64,000 bases of DNA from Acidobacteriota bacterium (GTDB lineage Bacteria > Acidobacteriota > Thermoanaerobaculia > Multivoradales > JAGPDF01). The stretch spans positions 124,001 through 188,000 of the forward strand of contig JACTMI010000006.1 in NCBI GenBank assembly GCA_014584695.1, in the 5' to 3' direction. Shown one piece after another: positions 1-64,000 of this stretch (the first letter of the stretch is position 1; the number at the start of each line of letters is the position of its first letter). The notes beneath the pieces are model-generated. The model searched no databases, was not told the DNA's origin, and was given only the letters and a program-made list of their open reading frames with translations. Position numbers and translations under genes: made by a program.

Positions 1-847
1 AGTTCAACGGGCCGGCGGGCATCCGGTCCAGGCACTGGCGCAGGATCCCGATCGACTCGGGGATCTCGAGCAGCCGGACCACCGCCTTGGCGAAGACGTC
101 GCCCTCCGGCCGCAGGATCACCCGCCAATCGAGCTCCGCGTAGGCGGCGTAAGGTTCGTCCCGGCGCACGTCGGTCGCGAGCCCCGAGGCGCGGGCGGTC
201 GGACCCACGACGCCGAAGTCGAGCGCGGCCGCGGGGGAGAGCACGCCGACGCCCTTCAGGCGCGCGGCGAGCACCGGGTCGTCGAGCACGGCCGCGGTCA
301 GCCGCGCCGTCTGCCCTTCGAGCTCGTCGAGCATCCGGCGCACCGCCGGGAAGTACTCCTCGGGGAGGTCGCGGCGCACGCCGCCGACCATGGGCAGAGC
401 CGAGTTCTGCCGGTGCCCGGTCAGCATCTCGAAGGCGTCGCAGACCGGCTCGCGGTACTTCCAGGCCCACATGAACACCGTGTTGTAGCCGATGAAGTGG
501 CCGGCCAGGCCGACCCAGAGCAGGTGGCTGTGCAGCCGCTCGAGCTCGCCGAGGATCGTCCGGATGTAGGCGGCGCGCGGTGGAATCTCGACCCCGAGCA
601 GGTCCTCGACGGCGTTGCAGAAGCAGACGCTGTGGGTCACCGAGCAGATGCCGCAGATGCGCTCGAGCAGGATCGGCACCATGTCGTAGGTGCGCTCCTG
701 CGCCAACCGCTCGAGGCCCTTGTGGATGTAGTCCATCCGCGCCTCGATCGCCACCACGCGCTCGCCCTCCACGGTCAGCGAGAACCCCACCGGCTCCTCG
801 AGCAGTGGGTGGAAAGGCCCGATCTGGATGACCTTACGATCGCTCAC
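1..847 (-). CDS. Group 4 [NiFe] hydrogenase large subunit, NuoD-like (partial)
   Basis: Catalytic [NiFe] subunit of a membrane-bound hydrogenase related to complex I subunit NuoD (Ech/Hyc/Hyf type). The visible N-terminal ~280 residues contain ERICGICSVTHS, the CxxC L1 ligand pair that binds the NiFe centre and is absent from true NuoD, near residue 60. The C-terminal DPCxxC ligand pair lies beyond the left edge, so an intact site cannot be confirmed. I chose the GTG start at 847 because it overlaps the end of the upstream NuoC-like gene by 14 nt, as elsewhere in this operon. In E. coli HycE the NuoC and NuoD parts are fused; here they are separate. The reaction would be reversible proton/H2 conversion on the cytoplasmic face of the membrane. 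An antiporter-like NuoL/M subunit is not in the window and may lie further left. Confidence 0.88.
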   Translation of the reverse strand, partial: MSDRKVIQIGPFHPLLEEPVGFSLTVEGERVVAIEARMDYIHKGLERLAQERTYDMVPILLERICGICSVTHSVCFCNAVEDLLGVEIPPRAAYIRTILGELERLHSHLLWVGLAGHFIGYNTVFMWAWKYREPVCDAFEMLTGHRQNSALPMVGGVRRDLPEEYFPAVRRMLDELEGQTARLTAAVLDDPVLAARLKGVGVLSPAAALDFGVVGPTARASGLATDVRRDEPYAAYAELDWRVILRPEGDVFAKAVVRLLEIPESIGILRQCLDRMPAGPLN

Positions 848-1304
848 CGGAGCGCTCCTCGAATCGCTCGGGGTCGAAATCGCGCCGCAGCGGCAGCACG
901 TCCGCCATGGCTTCCGCCTTCAGCAGTCGGCGCGCGTCCGGGTGGCCGTCGAACGACACGCCGAGCAGGTCGTGGATCTCCCGCTCGATCCAATCCGCGG
1001 CCGCGGTCAGGGCGGCGAGGCTCGGCGCGCGCGGGTCGGGTTTGGCGAGCAGGACCTTGAGCGTGACGACCAGCGGCGATCCGTTGACCGTGAAGTGGTG
1101 GAAGAGCCCGACGCCATCGCGCAGGTCGATGCCGGTGCTGGTCGCGAGCCGGCTCTCCGGGAGATTCGCCAGCAGCCAGGAAGCGACCTCGGGCAGGTCG
1201 GCGGCGTCGAGGCGGACGTAAACCCGCTTGGCCGAGCGGGCGGCCGCCTCGACGCGGTCGCCGAAGGCCTCGCGGAGCGCGGGCAGGAAGGTGTCGGCGT
1301 CCAT
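834..1304 (-). CDS. Hydrogenase NuoC-like (complex I 30 kDa-like) subunit
   Basis: A 156-residue protein of the complex I 30-kDa/NuoC family, which docks on the hydrogenase large subunit. Diagnostic features are IDLRDGVGLFHHF near the middle and, toward the C terminus, DWIEREIHDLLGVSF followed by DGHPDARRLL, the family's ERE..DL.G..F.GHP signature. The ATG at 1304 overlaps the TGA of the small-subunit gene by one base, giving tight translational coupling. It forms one transcription unit with the small subunit upstream and the large subunit downstream. No catalytic role is expected; it is structural and helps assembly. Confidence 0.88.
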   Translation of the reverse strand: MDADTFLPALREAFGDRVEAAARSAKRVYVRLDAADLPEVASWLLANLPESRLATSTGIDLRDGVGLFHHFTVNGSPLVVTLKVLLAKPDPRAPSLAALTAAADWIEREIHDLLGVSFDGHPDARRLLKAEAMADVLPLRRDFDPERFEERSGERS

Positions 1305-1744
1305 CAGAGCTCTCCCAACAGCTTGACCAGGCCGGCGATGATCGTCTCGGGCTTGGGCGGGCAGCCCGGCACGTAGACGAGCTTCGCCTCCGGGTCGACT
1401 TCGCGGATCACGCGGTCCGCCGGGCCCGCGACGCCGTAAGCGTCGCGGTAGGCGCCCATGCTGCAAGCGCAGACTCCGACCAGGAGCGCGGCGCGCGGCC
1501 GCGGCATCTCCAGCCACGCCTCCTGGAGCGGCGCTCGGCAGGCGCGCGAGACCGGGCCGGAGACCAGCAGGATGTCGGCGTGGCGGGGGCTCCCCACCAG
1601 GCGGACGCCGAAGCGCTCGACGTCGAAGCGCGGCGTCAGGCAGTCGGCGATCTCGATGTCGCAGTTGTTGCATCCCGACGTGCCGACGTGGAAGACCCAG
1701 GGGCTCTTGCGCAGCGCGCGATCGAAGAGCGAGGTCGCGGGCAT
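1304..1744 (-). CDS. [NiFe] hydrogenase small subunit, NuoB-like
   Basis: A 146-residue electron-transfer subunit carrying the proximal [4Fe-4S] cluster, homologous to NuoB/EchC/HyfI. The four expected cysteine positions are visible: GCNNCDIE near residue 25, GVCACSMG near 92, and PGCPPKPE near 130. Length matches the short group 4 small subunits. The ATG at 1744 lies two bases after the stop of the membrane subunit gene. It passes electrons between the large subunit and the ferredoxin-like and NAD(P)H modules encoded upstream. The CxxC plus later Cys arrangement, together with the CxxC in the large subunit, argues for hydrogenase rather than complex I. Confidence 0.9.
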   Translation of the reverse strand: MPATSLFDRALRKSPWVFHVGTSGCNNCDIEIADCLTPRFDVERFGVRLVGSPRHADILLVSGPVSRACRAPLQEAWLEMPRPRAALLVGVCACSMGAYRDAYGVAGPADRVIREVDPEAKLVYVPGCPPKPETIIAGLVKLLGEL

Positions 1745-1746
1745 GG

Positions 1747-2715
1747 TCACCACCCCAGCCGCGCCAGCGCCAGCGCCAGGATCGCGACCGCCGTCGCCGG
1801 GCCCCAGAAGAAGCGCAGCGCCTGGTCGATCCGCACGCGTGGATTGGTATTGCGGATCAGCACGAAGAGGGTCACCAGGGCCAGCACTTTGGCGCCGAAG
1901 GTCGCGACGCCTCCGGGCGACCGCTCGACGCCCCCCCACAGGACGGTCACCAGCAGCACCGGCAGCGTGGCGAGCTGGACGGCCTGGGTCAGCTTGAACA
2001 TCGCGAGCGGCGGGCCGCTGTACTCGAGCAGCGCCCCCTCGGCGAGCTCGGTGTCCGCCTCGGCCAGGTCGAAAGGCACGAGGCCGAGCTTGGCCTGGCA
2101 GCAGATCAGGGCGACGAGCAGCGCGAGCAGGCCCGAAGGGCGGTAGACGGCTTCGCCGGCGAGCTCCTGGAAGCGCACCAGGCCCTCGAGCGAGAGCGTC
2201 GCGGCCGCAACTTGCCGCCCCTCGACCAGGCGCTGCTGGAAGACCGGAACGAGCAGCGCCATCAGCAGCGGCAGCTCGTAGCCCAGGATGAGCTTCATCT
2301 CGCGCGACGCGCCGGCCGCCGCCAGGGGGTTGCCCGAAGCGGCGCCGCCCAGCACCACCGCGAGGCCCGGAATCGCGAGCAGATAGAAGACGACGACGAG
2401 GTCCCCGAGCGCGCCGCCCGGCAGGCCGAGCGCGGCGTGCCAGACCAGCGTGGCGGCGAGCAGCGCGGCGGCGCAGGCGACGAAGGGCAGGACCAGGAAC
2501 CCCGTCCACGCCGGCTGCGGGACGATGACCTCCTTGCCGAGCAGCTTGACGACGTCCCAGAACGGCTGGCCGGGGGGTGGACCCTGGCGCCACTGCACCA
2601 GCGCGCCGACCTTGCGGTCGACCCACGACAGCGCGAGCCCGAGCGCGAGCGTGAACGCCGCCCCGGGGAACACCAGGTAGAAAAAGAGCCACTCGCCGAG
2701 CCGTTCGATCTCCAT
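1747..2715 (-). CDS. Hydrogenase membrane subunit, NuoH/HyfC-like
   Basis: A 322-residue multi-spanning membrane protein, with about eight hydrophobic segments, of the NuoH/EchB/HyfC family that anchors the hydrogenase to the membrane. It contains LSWVDRKVGALVQWRQGPPP in the first cytoplasmic loop (family RK....QWR.GP) and LVPFDLAEADTELAEGALLE, the acidic loop typical of NuoH where the quinone or proton path lies. The ATG at 2715 is preceded by purine-rich GGAG-containing sequence. It is the only ion-translocating-type subunit visible, so any ion pumping depends on subunits outside the window. Confidence 0.88.
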   Translation of the reverse strand: MEIERLGEWLFFYLVFPGAAFTLALGLALSWVDRKVGALVQWRQGPPPGQPFWDVVKLLGKEVIVPQPAWTGFLVLPFVACAAALLAATLVWHAALGLPGGALGDLVVVFYLLAIPGLAVVLGGAASGNPLAAAGASREMKLILGYELPLLMALLVPVFQQRLVEGRQVAAATLSLEGLVRFQELAGEAVYRPSGLLALLVALICCQAKLGLVPFDLAEADTELAEGALLEYSGPPLAMFKLTQAVQLATLPVLLVTVLWGGVERSPGGVATFGAKVLALVTLFVLIRNTNPRVRIDQALRFFWGPATAVAILALALARLGW

Positions 2716-2787
2716 CTCCGTCTCGCCTTGCTCCTCTCCGCCGACTCCTCCTCGCTTGCGACCTACCCCGCGCCCGGACCCGGGCGC

Positions 2788-3471
2788 TCACGAGAAGCGC
2801 AAGCGCATCTCCTCCAGCGCGCGCAGGTTCTCGGCCGACTTGCGGTCCTCCGGGTTGAGCGCGACCGCCGCGCGGAACGCGGCCAGCGCCTCGTCGAGAT
2901 TGCCCTTCCGGAACTGCGCGACGCCGCTGTGGTAGTGCGCCCCCTGCGAGCGCGGGTTGCGCTCGAGCACCTTGCCGAAGGCGGTGAGCATCAGATCGCT
3001 GTCGCATTTCTGCGCCGCCGCCGTGCCCAGGTGGTACCAGGCGATGGTGAAGCCGGGACTCACCTCGAGCAGGGCGTGGAAGGCGTCGATCGCGCGCTCG
3101 AGGTCGCCCCGGTGGTAGTGGGCGAGACCGAGCCAGTAGCGCGCCGTCACCCAGCCCGGATCGAGCTCGACCACGCGCTCGAAGCAGCGGATCGCCTCCT
3201 GGATGCGCGCCGAACGGTAGCAGGCGAGACCCCGGCCGTAGTGCCCGCCGGGCAGGTCCGGGCGGCGCGCGAGCACCCGCTCGAAGCAGCGGAGCGCCTC
3301 GTCGAGGTCGCCGGCGTCGTTGTAGAGATTGCCGACGTGGAGGAGGATCTCGGTGCGCTCGTCGAGGCGAAGCGCCGCCTCGTAGGTCGCGATCGCCTCT
3401 CGCACGTCCCCGGCGCGCTCGAGGAGGCCGGCGCGCTCGATCAACTCCTGGGCCAACGCAGCGTCACTCAT
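2788..3471 (-). CDS. TPR-repeat protein within the hydrogenase operon
   Basis: A 227-residue soluble protein made almost wholly of tetratricopeptide repeats. About six 34-residue units follow the pattern W/L-G/A-Y-F-A-P, for example the segments ending in ALRLDE, VLARRPDLPG, VVELDPGW, LLEVSPGF, VLERNPR and AVALNPED. There is no signal peptide or membrane segment, so it is probably cytoplasmic. The ATG at 3471 lies two bases after the TGA of the ferredoxin-like gene, so it is translated as part of the operon. TPR proteins are not a standard hydrogenase component. An assembly or scaffolding role for the iron-sulfur subunits is inference from position only. Confidence 0.85.
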   Translation of the reverse strand: MSDAALAQELIERAGLLERAGDVREAIATYEAALRLDERTEILLHVGNLYNDAGDLDEALRCFERVLARRPDLPGGHYGRGLACYRSARIQEAIRCFERVVELDPGWVTARYWLGLAHYHRGDLERAIDAFHALLEVSPGFTIAWYHLGTAAAQKCDSDLMLTAFGKVLERNPRSQGAHYHSGVAQFRKGNLDEALAAFRAAVALNPEDRKSAENLRALEEMRLRFS

Positions 3472-3473
3472 GG

Positions 3474-3974
3474 TCAAGCCCTCCGCACGATGGCGCGGGA
3501 TTGGATGCGGCCGCCGACGTACTCCGGCGCGCCTGCGCTCGGCTCGAGCTCGACGAAGGAGAGCGCGCCCGAAGAGCAGCTCGCCACGCAGCGCGGGATG
3601 CCGCCCGCGACCACGCGGTCGACGCACAGGTCGCACTTGGGCGCCACGTGACGCTTGAGCTCGTCCGGGATGACACCGAACGGGCAGGCGATCGAGCAGG
3701 TGTGGCAGCCGATGCAGAGCAGCTCCGAGCGGCGCACGAAACCGGAGGCGTCGCGGTAGAGCGCCCCGGTCGGACAGGCCGCGGCGCAGGCCGGCCGTTC
3801 GCAATGGCGGCAGTGGATGGGCAGGATCGCCACGTCGGCGACCACCCCGGGAACGAGGTTGGTCTGGTCGTGATGTCCCACGTGGCAGGCGGCGCCGCAG
3901 GCGCGGCAGCCCGTGCAGCGATCGAGGTCGAGCACGATTCGCCGGGTGACGACGCGCGGGAGGACCTCAGGCAC
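3474..3974 (-). CDS. Four-cluster [4Fe-4S] ferredoxin-like electron-transfer subunit (HycB/CooF type)
   Basis: A 166-residue polyferredoxin of the HycB/HydN/CooF/DmsB family. Four cysteine groups are visible: CTGCRACGAAC near residue 20, CRHCERPACAAACP near 55, CIGCHTCSIACP near 87, and CDLC with the later CVASC near 114-132. This is enough for four [4Fe-4S] clusters that wire the molybdopterin-fold subunit to the hydrogenase small subunit. It starts at GTG 3974 and overlaps the upstream gene by 8 nt. There is no signal peptide or Tat motif, so it faces the cytoplasm. Confidence 0.9.
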   Translation of the reverse strand: MPEVLPRVVTRRIVLDLDRCTGCRACGAACHVGHHDQTNLVPGVVADVAILPIHCRHCERPACAAACPTGALYRDASGFVRRSELLCIGCHTCSIACPFGVIPDELKRHVAPKCDLCVDRVVAGGIPRCVASCSSGALSFVELEPSAGAPEYVGGRIQSRAIVRRA

Positions 3975-5817
3975 GCTCGACCTCCGTCACTCGCTCGAGC
4001 GAGACGCGATCGGGCCGCAGGTCGAGGCAGCGCACGGTCGACTCCCGCCGCCAACGCAGCAGGCCCCGCACCGCGGGATCGCGATGCGGCACCGTCACGA
4101 TGCCCTCGGGCAGGCTGGCGTCGAGCCGCACCCGCAGCTCCGCCTGACCCCAGTTGCTGCGCACCCGCACGCGGTCGCCCGCGCGCACGCCGAGGGCGCC
4201 GGCGTGCGCCGTCGAGAGGCGCAGCAGCGGCTCGGGATGGGCATAGCGCGCCCACGAGAGCTGGCCGGTGAGCGCGCCCTCGGCGGCGTTGGTCGCCGAG
4301 GCCTCGGCCAGCAGCAGGTGCGTGCCGGGCTCGCATGCCCCCGCTTCGCGCGTCTCGGCAGCCAGGAAGAGATCGAGCTCGCGGCAAAAGCCGTCGACGG
4401 CGTCCGGTCGCTCGCGCGCCCGCGCCGCGGCCAGGGGCGCCGCCGGCGCGACCGCCGACATCGCCGCATCGAGGGCCTCGAGGATGGCGAGATCGGGGCG
4501 CGCCCGGCCGGGCGGCGCGAGCACGGCGGCGAGCCGGGACGGCCCGCCGAACGCGCCCGTCACGCTGCCGCTCTTCTCGCCGAAGACCGCGCTCGGCAGC
4601 ACGACGTGAGCGGCGCGGGCGGTGAGCCCTGGCAGCGGGGCGGTCACGGCGAGCAGCGCCGCCGTGCGCGCCGCCTGACCAGCGACCAGGCCCGGAAAGG
4701 CGGCGACCGGATCGGCGCCGAAGACGAGCAGCGCCTGGATGTCGCCGGTGACCGTGGCCTCGAGCAGCTCGGGCGTGGTGTAGCCGGCGCCCCCCGCGTA
4801 TCCGGCGCGGGCGAGCTCGGCGCGGATGCCGTGGGAGTTGGCGCCCTCGAGCATGGCGAGGAAGCGGGCCCCGACCGCTTCGGCGAGCAGGGCGGCCAGC
4901 CCGGAGACGAGGTCGAGGCGCGCCGTCGCGCCCAACTGTCCCGCGAGCAGCACGCCGGCGGACGGACCGGCGGCGAGCGCCCGCACCACCGCTGCCGCCG
5001 ACGCCTGGGCGAGGCCGGAGCGCCGCTCGAGCTCGCCGTGCGTGAAGCGCGCGAGGTGAGCGCGCGCGGCGTCGGCCCAGGCCGGGCCGCCAGGCCCGGC
5101 CGCTTCGAGGGCGAGCGCCAGCATCAGCGCGAGCGCCGGCGCCTCGCCGGTGGCGACGCACGGCAGCGCCGGCCGTCCGAACCAGGCCGTCTTCGTCCGG
5201 TTCGGGGCGAGCACCGCGACCGTATTGCGACGGCTCCGGTAGCGCGCGTCGAGCACCGGCTTGGCCGCGCACGGCGCCAGCGTCAGCAGGTCACCGACCA
5301 CCAGCAGCGCGTCCATCGTGTCGAGCTGCTCGACGCTCTCGACCCTCGCGGGCCGGGCCGCCGAGTAGGCGATGCCGCTCAGCACCGCGTGATCCCCGGG
5401 CTCGCAGAGATCGACGTGCGCGGTGCCGAGAGAGCGCGCGAGCCGCAGCGCGGCGGCCGTCTCCTCCAGGGTGAGCTGCGGCCCCAGCAGCATGCCGATG
5501 CTGCCGCCACCGTGGGCGGCGCGGATCCGGTCGAGCTGCGCGACGACGAAGCTCAACGCCTCGTCCCAGCCCGCCGGGCGCGTGCGGCCGTCTTCGCTGA
5601 GCAGCGGCGATTCGAGCCTGCGGGGGTGGGTCATCAGCTCGAGCGACATGTTCCCCTTGGCGCACAGCGAACCGCGATTGGGTCCGGCGCCGTCGAGGTC
5701 GTAATCGAGCGTCGGGGCAGCGGCCTCGCCGAGCAACGAGGCGGTCTCGTCCCGTCGCAAGCGCCAGGTGCAACCCATGGCGCAGAACGGACAGATCGAA
5801 ACGGCCGCGTGGGTCAT
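3967..5817 (-). CDS. Molybdopterin oxidoreductase-fold subunit, NuoG-like, lacking formate dehydrogenase catalytic residues
   Basis: A 616-residue protein of the molybdopterin oxidoreductase superfamily (FdhF/NuoG). The N terminus CPFCAMGCTWRL plus GSLCAKGN gives the C-x2-C-x3-C...C [4Fe-4S] motif. The C-terminal ~120 residues form the MoCo dinucleotide-binding beta-barrel (VRAGDRVRVRSNWG). Where formate dehydrogenases have a Sec/Cys ligand in V(U/C)H, this protein reads EPGDHAV, i.e. Asp. Where they have the catalytic Arg in VRGQNN, it reads LEGANSHG, which resembles NuoG. There is no in-frame UGA. Formate oxidation is therefore not supported; an electron-conducting or structural NuoG-like role, or an Asp-liganded enzyme with another substrate, is possible. 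It starts 4 nt after the HydG-like gene and overlaps the ferredoxin gene. Confidence 0.82.
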   Translation of the reverse strand: MTHAAVSICPFCAMGCTWRLRRDETASLLGEAAAPTLDYDLDGAGPNRGSLCAKGNMSLELMTHPRRLESPLLSEDGRTRPAGWDEALSFVVAQLDRIRAAHGGGSIGMLLGPQLTLEETAAALRLARSLGTAHVDLCEPGDHAVLSGIAYSAARPARVESVEQLDTMDALLVVGDLLTLAPCAAKPVLDARYRSRRNTVAVLAPNRTKTAWFGRPALPCVATGEAPALALMLALALEAAGPGGPAWADAARAHLARFTHGELERRSGLAQASAAAVVRALAAGPSAGVLLAGQLGATARLDLVSGLAALLAEAVGARFLAMLEGANSHGIRAELARAGYAGGAGYTTPELLEATVTGDIQALLVFGADPVAAFPGLVAGQAARTAALLAVTAPLPGLTARAAHVVLPSAVFGEKSGSVTGAFGGPSRLAAVLAPPGRARPDLAILEALDAAMSAVAPAAPLAAARARERPDAVDGFCRELDLFLAAETREAGACEPGTHLLLAEASATNAAEGALTGQLSWARYAHPEPLLRLSTAHAGALGVRAGDRVRVRSNWGQAELRVRLDASLPEGIVTVPHRDPAVRGLLRWRRESTVRCLDLRPDRVSLERVTEVERA

Positions 5818-5821
5818 GTCG

Positions 5822-6637
5822 TCAGCCCAGGGCGTAAGGGATGTCCCGCACTTCGGCGTAGCTGAGGTCGGGGCCGTCCTTGCACAGATAGAGGGAGCCG
5901 ACGTTGCAGCGGCCGCAGATGCCCATGCCGCAGGTCATGTTGCGGTTCATCGACAGGTAGACGCGCTCGGGCCGAAAGCCGACGTCGACCAGCTTGCGAG
6001 CCACGAACCGGAGCATGATCTCCGGCCCGCAGCAGACGGCGTAGGCCTCCGACACGTCGACATCGAGGCCGTCGAGGAGCGTGGTCACCAGCCCGACGCG
6101 CCCTGGCCAGCCGGCGGCCGGCCGGTCGATCGTCGGCGTGAAGTCGACGGCCTCCTGCGCCGCCCAAGACGCATACTGGCGCTGGAAGCAGAGCTCGTGC
6201 GGCTCGCGGGCGCCGTACTTGATCGAGACCCGGCGCGCCAAACCGGGCCGCTCGAACAGGGTGTAGAGCAGGGAGCGCAGCGGCGCCAGCCCGACGCCGC
6301 CGCCGACCACCACCACTTCGTGCCCGGCGAGCTTCGCCAGCGGATAGCCCCGGCCGAAGGGGCCCCGCACGCCGATCACGGCGCCCGGCTCGAGCTCGTG
6401 CAGCGCGGCGGTGACGCGGCCGGCGGCGAGGACGGTCACCTCCAGCCGCTCCGGCTCGGAGGGCGAGGACGAGGGGGTGAACGGCGCCTCGCCGACTCCC
6501 GGCAGGTAAAGCTGCACGAACTGCCCGGCCCGGAACGGCAGCGGCTCGGCCGGGCGCAGGACGAAGGTCTTGATCGTCGGCGTCTCGACGATCACCTCTT
6601 CGAGGCGGGCGGGCCCTGGAGCGAGGTCGTTGCGCAC
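5822..6637 (-). CDS. FAD/NAD(P)-binding diaphorase subunit, HydG/AsrB/PyrK-like
   Basis: A 271-residue ferredoxin-reductase-fold protein. An N-terminal FAD-binding barrel (RAGQFVQLYLPG, EAPFTPSS) is followed by an NAD(P)-binding Rossmann part with GGGVGLAPLRSL near residue 113. The C-terminal CGMGICGRCNVG...C is a [2Fe-2S] motif as in PyrK and sulfhydrogenase gamma (HydG). It would transfer electrons between NAD(P)H and the iron-sulfur chain. The start is GTG 6637, one base from the stop of the HydB-like gene. HydB+HydG pairs form the NAD(P)H module of archaeal sulfhydrogenases and of anaerobic sulfite reductase AsrAB, which supports a pyridine-nucleotide-linked hydrogenase here. Confidence 0.88.
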   Translation of the reverse strand: MRNDLAPGPARLEEVIVETPTIKTFVLRPAEPLPFRAGQFVQLYLPGVGEAPFTPSSSPSEPERLEVTVLAAGRVTAALHELEPGAVIGVRGPFGRGYPLAKLAGHEVVVVGGGVGLAPLRSLLYTLFERPGLARRVSIKYGAREPHELCFQRQYASWAAQEAVDFTPTIDRPAAGWPGRVGLVTTLLDGLDVDVSEAYAVCCGPEIMLRFVARKLVDVGFRPERVYLSMNRNMTCGMGICGRCNVGSLYLCKDGPDLSYAEVRDIPYALG

Positions 6638-6638
6638 G

Positions 6639-7688
6639 TCAGTCGAGCTCGCGTTCGATCTCGCTCGGGATCCACCGCCGCTCGAGCGTGTGCAGGCATT
6701 CGCGCTTGTCGATGCGGCCCATGCAGGCCTCGATGCAGCGGCCGCAGCCGGAGCAGGCGGTCATGCCCCAGTTGCGGGGGAAGGTGACGAACTTGTGCTC
6801 GTAGTGGTTGCGGAAGCGCTCGGTGAGCTGCAGGCGGGGGGTCAGCCCGCCCGCCATGCGGGCGTGGCCGGCGCTGAAGCAGGAATCCCAGAGGCGGCAG
6901 CGCACGGCGCCGTCGCCTTCGGGCAGGTCGTGGAGGAGGAAGCAGTGGCAGGTCGGGCAGACCAGGTTGCAGGCGTTGCACTCGACACAGGTGGCGGCGA
7001 GCTCGGCCCAGATGCGCGTCCGTTCGTGCTTGGCCACACTTCGCTCGAACGGATCGCGCACCGGGAAGCGCTCGTTCTGCCGCCGCACCCGCTGGGCGAG
7101 CTCGAGGCGCGCGCGTTCCCGGAGCTCGACCGCGCCGGCCGGTGCCGCCTCGAACAGGCCGACGTGATCGGCCACCAGGCGCGCCCCCCGCTCCGAGCCG
7201 ACCTCGACCAGGTAGCCGCCCTCCACCGGGCTCAAGCAGAGGTCGAAGAGGTCCGTCGGATGGGGCAGGTCGCCCAGCATCGTGCAGAAACAGGAGTCCG
7301 CGCAGTCCGTGCAGTCCCCCGCCACGATCAGCGTGCTGGCGCGCGCCGCGCACCAGGCGGGCTCGCGGAAGTCGTGATCGCGCAGCACCCGGTCGAGACA
7401 GGCGACCGCCTTGAGGTCGCAGGCCTTGGCGCCGAACAGGGCGCGCGGGCGCGCCGGTGTCTCGGCGAACTCGCGCGGCCAGCGCGCGACGACCTGGCCG
7501 GGCGGGAACCAGATCGACTTGAGCGGCTCCGGCAGACGGAAGGGGTTCCAGGGCACCTCGCCGCGACCCGCCGGCGCCCACCGCCCGAGCATCCACCGCT
7601 CGCCGTCGCGGCGTGGCAGGAAGACGTCGTGGGTCTCGGCGAGCGAGCTCGCGAGCTGAGCGAGCGCGGCGGTGGCGAGGAATCTCAT
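6639..7688 (-). CDS. Iron-sulfur subunit, HydB/AsrA-like (sulfhydrogenase beta type)
   Basis: First gene of the hydrogenase operon; 349 residues. It is related to sulfhydrogenase beta HydB and anaerobic sulfite reductase subunit A. It carries a mid-protein Cys group (GDCTDCADSCFCTMLG near residue 128) and two C-terminal ferredoxin-type groups, CVECNACNLVCPTC near 238 and CSGCGRCIEACMG near 320. It would pass electrons between the flavin subunit and the polyferredoxin. I chose ATG 7688 over GTG 7694 because a GAGGG sequence sits nine bases before it. Upstream is a non-coding stretch to the divergently unrelated ABC operon. Confidence 0.85.
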   Translation of the reverse strand: MRFLATAALAQLASSLAETHDVFLPRRDGERWMLGRWAPAGRGEVPWNPFRLPEPLKSIWFPPGQVVARWPREFAETPARPRALFGAKACDLKAVACLDRVLRDHDFREPAWCAARASTLIVAGDCTDCADSCFCTMLGDLPHPTDLFDLCLSPVEGGYLVEVGSERGARLVADHVGLFEAAPAGAVELRERARLELAQRVRRQNERFPVRDPFERSVAKHERTRIWAELAATCVECNACNLVCPTCHCFLLHDLPEGDGAVRCRLWDSCFSAGHARMAGGLTPRLQLTERFRNHYEHKFVTFPRNWGMTACSGCGRCIEACMGRIDKRECLHTLERRWIPSEIERELD

Positions 7689-8070
7689 CGCCACTCGCCC
7701 TCAGCGCTGCCACCCGGGCGCCAGGTGGTCGCGCGGGTTCGGAGCGGGGAAGGCGACGAAGGCTCCCGCCCCGCCCGCTCCGGGATCCGGAGGGGTACGA
7801 GACCTCGATCGCGCTCGCCCTGCGTGGAGCAAGCCAACGACCACCTCGGGAAACTGCAGCCGGCCCGCGCCAGATGGCGCCACGCCCGAGCAGTGCGATG
7901 CTAACTCGCGCTTCCGCGCGGCGACCCGTCACGACGGGTGGGACAGGACGGTCCGGCGCGGGAGCCGGCACGACCGGTCTCCGCGCGCCCTCGCCAGCGG
8001 GCGCGGGCGCTTCGCGGCCGCGCCCGCCCCACCCGCGGGGGTGGGAAAGTCCCGGCCGCGCTCGCGACCT
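7689..8070. other. Intergenic region upstream of the hydrogenase operon
   Basis: About 380 bases without a convincing gene. A minus-strand 60-codon frame at 7701-7883 has no ribosome binding site and a biased low-complexity composition. A TAGCAT hexamer on the minus strand (7898-7903) resembles the -10 elements seen before other genes here, but no clear -35 lies 16-18 bases from it. Short GC-rich inverted repeats occur near 8000-8060, after the ABC permease stop. No clear regulatory site could be recognised. Confidence 0.5.
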
Positions 8071-9126
8071 CTACTGCCAGCGGAAGATCTTGAGCGCGAC
8101 CGCGAAAGAGACGGCGGCCCAGGCGGTGAGGATCCCGAGCTCGCCGGCCAGCGCGGCGAGGCCGGCGCCGTCGAGCATCACGCCGCGCAGCGCGTCGTTG
8201 AGCGCGGTCAGCGGCAGCACCTGGATCGCCGGCTGGAGCGCGGCCGGGAAGCGCTCGGTGGAGAAGAAGACGCCGGAGAAGATCCAGCCCGGGAACATCG
8301 CGAAGTTCATCAATCCCGACACCCCCTCGATCGTCCGCGCGCGCGAGGCGATCAGCAGGCCGAGACCGACGAAGGCGAAGGCGCCGAGCGCGGCGACCAG
8401 CCCGAGCGCCGCCACCGAACCGCTGAGCGGCACGTCGAGCACCGTGACCGCGAAGGCGACCAGCACCGCGACCTCGAGCGCCAGGAAGACCAGCCGCGCC
8501 AGCATCTGGGCGACCAACAGGTGCCACCGGCGCATCGGCGCCGCGACGAACAGCTTGAGCATCTTGCCGGCGCGCTGCTGAACGAGCGAGAAGCCGACCG
8601 ACCACATCCCGGTCCCCATCAGGTTCATGCCGAGCAGGCCGGGGACCAGGAAGTCGACGTAGCGCGAGCCCTTCTGCGTCACCTCGAGCGACGCGGCCTC
8701 GAACGCGTCGGCGCGGCCGGCGGCGCGCTGGAGCGCGGCGTCGACCTCGAGCCGGGCGATGCGCGCGTCCGGCCGGGTCGCGTCGGACCAGTAGGTCGGC
8801 GGCTCGGTCGCGAGCACCACCAGCGCCAGCTTGCCGGTCGCGAGCTCGCGTCTCGCCACTTCGCGCTCGACGATGCGCGGCGCCAGCCGCTCCGGTGCGT
8901 CGAGCGCGGCGAGCCGCTCCGCGGCGAAGACGCCGGCTTCGATACCCACCGGCAGCGGCTCGGGGGGCTTGGCGCGGAAGGCGATCCCCAGCGCCACCGC
9001 GAGCAGCACCGGAAAGAGGAAAACCCAGAAGATGGCTTCGGGCTCGCGCAGAAACTCGACCACCCGCGCGCGCGTGAGTTGCACGACCGGCGAGCGGGCG
9101 AGCGCGGTGCGCAACCGCCCGCTCAC
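8071..9126 (-). CDS. ABC-2 type transporter permease
   Basis: A 351-residue membrane protein of the ABC-2 family (DrrB/YhhJ/NatB-like). One N-terminal membrane segment (FWVFLFPVLLAVALGIAF, residues ~34-50) is followed by a large extracytoplasmic domain (~60-150). Five closely spaced hydrophobic segments follow (~170-345), including VDFLVPGLLGMNLMGTGMWS. This topology matches exporters with a periplasmic loop. The GTG start at 9126 overlaps the ATPase gene stop as GTGA, so the two are translationally coupled. The substrate cannot be told from sequence. Confidence 0.88.
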   Translation of the reverse strand: MSGRLRTALARSPVVQLTRARVVEFLREPEAIFWVFLFPVLLAVALGIAFRAKPPEPLPVGIEAGVFAAERLAALDAPERLAPRIVEREVARRELATGKLALVVLATEPPTYWSDATRPDARIARLEVDAALQRAAGRADAFEAASLEVTQKGSRYVDFLVPGLLGMNLMGTGMWSVGFSLVQQRAGKMLKLFVAAPMRRWHLLVAQMLARLVFLALEVAVLVAFAVTVLDVPLSGSVAALGLVAALGAFAFVGLGLLIASRARTIEGVSGLMNFAMFPGWIFSGVFFSTERFPAALQPAIQVLPLTALNDALRGVMLDGAGLAALAGELGILTAWAAVSFAVALKIFRWQ

Positions 9127-10055
9127 GAGCCCTCCTCCTCCAACGCGCGGCCGGCGTGGGCCAGGAAGACGTCCTCGAGCGTCGCGTGGTGGGTGGCCAG
9201 CCGCCGCGCCGCCACCCCGCGCGCCGCCAGGTGGGCGAGCAGGGGTGGCACGGCGCGGGCGACGTCGCGCACGGTGAGGCGCCAGGCCTCGCCGACGCAG
9301 GCGACCGCTTCGACGCCGGGCAGGCCGCCGAGCGCGGCGGCATCGAGCTCGGCGTCGGCCTCGAGCTCGACCACGTGCTCGGCGCCGAGGGAGGCCACCA
9401 GCGCGGCGGGGCTCCCCTCGGCCAGGCGCCGTCCGCGGTCGACGATCGCCACCCGGTCGCACAGCCGCGCCGCCTCCTCCATGTAGTGGGTGGTCAGCAG
9501 CACCGTCCGGCCGCGGCGCTTCAAGTCCTCGACGATCTCCCAGATCTCGCGCCGCGAGGCCGGGTCGAGACCGGTGGTCGGCTCGTCGAGAAAGAGCACC
9601 TCGGGGTCGCCGACCAGCGCGCAGGCGAGCGAGAGCCGCTGCTTCTGACCGCCCGAAAGGGTGCGCACCTGGGCGCGGCGCTTTTCGGCGAGCGAGACCC
9701 GCGCGAGCGCTTCGGCCGGCTCGAGCCCGTGGGCGTAGAAGCTGCGGAACAGCGCGATGACCTCGCTGACGCGGAGTTTTTCCGGAAAGCGGGTCTCCTG
9801 GAGTTGGACGCCGATGCGGGCGCGCAGCGCCAGGCCGTCGCCGCGCCAGCGCTCACCGAGCAGCTCGACCGCGCCCGCGGTCGGCGTGGTCAGCCCTTCG
9901 AAGATCTCGACCGTGGTGGTCTTGCCGGCGCCGTTGGGGCCCAGCAGGCCGAAGCACTCCCCGCGCGCGACCTCGAGGTCGAGGCCGTCGACCGCCACCA
10001 CGTCGGGGTAGCGCTTGACCAGATCGCGGCAGCGGAGGGCGGGCGTGGCGGTCAT
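9123..10055 (-). CDS. ABC transporter ATP-binding protein (DrrA-like)
   Basis: A 310-residue ATPase energising the adjacent ABC-2 permease. Walker A GPNGAGKTT (~residue 40), signature LSGGQKQR (~133), Walker B VLFLDEPTTGLD (~153) and the H-loop LTTHYMEE are all intact. A C-terminal ~90-residue regulatory extension, typical of DrrA-type exporters, ends near the permease start. A TAGACT -10-like hexamer on the minus strand (10095-10100) lies about 40 bases before the ATG. A role in drug, lipid or glycolipid export is generic to the family. Confidence 0.92.
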   Translation of the reverse strand: MTATPALRCRDLVKRYPDVVAVDGLDLEVARGECFGLLGPNGAGKTTTVEIFEGLTTPTAGAVELLGERWRGDGLALRARIGVQLQETRFPEKLRVSEVIALFRSFYAHGLEPAEALARVSLAEKRRAQVRTLSGGQKQRLSLACALVGDPEVLFLDEPTTGLDPASRREIWEIVEDLKRRGRTVLLTTHYMEEAARLCDRVAIVDRGRRLAEGSPAALVASLGAEHVVELEADAELDAAALGGLPGVEAVACVGEAWRLTVRDVARAVPPLLAHLAARGVAARRLATHHATLEDVFLAHAGRALEEEGS

Positions 10056-10163
10056 CGGCGTCCGGGCACCGGCGAACCCGGCGCGAAGGCGGGGAGTCTA
10101 GCCCGGTCGGGTAGCATGGGGGATTCCGGGCGCTGGTGCCCGGAAAGTACCAGGAGGGTCCCC

Positions 10164-10724
10164 ATGTCCGGAATGCTCCGTCCGCTCGCCGCCCTGGCAC
10201 TCGCCGCCTCGGTCACGACGTTCGCCGCCTGCCGGCGGGCCGAGGCGCCCCCAGCCGCCGCCCCGCAGCCCGCCCCCGTGGAAGCCATGCTCGGGGTGTG
10301 GGAAGGCACTCTCCCCTGCGCCGACTGCGCCGGCATCGTGACCCGGGTCACCCTCTTCGCGGCGCCGGGCGCGGACGGCGGCCGTTTCGAGCTCACCGAG
10401 AGCTACCTCGAGCCCGCCGGAGGAGGCGAGCGCGGCGCTCGCCGCTCGGGCGCTTTCGCGACCGAGAGCGGCACCGCGGACGACCCCGCGGCGGTGGTCT
10501 ACCGGTTGGACGTCGAGGACGAAGGGGGCGCGCGGCGCTTCCTGGTGAATGGCAACGATCTCCAGATGCTCGATGCCGAAGGGCGCGCGATCGTCTCCGA
10601 CCAGGACCCCACCCTGCGCCCGCTGTCGTCGACCGAGCCCGCCGGCGACGAGCCCGCGGCCGACCAGGACGCCGCCGCCGCCACGGACGGCGACGAGACG
10701 GCGCCACCCAAGCCCGGCATCTGA
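10164..10724 (+). CDS. NlpE-like lipoprotein
   Basis: A 186-residue lipoprotein. The signal sequence ends in the lipobox TFAAC, placing the lipidated Cys at residue 23. The domain starting GVWEGTLPCADCAGIVTRV matches the N-terminal domain of NlpE (copper homeostasis and adhesion lipoprotein, including its CxxC-type pair CADC). The C-terminal ~45 residues are acidic and Pro/Ala-rich, probably disordered. An AGGAGGG ribosome binding site lies at 10152-10158. In E. coli NlpE signals envelope stress through Cpx; no Cpx genes are visible here, so the role is inferred from family only. It stands alone, divergent from the ABC operon. Confidence 0.8.
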   Translation: MSGMLRPLAALALAASVTTFAACRRAEAPPAAAPQPAPVEAMLGVWEGTLPCADCAGIVTRVTLFAAPGADGGRFELTESYLEPAGGGERGARRSGAFATESGTADDPAAVVYRLDVEDEGGARRFLVNGNDLQMLDAEGRAIVSDQDPTLRPLSSTEPAGDEPAADQDAAAATDGDETAPPKPGI

Positions 10725-10758
10725 GCCGGCGCCACCGGCGACCCGGCCGGCGCCGCCG

Positions 10759-11811
10759 TCAGGCCGCCTCCTCACGGATGCGGCGGCGGCAGCGCCGGTC
10801 GAGGTAGTGAACCAGCAGCCAGAGGTGGCGAAAAGCGCGGTTGCGCGACTCGCCGCGGTGGTAGCGCAGGTAGATCTGCTGCGCGATCGCGCCGAGCCGG
10901 AACAGGCCGTAGACCTCGTAGAAGGTGAAGCTCGCGGCGGCGAACCCGCTCCGCTCGCAGTAGCGCGCGAGAAGCTCGCGCCGGGTCAACATGCCGGGCA
11001 GGTGGGACGGCTGGCGCCGGGTCGCGCGCGCGATCGCGCCGTCTCCGGCCTCCACCCAGTAGGCGAGCGCGTTGCCGAGGTCCATCAGCGGATCGCCGAC
11101 GGTCGCCATCTCCCAGTCGAGGACGCCGACGATGCGCGCCGGCTCCGCCGGGTCGAGCACCAGGTTGTCGAGCCGGAAGTCGCCGTGGACGACCCGGCTC
11201 GCGACGTCCTCGGGCACCCGCTCGGCGAGCCAGGCCATCACCCGTTCGCAGCTCGGCGCATTCCAGGTGCGGGCGGCGCGGTAGCGGGCGCTCCAGCCCT
11301 CGATCTGGCGCCGCGCGTAGCCGGGGCCGCGGCCGAGACCCTCGAGGCCGGCGGCCGCCGGCTCGATGGCGTGGAGCTCGACCAGGCGGTCGACGAAGCT
11401 TTCCGCGAGCGCGCGGGCGCGCTCGGGCCCGAGCTCCAGCCCGGCCGGCGGGTCCCGGCGCACGACGACCCCGGGCAAGTAGCGCATGACGTAGAACTCA
11501 CAGCCGATCACCCCCGGGTCGTCGCAGTGGGCGATCATCTCCGGCACGTAGGGATAGACCCGCCCGAGCGCGCGCTGGACGCGGTACTCGCGCCCCATGT
11601 CGTGCGCGGATTTCGCCTTGGTGCCCGCCGGCGGGCGGCGCAGCACCAGATCCTGCCCGGGGTACTCGAGGCGATAGGTCCAGTTCGAGGCGCCGCCGGC
11701 GAGGCGGGAGACGGCAGGCGGCCCGCCGAGGCCGGGCCATCGCGCGGCGAGCCAGGCGTTGACCGCCGCGGCGTCGAGCGGCGCGGACGCGCGCTCGGCC
11801 GCCCTGCTCAC
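10759..11811 (-). CDS. Phosphotransferase family protein (ACAD10/11-type APH domain)
   Basis: A 350-residue kinase-fold protein of the aminoglycoside phosphotransferase/choline kinase superfamily. The catalytic loop HGDFRLDNLVLD (~residue 218) and the metal-binding GVLDWEMATVGDP (~238) are intact. The GTG at 11811 overlaps the acyl-CoA dehydrogenase stop as GTGA. In animals the same two domains are fused in ACAD10/ACAD11, which act on 4-hydroxy acyl-CoAs through phosphorylation. The adjacency here suggests the same two-step chemistry in fatty-acid breakdown rather than antibiotic resistance. Confidence 0.87.
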   Translation of the reverse strand: MSRAAERASAPLDAAAVNAWLAARWPGLGGPPAVSRLAGGASNWTYRLEYPGQDLVLRRPPAGTKAKSAHDMGREYRVQRALGRVYPYVPEMIAHCDDPGVIGCEFYVMRYLPGVVVRRDPPAGLELGPERARALAESFVDRLVELHAIEPAAAGLEGLGRGPGYARRQIEGWSARYRAARTWNAPSCERVMAWLAERVPEDVASRVVHGDFRLDNLVLDPAEPARIVGVLDWEMATVGDPLMDLGNALAYWVEAGDGAIARATRRQPSHLPGMLTRRELLARYCERSGFAAASFTFYEVYGLFRLGAIAQQIYLRYHRGESRNRAFRHLWLLVHYLDRRCRRRIREEAA

Positions 11812-13013
11812 CGCGCCGCGAGCCCGTAGCCGCGCAGGATCCGCCGCGCCACCGACTCGATGTGCACCTCGTCGGCGCCGTCGTAGATGCGCGCGGCGCG
11901 CTCGTGCGCCCACCACCAGGCGAGCGGCGTGTCGTCGGTCATGCCGAGCGCGCCGTGGGTCTGGAGCGCGCGGTCGAGCACCCGCTGGAGGGTGCGCGCG
12001 ACGGTGAACTTGATCAGCGCGATCTCCTCGCGCGCCGCCGCGGCGCCTTCGCGCTCGATCCGCCAGGCGGCGTGGAGCACCATCAGCCGGGCGCCGTGGA
12101 TCTCGGCGCGGCTCTCGGCCACCCACTGCTGGACCATCTGCTGGGCGGCGAGCGGCCGCCCGGGGGCGAGCTCGCGCTCGACGGCGCGCCGGCAGAGCAG
12201 GTCGAGCGCGCGCTCGCAGATGCCGATCCAGCGCATGCAGTGGTGGATGCGCCCTGGCCCCAGGCGCTCCTGGGCGAGCCGGAAGCCATCCCCTTCCTCG
12301 CCCAGCAGGTTCTCCCGCGGCACGCGCGCGCCGTGGTAGGCGACCTCGCCGTGGCTCGCCCAACCGGAGCCGCGATGCCCCATCACCGAGAGGTTGCCGA
12401 CCAGCTCGAAGCCCGGCGTGTCGGTGGGGACGATCAGCAGGCTGGCGCGCCGATGCGGGTCGGTTTCCTCGGGAGCGGTCGCCGCCATGCAGATCGCGAA
12501 GGCGGCGCCGTCGGCCGAGGAGGCGAACCACTTGTGGCCGCGGATCACCCACGCCGCGCCGTCGCGGGTCGCGACGGTCGCAATCCGGGTCGGGTTCGAT
12601 CCCGCCAGCTCGGGCTCGCTCATGGTGAAGCAGCTGCGGATCTCGCCGGCGACCAGCGGCCGCAGGAAGCGCTCGCGCTGCTCCGCGCTGCCGTGGGCCA
12701 GAAGCAGCTCCATGTTGCCGGCGTCGGGGGCCTGCAGGTTGAACACGTAGTGGCCGACGGGGCTTCGTCCGAGCTCCTCGCCGAGGCCCGCGAGCTCGAG
12801 CAGCGAGAGCCCTCCACCGCCGTACTCCTCGGGCATGTGCGCCGAGAACAGACCGGTTTGCTTCGCCCGCACGCGCCGCTCGGCGAGCAGCGGCTCGACC
12901 GCGCCGAACCCCTCGTGGAGCAGACGCGGCTCGAGCGGGTGCACCTCGCGCGCGAGGAACTCGCGCGCCAGCGCGTGGATCTCGCGCATCCTCGGGGTCT
13001 CGGAAAAGTCCAT
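11808..13013 (-). CDS. Acyl-CoA dehydrogenase (ACAD11-like)
   Basis: A 401-residue FAD-dependent acyl-CoA dehydrogenase. Visible family signatures include SCFTMSEPELAGSNPTRI, the flavin/substrate loop, HKWFASSADGA in the beta domain, and LQTHGALGMTDDTPLAWWW near the C terminus. The ATG at 13013 gives the normal length. It is coupled to the phosphotransferase downstream, as expected for a bacterial ACAD10/11-type pair. It oxidises an acyl-CoA to the enoyl-CoA, passing electrons to ETF; the substrate is not determined by the sequence. Confidence 0.92.
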   Translation of the reverse strand: MDFSETPRMREIHALAREFLAREVHPLEPRLLHEGFGAVEPLLAERRVRAKQTGLFSAHMPEEYGGGGLSLLELAGLGEELGRSPVGHYVFNLQAPDAGNMELLLAHGSAEQRERFLRPLVAGEIRSCFTMSEPELAGSNPTRIATVATRDGAAWVIRGHKWFASSADGAAFAICMAATAPEETDPHRRASLLIVPTDTPGFELVGNLSVMGHRGSGWASHGEVAYHGARVPRENLLGEEGDGFRLAQERLGPGRIHHCMRWIGICERALDLLCRRAVERELAPGRPLAAQQMVQQWVAESRAEIHGARLMVLHAAWRIEREGAAAAREEIALIKFTVARTLQRVLDRALQTHGALGMTDDTPLAWWWAHERAARIYDGADEVHIESVARRILRGYGLAAR

Positions 13014-13131
13014 GCCGCCTCCGGCGCCTCGGTCGTCGCGCCCGGCCGAGGATAGCGCGCGGCGAGCCGCGGCTCCGCGTGACACGATGTCGACCTGCAA
13101 TCCGTTTCCCGGCAGGAGAGGTGCTCGAGCC

Positions 13132-15102
13132 ATGGCGACTTTGGTGGGGCGATGGGGCGCGGTTCTGGCGGCGGCGGCGGTGGCGGTGGCGCTGCTGCCC
13201 GGCGCGGCCGCGGCGGGGTGGCGGGCCGAAGGGCCCGCGGGGGGCAACGTGCGGTCGGTCGCCTTCGCGCCCGCGCAGCCGGCGACGGTCTACGCGGCGA
13301 CCAACAGCGGCGGCGTCTGGCGCAGCGACGACGGCGGTGCGACCTGGCGGCTGCCGGGCGACGGCCTCACCCGGCGTGACGTCGAGTGGGTCGCGGTCGA
13401 GCCGGGCGACCCCCGCGCCGTCTGGGCGGGGGTCAAGGCGGGGCGCGGCGCCGCGGTCTGGCGCTCCACCGACGGCGGCGTCACCTGGGAGGCGCTCGCC
13501 GCCAGCTACCCGGGCGGCCGCGTCCAGCCGGTCGGTCAGCCGATCGCCTTCTCGGGCGCCGAGGCGAAGACGCTCCTGCTGCCCTCGACCAACCTGCACT
13601 ACCGGTCCGACGACGGCGGCAAGAGCTGGCGCGACTTCCGGGTGCCGAACCAGGACGCCTACGTCTTCGCTTTTCACCCGAGCGACCCCAAGATCGTCTA
13701 CGCCGGCGGCCGCGGCGACAGCTTGAACCTCGCGCGCTCGAACGACGGCGGCAAGACCTGGCGGCAGGTCGGCATCGGCCTGGGCAAGACCAGCCTCCGG
13801 GCGTTGCTGCTCGATCCGGCCGAGCCGTCGACCCTCTACGCCGCGGGCAGGAACTCCGGCATGCTGTACAAGAGCACCGACGCGGGGGACAACTTCGCGC
13901 CCGTCGCACTTCCGGTCCCCGGCAGCAAGAGCCTGTTCGACCTCGCGATGCATCCGCGCGACGGCCGCATTCTCTGGGCGGCGACCGAAGCGGGGCTGTT
14001 CAAGACCGAAGATGGCGGCGCCAGCTGGCGCGAGTCCGACCGCGGTCTGGGGCGGTATCTCGCCACCGCGATCGCCTTCGATCCGCGCGACCCCACGCAC
14101 CTGGTCGTCGGCACCGGCGGCACCGGGATCTTCGACAGCCGCGACAGCGGCGCGAGCTGGACCCCGGCGCGCGAGGGGATCGCCGCCGGCTGGGCCGAGA
14201 AGCTCTGGGGGGTGCCGGGCGGCGCGCTCTTCGCGCAGCTGTCGATCGGCCTCTACCGCTACGACGGTCCTGACGGCTGGACCGAGATCCGCGAGCCCTT
14301 CGCGAGCGGCAAGGAGGCGAAGCTCGACGGCATCCTGTTCGACGCCACCTCCCGGCAGACGCTCCACGCCTTCGACGGCTCGATCCTCTACCGCTCGACC
14401 GACGGCGGCCGGCGCTTCCAGGCGGTCGAGCAGAAGGGACTCTCGACGCGCGACATGCTCAAGGGCAACACCGAGACGGTGCAGTTCCGGAGCTTGGCGC
14501 AGGACCGCGGCAATCCCCAGCACTTCTATGCCGGCTCCTGGTCCAGCCGGAGCACCGGCGGCGCGGTCTACAAGACGACCGACGGCGGCAAGAAGTGGGC
14601 GCCCGCGGGGCAGGGCCTGCCGGGCGAGACGATCGGCATGTTGCGGGCGGGCGAGGCCGGCACCGTGCTCGCCGTGGTCGAGCGCCAGAAGCTCTACCGG
14701 ACGACGAACGCCGGCGGCAGCTGGACGGTCGCGGGAACCGGCCTGCCCGGGACCAAGATCCACGAGCTCGAAGTCGACCCGACGAACCCCGCGCGCCTGT
14801 TCGCGGCGACCGAGAAGGGGCTCTTCCGCTCGGCCGACGGCGGCGCGAGCTTCGCGCGCGTCGGCGAAGGCGCGGTCGAGGGGGACGACGTCGAGGGACT
14901 CGTGATCGATCCGGCGAGCGGCGCGGTCTACGTCGGCAGCTTCCACGGCGTCTTCCGCAGCACCGACGGCGGCGACACCTGGACGCCGTTCGTCGACGGG
15001 CTGACCCACCGGGGCGTCCGCGCTCTCGCCCTCGCCGGCGAGCCCACCCGTCTCTGGGCCGGCACCGCGGGGGGCTCGATCCATTCGACGGAGCTGCCAT
15101 GA
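13132..15102 (+). CDS. Secreted Asp-box (BNR/sortilin-like) beta-propeller protein
   Basis: A 656-residue exported protein. A signal peptide (residues ~1-29, ending AAAAG) precedes a chain of at least twelve Asp-box motifs of the form SxDxGxxW, such as SDDGGATW, STDGGVTW, SNDGGKTW, TEDGGASW, TTDGGKKW and STDGGDTW. Such repeats fold as beta-propellers, as in YCF48/sortilin/xyloglucanase families. No sialidase or glycosidase catalytic residues are obvious, so binding or scaffolding is more likely than catalysis. The start at ATG 13132 follows AGGAGAGG (13113-13120); an upstream in-frame ATG at 13087 would spoil the signal peptide. It is followed by an ankyrin protein gene. Confidence 0.85.
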   Translation: MATLVGRWGAVLAAAAVAVALLPGAAAAGWRAEGPAGGNVRSVAFAPAQPATVYAATNSGGVWRSDDGGATWRLPGDGLTRRDVEWVAVEPGDPRAVWAGVKAGRGAAVWRSTDGGVTWEALAASYPGGRVQPVGQPIAFSGAEAKTLLLPSTNLHYRSDDGGKSWRDFRVPNQDAYVFAFHPSDPKIVYAGGRGDSLNLARSNDGGKTWRQVGIGLGKTSLRALLLDPAEPSTLYAAGRNSGMLYKSTDAGDNFAPVALPVPGSKSLFDLAMHPRDGRILWAATEAGLFKTEDGGASWRESDRGLGRYLATAIAFDPRDPTHLVVGTGGTGIFDSRDSGASWTPAREGIAAGWAEKLWGVPGGALFAQLSIGLYRYDGPDGWTEIREPFASGKEAKLDGILFDATSRQTLHAFDGSILYRSTDGGRRFQAVEQKGLSTRDMLKGNTETVQFRSLAQDRGNPQHFYAGSWSSRSTGGAVYKTTDGGKKWAPAGQGLPGETIGMLRAGEAGTVLAVVERQKLYRTTNAGGSWTVAGTGLPGTKIHELEVDPTNPARLFAATEKGLFRSADGGASFARVGEGAVEGDDVEGLVIDPASGAVYVGSFHGVFRSTDGGDTWTPFVDGLTHRGVRALALAGEPTRLWAGTAGGSIHSTELP

Positions 15103-15149
15103 TCGGGCCCACGATCCGGCCGGACCGGAGCCGGGCAACGGAGGCGACG

Positions 15150-16202
15150 ATGCGGCGAACCTCGGTCTCGGCGGTCGGTTTCGGATTGGTGCTGGCGCTG
15201 CTCGGCGCGGCGCCAGGGGTCGCCAAGCATCCGGCGGTCGCGCGCGCCCAGAGCGCGATCGCCGCCGGCACCGTCGACCCGGCGCGCGACATCGCGCCGC
15301 TGCTCGAGGCGCTCCGACGAGCCACGACGGTCGACGAGAAGCGCGAGCTCGTCGCGGCGATCGACCGGCTCGGCGAAGCCGACGGCGCCAGCCCGAACGC
15401 GGTCAAGCAGTATCTGATCGCCAACGCGCCGCCGCTGCTGCTCGAAGTGATCCGCAGCGGCAACAACGCCTTTCTCCAGGGCGACGCCGTCCACGCGCTG
15501 CGCGCCATGGGGGTACCGCGCGCGGTGCTCGAGCAGGCGGCGGCGCTCGCCGAGGCCGATCCGGACAGCTACGTCCAGAGCCGGGGCGAGATCCTCCGGA
15601 ACTACATCCAGGGGTTGCCCGTCGAGAGCGGCCCCACGACCCGCGCCGAGGTCGATCCGGAGCGCACCCGGGCGGGCATCGCCTACCTCGACAAGCGCGG
15701 CCTCTCGGTCTCGACCGACGCGCTGCGCGACGCCGCCCGCAGGGCCGACGCCGACGCGGTCCGCGCGCTGCTCGACGCCGGCGTCGCCCCCGACGCCGGC
15801 GTCGCCGACCTCAACGAAACGCCGATCTACCAGGCGGTGGGGGTCGGCTGCCACACCCAGGGGGCCGAGACCGACTGGCTGGTCGACACCGTCCGCCTGC
15901 TCGCCACAGCCGGCGCCGACCTCGCGCGCACCGACGGCAACCGCAACACCGTGATGATCTCCGCGGCGCAGTACTGCGGCCCGCGCGTCATCGGGGCGCT
16001 GGTCGACGCCGGGGCCAAAGTCGAGGTCAGAAACGGCACCGGGATCACCCCGCTCGCCCTGGCGCTCATCGTCGGCAACTTCGACGCCGCCGAGGCGCTG
16101 GTCGAGAAGGGCGCACGGCTCGGCAAGGAGGACCAGACGATGGTCTCCGGCGTCACCGACCCACGCGGCAAGAAGCTCATTCAGCGGGCGTCGCGGCGCT
16201 AG
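15150..16202 (+). CDS. Exported ankyrin-repeat protein
   Basis: A 350-residue protein with a signal peptide (cleavage near GVAKH, residue ~25). A helical N-terminal half (residues ~30-180) has no recognised domain. About four ankyrin repeats follow (residues ~185-335), with motifs such as [45 protein letters not shown] and [12 protein letters not shown]. The chosen ATG 15150 has GGAGG just before it; an earlier in-frame ATG at 15099 overlaps the previous stop but would extend the signal peptide unnaturally. It is probably periplasmic and protein-binding. It seems to be co-transcribed with the Asp-box protein 47 bases upstream. Confidence 0.83.
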
Positions 16203-16398
16203 CGCCCGCCGGCGGGCCGCCCCGGATCCGCGCCGCGGGCTCGGCCCGGCCGCGTGCTACGATCCCGCCGGCGATCGGGCCGCCGGCCGCGAGCCGGCCG
16301 CCGGCGCCGAACTCCAAAGCCCCGACAGCGCACCCGCTCCCGTCGCCCCGAACGGGGCGCCGGCCCGGGCGGAGCCGCCGCAAGACGATTCCTCGCCC

Positions 16399-18201
16399 AT
16401 GCACTCGCCCGCGCGCATCCGCAACTTCTCGATCATCGCCCACATCGACCACGGCAAGTCGACGCTCGCCGACCGCCTGCTCGAGCGCACCGGGGCGCTG
16501 TCGCAGCGCGAGATGCACGCCCAGGTGCTCGACGACATGGAGCTCGAGCGCGAGCGCGGGATCACCATCAAGGCGCGCGCGGTGCGGCTGAGCTACCAGG
16601 CGCGCGACGGCGAGACCTATGTCTTCAACCTGATCGACACTCCCGGCCACGTCGACTTCTCCTACGAGGTCTCGCGCTCGCTCGCCGCCTGCGAAGGGGC
16701 GCTGCTGGTGGTCGACGCCGCGCAGGGCGTGGAGGCCCAGACGCTCGCCAACGCCTACCTGGCGGTCAACGGCGGCCTCGAGCTGCTGCCGGTCATCAAC
16801 AAGATCGATCTCCCCTCGGCCGACCCGGAGCGCGCCAAAGAGCAGATCGAGCAGGTGATCGGCATCGACGCCACGAACGCCGTGCTGGTCTCGGCCAAGT
16901 CGGGCTCGGGCGTCGACGAGCTGCTCGAGCGGATCGTCACCGACGTGCCGCCACCCCAGGGCGACCCCGAGGCGCCGCTCAAGGCGCTGCTGGTCGACGC
17001 CTGGTACGACGTCTACCGCGGCGTGGCCTGCCTGGTGCGCATCGTCGACGGACGCCTGAGCAAAGGCGAGAAGATCCAGTTCTTCTCCACCGGCCGCGTC
17101 TACACGGTCGAAGAGATCGGCACCTACCACCCGAAGCCGCGGCCGATCGACCAGCTCGGCGTCGGCGAGGTCGGTTACCTGTTCGCCAACGTCAAGGACC
17201 TCTCCGAGGGCAAGATCGGCGACACGATCACCCATCCCGATCGTCCCACCGCCGACCCCTTCCCCGGCTTCCAGGAAGTCAAGCCGATGGTCTTCGCCGG
17301 CCTGTTTCCGGTCGTGTCGGAGGACTACGAGGACCTGCGCGACGCGGTCGACAAGCTGCGCCTGAACGACGCCTCGTTCAGCTTCGAGCCGGAGAGCTCA
17401 GTGGCGTTGGGGTTCGGCTTCCGCTGCGGTTTCCTCGGCCTGCTCCACATGGAGATCATCCAGGAGCGGCTGGAGCGCGAGTTCAACCTGGCGCTCATCA
17501 CCACCGCGCCCGGCGTGCGCTACCGGGTGAACCTCTCCGACCGGACGCGGATCGAGATCTCCTCGCCGGCGCAGCTGCCCGACGGCTCCAAGGTCGACTC
17601 GATCGAGGAGCCCTACATCCGCGCCACGATCGTCACCCGCGACGAGTTCGTGGGCGGCATCCTGGCGCTGTCGCAGGACCGGCGCGGCATCCAGAGGAGC
17701 CTCCAGTACCTCTCCTCCGACCGCGTGCTGATCGAGTACGACTTCCCGCTCGCCGAGGTCATCCACGACTTCTACGACAAGCTGAAGTCGGTCTCGCGCG
17801 GCTACGCCTCCTTCGACTACGAGCTCGCCGACTACCGCGTCGGCGAGGTGGTCAAGATGGACGTGCTGGTCAACGGCGAGGCGCTCGATGCGCTGTCGAT
17901 CATGGTCCACCGCGACAAGGCCTACGCCAAGGGCAAGCTCCTGGTCGACAAGCTGAAAGAGCTCATTCCGCGTCAGCTCTTCGAGGTCGTCCTCCAGGCC
18001 GCGATCGGCAGCAAGGTGATCGCCCGCTCGACCGTCAAGGCCCTGCGCAAGGACGTCATCGCCAAGTGCTACGGCGGCGACATCAGCCGCAAGCGCAAAC
18101 TGCTCGAGAAGCAGAAGGAAGGCAAGAAGCGGATGAAGTCGGTCGGCAACGTCGAGATTCCCCAGCAGGCCTTCCTGGCGGTGCTCAAGGTCGAGGACTG
18201 A
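16399..18201 (+). CDS. lepA: Elongation factor 4 (back-translocating ribosomal GTPase)
   Basis: A 600-residue translational GTPase. The G1 motif [14 protein letters not shown]3 DTPGHVDF and G4 NKIDLP are in order in the first 150 residues. Domains II-IV and the LepA-specific C-terminal region with [20 protein letters not shown] (residues ~555-574) follow, and the length equals the family norm. LepA acts on stalled or mis-translocated ribosomes and in 30S assembly. The 196-base upstream spacer holds a TACGAT -10-like hexamer (16258-16263) without a clear -35. Confidence 0.97.
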
Positions 18202-18245
18202 GCGGCGTCCGGCTTCGGGCCGGCTGGCGCTAGAATCCAGCCACG

Positions 18246-18446
18246 ATGGGGCGCACGGTTTCCGTTCGCAGGACCGCACTGAACGACCCGCTGGCCGAGC
18301 GCCGGGATCGCGAGGACTGGGCCGCGATCCCGCCCGCCGAACGGCTGAACCTGGTCTGGGAAATGGTGCTCGAGCATCTGGCCTGGCGCGACCCCGATGC
18401 CCCTGAACCGCGACTTCAGAGATCTATTTGCCGCGTTGAACGCTGA
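18246..18446 (+). CDS. Small hypothetical protein paired with a nucleotidyltransferase
   Basis: A 66-residue charged protein with no recognised domain; it contains the helical segment PAERLNLVWEMVLEHLAW. Its 3' end overlaps the nucleotidyltransferase-like gene by 50 nt. A TAGAAT hexamer at 18231-18236 ends nine bases before the ATG, so transcription would begin almost at the start codon. The arrangement of a tiny upstream partner and a minimal nucleotidyltransferase resembles toxin-antitoxin pairs, but nothing in the sequence proves that. Confidence 0.6.
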   Translation: MGRTVSVRRTALNDPLAERRDREDWAAIPPAERLNLVWEMVLEHLAWRDPDAPEPRLQRSICRVER

Positions 18447-18846
18447 GGAGGTCCGCTTCCTCCTGGTCGGCGGCTATGCCTACTCGTTCCACGTCGAGCC
18501 GCGCTTCACCAAGGACCTGGACATCTGGGTCGAGGCCTCGCCCGCCTCGGCGGCGCGCACCCTACGTGCTCTGCTCCGGTTCGGAGCCCCCGCCGAGCTG
18601 ATCGACGAGCAGGATTTCGCGGCGCCCCGGGTCACCGTGCAGCTCGGCGTCCCGCCCAACCGGATCGACATCCTGACGGCCCTCTCGGGCCTCTCCTTCG
18701 AGGAGGCCTGGACGAATCGCGTGGAGACGCCTTTCGGCGACCAGCGGATCTGGGTCATCGGCCGCGACGACTTGGCGACGAACAAGCGGGCGAGCGGCCG
18801 CGACCAGGACCTCGTCGACCTCAAGAAGCTCCTGGGACCAAGCTGA
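18397..18846 (+). CDS. Minimal nucleotidyltransferase-like protein (DUF6036/AbiEii-like)
   Basis: A 149-residue protein with nucleotidyltransferase-fold signatures: LLVGGYAYSFH (residues ~21-31) then FTKDLDIWVEAS (~37-48), where the DxD-type acidic pair would bind metal, and NRIDILT (~88). A C-terminal RDQDLVDLKKL helix is typical of this family's DxxDL motif. Similar stand-alone proteins are annotated as DUF6036 or AbiEii-type nucleotidyltransferases. It overlaps the small gene upstream, implying coupled translation. Tail composition and GC match the neighbours, with no sign of recent transfer. Confidence 0.72.
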   Translation: MPLNRDFRDLFAALNAEEVRFLLVGGYAYSFHVEPRFTKDLDIWVEASPASAARTLRALLRFGAPAELIDEQDFAAPRVTVQLGVPPNRIDILTALSGLSFEEAWTNRVETPFGDQRIWVIGRDDLATNKRASGRDQDLVDLKKLLGPS

Positions 18847-18990
18847 GCGTTCCACGACCGCGCCGGCCCGGCACCGCGGGTCCTCGACACCGACAGCTTC
18901 GGCATCGCGGCCTACCTGACCGTCGATTCGACCGTCGCCGGCGGCGCCTCCCCTCCCTCTTGGGGACCGCCCGGGCCCCCGTCAACGCCC

Positions 18991-19818
18991 TCAAGCTCGT
19001 CGGCGCGGGCGCGGCAGCGGCGCACCGCCCGCGGCGGCGCCACCGACGGCCACGGGGTGGGCGACGATGGCCAAGGCGAGATCGTGGACGACCGGGCCCC
19101 AGTGGCCGCGCTGGGCGGCAAGGGCGACGCGCTCGACCTCGAGGTAGCGGCCGCGGCGCGCGCAGGTGCCGCCGCGCGCGAGCGCCAGCCCGCGCGCCAC
19201 CAGCTCCTCGCCGAGGTCGCGCCCGTCCGCCAGGCGGACGTAGAGAATCCGGTGCCCATCGCGGTCCACCAGCGCCGGCACCTCGTCGGCGACGCAGACG
19301 TCGGCGCCGGGCGGGGCGAGTCGCTCGACCGCCTCGAAGCTGTCGACGCCGAGCGCCGAGAGCTCGGCCGAGCGGTGGTCGGGTTCCGGCGCGTCGAGGC
19401 AGGCGAGGTGCACCACCTCACTCCCCGAGCTGCCGCGCACCTCGAGCGTCTCGGCATTGACCACCGCCGTCACCTTCGCCTTCGTGCAGGGAGCCTCGCC
19501 GAGCGGCGCGCCGCCGTCGGTCGCCGGTCGCATTTCGGCCCCCGCCGGGGGGCGCTCGGCGCCGATCGCGCGGCGATCCCCCACCTGCCAAGAGAGAAAG
19601 GCGCTCGCGGCGAGATCGACCTCTTCCGTCCGCACCGCCTGGAGCGCGCCGCCGGGGGCGTGGAAGCGGACCTGCCGCCCGTCGACCTGCCAGGCGCCGC
19701 GCGTCTCCTGCACGCCGCCGCCGCGGAAGACCAGCCAGTCCGCGACGGCAACCGGCGCCGAGGCCAGTGCGCCGAGGAGGCAGAACAGGGCGCGCCCGGT
19801 CCGCTGCGCGTGCGCCAT
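18991..19818 (-). CDS. Exported staphylococcal nuclease-fold protein, active-site arginines apparently replaced
   Basis: A 275-residue protein with a signal peptide (residues ~1-26, ending VAVA) and a novel N-terminal ~100 residues. An SNase-like domain (~115-240) is recognised by LDAPEPDHRSAELSALG, ALVDRDGHRILYVRLADG and ELVARGLALARGG. By motif alignment the acidic residue of DAPE is kept. The two catalytic arginines (Arg35 and Arg87 in S. aureus nuclease) fall on His in VHLACLDAPE and DRDGHR, so nuclease activity is doubtful. A TAGAGT -10-like hexamer lies on the minus strand at 19846-19851, followed by GGAGG near the ATG. Confidence 0.75.
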   Translation of the reverse strand: MAHAQRTGRALFCLLGALASAPVAVADWLVFRGGGVQETRGAWQVDGRQVRFHAPGGALQAVRTEEVDLAASAFLSWQVGDRRAIGAERPPAGAEMRPATDGGAPLGEAPCTKAKVTAVVNAETLEVRGSSGSEVVHLACLDAPEPDHRSAELSALGVDSFEAVERLAPPGADVCVADEVPALVDRDGHRILYVRLADGRDLGEELVARGLALARGGTCARRGRYLEVERVALAAQRGHWGPVVHDLALAIVAHPVAVGGAAAGGAPLPRPRRRA

Positions 19819-19974
19819 AGCGACCTCCGATCCGAAGTGCGCCCGACTCTAACCGAGAAGGGAGCGGAGGCGGGCCGGACCGGCCCGCGCTCGCTCCGTC
19901 CCCGCGGCCGCGCAGCTTCCCTAGAATCACCGGATGCCTCTCCGCCCCCGCGCGACGCGCGACCGTCGCCGCCG

Positions 19975-20844
19975 ATGAGCCCGCGCACGCTCGCCTGGAC
20001 GGCGCTGGCACTGCTCGCCTTCGCCGCCAACTCCTGGCTCTGCCGCGCCGCGCTGCGGTCGGGGGCGATCGACGCCGCGAGCTTCACCGCCGTGCGCCTG
20101 GCGAGCGGGGCGCTCATGCTCGGCGTTCTGGCGGCGCTCTCGCGACCCGCGGGCGGGGCGCGGCGGCTGGCCGGCAGCGCCGGCTCCGCGGCGGCGCTCT
20201 TCGTCTACGCCCTCGGCTTTTCGCTCGCCTATCTGGCGCTCGACGCCGGCCTCGGGACGCTGCTGCTGTTCGGCGCCGTGCAGCTCACCATGCTCGCCGG
20301 CGGCCTGGCCGACGGGCACCGGGTGGGCGGCGCCGAGGCCGCCGGCATCCTCCTCGCCGCCGCCGGCCTGGTCGTGCTCGCAGCGCCGGGGCGCGGTGGC
20401 GCCGATCCGCTCGCCGCGCTCGGCATGGTGGCCGCGGGGGCGGCGTGGGGGATCTACAGCCTGCGCGGCCGGGGCGCCCGGCGGCCGATCGCCGTCAACG
20501 CCGGCAACTTCTTCCTCGCCACCCCGGCGGCGCTCGTCGCGCTCGCGCTCGCCGCGTGGGCCGGCGCCGCGGCGGCGCGCGCCGACGGCCTGCTGCTCGC
20601 GGCGCTCTCCGGCGCGGTCACCTCGGGTCTCGGCTACGCGGTCTGGTACCGGGCGCTGCCGGGGCTCGCTGCGAGCCAGGCCGGCCTGGTGCAGCTCGCC
20701 GTGCCGGTGCTCGCCGCCGCCGGCGGCGTCGTGCTGCTCGGCGAGCGGATCCACCCTCGCCTGGTGGTCGCGGCGCTGCTCGTGCTGGGCGGCATCGCCC
20801 TCGCCCTGCGCGCGCCCGCGGTACGTCCGAAGGCCGAGGGCTGA
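19975..20844 (+). CDS. EamA/DMT-superfamily transporter
   Basis: A 289-residue inner-membrane protein with ten hydrophobic segments and two EamA repeats (residues ~5-125 and ~145-280). The second repeat ends in the typical LVQLAVPVLAAAGGVVLLGE followed by a final helix. The ATG at 19975 is preceded only weakly by a Shine-Dalgarno sequence. A TAGAAT hexamer occurs at 19922-19927. DMT carriers export amino acids, nucleotides or other metabolites; the substrate is not evident. Confidence 0.88.
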   Translation: MSPRTLAWTALALLAFAANSWLCRAALRSGAIDAASFTAVRLASGALMLGVLAALSRPAGGARRLAGSAGSAAALFVYALGFSLAYLALDAGLGTLLLFGAVQLTMLAGGLADGHRVGGAEAAGILLAAAGLVVLAAPGRGGADPLAALGMVAAGAAWGIYSLRGRGARRPIAVNAGNFFLATPAALVALALAAWAGAAAARADGLLLAALSGAVTSGLGYAVWYRALPGLAASQAGLVQLAVPVLAAAGGVVLLGERIHPRLVVAALLVLGGIALALRAPAVRPKAEG

Positions 20845-20932
20845 GTCGCCTCGCGGCTGCGCGCCGACACCGCCCGTGGTAGCTTGCCGGCCCGTTCGAC
20901 CGCGGGCGACCGCGCCCGCACGGAGATTCCGG

Positions 20933-22567
20933 ATGCTCTCGACCACCCGTCGCCTCGGCACCGCCGCCGCGCTCTTCGCCTTGGCTCCATCGCTCTGGGC
21001 GCAGCCCGACTTCGGCGTCGACCTCGAGGCGGTTCGCGCCCACGCCGATTTCCTGGCCGACGACCGGCTGGCCGGGCGCAACACGGGCGAGGCGGGCTAC
21101 GACGTGGCGGCGCTCTACGCCGCGACCCGCTTCCGCCAGTTCGGGCTCGAGCCCGGCCATGGCGACGCCTACGAGCAGCCGGTGCCGCTGCTTTCCGGAC
21201 GGCTCGAAAGCGCCGCGCTCGCGGTGCACCGCCCGGCCGGCAGCGAGCCGCTGGTCGAGCGCGAGGATTTCCTGGCGGCGGCGAGCGTGGTCGAGGACCG
21301 CGTGGCGCGGCGGGCGCCGGTGGTCTTCGCCGGCTGGGGGATCGCCGCGCCGGAGCTCGGCCTCGACGACTACGCGCGCGTCGACGTCGCGGGCAAGATC
21401 GCGCTGGTCTTGACCGGCGCTCCGGAGCGCTTCCCGAGCGCCCTGCGCGCCCACCACTCGGCCCGTTCGACCAAGGAGGCGCTCGCCGCCGCGCACGGCG
21501 CGGTCGGCATCCTCTACCTGCGCACCCGCGTCGACGAGCGCCGCACGCCCTGGCCGGTCGCCGTCCGCTACGCGCGCGAGCCGGCGATGCGCTGGCGCCA
21601 CCCCGACGGCCGCCTGGAGGGGGACCACCCGCCGCTCGCGGTCGGCGCGCTGCTGAGCGCGGCCGGCGCGGCGAAGCTGCTCGCCGGCACCGGCCTCGAG
21701 CTCGAGGCGCTGCTCGACCGCGCCGAGACGGGCGAGGTCGCGCCGCGCGAGCTCGGCTTCGAGGTCTCGATCGAGCTCGAGTCGCGGCGCGGCGAGATCG
21801 TGAGCCCGAACGTCGTGGCGCGGCTGCCCGGCGCCGATCCGCAGCTCGCCCACGAGCACGTCGTGGTGACCGCGCATCTCGATCACCTCGGCGTCGCGCC
21901 GGCCTCGACCGCGGCGGACCCGATCCACAACGGCTACTTCGACAACGCGCTCGGCTGCGCGATCGTGCTCGAGCTGGCGCGCGCGCTCGCCGCGGGACCG
22001 CAGCGGCCGCGCCGCTCGATCCTCTTCGTGCTGGTGACCGCCGAGGAGCGGGGCTTGCTGGGCTCGGACTACTTCGCCCACTATCCCGGCGTGCCGGGGG
22101 CGACGCTGGTTGCCAACGTCAACCTCGACATGCCGCTGCTGCTGGCGCCGCTCGGCGACCTGGTGGCGTTCGGCGCCGAGCACTCGACCCTGGGCACCGA
22201 CGCGGCGGCCGCCGCCCGGGCTCACGGCCTCGAGCTCTCGCCCGACCCCGCCCCCGAGCAGGTCGTCTTCGTGCGCAGCGACCAGTACTCCTTCGTGCGC
22301 CGGGGCGTGCCCGCGCTCTTCCTCGTCCCCGGCATGGCGACCGGCGGCGGCGGCGACGCCCAGGCCCGCGCGATGGCCGACTTCCTCTCCAACCACTACC
22401 ACCGGCCGAGCGACCAAGCGACGCTCGGCGTCGATTGGGAGTCGGTGCGCCGCTACACCGCGGTCCACCTGACGCTGCTGCGCCGGATCGCCGACGCCCC
22501 GGCGGCGCCGCGCTGGCATCCGGGCGACTTCTTCGGCGTCACTTTCGGCGCCGAGCGCGCGCCCTGA
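20933..22567 (+). CDS. Secreted M28-family zinc peptidase with PA insert
   Basis: A 544-residue exported metallopeptidase. A signal peptide (~1-23, ending SLWAQ) precedes a protease-associated-like insert (~110-260) and the M28 catalytic domain (~290-525). Zinc-ligand motifs are visible: TAHLDHLG, DNALGCA, TAEERGLLGS, NLDM and, near the end, HYHRPSDQ. It probably removes N-terminal residues from peptides in the periplasm or outside the cell. A TAGCTT hexamer at 20880-20885 may be its -10. It is monocistronic, with the cupin gene 88 bases downstream. Confidence 0.9.
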   Translation: MLSTTRRLGTAAALFALAPSLWAQPDFGVDLEAVRAHADFLADDRLAGRNTGEAGYDVAALYAATRFRQFGLEPGHGDAYEQPVPLLSGRLESAALAVHRPAGSEPLVEREDFLAAASVVEDRVARRAPVVFAGWGIAAPELGLDDYARVDVAGKIALVLTGAPERFPSALRAHHSARSTKEALAAAHGAVGILYLRTRVDERRTPWPVAVRYAREPAMRWRHPDGRLEGDHPPLAVGALLSAAGAAKLLAGTGLELEALLDRAETGEVAPRELGFEVSIELESRRGEIVSPNVVARLPGADPQLAHEHVVVTAHLDHLGVAPASTAADPIHNGYFDNALGCAIVLELARALAAGPQRPRRSILFVLVTAEERGLLGSDYFAHYPGVPGATLVANVNLDMPLLLAPLGDLVAFGAEHSTLGTDAAAAARAHGLELSPDPAPEQVVFVRSDQYSFVRRGVPALFLVPGMATGGGGDAQARAMADFLSNHYHRPSDQATLGVDWESVRRYTAVHLTLLRRIADAPAAPRWHPGDFFGVTFGAERAP

Positions 22568-22655
22568 CGGGCCCGGCCGACTCCCCGGCGGGGCGGGGGC
22601 GAGGGCAGTCCGCATCGCGTACCATCGGGCCGCTGGCCGACCGGAGGAGCCCGCG

Positions 22656-23042
22656 ATGAGCGAAACCCTGATCCACGCGCCCGCCGTCAAGCGGGTCGAG
22701 AGCGTCCCGGCCAAGAACGTCACGGCCGGCGCCGCCACCGAAGTCCAGGTGCTGCTCGGCCCCGCCGACGGCGCGCCGAACTTCCTGCTGCGCCGCTTCG
22801 TCATGGGCGACGGGGGCGGCATGCCGCTGCACACCAACCAGGTCGAGCACGAACAGTTCGTGCTCGGCGGCCGCGCGCTCGTGCGCGTCGGCGACCTCGT
22901 GCACGACGTCCACCCCGGCCACGCGCTCTACATCCCGGCCGGCGTGCCGCACAGCTACCAAGTCGTCGAAGCGCCGTTCGAGTTCCTCTGCGTGGTGCCG
23001 AACGCCCCCGACCAGATCCAGTTCGTCGCCGAGAGCTGCTGA
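22656..23042 (+). CDS. Cupin-domain protein
   Basis: A 128-residue single-domain cupin. Motif 1 is MPLHTNQVEHEQFVLGGRA, with the two His and one Glu metal ligands. Motif 2 is IPAGVPHSYQV with the final His. The beta-barrel probably binds a divalent metal. GGAGG lies eight bases before the ATG. Small cupins of this kind range from dioxygenases to sugar isomerases; the substrate is not evident. Confidence 0.85.
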   Translation: MSETLIHAPAVKRVESVPAKNVTAGAATEVQVLLGPADGAPNFLLRRFVMGDGGGMPLHTNQVEHEQFVLGGRALVRVGDLVHDVHPGHALYIPAGVPHSYQVVEAPFEFLCVVPNAPDQIQFVAESC

Positions 23043-23079
23043 GGCGCGGCCGGCGCCGGCGGGGCGCGCGCTGGGCGCG

Positions 23080-23433
23080 TCAGCCCTTGACGGTCCAACC
23101 CTTGGCGGCGAGCAGCGGGCGCAGGGTGGCGCGGTGGTCGCCCTGGAGCTCGACGCCGCTCGCGTGCGCGGTGCCGCCGGTGCCGCAGGCGCGCTTGAGC
23201 TCGGTCGCGAGCGCGGAGAGAAAAGGACCGTTCTGCGGCAGCCCGTCGACCACGGTCACGGTCTTGCCGCCGCGGCCGGCGCGCTCGAGGCGCAAGCGGG
23301 CGACGATGCGCTCCGGCAGGGGCGCCTCGAGCCGTGCCGCGCAGCGGCAGCCCCGCTCGGGCCAGCCGCACCTGGCGCAGACGCGGCCCGTCGCGGTCGA
23401 GTAGACGATCGCCCCGTCGCGCCGGCTCCGCAT
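23080..23433 (-). CDS. yciH: SUI1/YciH family translation factor-like protein
   Basis: A 117-residue eIF1/SUI1-fold protein (residues ~40-115: LERAGRGGKTVTVVDGLPQN, KRACGTGGTA, LQGDHR, LLAAKGW). An N-terminal CxxC-type metal site (CARCGWPERGCRC) is often seen in bacterial YciH. It binds the 30S subunit and influences start-codon fidelity. A TAGGCT hexamer on the minus strand (23440-23445) ends seven bases before the ATG, which would make the mRNA leaderless. Confidence 0.9.
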   Translation of the reverse strand: MRSRRDGAIVYSTATGRVCARCGWPERGCRCAARLEAPLPERIVARLRLERAGRGGKTVTVVDGLPQNGPFLSALATELKRACGTGGTAHASGVELQGDHRATLRPLLAAKGWTVKG

Positions 23434-23498
23434 CGCCGAAGCCTAGCGCGCCGGCGGTCGGGCGGGCCGCTGCCCCGCGCGCGCCGGCGGTCAGGCGC

Positions 23499-23903
23499 TC
23501 AGTCGCGCCGGATGATGGCGCCGAGCACGACGCCGCCGATGACGCTGCCGATCAGGCCGATGCCGCCCCAGCACCAGGCGAGGAAGTAGGGGAAATCGGC
23601 GATGACGAGCGGGTTGTAGAAGTTCATGAAGAACGTCGCGAGACCGAAGTAGAAGCCGAAGATCGCTCCGCCCTTCACGCCCGCGGCCCAGGCACCCCGG
23701 GTCTTCCCGAACAGCATCGCGACGAAGATGCCGATCAGGATCGACGCCGCGAAGAAGTAGGCCGGGTTCGCCGCCGTCTGGCTGAATACCGTGTCGTAGC
23801 GCTTGTACGTGTTCGCCATGATCTGACCGTGCATCACGAAGTCGGCCAGGTTGACGACGATGCCGGCGGCCACGCCGCCCAGCAGGACGCGGGTCCAGTT
23901 CAT
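23499..23903 (-). CDS. Hypothetical membrane protein, four transmembrane segments
   Basis: A 134-residue protein with four hydrophobic helices (~5-25, ~50-68, ~75-95, ~105-130); the last is glycine-rich (GGIGLIGSVIGGVVLGAI). No catalytic motif is recognised. The ATG at 23903 has an unusually good GAGGAGG ribosome binding site. A 14-base direct repeat (23446-23459 and 23479-23492) lies after its stop. The function is unknown. Confidence 0.75.
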   Translation of the reverse strand: MNWTRVLLGGVAAGIVVNLADFVMHGQIMANTYKRYDTVFSQTAANPAYFFAASILIGIFVAMLFGKTRGAWAAGVKGGAIFGFYFGLATFFMNFYNPLVIADFPYFLAWCWGGIGLIGSVIGGVVLGAIIRRD

Positions 23904-24005
23904 ACCCCCTCCTCGCGCGCCTCGCGCGCTGTTCGGAAATTCTGCGCGGAGTGTAGACCCACCCGGCCGCGCCGTCTCGCCGCGCCGCGGCAGCGGCGGA
24001 CCGGC

Positions 24006-24554
24006 TCAGTCGCCGGAGAGCCAGGCGCGCAGGGCCGGCTGCGCCGCCAGCTGGCGCGCCTCTTCTCGGCACCAGGGGGAGTACGGGCTCTGCGGGCGCT
24101 CGAGCTCGGCGAGGAACTCCTCCCAGGGCACCCAGCGCAGCGCGGCGACTTCCGCCGGGTCGGGCGCGAGCGGCGCCGGGCCGCAGCGGCCGACCAGCAC
24201 CGGGCAGAGCTCGTTCTCGACCACGCCGCCCTGCTCGGCCCGATAGCGGAAGCCGGGCAGCGCGACCCAGAGCTCCTCGGGCTCGACGCCGAGCTCCTGG
24301 CGGAGGCGGCGGCGGGCGGCCGCGAGGGTCGTCTCCTCGGGCCCGGGGTGGCCGCAGCAGCTGTTCGACCAGGCGAGCGGCCAGGTCGGCTTGGCGGCGC
24401 TGCGCCGCTGGAGCAGCAGCCGCCCGGCGCGGTCGAACAGAAAGACCGAGAAGGCGCGGTGGAGCGGGGTCGCGCCATGGTGGACCTCGGCCTTGAGCGC
24501 CCGCCCCAGCTCGCGATCCTCGTCGTCGACCAGCACCACCCACTCGTCGCGCAT
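24006..24554 (-). CDS. idi: Isopentenyl-diphosphate delta-isomerase, type I
   Basis: A 182-residue Nudix-fold enzyme interconverting IPP and DMAPP for isoprenoid synthesis. The catalytic Cys motif SNSCCGHP (~residue 65), the Nudix-like stretch AAARRRLRQELGVEPEEL, and the catalytic Glu motif VENELCPVL (~112) are all present. Length matches E. coli Idi. A TAGAGT hexamer on the minus strand (24563-24568) ends eight bases before the ATG, so the transcript would be nearly leaderless. Confidence 0.94.
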   Translation of the reverse strand: MRDEWVVLVDDEDRELGRALKAEVHHGATPLHRAFSVFLFDRAGRLLLQRRSAAKPTWPLAWSNSCCGHPGPEETTLAAARRRLRQELGVEPEELWVALPGFRYRAEQGGVVENELCPVLVGRCGPAPLAPDPAEVAALRWVPWEEFLAELERPQSPYSPWCREEARQLAAQPALRAWLSGD

Positions 24555-24647
24555 CCCACCCGACTCTACGCGAGCTGGCCGCCTCGCCGGGGAGCTCCTG
24601 CCTTGGGACAGGCTGCGACGGGTACCCTCCGCTCGACGCCTGCGAGC

Positions 24648-25364
24648 TCAGTTCTCCCCGCCGGCGCGCTTGGGCATCTCCGCGAGGTACCACCGGCCGT
24701 CGAGGCGAACGAAGGAGACCGGCTGGCCCTCGAGCGTGCCGGTGGCGCGATCGCCCTGGATCGCGAGCCCCTGGAGCGCGCCAGCCGGGATCGGCGGCTG
24801 TCGCTCGCCCTCGCCGGTGGCGTCGCCGAAGCCCTTGATCAGCTCGCCGAAGTCCCCCACCACGGCCACGGCGTCGACGTTCGCGAACACCGTTTCGGGT
24901 TCCCCCTCGGGCAAGTCGTCGGCGAGCTTCGGCAGGCCGTGGCGGGCCGCCAGCTGGTCGTAGCGGCCGCTCCATTCGGCGACCGCGGCGTCCATCTTGG
25001 CGCGCGCGGCGCGCGCCTCCGCCTCGGCCTTCCCGGCGTCGGCGCCCAGCGCCTCGGCCATCCCCTCGCCCATGCCGGTGGCCATCTCGCCCATCGCCCC
25101 GGCCATGCCGATCATCATGGTGGCGCCGAGCCAGATTCCGATCGCCAGCTCCCGCCGTGGTTCCGGCGCCAGGCAGGCCGCCAGCTCGCGGAAGTCGGCG
25201 CTCTCGCTCGCCTTGCGCATCCGCTCGATCAGCTGCTCCGGACTGTCGCCGCCGAGCGGCGCGGTGCCGGCACCGAGCGCCGGCGCCAACAGCAGGCTGG
25301 CGGCGAGGAGTGTCGCGGTCGCGCGCGTGCGCGGGCTTCGGACCTGCGTCGACTGTGGGGACAT
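24648..25364 (-). CDS. Hypothetical exported protein
   Basis: A 238-residue protein with a signal peptide (~1-32, ending ALGAG). The segment ELIERMRKASESADFRELAACLAPEPR resembles a calcium-independent SnoaL/NTF2-like helical start, and VSFVRLDGRWYLAEMPK near the C terminus is a strand pattern common in DUF4878-type secreted proteins. A Met/Gly-rich helix (~80-105) sits between them. AAGGAGG lies just upstream of the ATG. The function is not recognised. Confidence 0.72.
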   Translation of the reverse strand: MSPQSTQVRSPRTRATATLLAASLLLAPALGAGTAPLGGDSPEQLIERMRKASESADFRELAACLAPEPRRELAIGIWLGATMMIGMAGAMGEMATGMGEGMAEALGADAGKAEAEARAARAKMDAAVAEWSGRYDQLAARHGLPKLADDLPEGEPETVFANVDAVAVVGDFGELIKGFGDATGEGERQPPIPAGALQGLAIQGDRATGTLEGQPVSFVRLDGRWYLAEMPKRAGGEN

Positions 25365-25434
25365 CTCGCCTCCTTGCTGGCGTGACCGCGGCTCGGCACG
25401 GCCGCCGGAGTCGCGCCGGGACACGCGTCCGGGC

Positions 25435-26256
25435 TCAATCGCTCCAGAAGTAGATGCCGACGCGGCAGTGCTCGCGAAAGCCGAGCGACCGGTAGATGCG
25501 CACCCCCATCCTCGAGGCATGCAGGATCGCCCAGCGCTCGCCCCGCGCGCGTGCCCGCTCGAGCGCGCGGCGGGTCGCTTCGCGCCCCCAGCCGCGGCGC
25601 CGTGCCGCGGGCACCGTCGCGACATTGTAGATGCCCGCGACCCCGGCCGCCGAGAGCGTGGAGACGGTCGCCACCGGCAGACCCCGATGGTGGGCCAGCA
25701 GGTGCTCGAACGGCGCCTCGGCGCCGAGCCCGATGGCGGCGAGCCAGTCGACCCAGGGCCGTTCGAACTCGGGCTCGATGCCGAAGCCCGAGGCGAAGGT
25801 CCGGACCCAGGTTTCGAGCGTTCGGCGATCGCCGACCCGCTCGACCTCGAGCTCTTCGGCACCCGGCGCGGCGGCGGCGAGGCGCGCCAGGTCGAGCGCC
25901 ATGCCGGGCGCATCGGCGTCGCGGGCGAAACCGTGGCGGAGCAGCTCGTCGCCGAGCGTCGCCGGCCGCGTCTGGGGGCCCGTCCACCAGAGCAGCGGCA
26001 CGCGCCGGCGCCGCGCTCGGGCGACCAGCCGCGCGACCGCCGCGTCGGCATCGGCGCTCTCGACGCGGGTCCGGAAGACCGAGTTGAAGAAGGGGAAGCC
26101 GACCGAGGTCACCGCCCACAGCCCGGCGGCGTCGTCGCCGGTCTCCGCGTCGGGCAGCAGCCGATAGTGCGGCGCCAGGGCGAAGAGATTGTCCTCGATC
26201 GCGGCCACCACCTGCTCGCGGGTGGGAGCCTCGAGCGGTGGCACCGCGGCGCTCAC
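25435..26256 (-). CDS. GNAT-family N-acetyltransferase
   Basis: A 273-residue acetyltransferase with a non-canonical N-terminal half and a C-terminal GNAT core. VAGIYNVATVPAARRRGWG is the acetyl-CoA binding motif A (~210-228), followed by ILHASRMGVRIYRSLGF (~245-262). The GTG at 26256 overlaps the nucleotidyltransferase stop as GTGA. The substrate is unknown; translational coupling to a sugar-nucleotide enzyme hints at a linked role but does not prove it. Confidence 0.85.
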   Translation of the reverse strand: MSAAVPPLEAPTREQVVAAIEDNLFALAPHYRLLPDAETGDDAAGLWAVTSVGFPFFNSVFRTRVESADADAAVARLVARARRRRVPLLWWTGPQTRPATLGDELLRHGFARDADAPGMALDLARLAAAAPGAEELEVERVGDRRTLETWVRTFASGFGIEPEFERPWVDWLAAIGLGAEAPFEHLLAHHRGLPVATVSTLSAAGVAGIYNVATVPAARRRGWGREATRRALERARARGERWAILHASRMGVRIYRSLGFREHCRVGIYFWSD

Positions 26257-27278
26257 GGCGCCGCGGCCTGGTCCGCCGCTGCGTCGAACCGGCGGTCGAT
26301 CGGTTGACCCGCCGGGCCGACGACGCGCAGGGTCCGCGCCAGCCGCTCGCCCGGCGCGAGCAGCGCGCCCGGGCCCAGGATCGAGCCGATCAGCTCGGCC
26401 CGCTCGCCGACGCACGCCCCGGGGAGCACCAGGGCGTCGCGCAGGCGCGCGCCCGCGCCGACGCGCGCCCCCCGCTCGATCACCACGCGGGAGAGCCGGG
26501 CACCAGACCCCACTTCGGCGCCCGGCAACCGGCGCACGCCGCGCGCCGGAAAGCGTTCGAGCCCCCGGGCCAGCGCGGCTTCGAGATAGCGCGCCGGCGT
26601 GCCGAGATCGAACCAGGGCCGCGCGGTCTCGACCGCGCGGATGCGCCGACCCTCCTCGAGCAGCGGCTCGTAGAGCGCGTCGACGATGTCCGACGGTCCT
26701 TCGGGAAGGCGGGCGATCAGGTCGGGGTCGAGCACCGCGGCGCCGGCGAAAACCCGCCGCGAGCGCGCGACGCGCGCCGCGAGCGGTCCGGGACGAAAGG
26801 CGACCACGCATCCCGCCTCGACCGCCACGCCGCCGCCGAACGGGTGCGGGTCGACGGTGCGGTGGACGAGCAGCGTCACCGCGGCGCCGCCCCGACGATG
26901 GGCGGCGAGCAAGCGCTCGAGCGGCCAGCGGCAGAGGCTGTCGCCGTTGACGAGCAGCGCTTCGCGCCCGGCGCTCAAGAAATCGGCGAGGGGGGGCAAC
27001 GCGCCGCCGGTGCCGAGCAGCACCGGCTCCTCCGAGTAGACCAGGCGGAGTCGGCGGTACCGTTGGCCGAGGGCGGCGCGGATCTCGCTCCCCAGGTGGT
27101 GGAGGTTGAGCGCCGCGGCCTCGACCCCGGCGGCCGCCAGTCGCTCGAGCGTCGCGTGGACGAGCGGGCGGCCGGCGACCGGCAGCAGCGGCTTCGGCAG
27201 CGTGTCGGTCAGCGGCCGCAGCCGCTCGCCGCGCCCGGCGGCGAGCACCAGCGCGCGCGGGCGGCCGGCGCCGGCCAT
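26253..27278 (-). CDS. Sugar-phosphate nucleotidyltransferase (MurU/GlmU-like) with hexapeptide repeats
   Basis: A 341-residue NTP-transferase. The signature LAAGRGERLRPLTDTLPKPL (residues ~12-31), NGDSL (~112) with the metal-binding Asp, and PFGGGVAVE-like strands are intact. The C-terminal third has hexapeptide-type left-handed helix repeats (GAEVGSGARL, GARVGAGARL). It resembles N-acetylmuramate-1-P uridylyltransferase MurU and mannose-1-P guanylyltransferases; which sugar it uses cannot be settled. It starts three bases from the CYTH gene stop. Confidence 0.88.
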   Translation of the reverse strand: MAGAGRPRALVLAAGRGERLRPLTDTLPKPLLPVAGRPLVHATLERLAAAGVEAAALNLHHLGSEIRAALGQRYRRLRLVYSEEPVLLGTGGALPPLADFLSAGREALLVNGDSLCRWPLERLLAAHRRGGAAVTLLVHRTVDPHPFGGGVAVEAGCVVAFRPGPLAARVARSRRVFAGAAVLDPDLIARLPEGPSDIVDALYEPLLEEGRRIRAVETARPWFDLGTPARYLEAALARGLERFPARGVRRLPGAEVGSGARLSRVVIERGARVGAGARLRDALVLPGACVGERAELIGSILGPGALLAPGERLARTLRVVGPAGQPIDRRFDAAADQAAAP

Positions 27279-27280
27279 CG

Positions 27281-27850
27281 TCAGCGGCTGTCGCGGAAGA
27301 CCATGTCGCGCGGCGCGTCGGGGTTCTGCGCGATCCAGTCCTGGTAGAGCATCAGATAGCTCTTGCGCACCGCCTGCTGCGGATCGAACCCGCAGCGCTT
27401 GGCGACCGCCTCGGCCTTGGCCCCTTCGAACTCGACGAAGTCGCCGATCGGGGTGTGATCGAGGCAGATCGTCTCGCTGCCCAGCCGCCACTCCTCGCGG
27501 ATCTTCTGGTAGCGGCGCACCACCGTGTAGCCGAGACCGCGCAGCAGGTCGAGCGCCAGCTCCGCGCTGTCGATGCCGAGCTCGAGCTCGCGGCGCAGCT
27601 TGGTCTGCCCCTCGAAGCTCGCCGGGCCCTTGAAGGTGATCAACGCGCCGCGGCCGTCCTGGCGCACGCGCAACACCGAGCCCGACAGCGCCAGCTCGCC
27701 GTCGCGGTCGAGCAGCCAGTTGTCTTCGTCGGAAGGCGGGCCCTCGCGCTCGGCCTCGAGCTCGAGCAGGCGACCGCGCAGCGACTCGAGATCGACGCCG
27801 GCGAACTTGAGCTCGCGCTCGACCTCGGGCTTCGGTTTCGGCGGGGTCAT
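27281..27850 (-). CDS. CYTH-domain protein (triphosphate tunnel metalloenzyme / class IV cyclase-like)
   Basis: A 189-residue single CYTH domain. The N-terminal ExExK motif reads VERELKF (residues ~9-15). Alternating basic and acidic strands (VLRVRQDGRGALITFKGP, TKLRRELEL, KIREEWRLG, DFVEFEG) line the tunnel of this fold. Members include inorganic triphosphatases, thiamine triphosphatases and class IV adenylate cyclases; this sequence alone does not decide. The ATG overlaps the M20 peptidase stop as ATGA. Confidence 0.88.
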   Translation of the reverse strand: MTPPKPKPEVERELKFAGVDLESLRGRLLELEAEREGPPSDEDNWLLDRDGELALSGSVLRVRQDGRGALITFKGPASFEGQTKLRRELELGIDSAELALDLLRGLGYTVVRRYQKIREEWRLGSETICLDHTPIGDFVEFEGAKAEAVAKRCGFDPQQAVRKSYLMLYQDWIAQNPDAPRDMVFRDSR

Positions 27851-29238
27851 GCCGATGCCGCCCCCAGCCGGTCGAGGAAGCGGACCACGGTGCGGATGCC
27901 GCCGTGGTAGTGCGGCAAGTCGAACTTCTCGTTGGGCGAATGCAGCCGGTCGTCCTCGAGCCCGAAGCCCATCAGCAGCACCGGCGCGCCCAGCACCTGC
28001 GCGAACGTGCCGACGATCGGGATCGAGCCGCCGGTGCGGATGCGCACCGGGCGGCGGCCGAACACTTCCGCCATCGCCTCGAGCGCCGCCTCGGCGTGGG
28101 GGCCGGTGGCGTCGACGGTCACCGCCTCGGCGCCGTGGAGATAGTCGACCTCGACCGTGACCCCCGCCGGCGTGACCTGCGCGACGTGGGCCCGCAAGAG
28201 CTCGGCGATCCTGGCCGGGGTCTGGTCGGCGACCAGGCGGAAGGAGACCTTGCAGCCGGCGCGCGCCGGCAGGACGGTCTTCGCCCCCTTGCCCTGGTAA
28301 CCGCTCCACAGGCCGTTGACGTCGCAGGTCGGACGTGCCCAGGTGCGCTCGATGTAGCTGAAGCCCGCCTCGCCGGGTAGCGCGGGCACGGCAAGGTCGG
28401 CGCGGATCTCCTCCTCGTCGAGCCCGAGCGCGGCGAACTCCTCGCGTTCCCACTCGGCCAGCGCCCGCACGTCGTCGTAGAAGCCGGGCACCAGGACGCG
28501 GCCGCTCGCGCCATCGCGCAGCGAGGCGACGATCTCGGCGAGCGCGTTCGCCGGGTTGGCGACGCCGCCGCCGTAGACGCCCGAGTGGAGGTCGCGGTTC
28601 GGGCCCTGGACGCGGATCTCGAAGTAGGCGAGGCCCTTCAAACCGTAAGTGAGCGCCGGCTCGCCGGGCGCCCACATCGAGGTGTCGGAGACCACGACGC
28701 AGTCGGCCGCGAGCCTGCCGCCGGCGTCCTCGCGCACGAAGCGCTCGATCGCCTCGCCACCCGACTCCTCTTCGCCCTCGACGATGAACTTGACGTTGAC
28801 CGGCAGCCGCCCGCGCTCGGCGAGCATCGCCTGGACCGCCTTGACATGGGTGTAGGACTGCCCCTTGTCGTCGGTGGCGCCGCGCGCGACCACCTGCTCG
28901 CCCTCCAAGGTCGGCTCGAAGGGCGGGTGACGCCACTCGTCGAGCGGGTCGGGGGGCTGCACGTCGTAGTGGCCGTAGAACAGCACGGTCGGCGCCGACG
29001 GCCCGGCGCCCAGCCACTCGCCGTAGACCAGTGGGTGCCCCGCGGTGGCGATCTTCTCGGTCGCGAGCCCGGCCTCGGACAGGCGCGCCAGCAGCCAGTC
29101 CGCGCAGCGGGCGACGTCGTCGCGGTGCGCCGGATCGGTCGAGATGGAGGGGATGCGCAGGTACTCGAACAGCTCTTCGAGGTGGCGCTCGCGCTCGCGC
29201 TCCAGCCGGGCGAAGACGTCCTGGGAGTTCGATGTCAT
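27847..29238 (-). CDS. M20/M25/M40 family dipeptidase (CNDP-like)
   Basis: A 463-residue zinc dipeptidase. All metal and catalytic motifs are visible: FYGHYDVQP (His, Asp), ARGATDDKGQ (bridging Asp), VEGEEESGG (general base Glu and ligand Glu), VVSDTSMW (Asp), RDLHSGVYGG (dimer-interface His) and RLHSPNEKF (final His ligand). It is probably cytoplasmic since no signal peptide is present. A TAGACT hexamer on the minus strand (29279-29284) lies ~40 bases before the ATG and may drive the M20-CYTH-nucleotidyltransferase-GNAT unit. Confidence 0.94.
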   Translation of the reverse strand: MTSNSQDVFARLERERERHLEELFEYLRIPSISTDPAHRDDVARCADWLLARLSEAGLATEKIATAGHPLVYGEWLGAGPSAPTVLFYGHYDVQPPDPLDEWRHPPFEPTLEGEQVVARGATDDKGQSYTHVKAVQAMLAERGRLPVNVKFIVEGEEESGGEAIERFVREDAGGRLAADCVVVSDTSMWAPGEPALTYGLKGLAYFEIRVQGPNRDLHSGVYGGGVANPANALAEIVASLRDGASGRVLVPGFYDDVRALAEWEREEFAALGLDEEEIRADLAVPALPGEAGFSYIERTWARPTCDVNGLWSGYQGKGAKTVLPARAGCKVSFRLVADQTPARIAELLRAHVAQVTPAGVTVEVDYLHGAEAVTVDATGPHAEAALEAMAEVFGRRPVRIRTGGSIPIVGTFAQVLGAPVLLMGFGLEDDRLHSPNEKFDLPHYHGGIRTVVRFLDRLGAASA

Positions 29239-29334
29239 CGGCTCTTCTCTCCTGCCCCGGAGGTCTCCGGGACGAAGGAGTCTAGCAGAGGGGAGGGGGC
29301 CGAACCGCCCTCGCGGCGGGCGAAAAGCGGCGGC

Positions 29335-29706
29335 TCAGAAGTTCGTTTCGTCGAGCATCGCCGGCTCCTCCTCGTCGGAGAAGGCGGCCTGCTTGTCGAG
29401 CGAGCCGGTGATCCAGTCGAGGAAGCGCTGCTCGCCCTTGCAGACCTTGAAGGCGAGGATCTCCGGCAGTTCGTAGCCGTGCAGCTCGAGGATCGCCGCC
29501 TGGACGGCGGCGTACTCGCTCTCGCTCGTCTTGACCACCAGCATGAACTCGGTGTCGCGGCAGATCTTGCCCTGCCAGCGATAGACCGAGCGCAGGCCGG
29601 GCACGATGTTCACGCACGCCGCGTGGCGGCGCGACACCAGCTCCGAGGCGAGCAGGTTGGCCTGCTCCTCGGTGCCCACGGTGGTCATGACGACGAGGCC
29701 GCCCAC
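29335..29706 (-). CDS. cutA: CutA divalent-ion tolerance protein
   Basis: A 123-residue trimeric ferredoxin-like-fold protein. The family pattern is clear: VVMTTVGTEEQANLLA, ACVNIVPGLRSVYRWQGK and ELHGYELPEILAFKV. An acidic C-terminal tail (SDEEEPAMLDETN) is extra. The GTG at 29706 keeps the first beta strand; a later ATG would remove it. CutA is linked to metal tolerance in E. coli though its biochemical role remains unclear. Confidence 0.92.
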   Translation of the reverse strand: MGGLVVMTTVGTEEQANLLASELVSRRHAACVNIVPGLRSVYRWQGKICRDTEFMLVVKTSESEYAAVQAAILELHGYELPEILAFKVCKGEQRFLDWITGSLDKQAAFSDEEEPAMLDETNF

Positions 29707-29792
29707 GCACCGGGAAAGTACTCCAGCGCGGCAAGCGAGTCAAACCGGGCGGCGGACCGTCGCGTGCTTCCGCTGCCCTGGGGCCGCCCGGA

Positions 29793-30392
29793 TCAGCGCC
29801 AGCGCTCGGTGACGACGTCGTAGGCCAGGACCCGCACCCGACCGGTGCGGCCGAGGACGCGCACGGCGTGGAGGCGGCCGGCACCGTCGGTCACGTAGAC
29901 CGACCCCGGCGTCGCACCGTCGATCGGCGCGAAGGAGGCGATGTCGGACTGATTGAAGCGGATCGGATCGTCGAGCCGGTCCAACCGCCGCCGCGGATTC
30001 GCCGGGTCGCGCGGCGGCCGGCCGGGGGGAAAGCCGAAGCGGACCGAGCGTCCGAAATGGGCGAGCCGGCGCGGCGCGCCCAGCGCCGGATCGACGCCCG
30101 AGACGATGTCGGCGGTCAGCACGCCGTCGCCATCGCCGTCGCGATGGAGGGTCCAGGTCACGGTGCCGTCGGCGGCGGTGCGGAACTTGAGGCCCACCTT
30201 GGCGCCCTCGCGGATCGCGGTCATGCGCGCGAGCCGCATCACGGTGGCGACTTCGCCCGCCGCCAAGCGGGTGGTGACACCGCCGGCCGCGCGCACCAGC
30301 GGCGGCAGGCCGATCAACAGGACGAGGCCGCTCACCGCGACCACGACCAGCAACTCGACCAGTTGGAATCCGAGCTCGTGGGGACGTCGCAT
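29793..30392 (-). CDS. GspH/FimT-type pseudopilin
   Basis: A 199-residue pseudopilin. The N terminus has the prepilin peptidase site G-FQLVE with Glu at +5 and a hydrophobic helix ELLVVVAVSGLVLLIGLPPL. The C-terminal domain fits the GspH/FimT pattern (VMRLARMTAIREG, VTWTLHRDGDGDG). It would be a minor pseudopilin of type II secretion or type IV pili. No other pilus or T2SS genes are in the window, so it is an orphan here. Confidence 0.85.
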   Translation of the reverse strand: MRRPHELGFQLVELLVVVAVSGLVLLIGLPPLVRAAGGVTTRLAAGEVATVMRLARMTAIREGAKVGLKFRTAADGTVTWTLHRDGDGDGVLTADIVSGVDPALGAPRRLAHFGRSVRFGFPPGRPPRDPANPRRRLDRLDDPIRFNQSDIASFAPIDGATPGSVYVTDGAGRLHAVRVLGRTGRVRVLAYDVVTERWR

Positions 30393-30463
30393 GGTTTCGA
30401 CCCGGGAAGCGGAACGGGCGGGGGGCGGCGCTCCCTGGAGCGCCGCCCCCCCGCCCGGCCGGT

Positions 30464-30820
30464 TCAGCCGCGGCTCCCGCCGGCGGCGCTCTTCGGCGCG
30501 CGCGGGACGCGCACCTTCTCGGTCAGCGTGGTCGAACCCGAGGTCGCGACGTAGGGCTTGAGGCGCGCGAAGGACGCCTCGCCGATGCCACGCACCAGCA
30601 TCAGGTCCTCGGCGGTCTTGAAGGCGCCGTTCTTGTCGCGGTGCTCGACGATGCGCTGGGCGAGCGCCGGGCCGACGTTGGGCAGCAGCTGGAGCTGCTC
30701 GGCCGAGGCGCTGTTGACGTTGACGGTGCCACCCGCCTCGGCGGCGAAGGCCGGCAGGGCGACGAGCGCCAGGGCGAGGGCGAGAGCGGCGGTGATGGTG
30801 CGGTGGATGCGGGTCTTCAC
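30464..30820 (-). CDS. ComEA-like exported helix-hairpin-helix protein
   Basis: A 118-residue protein with a signal peptide (~1-27, ending AFAAE) and one tandem HhH domain: VNVNSASAEQLQLLPNVGP (~33-51) and DLMLVRGIGEASFARLKPY (~73-91). This matches ComEA, the periplasmic DNA receptor in transformation, and short HhH proteins of unknown role. I chose GTG 30820 because AAGGAGAG lies seven bases before it; a GTG at 30844 would place that Shine-Dalgarno sequence inside the gene. Confidence 0.87.
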   Translation of the reverse strand: MKTRIHRTITAALALALALVALPAFAAEAGGTVNVNSASAEQLQLLPNVGPALAQRIVEHRDKNGAFKTAEDLMLVRGIGEASFARLKPYVATSGSTTLTEKVRVPRAPKSAAGGSRG

Positions 30821-31205
30821 GGGGAACTCTCCTTTCGGTTGCACTGCGTTGTTTCGACTTGCTGCGGTTTCGGTGCAGCGTCTGTTGCTTCGTCCTGATG
30901 GGCTGGGTCCTTCGCTGTCGGTCTCGCGCGGGCTCGGGGCCTCCTCTCCGGTGGTTGGTGCCCGGGGGCTAGATCAAGCCCGCTGCCAGCGCGCACGCGC
31001 GACCGCAAACATCAGAAAGAAAAAGACTTGTCGGCCGCGGCGAGGCCGACGACGGGACGCGGAGGCGCTCGAAATCGAGCGCCGGCGGCCGGCTCGGTGC
31101 GGCACGAGGGGGCGCGCCGTCAGGCTGGGCGCGGCGGCGCCTGCGGTGTCAAGCGAATTGGACGGCGGCCAAGTTCCGGGCGCCCTGCGCTAAGCTGCGC
31201 CGGCC
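30821..31205. other. Divergent intergenic region between ComEA-like gene and lepB
   Basis: About 385 non-coding bases. It holds two clear inverted repeats: a 7-bp stem near 31033-31053 (GTCGGCC...GGCCGAC) and a 9-bp stem near 31065-31085 (GGCGCTCGA-aa-TCGAGCGCC). There is also a short A-rich tract near 31015-31028. TAAGCT at 31191-31196 may be the lepB -10 and would give a nearly leaderless lepB message. Nothing resembling a riboswitch was recognised. Confidence 0.5.
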
Positions 31206-31913
31206 ATGACGGAGGCTCCGCGCCGATCGACCGCCCGTGAGTACCTGGAGGCGCTGCTGATCGCGGCGCTGTTCCTGGGCTTCACGAACACCTTCGTGAT
31301 CAAGACCTTCTTCATCCCCTCCGGGTCGATGGAGGACACGCTGCTGGTCGGCGATCACCTGTTCGTCAACCGCTTCATCTTCGGCCACGGGACGTCCGCG
31401 CTCGGGGGCAACCTCCTGCCCGCGCGCCCGGCCAAGCGCGGCGACATCGTGGTCTTCCGCTCGCCCGAGCGGCCGACCGTGGATCTCGTCAAACGGCTGA
31501 TCGGCCTGCCCGGCGACACCATCCAGATCGTCAACAAGGTGCTGTTCGTCAATGGCCAGCGCGTCAGCGACAGCGCCTACGTCGAGCACAAGGATCCGCG
31601 CGTCTTTCCGCCCCTGCAGTTCCTCGACGAGCAGCGGCGCCTGCGCGACAACTTCGGCCCGCTCACCGTGCCCGAGGGCGAGTACTTCTGCATGGGCGAC
31701 AACCGCGACTATTCCCACGACTCGCGCTTCTGGGGCAGCGTGCCGGCGCGTTACCTCAAGGGCCGCGCGTTCCTCATCTACTGGTCCTTCGGCGGCGGCA
31801 CCTCGGACGGCACCTGGCGGGGAGCGGGGGCCAAGCTGCGCGAGGTCGCCAACACGGTGTTCGGCTTCGCGACCAAGACCCGGTGGTCGCGCACCTTCCA
31901 CCTGCCACGCTGA
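31206..31913 (+). CDS. lepB: Signal peptidase I
   Basis: A 235-residue type I leader peptidase. One N-terminal membrane segment (~12-32) precedes box B IPSGSMEDTL with the nucleophile Ser (~40). Box D RGDIVVFRSPE..VDLVKRLIGLPGD carries the catalytic Lys (~95), and box E GDNRDYSHDSRFWG follows (~161). It cleaves signal peptides at the outer face of the inner membrane. A second, shorter peptidase overlaps its 3' end. Confidence 0.96.
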   Translation: MTEAPRRSTAREYLEALLIAALFLGFTNTFVIKTFFIPSGSMEDTLLVGDHLFVNRFIFGHGTSALGGNLLPARPAKRGDIVVFRSPERPTVDLVKRLIGLPGDTIQIVNKVLFVNGQRVSDSAYVEHKDPRVFPPLQFLDEQRRLRDNFGPLTVPEGEYFCMGDNRDYSHDSRFWGSVPARYLKGRAFLIYWSFGGGTSDGTWRGAGAKLREVANTVFGFATKTRWSRTFHLPR

Positions 31914-32395
31914 GCTCGCCGCTGCGGCGCGCCCTCGAGCCGGCGCTGGTGGCGCTGCTCGCCGCGCTGTTCGTCCGCACCTTCGTCGCGCAGGTGGTCG
32001 CGATCCCCTCGGCTTCGATGGCGCCGGCGCTGCTACCCGGCGACGTCGTGCTGATCGACCGTCTGGCCTACGCCGCGGGCCCGGCGCCGCTCGCGGCGCT
32101 GTGGCCCACGGGCGCGGTCGGGCGCGGCGAGGTCGTCGCCTTCCGCTCGCCCGAGTCGCGCCGGCGGCTGCTGGTCAAACGGTGCGCCGCGGGTGGCGGC
32201 GAGCCTTGGGGCGGCGGCTTCGTACCGGCCGGCACGCTGATGCTGCTCGGCGACGCGCGCGCGGTTTCGCACGACTCGCGCGCCTTCGGCCCGGTGGCGG
32301 GCGCCGCCGTCGTCGGCCGGGCGGTGGCGGTGCTGTGGTCCCGCGAGCCGGGCGGCGGCTGGCGGTGGGGCCGGACGATGCGACGGGTGCGCTAG
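31883..32395 (+). CDS. Second, shortened type I signal peptidase
   Basis: A 170-residue S26 peptidase. It has a membrane anchor (~17-35), a Ser motif IPSASMAPALLPGD, a Lys motif VVAFRSPESRRRLLVKRCAA, and box E LGDARAVSHDSRAFG. The catalytic Ser-Lys pair is kept, but the domain between boxes D and E is much reduced compared with lepB. It starts at GTG 31883 inside lepB (31-nt overlap), giving coupled translation. It may process a restricted set of substrates or be a back-up enzyme; a tandem lepB duplication is the likely origin. Confidence 0.85.
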   Translation: MVAHLPPATLSSPLRRALEPALVALLAALFVRTFVAQVVAIPSASMAPALLPGDVVLIDRLAYAAGPAPLAALWPTGAVGRGEVVAFRSPESRRRLLVKRCAAGGGEPWGGGFVPAGTLMLLGDARAVSHDSRAFGPVAGAAVVGRAVAVLWSREPGGGWRWGRTMRRVR

Positions 32396-32428
32396 ACTGT
32401 ATTGATCGAACTCGGCTCCGGAGGCTCC

Positions 32429-32797
32429 ATGCGGCGACGCGGCGCGCAAGCAGGCGACAGCAAGATCGGGTGCATCCTGTGGACGGCGCTGCTGCTGGTC
32501 GGCGTGTTGATCGGCTGGAAAGCGATCCCGGTCAAGATCGCCACCTCCGAGCTCTACGACTTCATGGTCGAGCAGGCGAAGTGGGCGGCCAGCTCTTCGG
32601 ACGAAGCGATCAAGAAACGGATCCTCGACAAGGCCCGGGAGCTCGACCTGCCGGTCGATCCGGCCAAGGTCACCGTCGTCAAGGGCGGCGACAAGATCCG
32701 GATGCGCGCGGTCTTCACCGTGCCGCTCGAGTTCCCCGGCTACACCCACGACTGGAACTTCGACCTGCAGGTCGACCGCTCGATCTACATCTTCTAG
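32429..32797 (+). CDS. DUF4845-like membrane-anchored protein
   Basis: A 122-residue protein with one N-terminal membrane helix (~13-32, IGCILWTALLLVGVLIGW) and a small exported domain (IPVKIATSELYDFMVEQA ... FTVPLEFPGYTHDWNFDLQV). The pattern and location directly after lepB match DUF4845 proteins, which follow lepB in many bacteria. GGAGG lies at 32420-32424 and TAGACT at 32393-32398. The function is unknown; the gene ends by sharing bases with the convergent pyrF stop. Confidence 0.75.
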   Translation: MRRRGAQAGDSKIGCILWTALLLVGVLIGWKAIPVKIATSELYDFMVEQAKWAASSSDEAIKKRILDKARELDLPVDPAKVTVVKGGDKIRMRAVFTVPLEFPGYTHDWNFDLQVDRSIYIF

Positions 32798-33498
32798 CGC
32801 GCGGCGGCGGCGAGCTCGCGTTCGAGCTCGGCGAGCGCCGCGCCCGGGTCGCTCGCCCGCGTCAGCGGGCGGCCGATCACCAGCAGGTCCGCCCCGGCAG
32901 CCAGCGCGGCGGCCGGTGTGGCGATCCGCTTCTGGTCCCCCGCGGCCGCGCCCGCGGGGCGGATCCCCGGCGTCACCAGGAGGAACGGCGGCGGCAGGGC
33001 CGGACGCAGCGTCGCGAGCTCCTGCGGCGAGCAGACCACGCCGGCGCACCCGGCCGCCGCCGCGAGACGCGCCCAGCGCAGCGCTCTCGCCGCGGCGCCG
33101 CCCGGCAGGTCGAGCTGCTCGAGCTCGGCGCCGTCGAGGTGGGTGAGCACCGTGACGGCGAGCACCGCGAGGCGCCCGGCCGCCGCCTCCGCGGCCGCCG
33201 CGAGCATCGCCGGCCCGCCGCCCGCGTGCACCGTCAGGTAGTCGGCGCCGAGGTCGAGCGCCGAGCGGACGGCGCCCGCGACGGTATTCGGAATGTCGTG
33301 CAGCTTGAGGTCGAGGAAGACCCGCCCGCCGGCGCGGCGCGCGGTCTCGACCGCCCAAGGTCCGAAGCGCACGTACGCCTCGAGCCCGACCTTGAGGGCG
33401 CCGACTCGCGGACCGAAGCGCTCCGCCCAGGCGGTGAAGGTGGCGCGCTCGGCGGTGTCGAGCGCCACCGCGACCGCGTCGAGCGGCCCGCGGGTCAC
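32794..33498 (-). CDS. pyrF: Orotidine 5'-phosphate decarboxylase
   Basis: A 234-residue TIM-barrel enzyme for the last step of UMP synthesis. The catalytic motif is FLDLKLHDIPNTV (residues ~61-73, with the D-K-D array), followed by VTPGIRP (~175) and IGRPLT (~208). I chose GTG 33498, which overlaps the pyrD TGA as GTGA like the other joints of this operon; a GTG at 33510 is also possible. It is the last gene of pyrK-pyrD-pyrF. Confidence 0.94.
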   Translation of the reverse strand: MTRGPLDAVAVALDTAERATFTAWAERFGPRVGALKVGLEAYVRFGPWAVETARRAGGRVFLDLKLHDIPNTVAGAVRSALDLGADYLTVHAGGGPAMLAAAAEAAAGRLAVLAVTVLTHLDGAELEQLDLPGGAAARALRWARLAAAAGCAGVVCSPQELATLRPALPPPFLLVTPGIRPAGAAAGDQKRIATPAAALAAGADLLVIGRPLTRASDPGAALAELERELAAAAR

Positions 33499-34427
33499 GG
33501 CTCGGCCCACGGGCGGACCGCCCCCACGAGATCGGAAACGCGCGTCAGGCCGAGCGTGGTCAGGCGCTCGGCGAGGCCATCGACCAAGCGCTCGGCGGTG
33601 CGTGGATCTCGGAACAGCGCCGTGCCGACCTGGACGGCGGTGGCGCCGGCGAGCAGGAACTCGACCACATCGTCGACCGTCTCGACGCCGCCGATGCCGA
33701 TCACCGGCAGGCCGACGCGGCGCGCGACGTCGTAGACCACCCTCACCGCGATCGGCTTGATCGCCGGGCCCGAGAGGCCGCCGCGCGCCGTGTGCAGCCG
33801 GGGCCGGCGCGTCCAGGGGTCGATCGCCATCGCCAGCACGGTGTTGATCGCCGAGAGCGCGTCGGCGCCGCCGGCCTTCGCCGCCTCGCCGAGCAACCAG
33901 GGTTGGGCGACGTTGGGCGACAGCTTGACGATCAGCGGCTTGCCGGTGACGCCCCGAACCCCGCGCACCAGCCGCTCGAGCACCTCGGGATCGTGGCCGA
34001 ACTCGATCCCCCCGCGCTTGACGTTGGGGCAGGAGACATTGAGCTCGACCGCCGCGACTCCGGCGTGGGGTTCGACCCGCTCCGCCAGGCGCGCGTAGTC
34101 GTCGAGCTCGTAGCCGAACAGGTTGACGATCACCCGCGCGGGATAGCGCGCGAGGCCGGGCAGCACGTCGGCGAGGAAGCGTTCGATGCCGATGTTCTGG
34201 AGGCCGATCGAGTTGAGCACGCCGCCCCGCGCCTCGGCGATGCGCGGCGGCGGGTTACCTGGCAGGGGCGCGAGCGAGAGCCCCTTGGTCACCAGGCCTC
34301 CCAGCCGCTCGAGCGCCGCCAGGTGGGCGAACTCGAGGCCGTAGCCGAAGGTGCCGCTGGCGGTCAGAATCGGATTCGGCAGCTCGAGCGGTCCGAGCCG
34401 GACCGCGAGCTCTGGCGCGGCGTTCAC
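33495..34427 (-). CDS. pyrD: Dihydroorotate dehydrogenase B, catalytic subunit
   Basis: A 310-residue class 1B dihydroorotate dehydrogenase. FMN-barrel motifs seen are GTFGYGLEF, VTKGLSL, the catalytic-base loop NVSCPNVKRGGIEFG with the active-site Cys (~130-145), GLSGPAIKPIA and GIGGVETVDD. Class 1B enzymes need PyrK, which is encoded immediately upstream with a GTGA overlap. It oxidises dihydroorotate and passes electrons via PyrK to NAD+. Confidence 0.95.
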   Translation of the reverse strand: MNAAPELAVRLGPLELPNPILTASGTFGYGLEFAHLAALERLGGLVTKGLSLAPLPGNPPPRIAEARGGVLNSIGLQNIGIERFLADVLPGLARYPARVIVNLFGYELDDYARLAERVEPHAGVAAVELNVSCPNVKRGGIEFGHDPEVLERLVRGVRGVTGKPLIVKLSPNVAQPWLLGEAAKAGGADALSAINTVLAMAIDPWTRRPRLHTARGGLSGPAIKPIAVRVVYDVARRVGLPVIGIGGVETVDDVVEFLLAGATAVQVGTALFRDPRTAERLVDGLAERLTTLGLTRVSDLVGAVRPWAEP

Positions 34428-35218
34428 CACCGCACCTCGTCGAAGCGGAAGACCGGACCGTCCTTGCAGCAGAGCGCGTAGCGCCCGTCGACGTGGGGCA
34501 CCGCGCAGCCCAGGCAGGCGCCGAAACCGCATCCCATCTCGGTCTCGAGCGCGGCCTCGCCGGCGACTCCGGCGGCGGCGGTGAGCTCGGCCAGGCGAGC
34601 GAGCAGGGGCATCGGGCCGCAGGCGGCGAGCGCCGCGTAACGTCCCTCGCGCAGCCGCTGCTCGAGCGGCGCGGTGACCAAGCCGCGCCGTCCGAAAGAG
34701 CCATCTTCGGTCGTCGCCACCAGCTCGCCGCCGGCCCGCTCGGCGAAGGCGGCGAGCTCCTCGCGCCGCGGCAGATCGGCCGCGGACCGGCCGCCGTAGA
34801 AGATGTCGAACCGTGTGCCCCGCTCGGCCAGTCGGCGCGCGAGCAGAAAGAGCGGCGCCGAGCCGACACCGCCGGCCACCAACGCCACCGGCCCCGCGGC
34901 CGGCGCGGCGAAGGGCCGGCCGAGCGGGCCGAGCAGCGCGCGCAGCTCGCCTGGCCGCGCCGCGGCGAGCGCCGCGGTGCCGCGGCCCACGACCTTGCCC
35001 AGGAGCTCGATGCGGACCCCGTCCGGGCCGCTGCTAACATCGTGGATCGAGAAGGCGCGGCGCAGATAGGGCTCGAGCCCGCCCCGGGTCTCGATCATGA
35101 CGAAGTGACCGGGCTCGGCCTCGGCGTAGGCCGCGGGGACTTCGAGCGCGACCGTGAAGTAGGGGAGCGGGTGCTGCACGACCGCGAGGACTCGGGCGGC
35201 GCTGTCTCGCGGGACCAT
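34424..35218 (-). CDS. pyrK: Dihydroorotate dehydrogenase B, electron transfer subunit
   Basis: A 264-residue FAD/[2Fe-2S] subunit of dihydroorotate dehydrogenase B. The FAD motif LRRAFSIHDV, NAD-binding GGVGSAPLFLLA and C-terminal cluster motif MGCGFGACLGCAVP...C are intact. It is the first gene of pyrK-pyrD-pyrF. A TAGAGT hexamer on the minus strand (35230-35235) ends eleven bases before the ATG. The start is only four bases from the divergent GTG of the membrane protein at 35223, so the two promoters must lie inside each other's coding region. Confidence 0.93.
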   Translation of the reverse strand: MVPRDSAARVLAVVQHPLPYFTVALEVPAAYAEAEPGHFVMIETRGGLEPYLRRAFSIHDVSSGPDGVRIELLGKVVGRGTAALAAARPGELRALLGPLGRPFAAPAAGPVALVAGGVGSAPLFLLARRLAERGTRFDIFYGGRSAADLPRREELAAFAERAGGELVATTEDGSFGRRGLVTAPLEQRLREGRYAALAACGPMPLLARLAELTAAAGVAGEAALETEMGCGFGACLGCAVPHVDGRYALCCKDGPVFRFDEVRW

Positions 35219-35222
35219 TCGG

Positions 35223-36911
35223 GTGGAGGACTCTAACAGAGCGGTTCCGCGGTCGGACGCGGCGGCGCACTGGCGCGCCGCCGAGACCTGGCTGCTGCCC
35301 CTGCTGCCCGCGCTGCTCGCCGGCGCCCACCTGACCGGACTGCTGCTGTTTCTGAATCCGCGGGTCGAGTTCACGGCGTCGGTCCTGGTGCGCGGCACCG
35401 GCGTCTACGGCGCGCTGCTTTCGCCGCTCTCGCTGGTGGCGCACCTGCTGGCGGCGCAGCGCGCCCGCGTGCGGGTGCGACGGTTGCTGCCCTGGAGCCT
35501 GACGCTGGTCGCCGCGGCGGGCGCGCTCGGCGACTGGGTCCACGCCTCGTACTACTCCTACTACCTGCCGCCGGGCATCAACGTGCAAATGATCAAGACC
35601 GCGCTCTGGCTCACGCTGGGCGCGCTGCTGATTTTCTACACCGCCCTGCTCCACTCGATCCACGCTCGCCGCTACGGGCCGCGCAGCCGCTGGCTGGTGC
35701 TGCTGGTCGGCCTCGGCACCGTCTACGCGATGTTCGACCGGCGCGCGAGCTTCCGCGACTCGCCCCCGCCGCCGCCCCGCCTCGTCAGCGTCGCCGGCGA
35801 GGGGGCCCCCCGGCTGGCCTGGGTGGCCCTTCCGACCGCGACTTTGGACGCCGTGCTGCCGCTCGCCGAGCAGGGCAAGCTGCCGTTCTTCTCCGCCCTG
35901 CTCGAGAACGGGGCGTTCGCGCGCCTACGCGCTTTCGCGCCGGCTCGCCCCGGCGCCCTCGAGGCAACGCTCGCCACCGGGCGGCTGCCTTTCCGTCACG
36001 GCCTCGAATCAGACCGGCTCCATCTGTTGCCCTGGCTGGCCGGCCGGGAGCCGCTGCGCTTGCTGCCGGTGGCGACCGCTTTCGAGCGCTGGGGGTTGCC
36101 CGGGGGGACCGCGCGGGCGTCGATGCCGGAGGATCTCGAAGCGGCCTCGGTGTGGCGGGTCCTGCTGGCGGAGGGGCGCCAGGTCACGCTCGCGGGCCTG
36201 CCGCCGGCTCTTGCCGAGGGTGCGGACTTCGAGGATCCGCCGGTGGCGCGGGGATCCGCCGAGCGCGAGCTCGAGATCCTGGCCGCCGCGGAGCTCGCGC
36301 GCGAGCTCGCGCGCGACCGGCGGCGGCTCGCCGGGCTCGCGCGGCGGCTCGAAGGAGCTTCTCCCGAGGCGCAAGCCGGGTTCGTGCGGCTCCAGGGCCT
36401 CGAGGTGGCGTCGCGGGCCGCGTTCGGAGCCTTCGCGGCGGCACAGTTCGAGGGCACCCGCGGGGCCCGGCTGCGGCGCGCCGCGGACGGGCTCGCGACC
36501 TACTACGCCGGCCTCGATGCCGAGCTCGCCGAGCTCTGGTCCCGGCTGCCCGAGCCACGCCTCCTGGTGGTGGTCTCCGCCTACGGCGTCTCGGCCCCCG
36601 CGGGCCTGCGCCGGATCCTCGACGATCTGGCCGGCCGGGAGCCGCTCGAGGGCTCGCTCGCGGGCGGACCGGATGGCCTGCTGCTGCTGCGCGGCGAGGG
36701 CGTGCGGCAGGGCGTCCAGATCGCCGCCGCGGAGGTGACCGACGTGGCGCCGACGCTGCTCTACGCGCTCGGCCTGCCGATCGCGCGCGATCTCGACGGC
36801 AAGGTCCTCGCCGCGAGCTTCGAGCCGGCTCTGCTCCAGCGCCGGCCGCTCACTTTCGTCCCCTCCTACGAGGGCCTGGCCGGCAGGCCGGCGCCGGTCA
36901 GCGCTCCTTGA
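35223..36911 (+). CDS. Membrane-anchored alkaline-phosphatase-superfamily (type I phosphodiesterase-like) protein, metal motifs degenerate
   Basis: A 562-residue protein. The first ~170 residues hold about five membrane helices (LLPLLPALLAGAHLTGLLLF etc.). The remainder has the outline of a type I phosphodiesterase/sulfatase domain: LPFFSALLENGAFARLRAFAP, ATLATGRLPFRHGLES and C-terminal DVAPTLLYALGLPIARDLDG. The usual metal-binding Asp of the first strand (GLDG) reads ALPTATLDA, and the usual SDHG reads VVSAYGVS, losing both Asp and His. Catalysis is therefore doubtful. It starts at GTG 35223, four bases from pyrK, and its stop overlaps the convergent bactofilin gene by 14 bases. Confidence 0.75.
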   Translation: MEDSNRAVPRSDAAAHWRAAETWLLPLLPALLAGAHLTGLLLFLNPRVEFTASVLVRGTGVYGALLSPLSLVAHLLAAQRARVRVRRLLPWSLTLVAAAGALGDWVHASYYSYYLPPGINVQMIKTALWLTLGALLIFYTALLHSIHARRYGPRSRWLVLLVGLGTVYAMFDRRASFRDSPPPPPRLVSVAGEGAPRLAWVALPTATLDAVLPLAEQGKLPFFSALLENGAFARLRAFAPARPGALEATLATGRLPFRHGLESDRLHLLPWLAGREPLRLLPVATAFERWGLPGGTARASMPEDLEAASVWRVLLAEGRQVTLAGLPPALAEGADFEDPPVARGSAERELEILAAAELARELARDRRRLAGLARRLEGASPEAQAGFVRLQGLEVASRAAFGAFAAAQFEGTRGARLRRAADGLATYYAGLDAELAELWSRLPEPRLLVVVSAYGVSAPAGLRRILDDLAGREPLEGSLAGGPDGLLLLRGEGVRQGVQIAAAEVTDVAPTLLYALGLPIARDLDGKVLAASFEPALLQRRPLTFVPSYEGLAGRPAPVSAP

Positions 36912-37319
36912 CCGCCGCCAAGCGGGGGCCCTTGGCGGCTTCGGCCGGCGCGGGCTCGGCTTCGGCACCACCCTGGGCGGCGCGCTCCATGGCGCAACCG
37001 CCCTGGAACAGCGCCCCCTCGTGGATCACCAGCGCGGGTGTCTCGACGTCGGCGCGGACGCGGCCTCCGGGCTGGATCTCGAGCCGGCGGGTCGCTCGCA
37101 GCCGACCCCGCACCTGGCCGGCGACGAAGGCGCGGCCGACCTCGATCTCGCCTTCGACCTCGCCCCGCTCGCCCACGACCAGGTCGCCCGCGGAGACGAT
37201 CTTGCCGGTCAGCCGGCCGTCGACGCGAAAGGTCTGCTCGAAGCGCAGCTCACCGTGGAGTTGGCTGCCGGCGTCCAGGAAGCCGTCGAGCTCCCCTGCC
37301 GGTCCCTTGTGTCGGAAGT

Positions 37320-37323
<4 letters not shown>
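36898..37323 (-). CDS. Bactofilin
   Basis: A 141-residue bactofilin (DUF583) cytoskeletal protein. The beta-helix core (~12-115) shows short repeats such as GSQLHGELRFEQTFRVDGRL, GDLVVGERGEVEGEIEVG and GGRVRADVETPALVIHEGA. It self-assembles into filaments. The GTG at 37323 overlaps the parB stop as GTGA, so it is translationally coupled to the partition genes. In Myxococcus xanthus bactofilins scaffold ParABS at the poles; a similar role here is inferred from this gene order. Confidence 0.9.
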
Positions 37324-38179
<856 letters not shown>

Positions 38180-38183
<4 letters not shown>

Positions 38184-38938
38184 CGGCGGCGCTCCAGCAG
38201 CTCCCGCGCCAGCGCCAAGTAAGCCTCCGCGCCCCGGCTCTTGATGTCGTACTGGAGGATCGGGGCACCGTGGCTCGGCGCCTCGGCCAGGCGGACGTTG
38301 CGCGGAATCACCGTCTGGAAGGCTTGGGCGCCGAAGTGGGAGCGGACCTCCCGTTCGACGTCGCGCGTCAAGTTCATTCGATCGTCGTACATGGTGAGCA
38401 GGATACCGGTGATGGCGAGGCTCGGATTCAGGGCGCCGGCCACCCGTCCGATCGTGGCCACCAGCTCGCTGATCCCCTCCAGCGCGAAGTACTCGCACTG
38501 CAGCGGCACCAGCACCCCTTGCGCGGCGACCAGCGCGAGCACTGTCAGATGCCCGAGCGACGGGGGACAGTCGATCAGAACCGTATCGTAGCGCTGGGCG
38601 GGCTCGGCCAGGGCCTCCCGCAGCCGCTGTTGCCACCCCTCGAGGCCGGCGAACTCGACTTCGACGCCCACCAGCTCGCGGTTCGCCGGCAGCAGGTCGA
38701 GATGGGGAAACCCGCTCGCTCGGATCGCGTCGCCGGCGGTCGCCTCGCCGGTCAGCACCTGGTAGAGATGGGGCGGGGAGGCTTCGGTGCCCAGCCCCCG
38801 CGTGGCGTTGCCCTGGGGGTCGCAGTCGACCAGCAGGACGCGGCGCTCGAGCGCCGCGAGCGCCGCGGCCAGATTGATCGCGGTCGTGGTCTTGCCCACT
38901 CCGCCCTTCTGGTTCGCGATCGCGAGGGTCTCGGTCAT
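38180..38938 (-). CDS. parA: Chromosome partitioning ATPase ParA (Soj)
   Basis: A 252-residue deviant-Walker ATPase. The motif NQKGGVGKTTTAINLA (~9-24) has both the signature and Walker lysines; LLVDCDPQGNATRGLG (~36-51) and VLIDCPPSLG (~119) complete it. It forms nucleoid-bound gradients that move ParB-parS. The ATG overlaps the rsmG stop as ATGA and precedes parB, in the order typical of origin-proximal regions. Confidence 0.97.
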
Positions 38939-39588
38939 GGTGGCGGGAGGGGGGGCTCGACGCGGTATTCGCGAATCTGTCTCGCCTCGCTCCCGGGCAG
39001 TTCGACCCGCCGCGCCGGCCGCAACCAGGCGGGCACGTCGGGCTCGGCGCGGCCGCTCCAGAAGAGCAAGGCCGCCCCCGGAGAGAGAGCGCTTCGGAGC
39101 ACTTCGAACCCCTCGCGCTGCAGCCGCAGCGCCCGCAGCGTGACGACGTCGACCGGCTCGGCGAGCTCCGGGAACGAATTCGGCGCGACTCTAGCATCGA
39201 GGCATCGGCTCGACAACGCGGCCTTGCGGATCACCGCCGAGAGGAACGCCCAGCGGCGGGCGCGCGGCTCGACCAGGGTCACCCGCAGGTCGGGCCGGAC
39301 GGCAGCCAGGATCAGTCCGGGGAAGCCGGCCCCCGAGCCCAAGTCGAGCAGGACCGCCGGGCCCGCGGGGAGCAGGGGGAGCGCCGCCAAGGACTCGCCG
39401 TAGTGGCGCGTGAAGAGGGTCGCGGCTTCGCGCGGGCCGATGAGCGAGGTGCGGTGGGCCCACCGCCGCAGCTCGTCGTAGTGCACGGCGAGCGCGTGCA
39501 GTGTCGCCGGGGAGAGCTCGACCCCCGGGGCGGCGCCGCGCAGGCGCGCTTCGAATTCGGGTGGGGAGAGGGGCGGGAGCGGCGGCAT
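38935..39588 (-). CDS. rsmG: 16S rRNA (guanine-527-N7)-methyltransferase
   Basis: A 217-residue SAM-dependent methyltransferase (GidB). The SAM motif LLDLGSGAGFPGL (~81-93) and VEPRARRWAFLSAVIRKA (~105-122) are typical, as is NLTS-like RTSLIGPREA near residue 47. It methylates G527 of 16S rRNA in the streptomycin-binding region. It is the usual neighbour of parAB near origins. Confidence 0.93.
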   Translation of the reverse strand: MPPLPPLSPPEFEARLRGAAPGVELSPATLHALAVHYDELRRWAHRTSLIGPREAATLFTRHYGESLAALPLLPAGPAVLLDLGSGAGFPGLILAAVRPDLRVTLVEPRARRWAFLSAVIRKAALSSRCLDARVAPNSFPELAEPVDVVTLRALRLQREGFEVLRSALSPGAALLFWSGRAEPDVPAWLRPARRVELPGSEARQIREYRVEPPLPPP

Positions 39589-39639
39589 CGGGCGAGACCG
39601 GCTCGGTTGGGGGGTCCGGAGCGGCCGGGCCCCGGAGCC

Positions 39640-39655
39640 TGTTTCACGTGAAACG
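39640..39655. promoter_or_regulatory. parS: parS centromere site
   Basis: The 16 bases TGTTTCACGTGAAACG match the consensus parS palindrome TGTTTCACGTGAAACA at 15 of 16 positions. It lies between khpB and rsmG, inside the parAB operon region, as expected for the ParB loading site. I saw no second copy in the window. Confidence 0.95.
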
Positions 39656-39660
39656 GCGGC

Positions 39661-40512
39661 TCACCCTCGGCGGGCGGCCGGCCGGATCACCATCTTCTTG
39701 CGCACCCCGCTGCCGAAACTCTCCGTCTCGACGCCCGGCAGGTCCTCGAGGGCCAGGTGGACGACCCGCCGGTCGCCCGGCGCCAACGCCTCGATCTCCC
39801 GCGGCGCGCCCTCGGCCAGGACCTCCGCCGCCACGGCCCGCGCGAGCTCCTGGAGGCGGCGCTCGTGCGCCGCCCGCATGCCCGCGCATTCGACCCGGCA
39901 GCGGACCATCCGTCCAGACAGGCCGTGCGCCGCCCGCGGCACGAGGTGCTCCAGATCCTCGAGCAGTTCGAGGCCGCGCTGCTCGATCTCGGCCTCATCC
40001 TCGCCCGCCAGCCGCACCTCCAGCCGTTCGTCCGCGAGGATCGTCACCTCCACCTCCAGCTCCAGCCGGGCCAGGCGGAGAAGCCTCCGAGCCGCCTCAG
40101 CCGCGGCGAGGACGGCGTCCTCGTCCGGCGCGTCCCAAATGTCGCCGCCCTCGGCGGCGCCCCGGCGCGGAGCGGCCTGGCGGCTATCGCGCGCCGGTGG
40201 CCGCCCGCGATCCTCGCCGCTCCGGCGACCGGCGGAAGCGCCGGGCGGGGCGCCCGCGGCAGAACGGGCCGGCCGCTCGGCCCGCGCGCCCCGCTCCTGC
40301 GTTGGCGCCGGGCTCGCCTCACTGGCCGGGCGGGCAGGGGCCGCTGGATCGACCTCGATCACCACCACGCGGGGGAGCCTCACGAAGCCGTGCCGCTTGC
40401 GGTGGACCTGGTAGGCGAGCCGCTCCGGATCGACGCCGTGGTGGCGGGCGGCGGACATGATCGCCTGCGCCAGCGAGTTGCCCCAGAAGTACCTCCGGCT
40501 GCGCGGGCTCAC
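39661..40512 (-). CDS. khpB: RNA-binding protein KhpB/Jag (Jag-N, KH, R3H)
   Basis: A 283-residue protein. The Jag-N domain (~1-50) contains a Jag-type motif, here YFWGNSLAQAIMSAARHHGV and HRKRHGFV. A long Arg/Pro/Ala-rich linker (~55-125) is unusually charged. A KH-like domain (~140-215) and an R3H domain (CRVECAGMRAAHERRLQELA ... GDRRVVHLALEDLPGVETES) follow. It binds RNA and influences cell division and elongation in firmicutes. The GTG overlaps the yidC stop as GTGA. Confidence 0.9.
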   Translation of the reverse strand: MSPRSRRYFWGNSLAQAIMSAARHHGVDPERLAYQVHRKRHGFVRLPRVVVIEVDPAAPARPASEASPAPTQERGARAERPARSAAGAPPGASAGRRSGEDRGRPPARDSRQAAPRRGAAEGGDIWDAPDEDAVLAAAEAARRLLRLARLELEVEVTILADERLEVRLAGEDEAEIEQRGLELLEDLEHLVPRAAHGLSGRMVRCRVECAGMRAAHERRLQELARAVAAEVLAEGAPREIEALAPGDRRVVHLALEDLPGVETESFGSGVRKKMVIRPAARRG

Positions 40513-42257
40513 GACCCCTTCCTCCCCTTGGGCTTCGGCGCGGCGGCGGCCGCCGCTTCACCCTCGGACTTGTCGGCCATCGAGTTGTAGAGCATTTGCT
40601 GACCGATGGTCAGAACGTTGTTGGTCAGCCAATAGAGAACCAGGCCGCTCGGGAACCCGAACGAGAAGATCGTGAACACGATCGGCAACATCTGCATCAT
40701 CCGGCGCTGGAACGGATCCGGCGGCGGCGGCGTCATGCGCTGCTGCACGAACTGCGTGGCGCCCATGATGAGCGGCAGCACGAAGTATTGGTCGCGCTCC
40801 GAGAGGTCCTGGACCCAGAGCACCCACGGCGCCCACTTGAGCTCGACCGCGGTCGAGAGCATGTTGTAGAAGGCGAGGAAGATCGGCAGCTGGATCAGCA
40901 TCGGCAGGCAGCCGCCCGCCGGATTGACCCCCTCGCTGCGATAGAGCGCCATTACCTCCTCGTTCATCTGCCGCTGCGCCTCGGCGTTGAAGCGCCCCTG
41001 TTTGTCGCGCAGCTTCGGCCGCCAGCGCTCGCGGATCGCCTGCATCTTGGGCGCCAGCTTCTGCATCTTGCGCATCGACTTGAAGCCGGCGATCGACAGC
41101 GGCAGCAGGGCGATCTTGAGCAGCGTGGTCAGGATCACGATCGCCCAGCCGTAGTTGGCCACCACGTTGGCGTGGATCCACTGCAGCCCCATCAGCAGCG
41201 GCCGCACCAGGACGCCGAACATGCCCCAGCGCACGGTCTTCTCGAGGCCGTAGGGGAGGGCCGCCAGCCGGTCGTAGTCCTTCGGACCCCAGACCGTCGT
41301 CAGCTCGAGCCGCTCGCCGCGCGCGAACAGATAGGCGCGCAGGTCCCGCGCCAGGTCCTTGTCCTCCCGCGCCACCTTGCCGCCCTCCGGCAGCGGCCGC
41401 GCGTCGAAGCTCCTCGCGTCGGCCCCCGCCACGAGCAGCACCGGCTCGAACGCCGCGCCATCGACCGGCCCGTTCGGCACCAGCGCGCTCAGAAAGTAGG
41501 TGTCCTCGAGCGCGATCCAGTCGAGTCCGGAGCCGAGCCGCACCACCGAGTCGGCGCTCGGCTCGACGGTCTCGACCTCCCCTTGCGTCCGCCACGAACC
41601 GAGACGGCGGTCGAAGCGGTTGCCGAGCTCCGCGACCGTGCGCCCGCGCAGGCCCGGGCCGATCATCACCCCGAAACCCGCGCTCGCGCTCTCGAGCTCG
41701 ACGTCGATGCGGCCGTCAGAGCGCAGCCGGAAGCGCTTCTCCGCGCTGCCGAGCGGTCCCCGGTAGCGGAAGCGCAGCGCGCGCCCGGCGGCGTCCTCCT
41801 CGGGGTCCACGGCGAACAGGGCCTCGGCCACCGGCAGCGGCGCGAGGGCGGCATCGACCAGCGTGAACGGCTGCGGCGAGGCGGCCCGCGGCTGCACCAG
41901 CTCGAGCTCCGTGCCGCCCGGACCGACCTGTCCGCGCAACACCAGCGACACCAGCACCGCGCCCCGATTCGAGAACTCGGCGCGCAGGACGCTGTTTTCG
42001 AGCACGAAACGGTCTTCGCTCTCGCCGGCGATCGGCTCGGCGGCGGCCGGCGGCGCCGGGGCCGCGACCTCCGCCGCCGCGACGCCCTCGGCGACGCCGT
42101 TGGTCGCGGGCGTCGCGGTCGCGGCGGGGGCCGTCGCCGCGGCGCCGGGCGGCGGCGCCGGGGGCGCCTCCGGCCGCGGCGCCGGGAACAGGAACTGCCA
42201 GGTCAGGAGCACCGCCATCGACAGCGCGGCCGCGAGCAGGAGTCGTCGATTGTCCAA
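40509..42257 (-). CDS. yidC: Membrane protein insertase YidC
   Basis: A 582-residue insertase of the Gram-negative type. It has an N-terminal membrane anchor (~5-22), a large periplasmic domain (~70-340) and five C-terminal membrane helices with WGMFGVLVRPLLMGLQWIHA, KMQKLAPKMQAIRERW and QLPIFLAFYNML. An Ala/Pro-rich stretch (~25-70) follows the anchor. The start is TTG at 42257. A periplasmic P1 domain argues for an outer-membrane-bearing or related bacterium. Confidence 0.96.
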   Translation of the reverse strand: MDNRRLLLAAALSMAVLLTWQFLFPAPRPEAPPAPPPGAAATAPAATATPATNGVAEGVAAAEVAAPAPPAAAEPIAGESEDRFVLENSVLRAEFSNRGAVLVSLVLRGQVGPGGTELELVQPRAASPQPFTLVDAALAPLPVAEALFAVDPEEDAAGRALRFRYRGPLGSAEKRFRLRSDGRIDVELESASAGFGVMIGPGLRGRTVAELGNRFDRRLGSWRTQGEVETVEPSADSVVRLGSGLDWIALEDTYFLSALVPNGPVDGAAFEPVLLVAGADARSFDARPLPEGGKVAREDKDLARDLRAYLFARGERLELTTVWGPKDYDRLAALPYGLEKTVRWGMFGVLVRPLLMGLQWIHANVVANYGWAIVILTTLLKIALLPLSIAGFKSMRKMQKLAPKMQAIRERWRPKLRDKQGRFNAEAQRQMNEEVMALYRSEGVNPAGGCLPMLIQLPIFLAFYNMLSTAVELKWAPWVLWVQDLSERDQYFVLPLIMGATQFVQQRMTPPPPDPFQRRMMQMLPIVFTIFSFGFPSGLVLYWLTNNVLTIGQQMLYNSMADKSEGEAAAAAAPKPKGRKGS

Positions 42258-42280
42258 TCTTCAGGCCTCTCAAGAAGTCC

Positions 42281-42487
42281 TCAGGGCAGGTCGATGCCGC
42301 CCAGGCCGAACGGCTGGCAGCGCGCCAGGCGCCAGACGGCGCGGGCGCCGCCCCGCAGCACGCCGTCGCGCAGGACGGCCAGGCGGGCGTACTCGGAACA
42401 GCTCGGCGCGAAGCGACAGGCGGGCGGCAGCAGCGGCGACAGCCGGCGCTTGTAGAAGGCCAGCGCGCCGGCGACCCAACGCCTCAC
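42281..42487 (-). CDS. yidD: Membrane protein insertion efficiency factor YidD
   Basis: A 68-residue protein with the invariant YidD core [23 protein letters not shown] and the C-terminal [15 protein letters not shown]. Conserved cysteines are present. It starts at GTG 42487, overlapping the rnpA stop as GTGA. It assists YidC-dependent insertion and sits in the universal rpmH-rnpA-yidD-yidC order. Confidence 0.93.
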
Positions 42488-42855
42488 CGCTGCCTCCGCA
42501 CCACATCGCCCAGCAGCCGCTCGAGCTCGGCTCGAAACTCGACGAAGCCGGCCGCCGCCGCCTCCGGCTTGAAATGGACCACCAGGTCGAGCGGTGCCAG
42601 CTGGCGCCGCCAGCCCGAGCGCCGGTAGCACTCGCGCGTCCAGCGCTTGAGCCGGTTGCGCACGACCGCGCCGCCCACTTTCCGGCTCGCCGTGATGCCG
42701 AGCCGCGGGCGGCCGCTGGCGTTGGGATGAATGTGCAGAACGGCGAAGGGGCCGTGCCGCCGCGCCCCCCCTTTGTAGCAGGTCCGATAGTCGGCGCTCT
42801 GGCGCAGCAACTCTGGCCGCGGCAGGCGTTCCTCGACGGGCGACGGCGGCGGCAC
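42484..42855 (-). CDS. rnpA: Ribonuclease P protein component
   Basis: A 123-residue RNase P protein that supports 5' processing of tRNA precursors. The conserved motif [20 protein letters not shown] (RNR signature, ~59-78) is complete. The GTG start at 42855 lies 11 bases after the rpmH stop. An in-family N-terminal segment ([14 protein letters not shown]) binds substrate leader RNA. Confidence 0.94.
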
Positions 42856-42866
42856 CGCGGTGCCGC

Positions 42867-43001
42867 TCAGACGGCCAGACGCTTGCGGCCCTTGCGGCGG
42901 CGGCGGGCGAGGACCTTGCGTCCGTTCTTGGTGCTCATCCGCTCACGGAAGCCGTGGGTCTTCTTGCGCCGGCGATTGTTCGGCTGGAACGTCCGCTTCA
43001 C
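42867..43001 (-). CDS. rpmH: 50S ribosomal protein L34
   Basis: A 44-residue basic protein beginning [19 protein letters not shown] and ending KGRKRLAV, the classic L34 sequence. It starts at GTG 43001. It is the first gene of the rpmH-rnpA-yidD-yidC-khpB unit, driven by the promoter at 43086-43114. Confidence 0.97.
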
Positions 43002-43085
43002 TGGATCCGCCTTTCCTTCGACTGGTCGGTCGCTGCCGCGCCGGCGCCGAAACGCCTCCGGGCGGTCCCCCGACGGGAACCGTGG

Positions 43086-43114
43086 ATTCTAGCGAAGCCT
43101 CCGACCTCGGTCAA
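43086..43114 (-). promoter_or_regulatory. Sigma70-type promoter of the rpmH operon
   Basis: On the minus strand TTGACC (43114-43109), a 17-base spacer and TAGAAT (43091-43086) form a close match to the sigma70 consensus, about 85 bases before rpmH. It begins just after the tRNA-Ser gene and is the best-formed promoter in the window. Its -10 matches the TAGA(A/C/G)T hexamer seen before many other genes. Confidence 0.82.
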
Positions 43115-43120
43115 AACTCA

Positions 43121-43210
<90 letters not shown>

Positions 43211-43223
43211 GTGCAATGACAGC

Positions 43224-43313
43224 TGGCGGAGAGGGTGGGATTCGAACCCACGATCGAGTTACCCCGATACACGCTCTCCAGGCGTGCTCCTTAGACCACT
43301 CGGACACCTCTCC
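43224..43313 (-). tRNA. tRNA-Ser (anticodon GGA)
   Basis: A 90-nt class II tRNA with encoded CCA. The acceptor stem GGAGAGG/CCTCTCC is the same as in its neighbour. The anticodon loop CTGGAGA gives GGA (reads UCC/UCU). It has a long variable arm. It sits 16 bases after the tadA stop and is probably transcribed with it. Confidence 0.96.
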
Positions 43314-43329
43314 GCTCGTATTCCTCACG

Positions 43330-43821
43330 TCAAAGAACCCGCTCCGGCCGCCGCAGCGCCGCGAAGAAACCCCGCAGCAGCTCGGCGCTCGGCTCGCCCG
43401 CGACCCCCGCCACCACCTCCAGGCGGTGATTGAGCCGCGGATCCCGCACCAGATCGCCCAGGGAGCCGCAGAACCCGGACTTCGGATCGGCGGCGCCGTA
43501 CACCAGCCGAGCCACCCGCGCCAGCACCAGGGCGCCGGCGCACATCGCACAGGGCTCCAGCGTGACGTAGAGGGTCGACCCCGGCAGCCGCCAGCCGCCC
43601 ACCGCGCGCGCCGCGGCGCGGATGGCGAGCAGCTCGGCGTGCGCCAGCGGGTCACCGTCGCTCTCGCGGCGGTTGTGCGCGCGGGCGAGCTCTTCACCCG
43701 CCGCCGACACCACCACCGCGCCGACCGGCACCTCCCCGAGGGCCGCCGCCGCCCGGGCCTCGGACAGCGCGACCGACATCCAGCGTAGATCCGCCGCGGA
43801 CGCGTCCGTACCGCCCCCCAA
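43330..43821 (-). CDS. tadA: tRNA-specific adenosine deaminase
   Basis: A 163-residue deaminase that makes inosine-34 in tRNA-Arg. Zinc and catalytic motifs are LAHAELLAI (HAE) and LEPCAMCAGAL (PCxxC), with the usual tail DPKSGFCGSL. The likely start is TTG 43821, since the first helix (LRWMSVALSEA) needs residues before the first ATG at 43779. A TACAAT hexamer on the minus strand (43830-43835) ends eight bases upstream. Confidence 0.93.
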   Translation of the reverse strand: MGGGTDASAADLRWMSVALSEARAAAALGEVPVGAVVVSAAGEELARAHNRRESDGDPLAHAELLAIRAAARAVGGWRLPGSTLYVTLEPCAMCAGALVLARVARLVYGAADPKSGFCGSLGDLVRDPRLNHRLEVVAGVAGEPSAELLRGFFAALRRPERVL

Positions 43822-43868
43822 GCCGGCGCATTGTACCCGAGAGGCCGCGAGCCGCCCAGCCCGCCGCC

Positions 43869-43897
43869 TTTACACCCCGGCGGGCGCCGCGTACGAT
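43869..43897 (+). promoter_or_regulatory. Promoter of the SRP RNA
   Basis: TTTACA (43869-43874), a 17-base spacer and TACGAT (43892-43897) form a plausible sigma70-type promoter. Transcription would begin near 43904, exactly where base pairing of the SRP RNA begins. Confidence 0.65.
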
Positions 43898-43903
43898 GCG
43901 ACC

Positions 43904-44048
43904 GCGCCGAGCCCGGGACGAAGGGTTCGGGTCCTGTGCACCGGACGGTTCCGAACCTCGTCAGGCCCGGAAGGGAGCAGCGATCAGGTCCTCGCTCCGG
44001 GTGCCGCAGGGGTGCCGGAACCCTTCGTCGCCGTCGCCGGCTCGGCGC
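43904..44048 (+). ncRNA. ffs: Signal recognition particle RNA (4.5S-type)
   Basis: The invariant domain IV stretch GTCAGGCCCGGAAGGGAGCA, which binds Ffh, lies at ~43960-43979. The 5' GACGAAGGGTTC (43917-43928) pairs with GAACCCTTCGTC (44018-44029), and an outer 9-bp helix pairs 43904-43912 with 44040-44048. It lies just before dnaX, the usual bacterial location. Whether the outer helix is in the mature RNA is uncertain. Confidence 0.93.
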
Positions 44049-44056
44049 CGTCCGAC

Positions 44057-45805
44057 ATGACCTACCAAGTGCTCGCCCGCAAATGGCGGCCGCAGGACTT
44101 CTCGTCCCTGATTGGCCAACCGGCGGTGGTCACCGCCCTGACCAACGCCCTGCGCGAGGGGCGGGTGGCGCAGGCCTACCTGTTCTCCGGCATCCGGGGC
44201 GTCGGCAAGACCACCGCCGCGCGCGTCTTCGCCAAGGCGCTCAACTGCGAGCGCGAGCCGGCGCTGCGCCCGTGCAGCGACTGCCCGATCTGCCGGCAGA
44301 TCGCCGAGGGCTCCGACCTCGACGTGCTCGAGATCGACGCCGCGACCTACTCGAAAGTCGAGCAGGTGCGCGAGCTCGCCGAGAGCCTGCGCTACGGGCC
44401 GGCGCGCGACCGCTACAAGGTGGTGGTCCTCGACGAAGTCCACCGCCTCTCCCGCCAGGCCTTCGACGCGCTGCTCAAGCTGGTCGAGGAGCCGCCGCCA
44501 CAGCTCGTCTTCATCTTCGCCACCACCGAGATCGACGCCGTGCCGGCGACCATCCTGTCGCGCTGCCAGGAGTTTCATTTCCGGCGCGTCGGGCGGCGCG
44601 AGGTGGCCGACCATCTGGAGACGATCTGCCGCGAAGAGAAGCTCGAAGCCAGCCGCCACGCGCTCGAGCTGCTCGCCCGCGCCGGCGAGGGCAGCGTGCG
44701 CGACTCGGTGGCGCTGCTCGACCAGCTGGCGACGTTCGGCAACGGCCGGGTCGACGAGGAGGAGGCCAAGCGGCTGCTCGGCGGTCTCGACCTGGCCCTC
44801 TTCGACCGCCTCCTCGGCGCCATCCTCGCTGGCGAGCCGGCCGAGGTCGCCGCCCTCGCGCGCACGGTCGAGCAGGAGGGCTGGGATCCGCGCCAGGTCC
44901 ACGCCCACTTCCTCTCCTACTGCCGCGATGCGCTCCACCTCTCGCTGGGCGGCGCCGGCGACGTGCTGGAGCTGTCGGAGGACGAGCGGGCGGCGCTCGC
45001 CGCGCGGGTCGGCGCCCACCCGTACGAAGACCTGCTGCGCCTGCTCCACCACTTGCTCGCGAGCGAGGCCACCATCCGGCGCAGCGACGCCGGCGCCCTG
45101 GCGCTCGAGCTCGCCTGGCTGCGCGCCGCCGAGCTGCCGAAGCTGGTCCGGATCGAGGCGCTGCTCGCCGGCGCCGGCGGCGACGAGCTCGACCCGGCCG
45201 TGACGGCGACGAGCTCGACCCGGCCGCCCGCGCCGCGGCCGGTGGCGCCGCGCCCCGCCGGCAAGTCCGCCGCGATGGCCGTCGAGGAGCCGCCAACGCG
45301 CCCGGTCGCGGCCGCTCCCGACGCCGCGCCGGAGGCGACCCCGCTCACCCAGGCGCCGACGCCGGTGGAGCCACCGGCGAGCGCGCCCGAGCCGTCGCCG
45401 GCGCGCGCCGCGGGCGGCTCGGTCGAGCGCTTCTTCGAGGAGCTGTCGCTGCGCCGGCCGACGCTCGCGGGACAGCTCGCGGCGGTCGAGTGCCGCTACG
45501 ACGGCGAACGGCTCGAGATCGTCCACCCCGCCGGCGACAGCCTGGTCGCTTCGGCGCTGCGCCGGGCCTCGAACCGCACCCTGCTCGACGACGTGGTGGC
45601 GTCGGTGTTCGGCGCCGGCGCCCGCTGGCGGGCGATCGAGGGCGCAGCAGCAGCGGCAGGCGAGACCCCCACGCCGCCCGAGCCGCCGGTGCCTCAGGCG
45701 CTCGCCGAGCACCCCCGCGTCCAGGCCGTGCTCGAGATCTTCGGCGGCTCGATCGCCGGCCTCGAGCCCGCCGCGGACGAACCGACCGGAAGAGAGCCGC
45801 GATGA
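44057..45805 (+). CDS. dnaX: DNA polymerase III subunits gamma/tau
   Basis: A 582-residue clamp-loader ATPase. The start MTYQVLARKWRP, Walker A SGIRGVGKTTAARVFAKAL (~45-63), zinc cysteines C...CSDCPIC (~70-85), and Walker B VVLDEVHRLS with SRCQEF are all present. A Pro/Ala-rich linker (~390-460) joins a tau-type C-terminal domain. No A-rich slippery site was seen, so a gamma product by frameshifting is not evident. The stop overlaps ybaB as ATGA. Confidence 0.95.
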   Translation: MTYQVLARKWRPQDFSSLIGQPAVVTALTNALREGRVAQAYLFSGIRGVGKTTAARVFAKALNCEREPALRPCSDCPICRQIAEGSDLDVLEIDAATYSKVEQVRELAESLRYGPARDRYKVVVLDEVHRLSRQAFDALLKLVEEPPPQLVFIFATTEIDAVPATILSRCQEFHFRRVGRREVADHLETICREEKLEASRHALELLARAGEGSVRDSVALLDQLATFGNGRVDEEEAKRLLGGLDLALFDRLLGAILAGEPAEVAALARTVEQEGWDPRQVHAHFLSYCRDALHLSLGGAGDVLELSEDERAALAARVGAHPYEDLLRLLHHLLASEATIRRSDAGALALELAWLRAAELPKLVRIEALLAGAGGDELDPAVTATSSTRPPAPRPVAPRPAGKSAAMAVEEPPTRPVAAAPDAAPEATPLTQAPTPVEPPASAPEPSPARAAGGSVERFFEELSLRRPTLAGQLAAVECRYDGERLEIVHPAGDSLVASALRRASNRTLLDDVVASVFGAGARWRAIEGAAAAAGETPTPPEPPVPQALAEHPRVQAVLEIFGGSIAGLEPAADEPTGREPR

Positions 45806-46095
45806 ACATCCAGAAGCTGATGAAGCAGGCGCAGCAGATGCAGGAGCGCATGCAGCGCGAGCTCGACGAGCTGGTGATCGAGGCGGCCGCGGGCGGCGGC
45901 ATGGTCAAGGTCAAGATGAGCGGCCACAAGCAGCTGCTCGCGCTCGAGATCGATCCCGAGGTGGTCGATCCCGCGGACCCGGGCATGCTGCAGGACCTCG
46001 TCCTCGCCGCCGTCAACGAGGCCGCGCGCCGGGTCGACGAGGCGATGCAGAGCCGGCTCGGCGCGCTCGGCGGGGGGCTGCCCGGCTTCGGCTGA
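45802..46095 (+). CDS. YbaB/EbfC nucleoid-associated protein
   Basis: A 97-residue DNA-binding protein with the family pattern QKLMKQAQQMQERMQREL (~4-21), VKVKMSGHKQLLALEIDPEV and a glycine-rich end (GALGGGLPGFG). It is found between dnaX and recR in a wide range of bacteria, as here. Confidence 0.93.
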   Translation: MNIQKLMKQAQQMQERMQRELDELVIEAAAGGGMVKVKMSGHKQLLALEIDPEVVDPADPGMLQDLVLAAVNEAARRVDEAMQSRLGALGGGLPGFG

Positions 46096-46107
46096 AGCGG
46101 GCGCGCG

Positions 46108-46698
46108 ATGGCCGATCCGCTCCGCCGGCTGACCACGGAGCTCGCCCGCCTGCCCGGCATCGGGCCGAAGAGCGCCACCCGCCTCGCGCACCATCTGCTC
46201 AAGGCCCCGGTGGCGCAGGCGCGCGAGCTCGCGGCGGCGATCGTCGAGATCAAGGAGAAGCTCTTCGCCTGCTCGCGTTGCCACGCCATCACCGACGTCG
46301 ACCCCTGCGCCACCTGCACCGATCCGGCGCGCGATCCGAGCCGCATCTGCGTGGTCGAGGAGCCGTTCAACATCCAGCCGCTCGAACGCACCGGGGAGTA
46401 TCGCGGCCTCTATCACGTCCTCGGCGGCGCGCTCTCGCCCCAGCGCGGCATCGGACCCGACGAGCTGGCCATCGCGGACCTGCTGACGCGCCTGACGGGC
46501 GTGGTCGAGGTCATCGTCGCCACCAACCCGAACGTCGAAGGCGAGGCGACGGCGCTCTACCTCGCCCGCCTGCTCCACGGCCGCGGGCCGAGAGTCACCC
46601 GCCTCGCCTTCGGCATGCCGGTGGGGGGCGACATCGAGTACACCGACGAGGTCACGCTCGGCCGCTCGCTCGCCGGGCGGCGCGAAATCGGCGGCTGA
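46108..46698 (+). CDS. recR: Recombination mediator RecR
   Basis: A 196-residue protein. The HhH-like LARLPGIGPKSATRLAHHLL (~11-30), zinc finger CSRCHAITDVDPCATC (~55-70), and Toprim domain with VVEEPFNIQPLE (~80) are all intact. It loads RecA at gaps together with RecF/RecO; recF is also in this window. Confidence 0.96.
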   Translation: MADPLRRLTTELARLPGIGPKSATRLAHHLLKAPVAQARELAAAIVEIKEKLFACSRCHAITDVDPCATCTDPARDPSRICVVEEPFNIQPLERTGEYRGLYHVLGGALSPQRGIGPDELAIADLLTRLTGVVEVIVATNPNVEGEATALYLARLLHGRGPRVTRLAFGMPVGGDIEYTDEVTLGRSLAGRREIGG

Positions 46699-46707
46699 GC
46701 GCTCGCG

Positions 46708-48012
46708 ATGACTTCCACACTCGAGCGCGGCGACCTGCCGCCCGAGATCGTGACGCCGCCGCCGGGGCCGCGCAGCCGCGAGCTCTCGGCGCGTCTCGCC
46801 GCCCACGAGGCGCCGACCGTCAACACGCTCGGGCCGCGCGACGAGCCGGCGATCGTCTGGCGCGCCGCGCTGGGCGCCAACGTCCTCGACGTCGACGGCA
46901 ACCGCTACGTCGATCTGACCGCCGGCTTCGGCGTCGCCGCGCTCGGCCACCGCCATCCGGCGATCGTGGCGGCGGTCACCGCCCAGGCCGGCGAGCTCCT
47001 GCACGGTCTGGGCGACGTCGCGGCGCACCCGCCGCGGATCGCGCTCGCCGAGCGCTTGGCGGCGCTCGCGCCGGTCGACGACGCGCGCGTCCACTTCGCC
47101 ATCTCCGGCGCCGACGCGGTCGAGATCGCGCTCAAGGTGGCGCGCCTCGCCACGGGCCGTCCCGGCCTGCTCGCCTTCGACCCCGGCTATCACGGCACCA
47201 CGCTCGGCGCCCTGGCCGCCAGCTCGCGCGGCGAGTTCCGTGAGCCCTTCGCGGCGTGGCTGCGCTCCGACGTGCTGCGGCTGCCCTTCGGCGCGCCGCT
47301 GCCGGAGATCGAGGCGATGCTCGCCGTCGCGCCGCCGATCGGCGCCCTGCTGGTCGAGCCGGTGGTGGGGCGCGAGGGCGTCCACCTGCCGCCGCCCGGT
47401 TGGCTGGCCGGCCTCGCCGCGCTCGCGCGGCGTCGCGGGCTGCTGTTCGTCGCCGACGAGATCTTCACCGGCCTCGGCCGCACCGGCGCCCGTTTCGCGG
47501 TCGAAGACGAGGGGGTGCGGCCCGACCTGCTCTGCTGCGGCAAGGCGCTCGGCGGCGGCCTGCCGCTCGCCGCCGTGGTCGGGCGCGCGCCGCTGTTCGA
47601 GCCCCTGCGCCGCGCGGGCGAGGCGCTGCACACGGCGACCTTCCTCGCCCACCCGCTCGCCTGCGCCGCGGCGCTCGCGACGCTCGAGCTGGTCGAGCAC
47701 GAGCGGCTGCCCGAGCGGGCGCGCTCGCTCGGCGCGCGGTTCGCCGCGCGGCTCGCCGCAGCCGCCGCCGCGGCGGGGGTCGCGCTACGCGGGCGCGGCG
47801 CGCTGTGGGCGCTCGAATTCGCCGACGGCCCGGCGGCCCGCCGCTTCGCTGGCGCGCTCGCCGCCCGCGGCGTGCTGGCGCTCGCGGGCGGCGCCACCGG
47901 GCGCGTCGTCCAGCTGGCGCCGCCCTTGACCATCGACGCCCGGCCGCTCGACGCCGCCCTCGACATCGTCGCCGCGGCGCTCGCCGACCTCGACCTAGAA
48001 TCCACCCGATGA
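46708..48012 (+). CDS. Class III PLP-dependent aminotransferase
   Basis: A 434-residue aminotransferase. It has ANVLDVDGNRYVDLTAGFGV (~50-69), FDPGYHGTT (~155), the FVADEIFTGLGRTG motif (~250) with the PLP-ring Asp, and the PLP Lys in LLCCGKALGGGLP (~275). It resembles 4-aminobutyrate/acetylornithine-type enzymes; substrate is undetermined. An unusual CTA Leu codon near the end is part of a TAGAAT hexamer (47996-48001) that may serve the next gene. Confidence 0.88.
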   Translation: MTSTLERGDLPPEIVTPPPGPRSRELSARLAAHEAPTVNTLGPRDEPAIVWRAALGANVLDVDGNRYVDLTAGFGVAALGHRHPAIVAAVTAQAGELLHGLGDVAAHPPRIALAERLAALAPVDDARVHFAISGADAVEIALKVARLATGRPGLLAFDPGYHGTTLGALAASSRGEFREPFAAWLRSDVLRLPFGAPLPEIEAMLAVAPPIGALLVEPVVGREGVHLPPPGWLAGLAALARRRGLLFVADEIFTGLGRTGARFAVEDEGVRPDLLCCGKALGGGLPLAAVVGRAPLFEPLRRAGEALHTATFLAHPLACAAALATLELVEHERLPERARSLGARFAARLAAAAAAAGVALRGRGALWALEFADGPAARRFAGALAARGVLALAGGATGRVVQLAPPLTIDARPLDAALDIVAAALADLDLESTR

Positions 48013-48578
48013 ACGGCCGGCGCGCCAAGATCGCTTTCATCGGCACCCACGGCGTCGGCAAGACCACCCTCTGCTATGGCCTCGCCGCGCGCCTCAAGCG
48101 CCGTGACGTGGCGCTCGACATCGTCCACGAGGTGGCGCGCCGCAGCCCCCTGCCGATCAACGAGACCACCACCGCCACCGCCCAGCGCTGGATCCTGCTC
48201 ACCCAGATCGCCGAGGAGCTGGTGGCGGCGGCCCGTTATCCGGTCGTGCTCTGCGATCGCAGCGTGCTCGACAACTACGTCTACCTGCTGCTCGCCACCG
48301 GGCGCGCCGATCCCACTTTCGACCGCCTGGTCGGTGATTGGCTCGCGACCTACGACCTGCTGGTCTACGTCCCCTGCTTCGCGGCGCCCGCCCCGGACGG
48401 CGTGCGCGCGGCCGATCCAGAATTCCAGCGCGCCGTCGACCTGCGGCTCAACGTCGAGCTCGCGGCCCGCGACGTCCCGGTCCTGCGGCTCGCGGACGAG
48501 GGCCGCGCGAGCTGGCTCGACCTGGTCGAGCGCGAGGCGTGGCAGCGCGTGGGCTCGCCCCAGCTCGAGCTGCTGTGA
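48009..48578 (+). CDS. Small P-loop NTPase (AAA_28/NadR-like)
   Basis: A 189-residue ATPase/kinase-like protein. Walker A is FIGTHGVGKTTL (~10-21). VVLCDRSVLDNYVYLLLATG (~78-97) resembles the NadR/Ttd14-type kinase motif. Its substrate is unknown. The ATG overlaps the aminotransferase stop as ATGA. Its 3' end overlaps the convergent truA gene by 131 bases. Confidence 0.8.
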   Translation: MNGRRAKIAFIGTHGVGKTTLCYGLAARLKRRDVALDIVHEVARRSPLPINETTTATAQRWILLTQIAEELVAAARYPVVLCDRSVLDNYVYLLLATGRADPTFDRLVGDWLATYDLLVYVPCFAAPAPDGVRAADPEFQRAVDLRLNVELAARDVPVLRLADEGRASWLDLVEREAWQRVGSPQLELL

Positions 48579-49398
48579 GCGGGGGAGGCGCCGCACCGAC
48601 CGGCGGCGAGCGGACCGGGACCGGCGGCGCCAGCGCGCCGAGCGGCGGGTCGCCCTCGTAGAGCACCCGCTCGAGAAACAGCCCCGAAGGCGGTGCCGTC
48701 CACTCGGCCGGCGCCAGCCGCTCGCCGCCCGGCTCGGCGGCGACCAGCGCCTCGAACTGCGCGCGGTCGAGCGCCCCGGCTCCGAGCTCGACCAGCGCAC
48801 CGACCAGCCGGCGCACCATCTTCCAGAGGAAGTGCGACGCCGCGATGCGCACCACGATCAGGTCCCCGCTCTCGGCGAGCTCGGCGCGCTCGACCACCAC
48901 GAGCGTGCCGGACTCCGGCTCGGCCGGACGTTCGGCGAAGCGGACGAAGTCGTGGCGGCCGACCACCGCCGGCCAGGCCGCGGCCATCGCCGCCGCATCG
49001 AGCGGCCGGCGCACCCACCAGACGAAACGCTTGCCGAGCGCGGTGCGACGGCGGGCGATCTGGTAGACGTAGCTGCGCAACCGGGCGTGGTGGCGGGCGT
49101 GGAAGCGCGGCGCCGCCGGCTCGAGCGCCACCACGCCGATGTCGGCCGGCAGCTCGCGCTCGAGCCCGGTCGCGAGCGCCGCCGGCTCGAGCGCCCGCCG
49201 GCAGCGCAGGTGCGCCACCTGCGCCAGCGCGTGCACGCCGGCGTCGGTGCGGCCGGCGCCGCCCAGCTCGACCGTCTCGCCGAGCACGCTCTCGAGCGCG
49301 CGGCGCAGCTCTCCGGCCACCGTGCGGGCGTTCTTCTGCTCCTGCCAGCCGCGGTAGCGGGTCCCCTCGTACTCGACGGTCAAACGGTAGGTCGGCAT
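48448..49398 (-). CDS. truA: tRNA pseudouridine(38-40) synthase with long C-terminal extension
   Basis: A 316-residue synthase. The catalytic Asp lies in GAGRTDAGVHA (~47-57), and HFLWKMVRRLVGALVELG (~190-207) and the usual C-terminal VEWTAPPSGLFLERV-like region are present. The normal end is near GDPPLG (~residue 250). The remaining ~65 Arg/Pro/Ala-rich residues run antisense into the NTPase gene, suggesting loss of the original stop. A TAGCAT hexamer (minus, 49417-49422) may be its -10. Confidence 0.92.
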   Translation of the reverse strand: MPTYRLTVEYEGTRYRGWQEQKNARTVAGELRRALESVLGETVELGGAGRTDAGVHALAQVAHLRCRRALEPAALATGLERELPADIGVVALEPAAPRFHARHHARLRSYVYQIARRRTALGKRFVWWVRRPLDAAAMAAAWPAVVGRHDFVRFAERPAEPESGTLVVVERAELAESGDLIVVRIAASHFLWKMVRRLVGALVELGAGALDRAQFEALVAAEPGGERLAPAEWTAPPSGLFLERVLYEGDPPLGALAPPVPVRSPPVGAAPPPLTAARAGASPRAATPRARPGRASSRGPRPRAAGPGRRGPRARR

Positions 49399-49470
49399 GC
49401 AGCACCTCGCGGCCGGATGCTACCCGGCGCGCGTTCGAGGGCCGCTCGGCGCTAGACTAGGGGGACTTTG

Positions 49471-50457
49471 GTGCCGCCGGAACGGCTCGCCCGCCATTCG
49501 CTCTTCGCCCACTTCGGTGCGGCGCAGCTCGGCCGGCTGTCCGAGGCGCTCAGCGAGCGCGCCGTGGCGGCCGGCGAGACGGTGCTGCGCCAGGGCGACG
49601 CCGGCCGCGAGGCCTACCTGCTCGACGCCGGCCACGTGCGCATCCAGCGCTCGACGCCCTATGGGCTCTTCCCGCTGGCCCAGCTCGATCCCGGCGATCT
49701 GTTCGGCGAGGCGGCGTTCGTCGATCCGGCCGCGCGCTCCGGCGACGCGGTCGCCACCACCGCGGCCACGCTGTTCGTCTTCGCCCACGATGCGCTCGAC
49801 GGCGCGCTCACGCGCGATCCGCGTCTCGCCATGGCGCTCCACTGGACCTTCTGGAAGGGGCTTTCGACCAAGCTCCGGCGCACCAACGACAAGCTCTCCC
49901 GCTTCTTCGCCCAGGGCGTGCCCGGCGCCGGCGCCGAGCGGCGCCCCGACCGCCCGCCGAGCGGCGAGTTCCGGATCGATCTCGCCGCCAAGAAGACGCT
50001 GTTCGCCGAGCAGCGGCTCTCCTCGCTCGAGATCAACTTCCTGACCTCGCTGTCGCGCGAGAGAAAGCTCACGGGCGGCGAGGTGCTGTTCCGCGAAGGC
50101 GACCCGGGCGACGCCATGTACGTGGTGCTCGAGGGGCGGATCCGGATCTCGAAGATCATCCCCGGCGCCGGCGAGGAGGCGCTCGCCATACTCGAGCGCG
50201 GCGACTACTTCGGCGAGATGGCGCTGATCGACCGCCAGCCCCGCTCGGCGCTCGCCAAGGCGCACGACGGCGGCGCGGTCGTGCTGGCGATCCCGAAAGA
50301 AGTGGTCGAGGGGCTGCTCGACATGCACAAGGTCTCCTCGGTGCGGCTGCTCCACATCCTCTGCGGCCTGGTCGCCAAGCGCCTGCGCGAGATCGACGAC
50401 AAGCTGGTCGGCTGGTACATCCTCGCCGGCGGCAACTGGCCGAGCGCCGCGATCTGA
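49471..50457 (+). CDS. Double cyclic-nucleotide-binding domain protein
   Basis: A 328-residue protein with two CRP-like cNMP-binding domains. Domain 1 (~10-125) has GETVLRQGDAGREAYLLDAG and LFGEAAF. Domain 2 (~190-310) has GGEVLFREGDPGDAMYVVLEG and the phosphate-binding cassette YFGEMALIDRQPRSA. There is no helix-turn-helix, kinase or channel domain. Domain 2 keeps the Arg of the cassette; domain 1 is less canonical. A TAGACT hexamer (49453-49458) and AGGGGGA precede the GTG. Confidence 0.85.
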   Translation: MPPERLARHSLFAHFGAAQLGRLSEALSERAVAAGETVLRQGDAGREAYLLDAGHVRIQRSTPYGLFPLAQLDPGDLFGEAAFVDPAARSGDAVATTAATLFVFAHDALDGALTRDPRLAMALHWTFWKGLSTKLRRTNDKLSRFFAQGVPGAGAERRPDRPPSGEFRIDLAAKKTLFAEQRLSSLEINFLTSLSRERKLTGGEVLFREGDPGDAMYVVLEGRIRISKIIPGAGEEALAILERGDYFGEMALIDRQPRSALAKAHDGGAVVLAIPKEVVEGLLDMHKVSSVRLLHILCGLVAKRLREIDDKLVGWYILAGGNWPSAAI

Positions 50458-50504
50458 GCCGCGGCTCCCATCTCCGACCGCCAAACTCGCTCGCATCGCA
50501 ATTG

Positions 50505-50532
50505 CAGGAGCGAGCCGACAGGCTCGCGACCG
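50505..50532. repeat. 28-bp direct repeat, copy 1
   Basis: A 28-base unit containing the palindrome GCGAGCC-gaca-GGCTCGC. It recurs at 50636-50663 with one change (C to T in the first stem arm). The two copies flank two strong hairpins in the convergent spacer between the cNMP-domain gene and mutY. Confidence 0.8.
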
Positions 50533-50543
50533 CGGCGGGGTGA

Positions 50544-50568
50544 GGCCAGCGGATTCACTCCGCTGGCC
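50544..50568. terminator. Hairpin, 10-bp stem
   Basis: GGCCAGCGGA-ttcac-TCCGCTGGCC is a perfect inverted repeat. It lies between two convergent genes and could terminate transcription from either side or be part of a repeat element. Confidence 0.55.
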
Positions 50569-50569
50569 G

Positions 50570-50593
50570 AGGGGAGGGCGCGTGCCCTCCCCT
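50570..50593. terminator. Hairpin, 10-bp stem with short T run
   Basis: AGGGGAGGGC-gcgt-GCCCTCCCCT is a perfect inverted repeat, followed by TTC on the plus strand. It is the most likely terminator for the cNMP-domain gene; the T run is short. Confidence 0.6.
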
Positions 50594-50635
50594 TTCAGAT
50601 GAGACCCGCGTGCCCTCCGCCGCGAGATCGATCCC

Positions 50636-50663
50636 CAGGAGCGAGTCGACAGGCTCGCGACCG
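50636..50663. repeat. 28-bp direct repeat, copy 2
   Basis: The second copy of the unit at 50505-50532, 27 of 28 identical. Its last base abuts the mutY stop codon. Confidence 0.8.
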
Positions 50664-51710
50664 TTAGCGGGTTGGCAACCCCGGCACTAGGAGAGCCAGC
50701 AGCTTGCGCGTCGCGCCGGTGAGGCCGAAGTCCAGCGCCTCGGCCGGCGCCAGCCAGGCGGCCTCCCACCCCTCGGCGACTTCGCCGCTCTCCGACCGCT
50801 CCGCGGCGTGAGCGCGGATCTCGAGTCGGCGCGTGGTGATGGTGTGACGCACCCGCGCCAGCTCCTGTCCTACCCGCCAGTGTCCTCCAAACTGGACGGC
50901 CAGGGCCCCCTCGACGCTCTCGGCCCCGGCCTCGACGGTCGGCAGCTCCCAAAGCCCCGGCAGGACTGTCTTCGTTTCGGGACGCCGTAGGAAGAGCCAT
51001 CGCCCCGCGTGCTCGACCACGGCCACCACCTGCGCCACCCGGCGCGGCGCCGGGCGCGGCCGGGCGGCCGGGAAGCTCTCCGGGCGCCCGCTCGCCCTCG
51101 CCTGGCAACCGGTGGCCAGGGGACAGATCTCACAGCGCGGCGCCCGCGGCGTACAGACGAGCGCGCCGAGCTCCATCAGCGCCTGGTTGGAGTCGCCCGG
51201 GCGCCGCGGGTCGAGCAGCTCCCCGGCCGCCGCGGCGAGCCGGCGCCGGTCCGCCGCGCGGCCCGCCTCGAGCGCGAGCGCCAGCCGCCGCGCCAGCACG
51301 CGGACAACGTTACCGTCCAGCACCGGGACCCGCTCGCCGAAGGCGATCGAGGCGATCGCCGCCGCGGTGTAGGGCCCGACGCCCGGCAGCTCGGCGAGCG
51401 CTGCGGCGGAGCGCGGCAGCCCCCCGCCTGCCGCCACGACCCGCCGCGCGGCCTCGTGCAGCTGGCGGCAGCGCCGGTAGTAGCCGAGCCCCGACCAGAG
51501 CCGCAGGGCCTCGTCGACCGGCGCCGTGGCGAGCGCCGCCGGGGTCGGAAAGCGGTCGAGGAAGCGCTGGTAGTAGCGCACGGCGGTCTCGACGCGGGTC
51601 TGCTGGAGCATCACCTCGGAGACCCAGATCGCCCACGGCTCCGCGGTCGAGCGCCAGGGCAGCTCGCGGCGCTCACGGTCGTACCAGGCGAGAAGGGCGG
51701 AGGCGGTCAC
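50664..51710 (-). CDS. mutY: A/G-specific adenine glycosylase
   Basis: A 348-residue glycosylase that removes A opposite 8-oxoG. The catalytic Glu (SEVMLQQTRVETA), HhH LPGVGPYTAAAIASIAF with PVLDGNVVRV (catalytic Asp) and the [4Fe-4S] motif C-x6-C-x2-C-x5-C (CTPRAPRCEICPLATGC) are intact, followed by a Nudix-like 8-oxoG domain. I chose GTG 51710; TAGACT on the minus strand (51718-51723) ends eight bases before it, so the mRNA would be leaderless. Confidence 0.95.
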   Translation of the reverse strand: MTASALLAWYDRERRELPWRSTAEPWAIWVSEVMLQQTRVETAVRYYQRFLDRFPTPAALATAPVDEALRLWSGLGYYRRCRQLHEAARRVVAAGGGLPRSAAALAELPGVGPYTAAAIASIAFGERVPVLDGNVVRVLARRLALALEAGRAADRRRLAAAAGELLDPRRPGDSNQALMELGALVCTPRAPRCEICPLATGCQARASGRPESFPAARPRPAPRRVAQVVAVVEHAGRWLFLRRPETKTVLPGLWELPTVEAGAESVEGALAVQFGGHWRVGQELARVRHTITTRRLEIRAHAAERSESGEVAEGWEAAWLAPAEALDFGLTGATRKLLALLVPGLPTR

Positions 51711-51794
51711 GACCGCGAGTCTAAGCGGCGGTGGACACGCTGGCCGGCAGTATCGCGGCCGGGGTGACAGTTTGGCCGGTTGCCCAAAGAACAA

Positions 51795-51822
51795 TCGGCC
51801 CCGGGCGTGAGCCCGGGGCCGA
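51795..51822 (-). terminator. Strong GC hairpin downstream of candidate ncRNA
   Basis: TCGGCCCCGGGC-gtga-GCCCGGGGCCGA is a perfect 12-bp stem with a 4-base loop. Read on the minus strand it is followed by TTGTTCTTT, a U-rich tail, so it fits an intrinsic terminator for minus-strand transcription. It lies just after the candidate RNA's own T5 tract. Confidence 0.65.
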
Positions 51823-51827
51823 CGGGG

Positions 51828-52001
51828 AAAAACTGTTCGGGGGAGGTTCCGAAGGAGGTTGGCTTGTGTGGCTCTACCCCTGTCTTTTAGGGGATTTGGG
51901 TGAGTTCTCGAAGAAAGGGTGAGATCCTGTGGATCTCGAACTCAAGGTAGGACAACGTCTGGAATGTGGAACCTCCCCGCAAACAGCGATCGTTCTACCT
52001 G
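51828..52001 (-). ncRNA. Candidate structured non-coding RNA, ~170 nt
   Basis: The mutY-sppA spacer is less GC-rich than its surroundings and has no gene. On the minus strand the closing helix pairs 51978-51968 with 51850-51840 (11 perfect pairs), extended by CTGTT (51986-51982) with AACAG (51837-51833), which is followed at once by TTTTT (51832-51828). Inside, TTGT and CTACC (51955-51946) can pair with 51878-51864. A hairpin TGAGTTC/GAACTCA (51944-51938 with 51907-51901) encloses GAGATCC-aca-GGATCTC (51937-51921). A smaller CCCCT/AGGGG hairpin lies at 51893-51877. A promoter lies at 52037-52008. Size and one long closing stem recall 6S RNA, but I could not confirm its central-bubble layout. 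Confidence 0.6.
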
Positions 52002-52007
52002 CTGCTG

Positions 52008-52037
52008 ATTCTAGCAACCGTCGTGCCAGGGTGTCTA
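52008..52037 (-). promoter_or_regulatory. Promoter of the candidate ncRNA (sigma70-like, overlapped by a sigma54-like match)
   Basis: On the minus strand TAGACA (52037-52032), an 18-base spacer and TAGAAT (52013-52008) match the sigma70 pattern at five of six positions each. The same stretch contains TGGCAC-N5-TTGC (52028-52014), a full match to the sigma54 -24/-12 core. Because GCTAGAAT is the common -10 form in this genome, the sigma70 reading is preferred. Confidence 0.6.
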
Positions 52038-52083
52038 TTCCCGCCGGCGCGCGGCGCGGTATCGTAGCGCCCGAGGGTCTCCC

Positions 52084-53811
52084 GTGCGGCGCCTGCTCCT
52101 GCTCTTCCTGCTCGTTCTCGCGCTCGGTTTCGCGGTCGCGGCGGTGGGTCTCCACCTCGCGCGCTCGGGGGCGCCCGCCGGCGGCCTGGGCGGCGGTCCC
52201 TGGCTGCTCGTCCACCAGCTCGCCGGCGAGCTGCCCGACCACGACGGCGGCGCGCCGTTCCGGCTGCCCGGCGCGGCGGAGCCGGCGAGCCTGTCGGCGC
52301 TCTGGCGGGCCTTCGACGCCGCCCGCCAGGACGCGCGCGTGCGCGGCCTCGTCCTCGACCTGCGCCCCGCCGGCATGGGGCTCGCCAAGGCCCAGGAACT
52401 GCGCCGGCAGCTCCACGCCCTGCGCGCGGCCGGCAAGTCCGTCGAATGCTATCTCGAGAGCGCCGGCGAGGGCACCAACGGCACGCTCGAGTACTACCTG
52501 GCGGCGGCCTGCGGCTCGATTTCGCTCGCTCCCGCCGGCGAGGTCGCGCTGCTCGGCCTGTGGGCCGACAGCCTGTTCCTGCGCGGCGCCCTCGACAAGC
52601 TGAAGATCGAGCCCAGCTTCTTGGCCTCCGGACGCTTCAAGAGCGCGGCCGAGGTCTACACCCACGCCGCCCATTCTCCGGCGGCGCGCGAAGCGCTCGA
52701 CCAGGTGCTCGACGGCTATTTCGGTCAGCTGGTCGGCGCCATCGCCGCCGACCGCGAGCTGGCGCCGGAGGCCGTGCGCGCGCTGTTCGATCGCGGCCCG
52801 CTCGGCGCCCAAGAGGCGCTCGCCGAAGGCCTCGTCGACGCCGTAGCCTTTCCGGACGAGTTCGGCGCCGCGGTCGAGGCGGCCGCGGGCGGCGCGGCGC
52901 GGCTCGACCTGCTCGACTACGGTCGGCGCCGTAGCCGGCACGCCGCCGGCGGCGAGCAGATCGCGGTGGTCTTCGCGCAAGGCACGATCGTGCGCGGCGA
53001 AGGCGGGCTCGAGCCCTGGAGCGGTGAGCGTTTCTTGGGCTCGGACGACCTCGCCGAGCTGCTCGAGCAGCTCGCGTTGGACGCGCGGGTGCGGGCCGTG
53101 GTGCTGCGGGTCGACAGCCCCGGCGGCTCGGCGCTCGCCTCCGATCTCATCCTGCGCCGCGCCGAGCTGCTGGCCGCCGCCAAGCCGCTGGTGGTCTCGA
53201 TGTCCGACCTCGCCGCCTCCGGCGGCTACTACATCGCCGCCAAGGCCTCGCGCATCGTCGCCGAAGCGGGCACGCTCACCGGCTCGATCGGCGTCGTCTC
53301 CGGCAAGCTCGCCACCGGCCGCTTCCAGGAGGAGTTGCTGGGCGCCACCCACGATCCGCTCCAGCGCGGCGCGCACGCCGGGCTCTACTCGCCATTGCGG
53401 CCCTACGACGCGCGCGAGCAGGCGCTGCTCGAGCGGCGGCTCGGCGCCGTCTACCAGCTCTTCCTCGGCCACGTCGCCAGCGGCCGCGGGCTCGAGCGCG
53501 CCCAAGTCGAGGCCGTCGCCGAAGGCCGCGTCTGGACCGGCGAGGACGCGCTCGCGCGCCGCCTGGTCGACGAGCTCGGCGGGCTCGACGCCGCGGTCGC
53601 CGCCGCGCGCGCCGCCGCCGGTCTGGCGCCGGGCGAGGGCGCCATCGCGCTCTACCCGCAGACGCCCGGCTTCTGGGCTTGGCTCGCCGCGGCGCGCTCG
53701 CCACGGCTGACCCCCGAGCTCGCCGCGTTGGCGCGCCAGTTGGGCGCGGCACGGGCGCCGCTGACGCTCGAGCTGCCGGCCGAGCTCGCCCGCTGGGCGC
53801 GTCCGTTCTGA
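52084..53811 (+). CDS. sppA: Signal peptide peptidase SppA, long form
   Basis: A 575-residue membrane-anchored serine protease with two S49 halves. It has an N-terminal helix (~4-25), the catalytic Lys in the first half (ASGRFKSAAE, ~185), and the nucleophile Ser in the second half (SDLAASGGYYIA, ~380), matching the E. coli 67-kDa type. VVLRVDSPGGSALASDLI is also typical. It degrades cleaved signal peptides. The start is GTG 52084, preceded by TATCGT (52060-52065). Confidence 0.94.
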   Translation: MRRLLLLFLLVLALGFAVAAVGLHLARSGAPAGGLGGGPWLLVHQLAGELPDHDGGAPFRLPGAAEPASLSALWRAFDAARQDARVRGLVLDLRPAGMGLAKAQELRRQLHALRAAGKSVECYLESAGEGTNGTLEYYLAAACGSISLAPAGEVALLGLWADSLFLRGALDKLKIEPSFLASGRFKSAAEVYTHAAHSPAAREALDQVLDGYFGQLVGAIAADRELAPEAVRALFDRGPLGAQEALAEGLVDAVAFPDEFGAAVEAAAGGAARLDLLDYGRRRSRHAAGGEQIAVVFAQGTIVRGEGGLEPWSGERFLGSDDLAELLEQLALDARVRAVVLRVDSPGGSALASDLILRRAELLAAAKPLVVSMSDLAASGGYYIAAKASRIVAEAGTLTGSIGVVSGKLATGRFQEELLGATHDPLQRGAHAGLYSPLRPYDAREQALLERRLGAVYQLFLGHVASGRGLERAQVEAVAEGRVWTGEDALARRLVDELGGLDAAVAAARAAAGLAPGEGAIALYPQTPGFWAWLAAARSPRLTPELAALARQLGAARAPLTLELPAELARWARPF

Positions 53812-53962
53812 GGGCCGCGGGGCGGCGACCGGGGGGCGGCGGCGTGGTATCTTGCTGCTCCCCCGCGGTTGCCTCCTTCACGGTCGGCGCCGTGGCCCGG
53901 TCGAGCCGGGCCATCCGCGCGCCGGCCGCGCTGGCGCGCCGCGGTGAGGCCGTAACCCGCCG

Positions 53963-55261
<1,299 letters not shown>

Positions 55262-55503
55262 GCCGCCGCGCGGGCAGCGGAAGAAGCTGTCGAAAACCCC
55301 TGTGGAAAGCCTGTGGAGCCACGCCGAGGAGGCGGACCACCCCCGCCGTTCCACCGCTTTTCCGCAGCCCCTTTCCCCTTTCAGCGGATGCCGCCACGGC
55401 CCGTCGCGACGGGCGAGGGGCAGGTTTTCCACACTCTCCATAGGCCCTGTTACCGACGACGGCTGTGCTATTTTTTCTTCTCGAATAGGGATCGGAGAAG
55501 CGC
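55262..55503. other. oriC: Putative oriC (dnaA-dnaN spacer with DnaA boxes)
   Basis: The 242-base spacer has a perfect TTWTNCACA-type box TTTTCCACA at 55425-55433 and two near matches: CTTTCCACA on the minus strand at 55301-55309 and TTTTCCGCA at 55358-55366. A T-rich stretch at 55469-55480, unusual in this GC-rich window, could serve as the unwinding element. Other short CCACA/TGTGG words cluster here. Origin function is inferred from context; a second origin element elsewhere is not excluded. Confidence 0.65.
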
Positions 55504-56622
55504 ATGGAACTTCGCCTGAAGCGTGACGAGCTGCTGGCCGAGCTGGTGCCCATGCAGGGAATCGTGGAGCGCCGCACGACGATTCCCGTGCTCTCGCACC
55601 TGCTCTTGACGGCGACCGGCGACCGGCTGGATCTCGCCGCGACCGACCTCGACGTCTCGCTCACCTCCGCCGTCGCGGCCGAGGTCGCCGGCGAGGGCGC
55701 GCTCGCCGTGCAGGCGAAGAAGTTCGTCGAGATCGTGCGCGCGCTGGTCGCGCCGGAGATCCACCTGGCGGTCGAGGAGGGGCGTTCGCTGCGCATCACC
55801 GCCGGCAAGTCGCGTTTCCGCATCCACGGCCTGCCGGCCGCCGACTTCCCCACCCTGCCCGCGGTCGAGGGCGAGCCGACGCTCGAGTTGCCGCTCACGA
55901 GTTGCCGGCGGCTGATCGGCAAGGTGCTGTTCGCGGTCTCGAACGAGGAGTCGCGCTTCCAGCTGTCCGGGGCGTTGTTGCGCCTGCGCGGCCAGCGTGT
56001 GGAAATGGTGGCGACGGACGGCCACCGCCTGGCGCTGATCGACGCGCCGCTGCCGCAGACGGCGGGCGACGAGCAGGCGCTGGTGCCGCGCAAGGCGCTG
56101 CAGGAGCTGCTGCGTTTCGAGGGCGAGGGCAACGTCGAGTTCCGGCGCGGCGAGCACCACCTCTCCTTCCGCTGCGGACGCCGCGAGATGATCTGCCGGG
56201 TCCTCGACGGCACCTTTCCGGACTACGAGCGGGTGATCGCGCGCGGCAACGACAAGCGGGTGACGGTCGAGCGCAGAGCGCTCGCCGAGGCGGTCCAGCG
56301 CGTGGCGCTGATGACCGGGGATCGCAACCGGGGCGTGCGGCTCGACTTCGGCCCGGGCGAGATCGCGATCGCCGCCGCCAACCCGGACCTCGGCGAAGCC
56401 ACCGAGACGCTCGCCTGCGAGTTCGCCGGGCCGGCGATCCGGATCGGGCTCAACCCCGACTACCTGGTCCACTTCCTGGCCGCGGTCGAGACCGACCGCG
56501 TGCTGCTCGAGCTCAAGGACGAAAACAGCCAGTGCGTCGGCCACCCGGCGCCCCCGGAGGGCGCCGAGGCGGATGCCGCCGCCGAGCGCTATCTGTGCAT
56601 CATCATGCCGATGCGGATCTGA
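55504..56622 (+). CDS. dnaN: DNA polymerase III sliding clamp (beta)
   Basis: A 372-residue clamp. Typical segments are GIVERRTTIPVLSHLLL (~19-35), FRIHGLPAADFPTLP (~101-115), VATDGHRLALI (~170), GTFPDYERVI (~235) and the C-terminal YLCIIMPMRI. A short insertion (PPEGAEADAAA) precedes the last strand. GGAGAAG lies just before the ATG. Confidence 0.97.
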   Translation: MELRLKRDELLAELVPMQGIVERRTTIPVLSHLLLTATGDRLDLAATDLDVSLTSAVAAEVAGEGALAVQAKKFVEIVRALVAPEIHLAVEEGRSLRITAGKSRFRIHGLPAADFPTLPAVEGEPTLELPLTSCRRLIGKVLFAVSNEESRFQLSGALLRLRGQRVEMVATDGHRLALIDAPLPQTAGDEQALVPRKALQELLRFEGEGNVEFRRGEHHLSFRCGRREMICRVLDGTFPDYERVIARGNDKRVTVERRALAEAVQRVALMTGDRNRGVRLDFGPGEIAIAAANPDLGEATETLACEFAGPAIRIGLNPDYLVHFLAAVETDRVLLELKDENSQCVGHPAPPEGAEADAAAERYLCIIMPMRI

Positions 56623-56677
56623 CGGCGGCCGTGCCGCCGGCCCGCGTCACGACCGCGCCCCCTCGCCCCGTCGCATC

Positions 56678-57742
56678 CTGAGCCGGCTGCGCCACCTCCG
56701 TCTGCGCGACTTCCGCAACTTCGAGCGCCTCGACTGGGAGGTGCCGGAAGGCGCCCTGCTCCTGTTGGGCGACAACGGCGCCGGCAAGACCAGCCTGCTC
56801 GAGGCGCTCTACCTGCTCGCCACCACGCGCAGCTTCCGCACCGCGCAGACGGGCGTCTGCGTGCGCCGCGGCAGCGCCGGTTTCTACGCCGCCGGTGTCG
56901 TCGGCTCGCAGCCGGAGCGGCGGCTCGAGGTCGCGCAGGAGGGGGCGAGCCGCTGGCGCCGCCTCGACGGCAAGCGGCCGCCGATCGCCGACCATCTGGC
57001 GGTGCTGCCGACCCTCGCCTGGAGCTCGGCCGACGGCGACATCGTCGGCGGAGCGCCCAGCGCGCGCCGCCGCTTTCTCGACCGCGGCCTGGTCCACCTG
57101 CGCCCGGCCGTGCTCGGCGAGCTCGGCCGCTACGAGCGCGCGCTGGCCGAGAAGCGGGCGCTGCTCGCCCGCGGCGGTGCCGGCCTCGAGCCCTGGAACG
57201 AGCTGCTGGCGCGCCACGGCGCGCCGGTCGCCCGCGCGCGCGCCGAGCTGGCGGGAGAGCTCGCCGCCGAGCTCGAGCGGCTGTGGCAGGCGGCGGCTCT
57301 CGAGCTGCCCGCAGTCGAGCTGTGCTACCGCCCCAGCCCGGCCGCGGATGCCGCCGACGAGACGGCGCTCGCGGCGGCCCTCGCCCTGGCGCGCGGCGAG
57401 GAGCAGCGGCGGCGCCAGGCGCTGGTCGGCCCGCACCGCGACGATTTCGAGCTCGCCTGGGACGGCGGCGCCGCGCGCCAGGTCGCCTCGGCCGGCGAGC
57501 GGAAGGCGCTCGGCCTGCTGCTGCTGGTGGCGCTGGCGGGCCGGTTGGCGGCCTCGGGGCGGCCGCCGCTGCTGCTGATCGACGACGCCGACGCCGAGCT
57601 CGATCCGCGCCGGTTGGCGGCGCTGCTGCCGCTACTCGTGGCTTTTCCCCAGGTGCTGCTGTCGTCGAATCGGCCGGGCGTCTGGCCGCCCGGCAAGCAG
57701 CTCCGGGAGGTGCGCGTGGCGGGCGGCGCGGTGAGCACGTAA
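56678..57742 (+). CDS. recF: DNA replication and repair protein RecF (start codon uncertain)
   Basis: A 354-residue ABC-type ATPase for recombinational repair. RLRHLRLRDFRNFERLDW opens the family-typical N terminus; Walker A is LLGDNGAGKTSLLEALYLL (~31-49), signature-like ASAGERKALGLLLL (~263) and Walker B LLLIDDADAELD (~288). The alignment places the start at 56678, where the codon is CTG; no ATG, GTG or TTG is in frame between the dnaN stop and that point. The alternative is ATG 56573, overlapping dnaN by 50 bases and adding 35 atypical residues. Confidence 0.9.
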   Translation: MSRLRHLRLRDFRNFERLDWEVPEGALLLLGDNGAGKTSLLEALYLLATTRSFRTAQTGVCVRRGSAGFYAAGVVGSQPERRLEVAQEGASRWRRLDGKRPPIADHLAVLPTLAWSSADGDIVGGAPSARRRFLDRGLVHLRPAVLGELGRYERALAEKRALLARGGAGLEPWNELLARHGAPVARARAELAGELAAELERLWQAAALELPAVELCYRPSPAADAADETALAAALALARGEEQRRRQALVGPHRDDFELAWDGGAARQVASAGERKALGLLLLVALAGRLAASGRPPLLLIDDADAELDPRRLAALLPLLVAFPQVLLSSNRPGVWPPGKQLREVRVAGGAVST

Positions 57743-57792
57743 AGAAGCCGGAAACGTCGCCGCAAGACTCTTGTTTTTCAGACACTTACAGC

Positions 57793-57822
57793 TTGAGCGC
57801 GGGGCCCTTCGTGTGGTAGCGT
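57793..57822 (+). promoter_or_regulatory. Possible gyrB promoter
   Basis: TTGAGC (57793-57798), an 18-base spacer and TAGCGT (57817-57822) lie 78 bases before gyrB. A 14-base direct repeat AGCGCGGGGCCCTT (57796-57809 and 57867-57880) overlaps the promoter and the leader, and may be a control site. Confidence 0.45.
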
Positions 57823-57827
57823 CATAG

Positions 57828-60371
<2,544 letters not shown>

Positions 60372-60378
60372 GGCGAAC

Positions 60379-60630
60379 GTGGAACATGGCCCTGGCTTCG
60401 AGATCGTCGGCGAGATTCGCGCTATCGAGACGATCGCCGCGAACCGCGGCATCCGAGAGCTGGGGCGGCTCGCGAAACGATGGGGCCAAGGGCGTTGGCG
60501 GAAGCGGAAAGGCGTCGCGACGGTGCGCTTCTCGGATGGCTCCGTCGCCATGGCGGAAGTTCATTGGTACGAAGCCAGTGGTCTCGGCCGCCATGAGTTC
60601 AAGATCAAGCGCCTCCTGGGGGGCGAGTGA
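60379..60630 (+). CDS. Small basic protein of unknown function between gyrB and gyrA
   Basis: An 83-residue basic protein starting at GTG 60379, seven bases after gyrB. The segment [21 protein letters not shown] and [20 protein letters not shown] look like a well-ordered small domain with strong conserved-type aromatic and basic residues. I know of similar unassigned small proteins but no function. The next small gene begins three bases after its stop, so the two form one unit. Confidence 0.7.
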
Positions 60631-60633
60631 GCG

Positions 60634-60870
60634 ATGAGCGAATCGAAGCGGAAGTTCGCAGTCTGCTTGACCAACGAGGGCTACGAGGCGTCGCTCGAGC
60701 CGCGCAAGATCTACGAGCTCGCGCCGGCCGAGCCGAAGGACCCGGAGGGCTGGCTGCGCGTCGTCGACGAATCCGGCGAGGACTACCTCTACCCGGCGAC
60801 TCGCTTCTACCCCATCGACCTCCCCGCCGACCTACACCACGCCCTAGCCGACGAGGTCGCGGAGCCATGA
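60634..60870 (+). CDS. Small acidic protein of unknown function between gyrB and gyrA
   Basis: A 78-residue acidic protein, with motifs [21 protein letters not shown] and [20 protein letters not shown]. The acidic character contrasts with the basic partner upstream, which suggests they may bind one another. It resembles widespread unassigned small proteins with an [12 protein letters not shown] core. The ATG at 60634 follows a GGGGGG-rich ribosome binding site. Confidence 0.72.
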
Positions 60871-60983
60871 CCCGCCCGCCCGCCCGCAAGCCCGAGCAGC
60901 CGGGCTCATCTAGCGAAGCTGCAAAGCGGAGCCGGGTGGATTCGACGTTGAGTCGGCGAGGGCGTCTGAGGCAAGCGCCTTGG

Positions 60984-61011
60984 TTGAGGCTGCGCGTAGC
61001 GACCTTATGAG
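60984..61011 (+). promoter_or_regulatory. Possible gyrA promoter
   Basis: TTGAGG (60984-60989), a 16-base spacer and TATGAG (61006-61011) lie 20 bases before the gyrA ATG, in a less GC-rich stretch. This would allow gyrA to be expressed apart from gyrB. Confidence 0.45.
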
Positions 61012-61031
61012 AGAAGAATGAAAGACGAGCG

Positions 61032-63524
<2,493 letters not shown>

Positions 63525-63600
63525 GGCGGCGCGGGAGACCTCCCCTGGCGCACCCACCTCGCCGTCCACCGAACCGCCGCCGGACGGCGCCCGGAGCCGC

Positions 63601-64000
63601 GTGAGCGCCGCCCACCCGCTCGCCCTGCCGCCAGTGGTGGCGCGCCTGGCCTCCGCGGCCCCCGAGCTCACCGCCGCGAGCACCTACCTCGTCGCCTGGG
63701 TCGCCCCGGCGCGGCTCGAGCCGGGCCTCGCGCGCCTCCTGCTGCTCGGCCTGCTGGTCGAGTTCCTGGTCATCCACTCCTTCGCCTTCACGGTGCTCGG
63801 CGTCGACGGGATCCGGGGTCGGGGCAAGAAGTCGCTCGCGATCCTCGGCTTCTCGGCGTTCTACCTGCTCTTCGCCGGCGCGTTCGCGCTGGCCTTCTCG
63901 AGCTCGGCGCCGCTGTGGACCCTCGGCTGGCTGTTCGGCAGCCGCCTGCTGACGCTGTGGGTCGATCCGCGCCCGCGGGGCGAGGAGCGGCAGCGCCAGA
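63601..64000 (+). CDS. Hypothetical membrane protein (partial)
   Basis: The first 133 residues of a protein running off the right edge. Hydrophobic stretches LARLLLLGLLVEFLVIHSFAF (~48-67) and the later LAILGFSAFYLLFAGAFALAF suggest at least three membrane helices. The GTG at 63601 is a plausible start; a GTG at 63634 is another. No family is recognised. Confidence 0.6.
   Translation, partial: MSAAHPLALPPVVARLASAAPELTAASTYLVAWVAPARLEPGLARLLLLGLLVEFLVIHSFAFTVLGVDGIRGRGKKSLAILGFSAFYLLFAGAFALAFSSSAPLWTLGWLFGSRLLTLWVDPRPRGEERQRQ

Follow-up and report, generated by a model that had tools for sequence, protein, structure and literature searches.

An Uncatalogued Structured RNA Family of One Thermoanaerobaculia Order with Predicted Sigma54 and Putative Rex-Controlled Promoters

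The spacer between sppA and mutY in the analyzed stretch of acidobacterial DNA (64,000 nucleotides, hereafter the window, whose numbering is used throughout unless another contig or locus is named) contains a member of a real and previously uncatalogued RNA family. The family is found in one order of Thermoanaerobaculia and folds into a covarying, multibranched structure with C-rich unpaired linkers. Since its copies lie under either a predicted sigma54 promoter or an apparent Rex site, the RNA probably has a regulatory role tied to the energy or redox state of the cell.

Results

The Gene and Its Predicted Transcript

The candidate RNA gene lies on the minus strand, to which all its features below belong, in the spacer between sppA (52084–53811, plus strand) and mutY. 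The conserved RNA domain occupies positions 51832–51986 and scores 127.7 bits with the covariance model R2. The predicted transcript spans 51786–52002 (217 nt including the terminator), its +1 at 52002 being inferred from the spacing to the −12 element of the promoter. As the first-pass annotation had described, a T5 tract (51828–51832) is followed by an intrinsic terminator (51786–51822), made of a 12-bp GC hairpin at 51795–51822 and a U-rich tail at 51786–51794. Comparable terminators follow all f1 copies, all f8 copies and most f9 copies, and in the same survey no visible terminator was found in most f3 and f6 copies. The longest open reading frame wholly inside the RNA segment does not exceed 31 amino acids, in agreement with the lack of coding bias noted earlier.

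Distribution and Genomic Address

A BLAST search with the spacer recovered relatives in the genus and the order, which have in common the GGGGAGGTTC...GAACCTCCCC arms, a CCCCT...AGGGGTAGAGCCAC hairpin and an upstream GGCAY-N6-TTGC block. R1, a covariance model built from the RNA without its promoter, matches 42 of the 149 genomes of the class, and the refined second-generation model R2 matches 44. All 44 belong to a single order of Thermoanaerobaculia (Acidobacteriota), where they make up 44 of 72 genomes, or 44 of 51 once the 21 genomes of genus g23 are left out. No member was found outside the order among the 149 genomes of the class or in a phylum sample of 396 genomes, nor was any found in the viral contigs searched. 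Because R2 adds only two genomes to those of R1, the limit at the order seems genuine for models of this sensitivity. Pattern matches in Polaribacter, Synergistaceae, Actinobacteria and Streptomyces records, the best at 12.4 bits, are attributed to chance. With Rfam 15, no family exceeded its gathering score for the window spacer or the RNA copies examined, and a paper search for noncoding RNA in Thermoanaerobaculia returned nothing. The Rfam-negative scans, the covariance-model homologues and the covariation described below thus support the earlier proposal, a new structured RNA about 170 nt long.

In about 30 loci (f1, f3, f4, f6, f8 and f9) the RNA occupies the same address: divergent dnaN-dnaA, then the RNA and mutY on the same strand, with sppA between dnaA and the RNA in some of them and, past mutY, a convergent protein with two cyclic-nucleotide-binding domains. 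The f5 copies are located elsewhere, a second copy lies away from this address in most f3 genomes, and f9 has tandem copies. The paralogues and moved copies share no common downstream gene; around the f5 and Rex-type copies the neighbours differ, and some of them lie on the opposite strand. An array of three tandem copies was seen in G091 (L083, 5515–6366). In the window, the convergent neighbour of mutY (49468–50457) carries no Pfam domain besides its two cyclic-nucleotide-binding domains, and this arrangement is conserved. As separate observations, all 21 genomes of genus g23 (G063–G083) keep RpoN but are without the RNA, canonical Hfq and Rex alike, and G035 carries a divergent copy (L156, 4389–4525) with many CACC-type repeats, devoid of the P3 hairpin and of either promoter element.

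Fold and Covariation

The predicted fold is considerably more stable than expected from dinucleotide shuffles (z −6.9 with the terminator and −3.6 without it), and none of 200 shuffles reaches it. The core of the closing helix P1 pairs the 5′ arm GGGGAGGTTC (51969–51978) with the 3′ arm GAACCTCCCC (51840–51849). Covariation of this helix had been set beforehand as a test of the proposal; across 61 copies, 9 of its 10 pairs changed on both sides and 96% of the cells are paired. An outer extension is predicted between 51980–51986 and 51833–51839, with a lineage-specific register. Inside P1 lie the P2 hairpin GAGATC...GATCTC (51921–51937), with all six pairs changed on both sides, and the P3 hairpin CCCCT...AGGGG (51877–51893), which is invariant in the 16 seed copies. 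The closing helix and internal hairpins of the first-pass annotation are therefore present, and the model points to a closing helix around an open multiloop that bears two hairpins.

Taken together, 19 of the 21 pairs in the three helices show compensatory changes among the 61 copies, in an alignment that was fitted to R1 and hence leans towards the model. This bias is countered by P3, which changes coherently across paralogue groups: 4 of its 5 pairs covary, and the variants CCCCU/AGGGG, CUCUG/CAGAG and CCGCU/AGCGG all stay paired. The covariation score is 0.420, compared with at most 0.135 when the partners are slid by 1–3 columns, and is reached in none of 500 shuffles, which keep the relatedness of the copies in. 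Within the 16 seed copies alone, two-sided changes were seen in 9 pairs, compared with 4.0 ± 1.1 for shuffles. Furthermore, the strand of the RNA is fixed by G-U pairs in P1 and P2: two P1 positions, for instance, are U-G in 11 and 6 copies, and on the opposite strand such pairs would turn into A-C mismatches.

Promoter of the Window Copy

Upstream of the window RNA lies a predicted sigma54 (−24/−12) promoter, TGGCACGACGGTTGC (52014–52028), recognized as a GG-N10-GC element at near-fixed distance and reading TGGCACG-N4-TTGCT. The pattern TGGCAYGN4TTGCW occurs only once in the 4.35-Mb genome, at this RNA. A GG-N10-GC arrangement precedes 42 of 53 covariance-model hits and 31 of 2120 random windows; the element is close to the consensus TGGCAC-N5-TTGC and is situated mostly 31–43 bases before the model start. 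Near-perfect −24/−12 elements were counted in 44 of the 61 aligned copies (28 of 45 among non-seed copies), and the element is also present in G084 and G027, members that R2 added later. The predicted +1, 12 bases past the −12 C, lands on a GCA conserved in the alignment. RpoN is encoded in all 53 good genomes of the order, including that of the window (G000:C1:325293-325772, E 2.6e-65).

The sigma70 promoter proposed earlier, TAGACA-N18-TAGAAT, does occur as a string (52032–52037 and 52008–52013); it is unconserved even within the genus and overlaps the conserved sigma54 element. Judged by conservation, the promoter of the window gene would be of the sigma54 type, in place of the sigma70 one. 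Neither an activator (enhancer-binding protein) nor its site was found, and no shared upstream dyad was seen besides a GGGAAT block. Conservation of this block (52037–52043), which lies about 40 bases upstream of the start and beside the sigma54 element, extends over f1 and f9.

Rex-Type Paralogues

Ten second copies in f3 have no sigma54 element. They instead carry a sequence that matches TTGTGAA-N4-TTCACAA, which we take to be the Rex operator consensus, at 13–14 of 14 positions, and this putative operator overlaps a sigma70-like promoter. Perfect operators are rare, with 0–2 sites per genome. Of the ten perfect sites in the Rex-type genomes, eight lie immediately before the RNA and two before the NADH dehydrogenase gene nqrA; in other genomes such sites are found before QrcA/ActA-like multihaem cytochrome c genes (three genomes) and near selD (one). 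A Rex gene is present in 9 of the 10 genomes with a Rex-type copy, the tenth genome being 70% complete, and in 2 of the 7 genomes that carry a second copy with neither element. On these sequence grounds the assignment to Rex appears strong, with other regulators of similar operators remaining as candidates. The operator is absent at the promoter of the window copy. Perfect Rex operators before nqrA and multihaem cytochrome genes were recorded at L136, L146, L142, L143 and L144, and a respiratory Rex regulon in Thermoanaerobaculia is likely.

Unpaired Motif in the Linkers

The three linkers that separate the helices are rich in C (39%) and poor in G (11%). The motif CCNACC occurs in them 59, 18 and 64 times, compared with 12.5, 8.5 and 7.8 in shuffled linkers (141 in total against about 29), and 45 of the 61 copies have at least two; these counts are inflated by shared ancestry, yet the motif recurs in separate linkers of one RNA. 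It also recurs across paralogues with different helices, and its copies fall in predicted unpaired stretches. The wider pattern C[CU]NACC is enriched in the linkers as well. In the window, the three linkers carry CCUACC (51946–51951), CUCACC (51899–51904) and CCAACC (51857–51862), of which the second conforms to the wider pattern. A further conserved unpaired segment, UAGAGCCAC (51868–51876), follows P3. In a small survey of 70 windows before start codons, the complement GGTNGG was not enriched (4 vs 3); a role of CCNACC as a generic anti-Shine-Dalgarno motif is thus unsupported by this survey, whose power is low and which gives no preference to base pairing over protein binding.

Discussion

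Comparison with Known Regulatory RNAs

The closest working parallel, by analogy, is RoxS/RsaE of Bacillus and Staphylococcus. RoxS is a Rex-repressed, trans-acting sRNA whose four C-rich regions pair with G-rich targets (PMC5419742). The present family resembles it in having several C-rich unpaired regions and, in the f3 Rex-type paralogues, a putative Rex operator over the promoter. It differs in phylum, in size, in its fold of a closing helix with a multiloop and in its CCNACC motif; moreover, RoxS/RsaE is under Rex, whereas the window copy has a predicted sigma54 element instead. Rfam scans gave no RsaE match for the window RNA (E up to 10) or for the Rex-type copies (E up to 1). These likenesses are best read as those of a new family of trans-acting regulatory RNAs that would share the wiring of RoxS/RsaE, C-rich and under Rex control, but no homology with it in sequence or structure.

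For the sigma54-type copies, the parallels are other sRNAs. GlmY and CrcZ have −24/−12 promoters that need an enhancer-binding protein. The predicted promoter of the window RNA is alike to theirs and to that of Qrr; the RNA is unlike all three in that it has no sequence or structure match in Rfam and is restricted to one acidobacterial order. Qrr is reported to be a sigma54-dependent sRNA with a −24/−12 promoter needing an enhancer-binding protein (PMC10162802).

Proposed Role

We propose, as roughly an even call, that the gene specifies a trans-acting, noncoding regulatory RNA (about 170 nt, plus the terminator) with sigma54 or Rex as input and CCNACC motifs that pair with target mRNAs. The window copy would be transcribed by RNA polymerase with sigma54, in which case the RNA would be made only when an enhancer-binding activator fires; the f3 paralogues under the probable Rex operator would be released at high NADH. 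The rigid closing helix and the open multiloop with its two hairpins would expose several unpaired C/A-rich motifs of the CCNACC type. Like the C-rich regions of RoxS/RsaE, these would most likely base-pair with G-rich segments of mRNA targets and alter how well the mRNAs are translated or how stable they are, so that energy or redox metabolism is adjusted. Action in trans is suggested by the independent terminators (f1, f8 and most f9), the changing neighbours, the tandem copies and the paralogues.

We hold with somewhat more confidence a broader statement: that the family has been rewired between a sigma54 activator and Rex and is either an independent RoxS-like redox RNA or an RNA that titrates a protein through CCNACC. 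If this is true, Rex control of a C-rich regulatory RNA arose outside Firmicutes, and the family is a clear case of paralogous sRNAs that have swapped promoters. It is directly testable, given its strong covariation, its stable address next to dnaA/mutY and its two input types.

Alternative Explanations

Protein titration is the main rival to mRNA pairing, although we regard it as distinctly the less probable of the two. The RNA would be a decoy whose unpaired CCNACC repeats titrate an RNA-binding protein, in the way that GGA motifs of CsrB/RsmY titrate CsrA and A-rich motifs of CrcZ titrate Hfq. The repetition of one short motif over several linkers, and across paralogues with different helices, is consistent with such a decoy, as is the start-codon survey, small as it was. 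We know of no bacterial protein with CCNACC specificity, and Hfq is unlikely to be a general partner, since canonical Hfq is missing in the RNA-bearing genomes G036–G038 and G042. CrcZ itself provides a sigma54-controlled precedent, and its titration of Hfq is reported (PMC4063720).

The RNA could also be a cis-acting leader (attenuator or riboswitch) of the downstream gene, which we consider unlikely. Some of the evidence against action in trans fits here: the copy at the dnaA locus nearly always precedes mutY, in about 30 loci with both on one strand, and the six examined paralogues with neither promoter element precede sufT, a constancy that a cis role could explain. MutY is an Fe-S protein, so that both mutY and sufT concern Fe-S proteins, and in f1 the terminator sits between the RNA and mutY. 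However, no obvious antiterminator pairing with the f1 terminator was seen, many f3 copies have no terminator, and neither the tandem copies of f9 nor the differing, sometimes opposite-strand neighbours of the f5 and Rex-type copies suit a leader. The six copies in question (L090, L091, L092, L093, L095 and L088), which make up a third class beside the sigma54 and Rex types, lie 84–197 nt upstream of sufT (FeS_assembly_P).

Two further explanations are very improbable. The first-pass annotation had named 6S RNA as the simplest candidate, and a divergent second 6S RNA able to bind RNA polymerase would share with our RNA a similar size and a long closing helix; however, RF00013 gave no match with E values up to 10 in the Rfam/Infernal check suggested there, a good 6S gene is present on a different contig of the genome (G000:C20:33123-33311, 61 bits vs a gathering score of 46.4), and a branched multiloop with two hairpins replaces the one long bulged rod of 6S, so this identity is rejected. 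Equally remote is a structure that works as DNA, for example in dnaA/oriC control, with no functional RNA: it adjoins dnaA in most genomes and shares the f3 spacer with DnaA-box-like repeats, but the one-strand G-U pairs, the promoter at near-fixed distance and the paralogues far from dnaA speak against it.

Apart from these, Rfam at gathering thresholds reports nothing in the spacer, and at E up to 10 only weak, chance-like matches. Those to Acido-Lenti-1 (RF01687) and BjrC68 are under their gathering scores, fall on terminator or end regions and were discarded; the former (22.4 bits against a gathering score of 37) covers the window terminator hairpin only, outside the conserved RNA domain. 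In f3 (L065–L067, L069, L130 and L131), the stretch between dnaA and the RNA holds the DnaA-box-like inverted repeats TTTTCCACA ... TGTGGAAA, and an oriC or dnaA control region may be adjacent. Elsewhere in the window, two tandem tRNA-Ser genes and a small SRP RNA (43124–43313 and 43925–44024) are ordinary.
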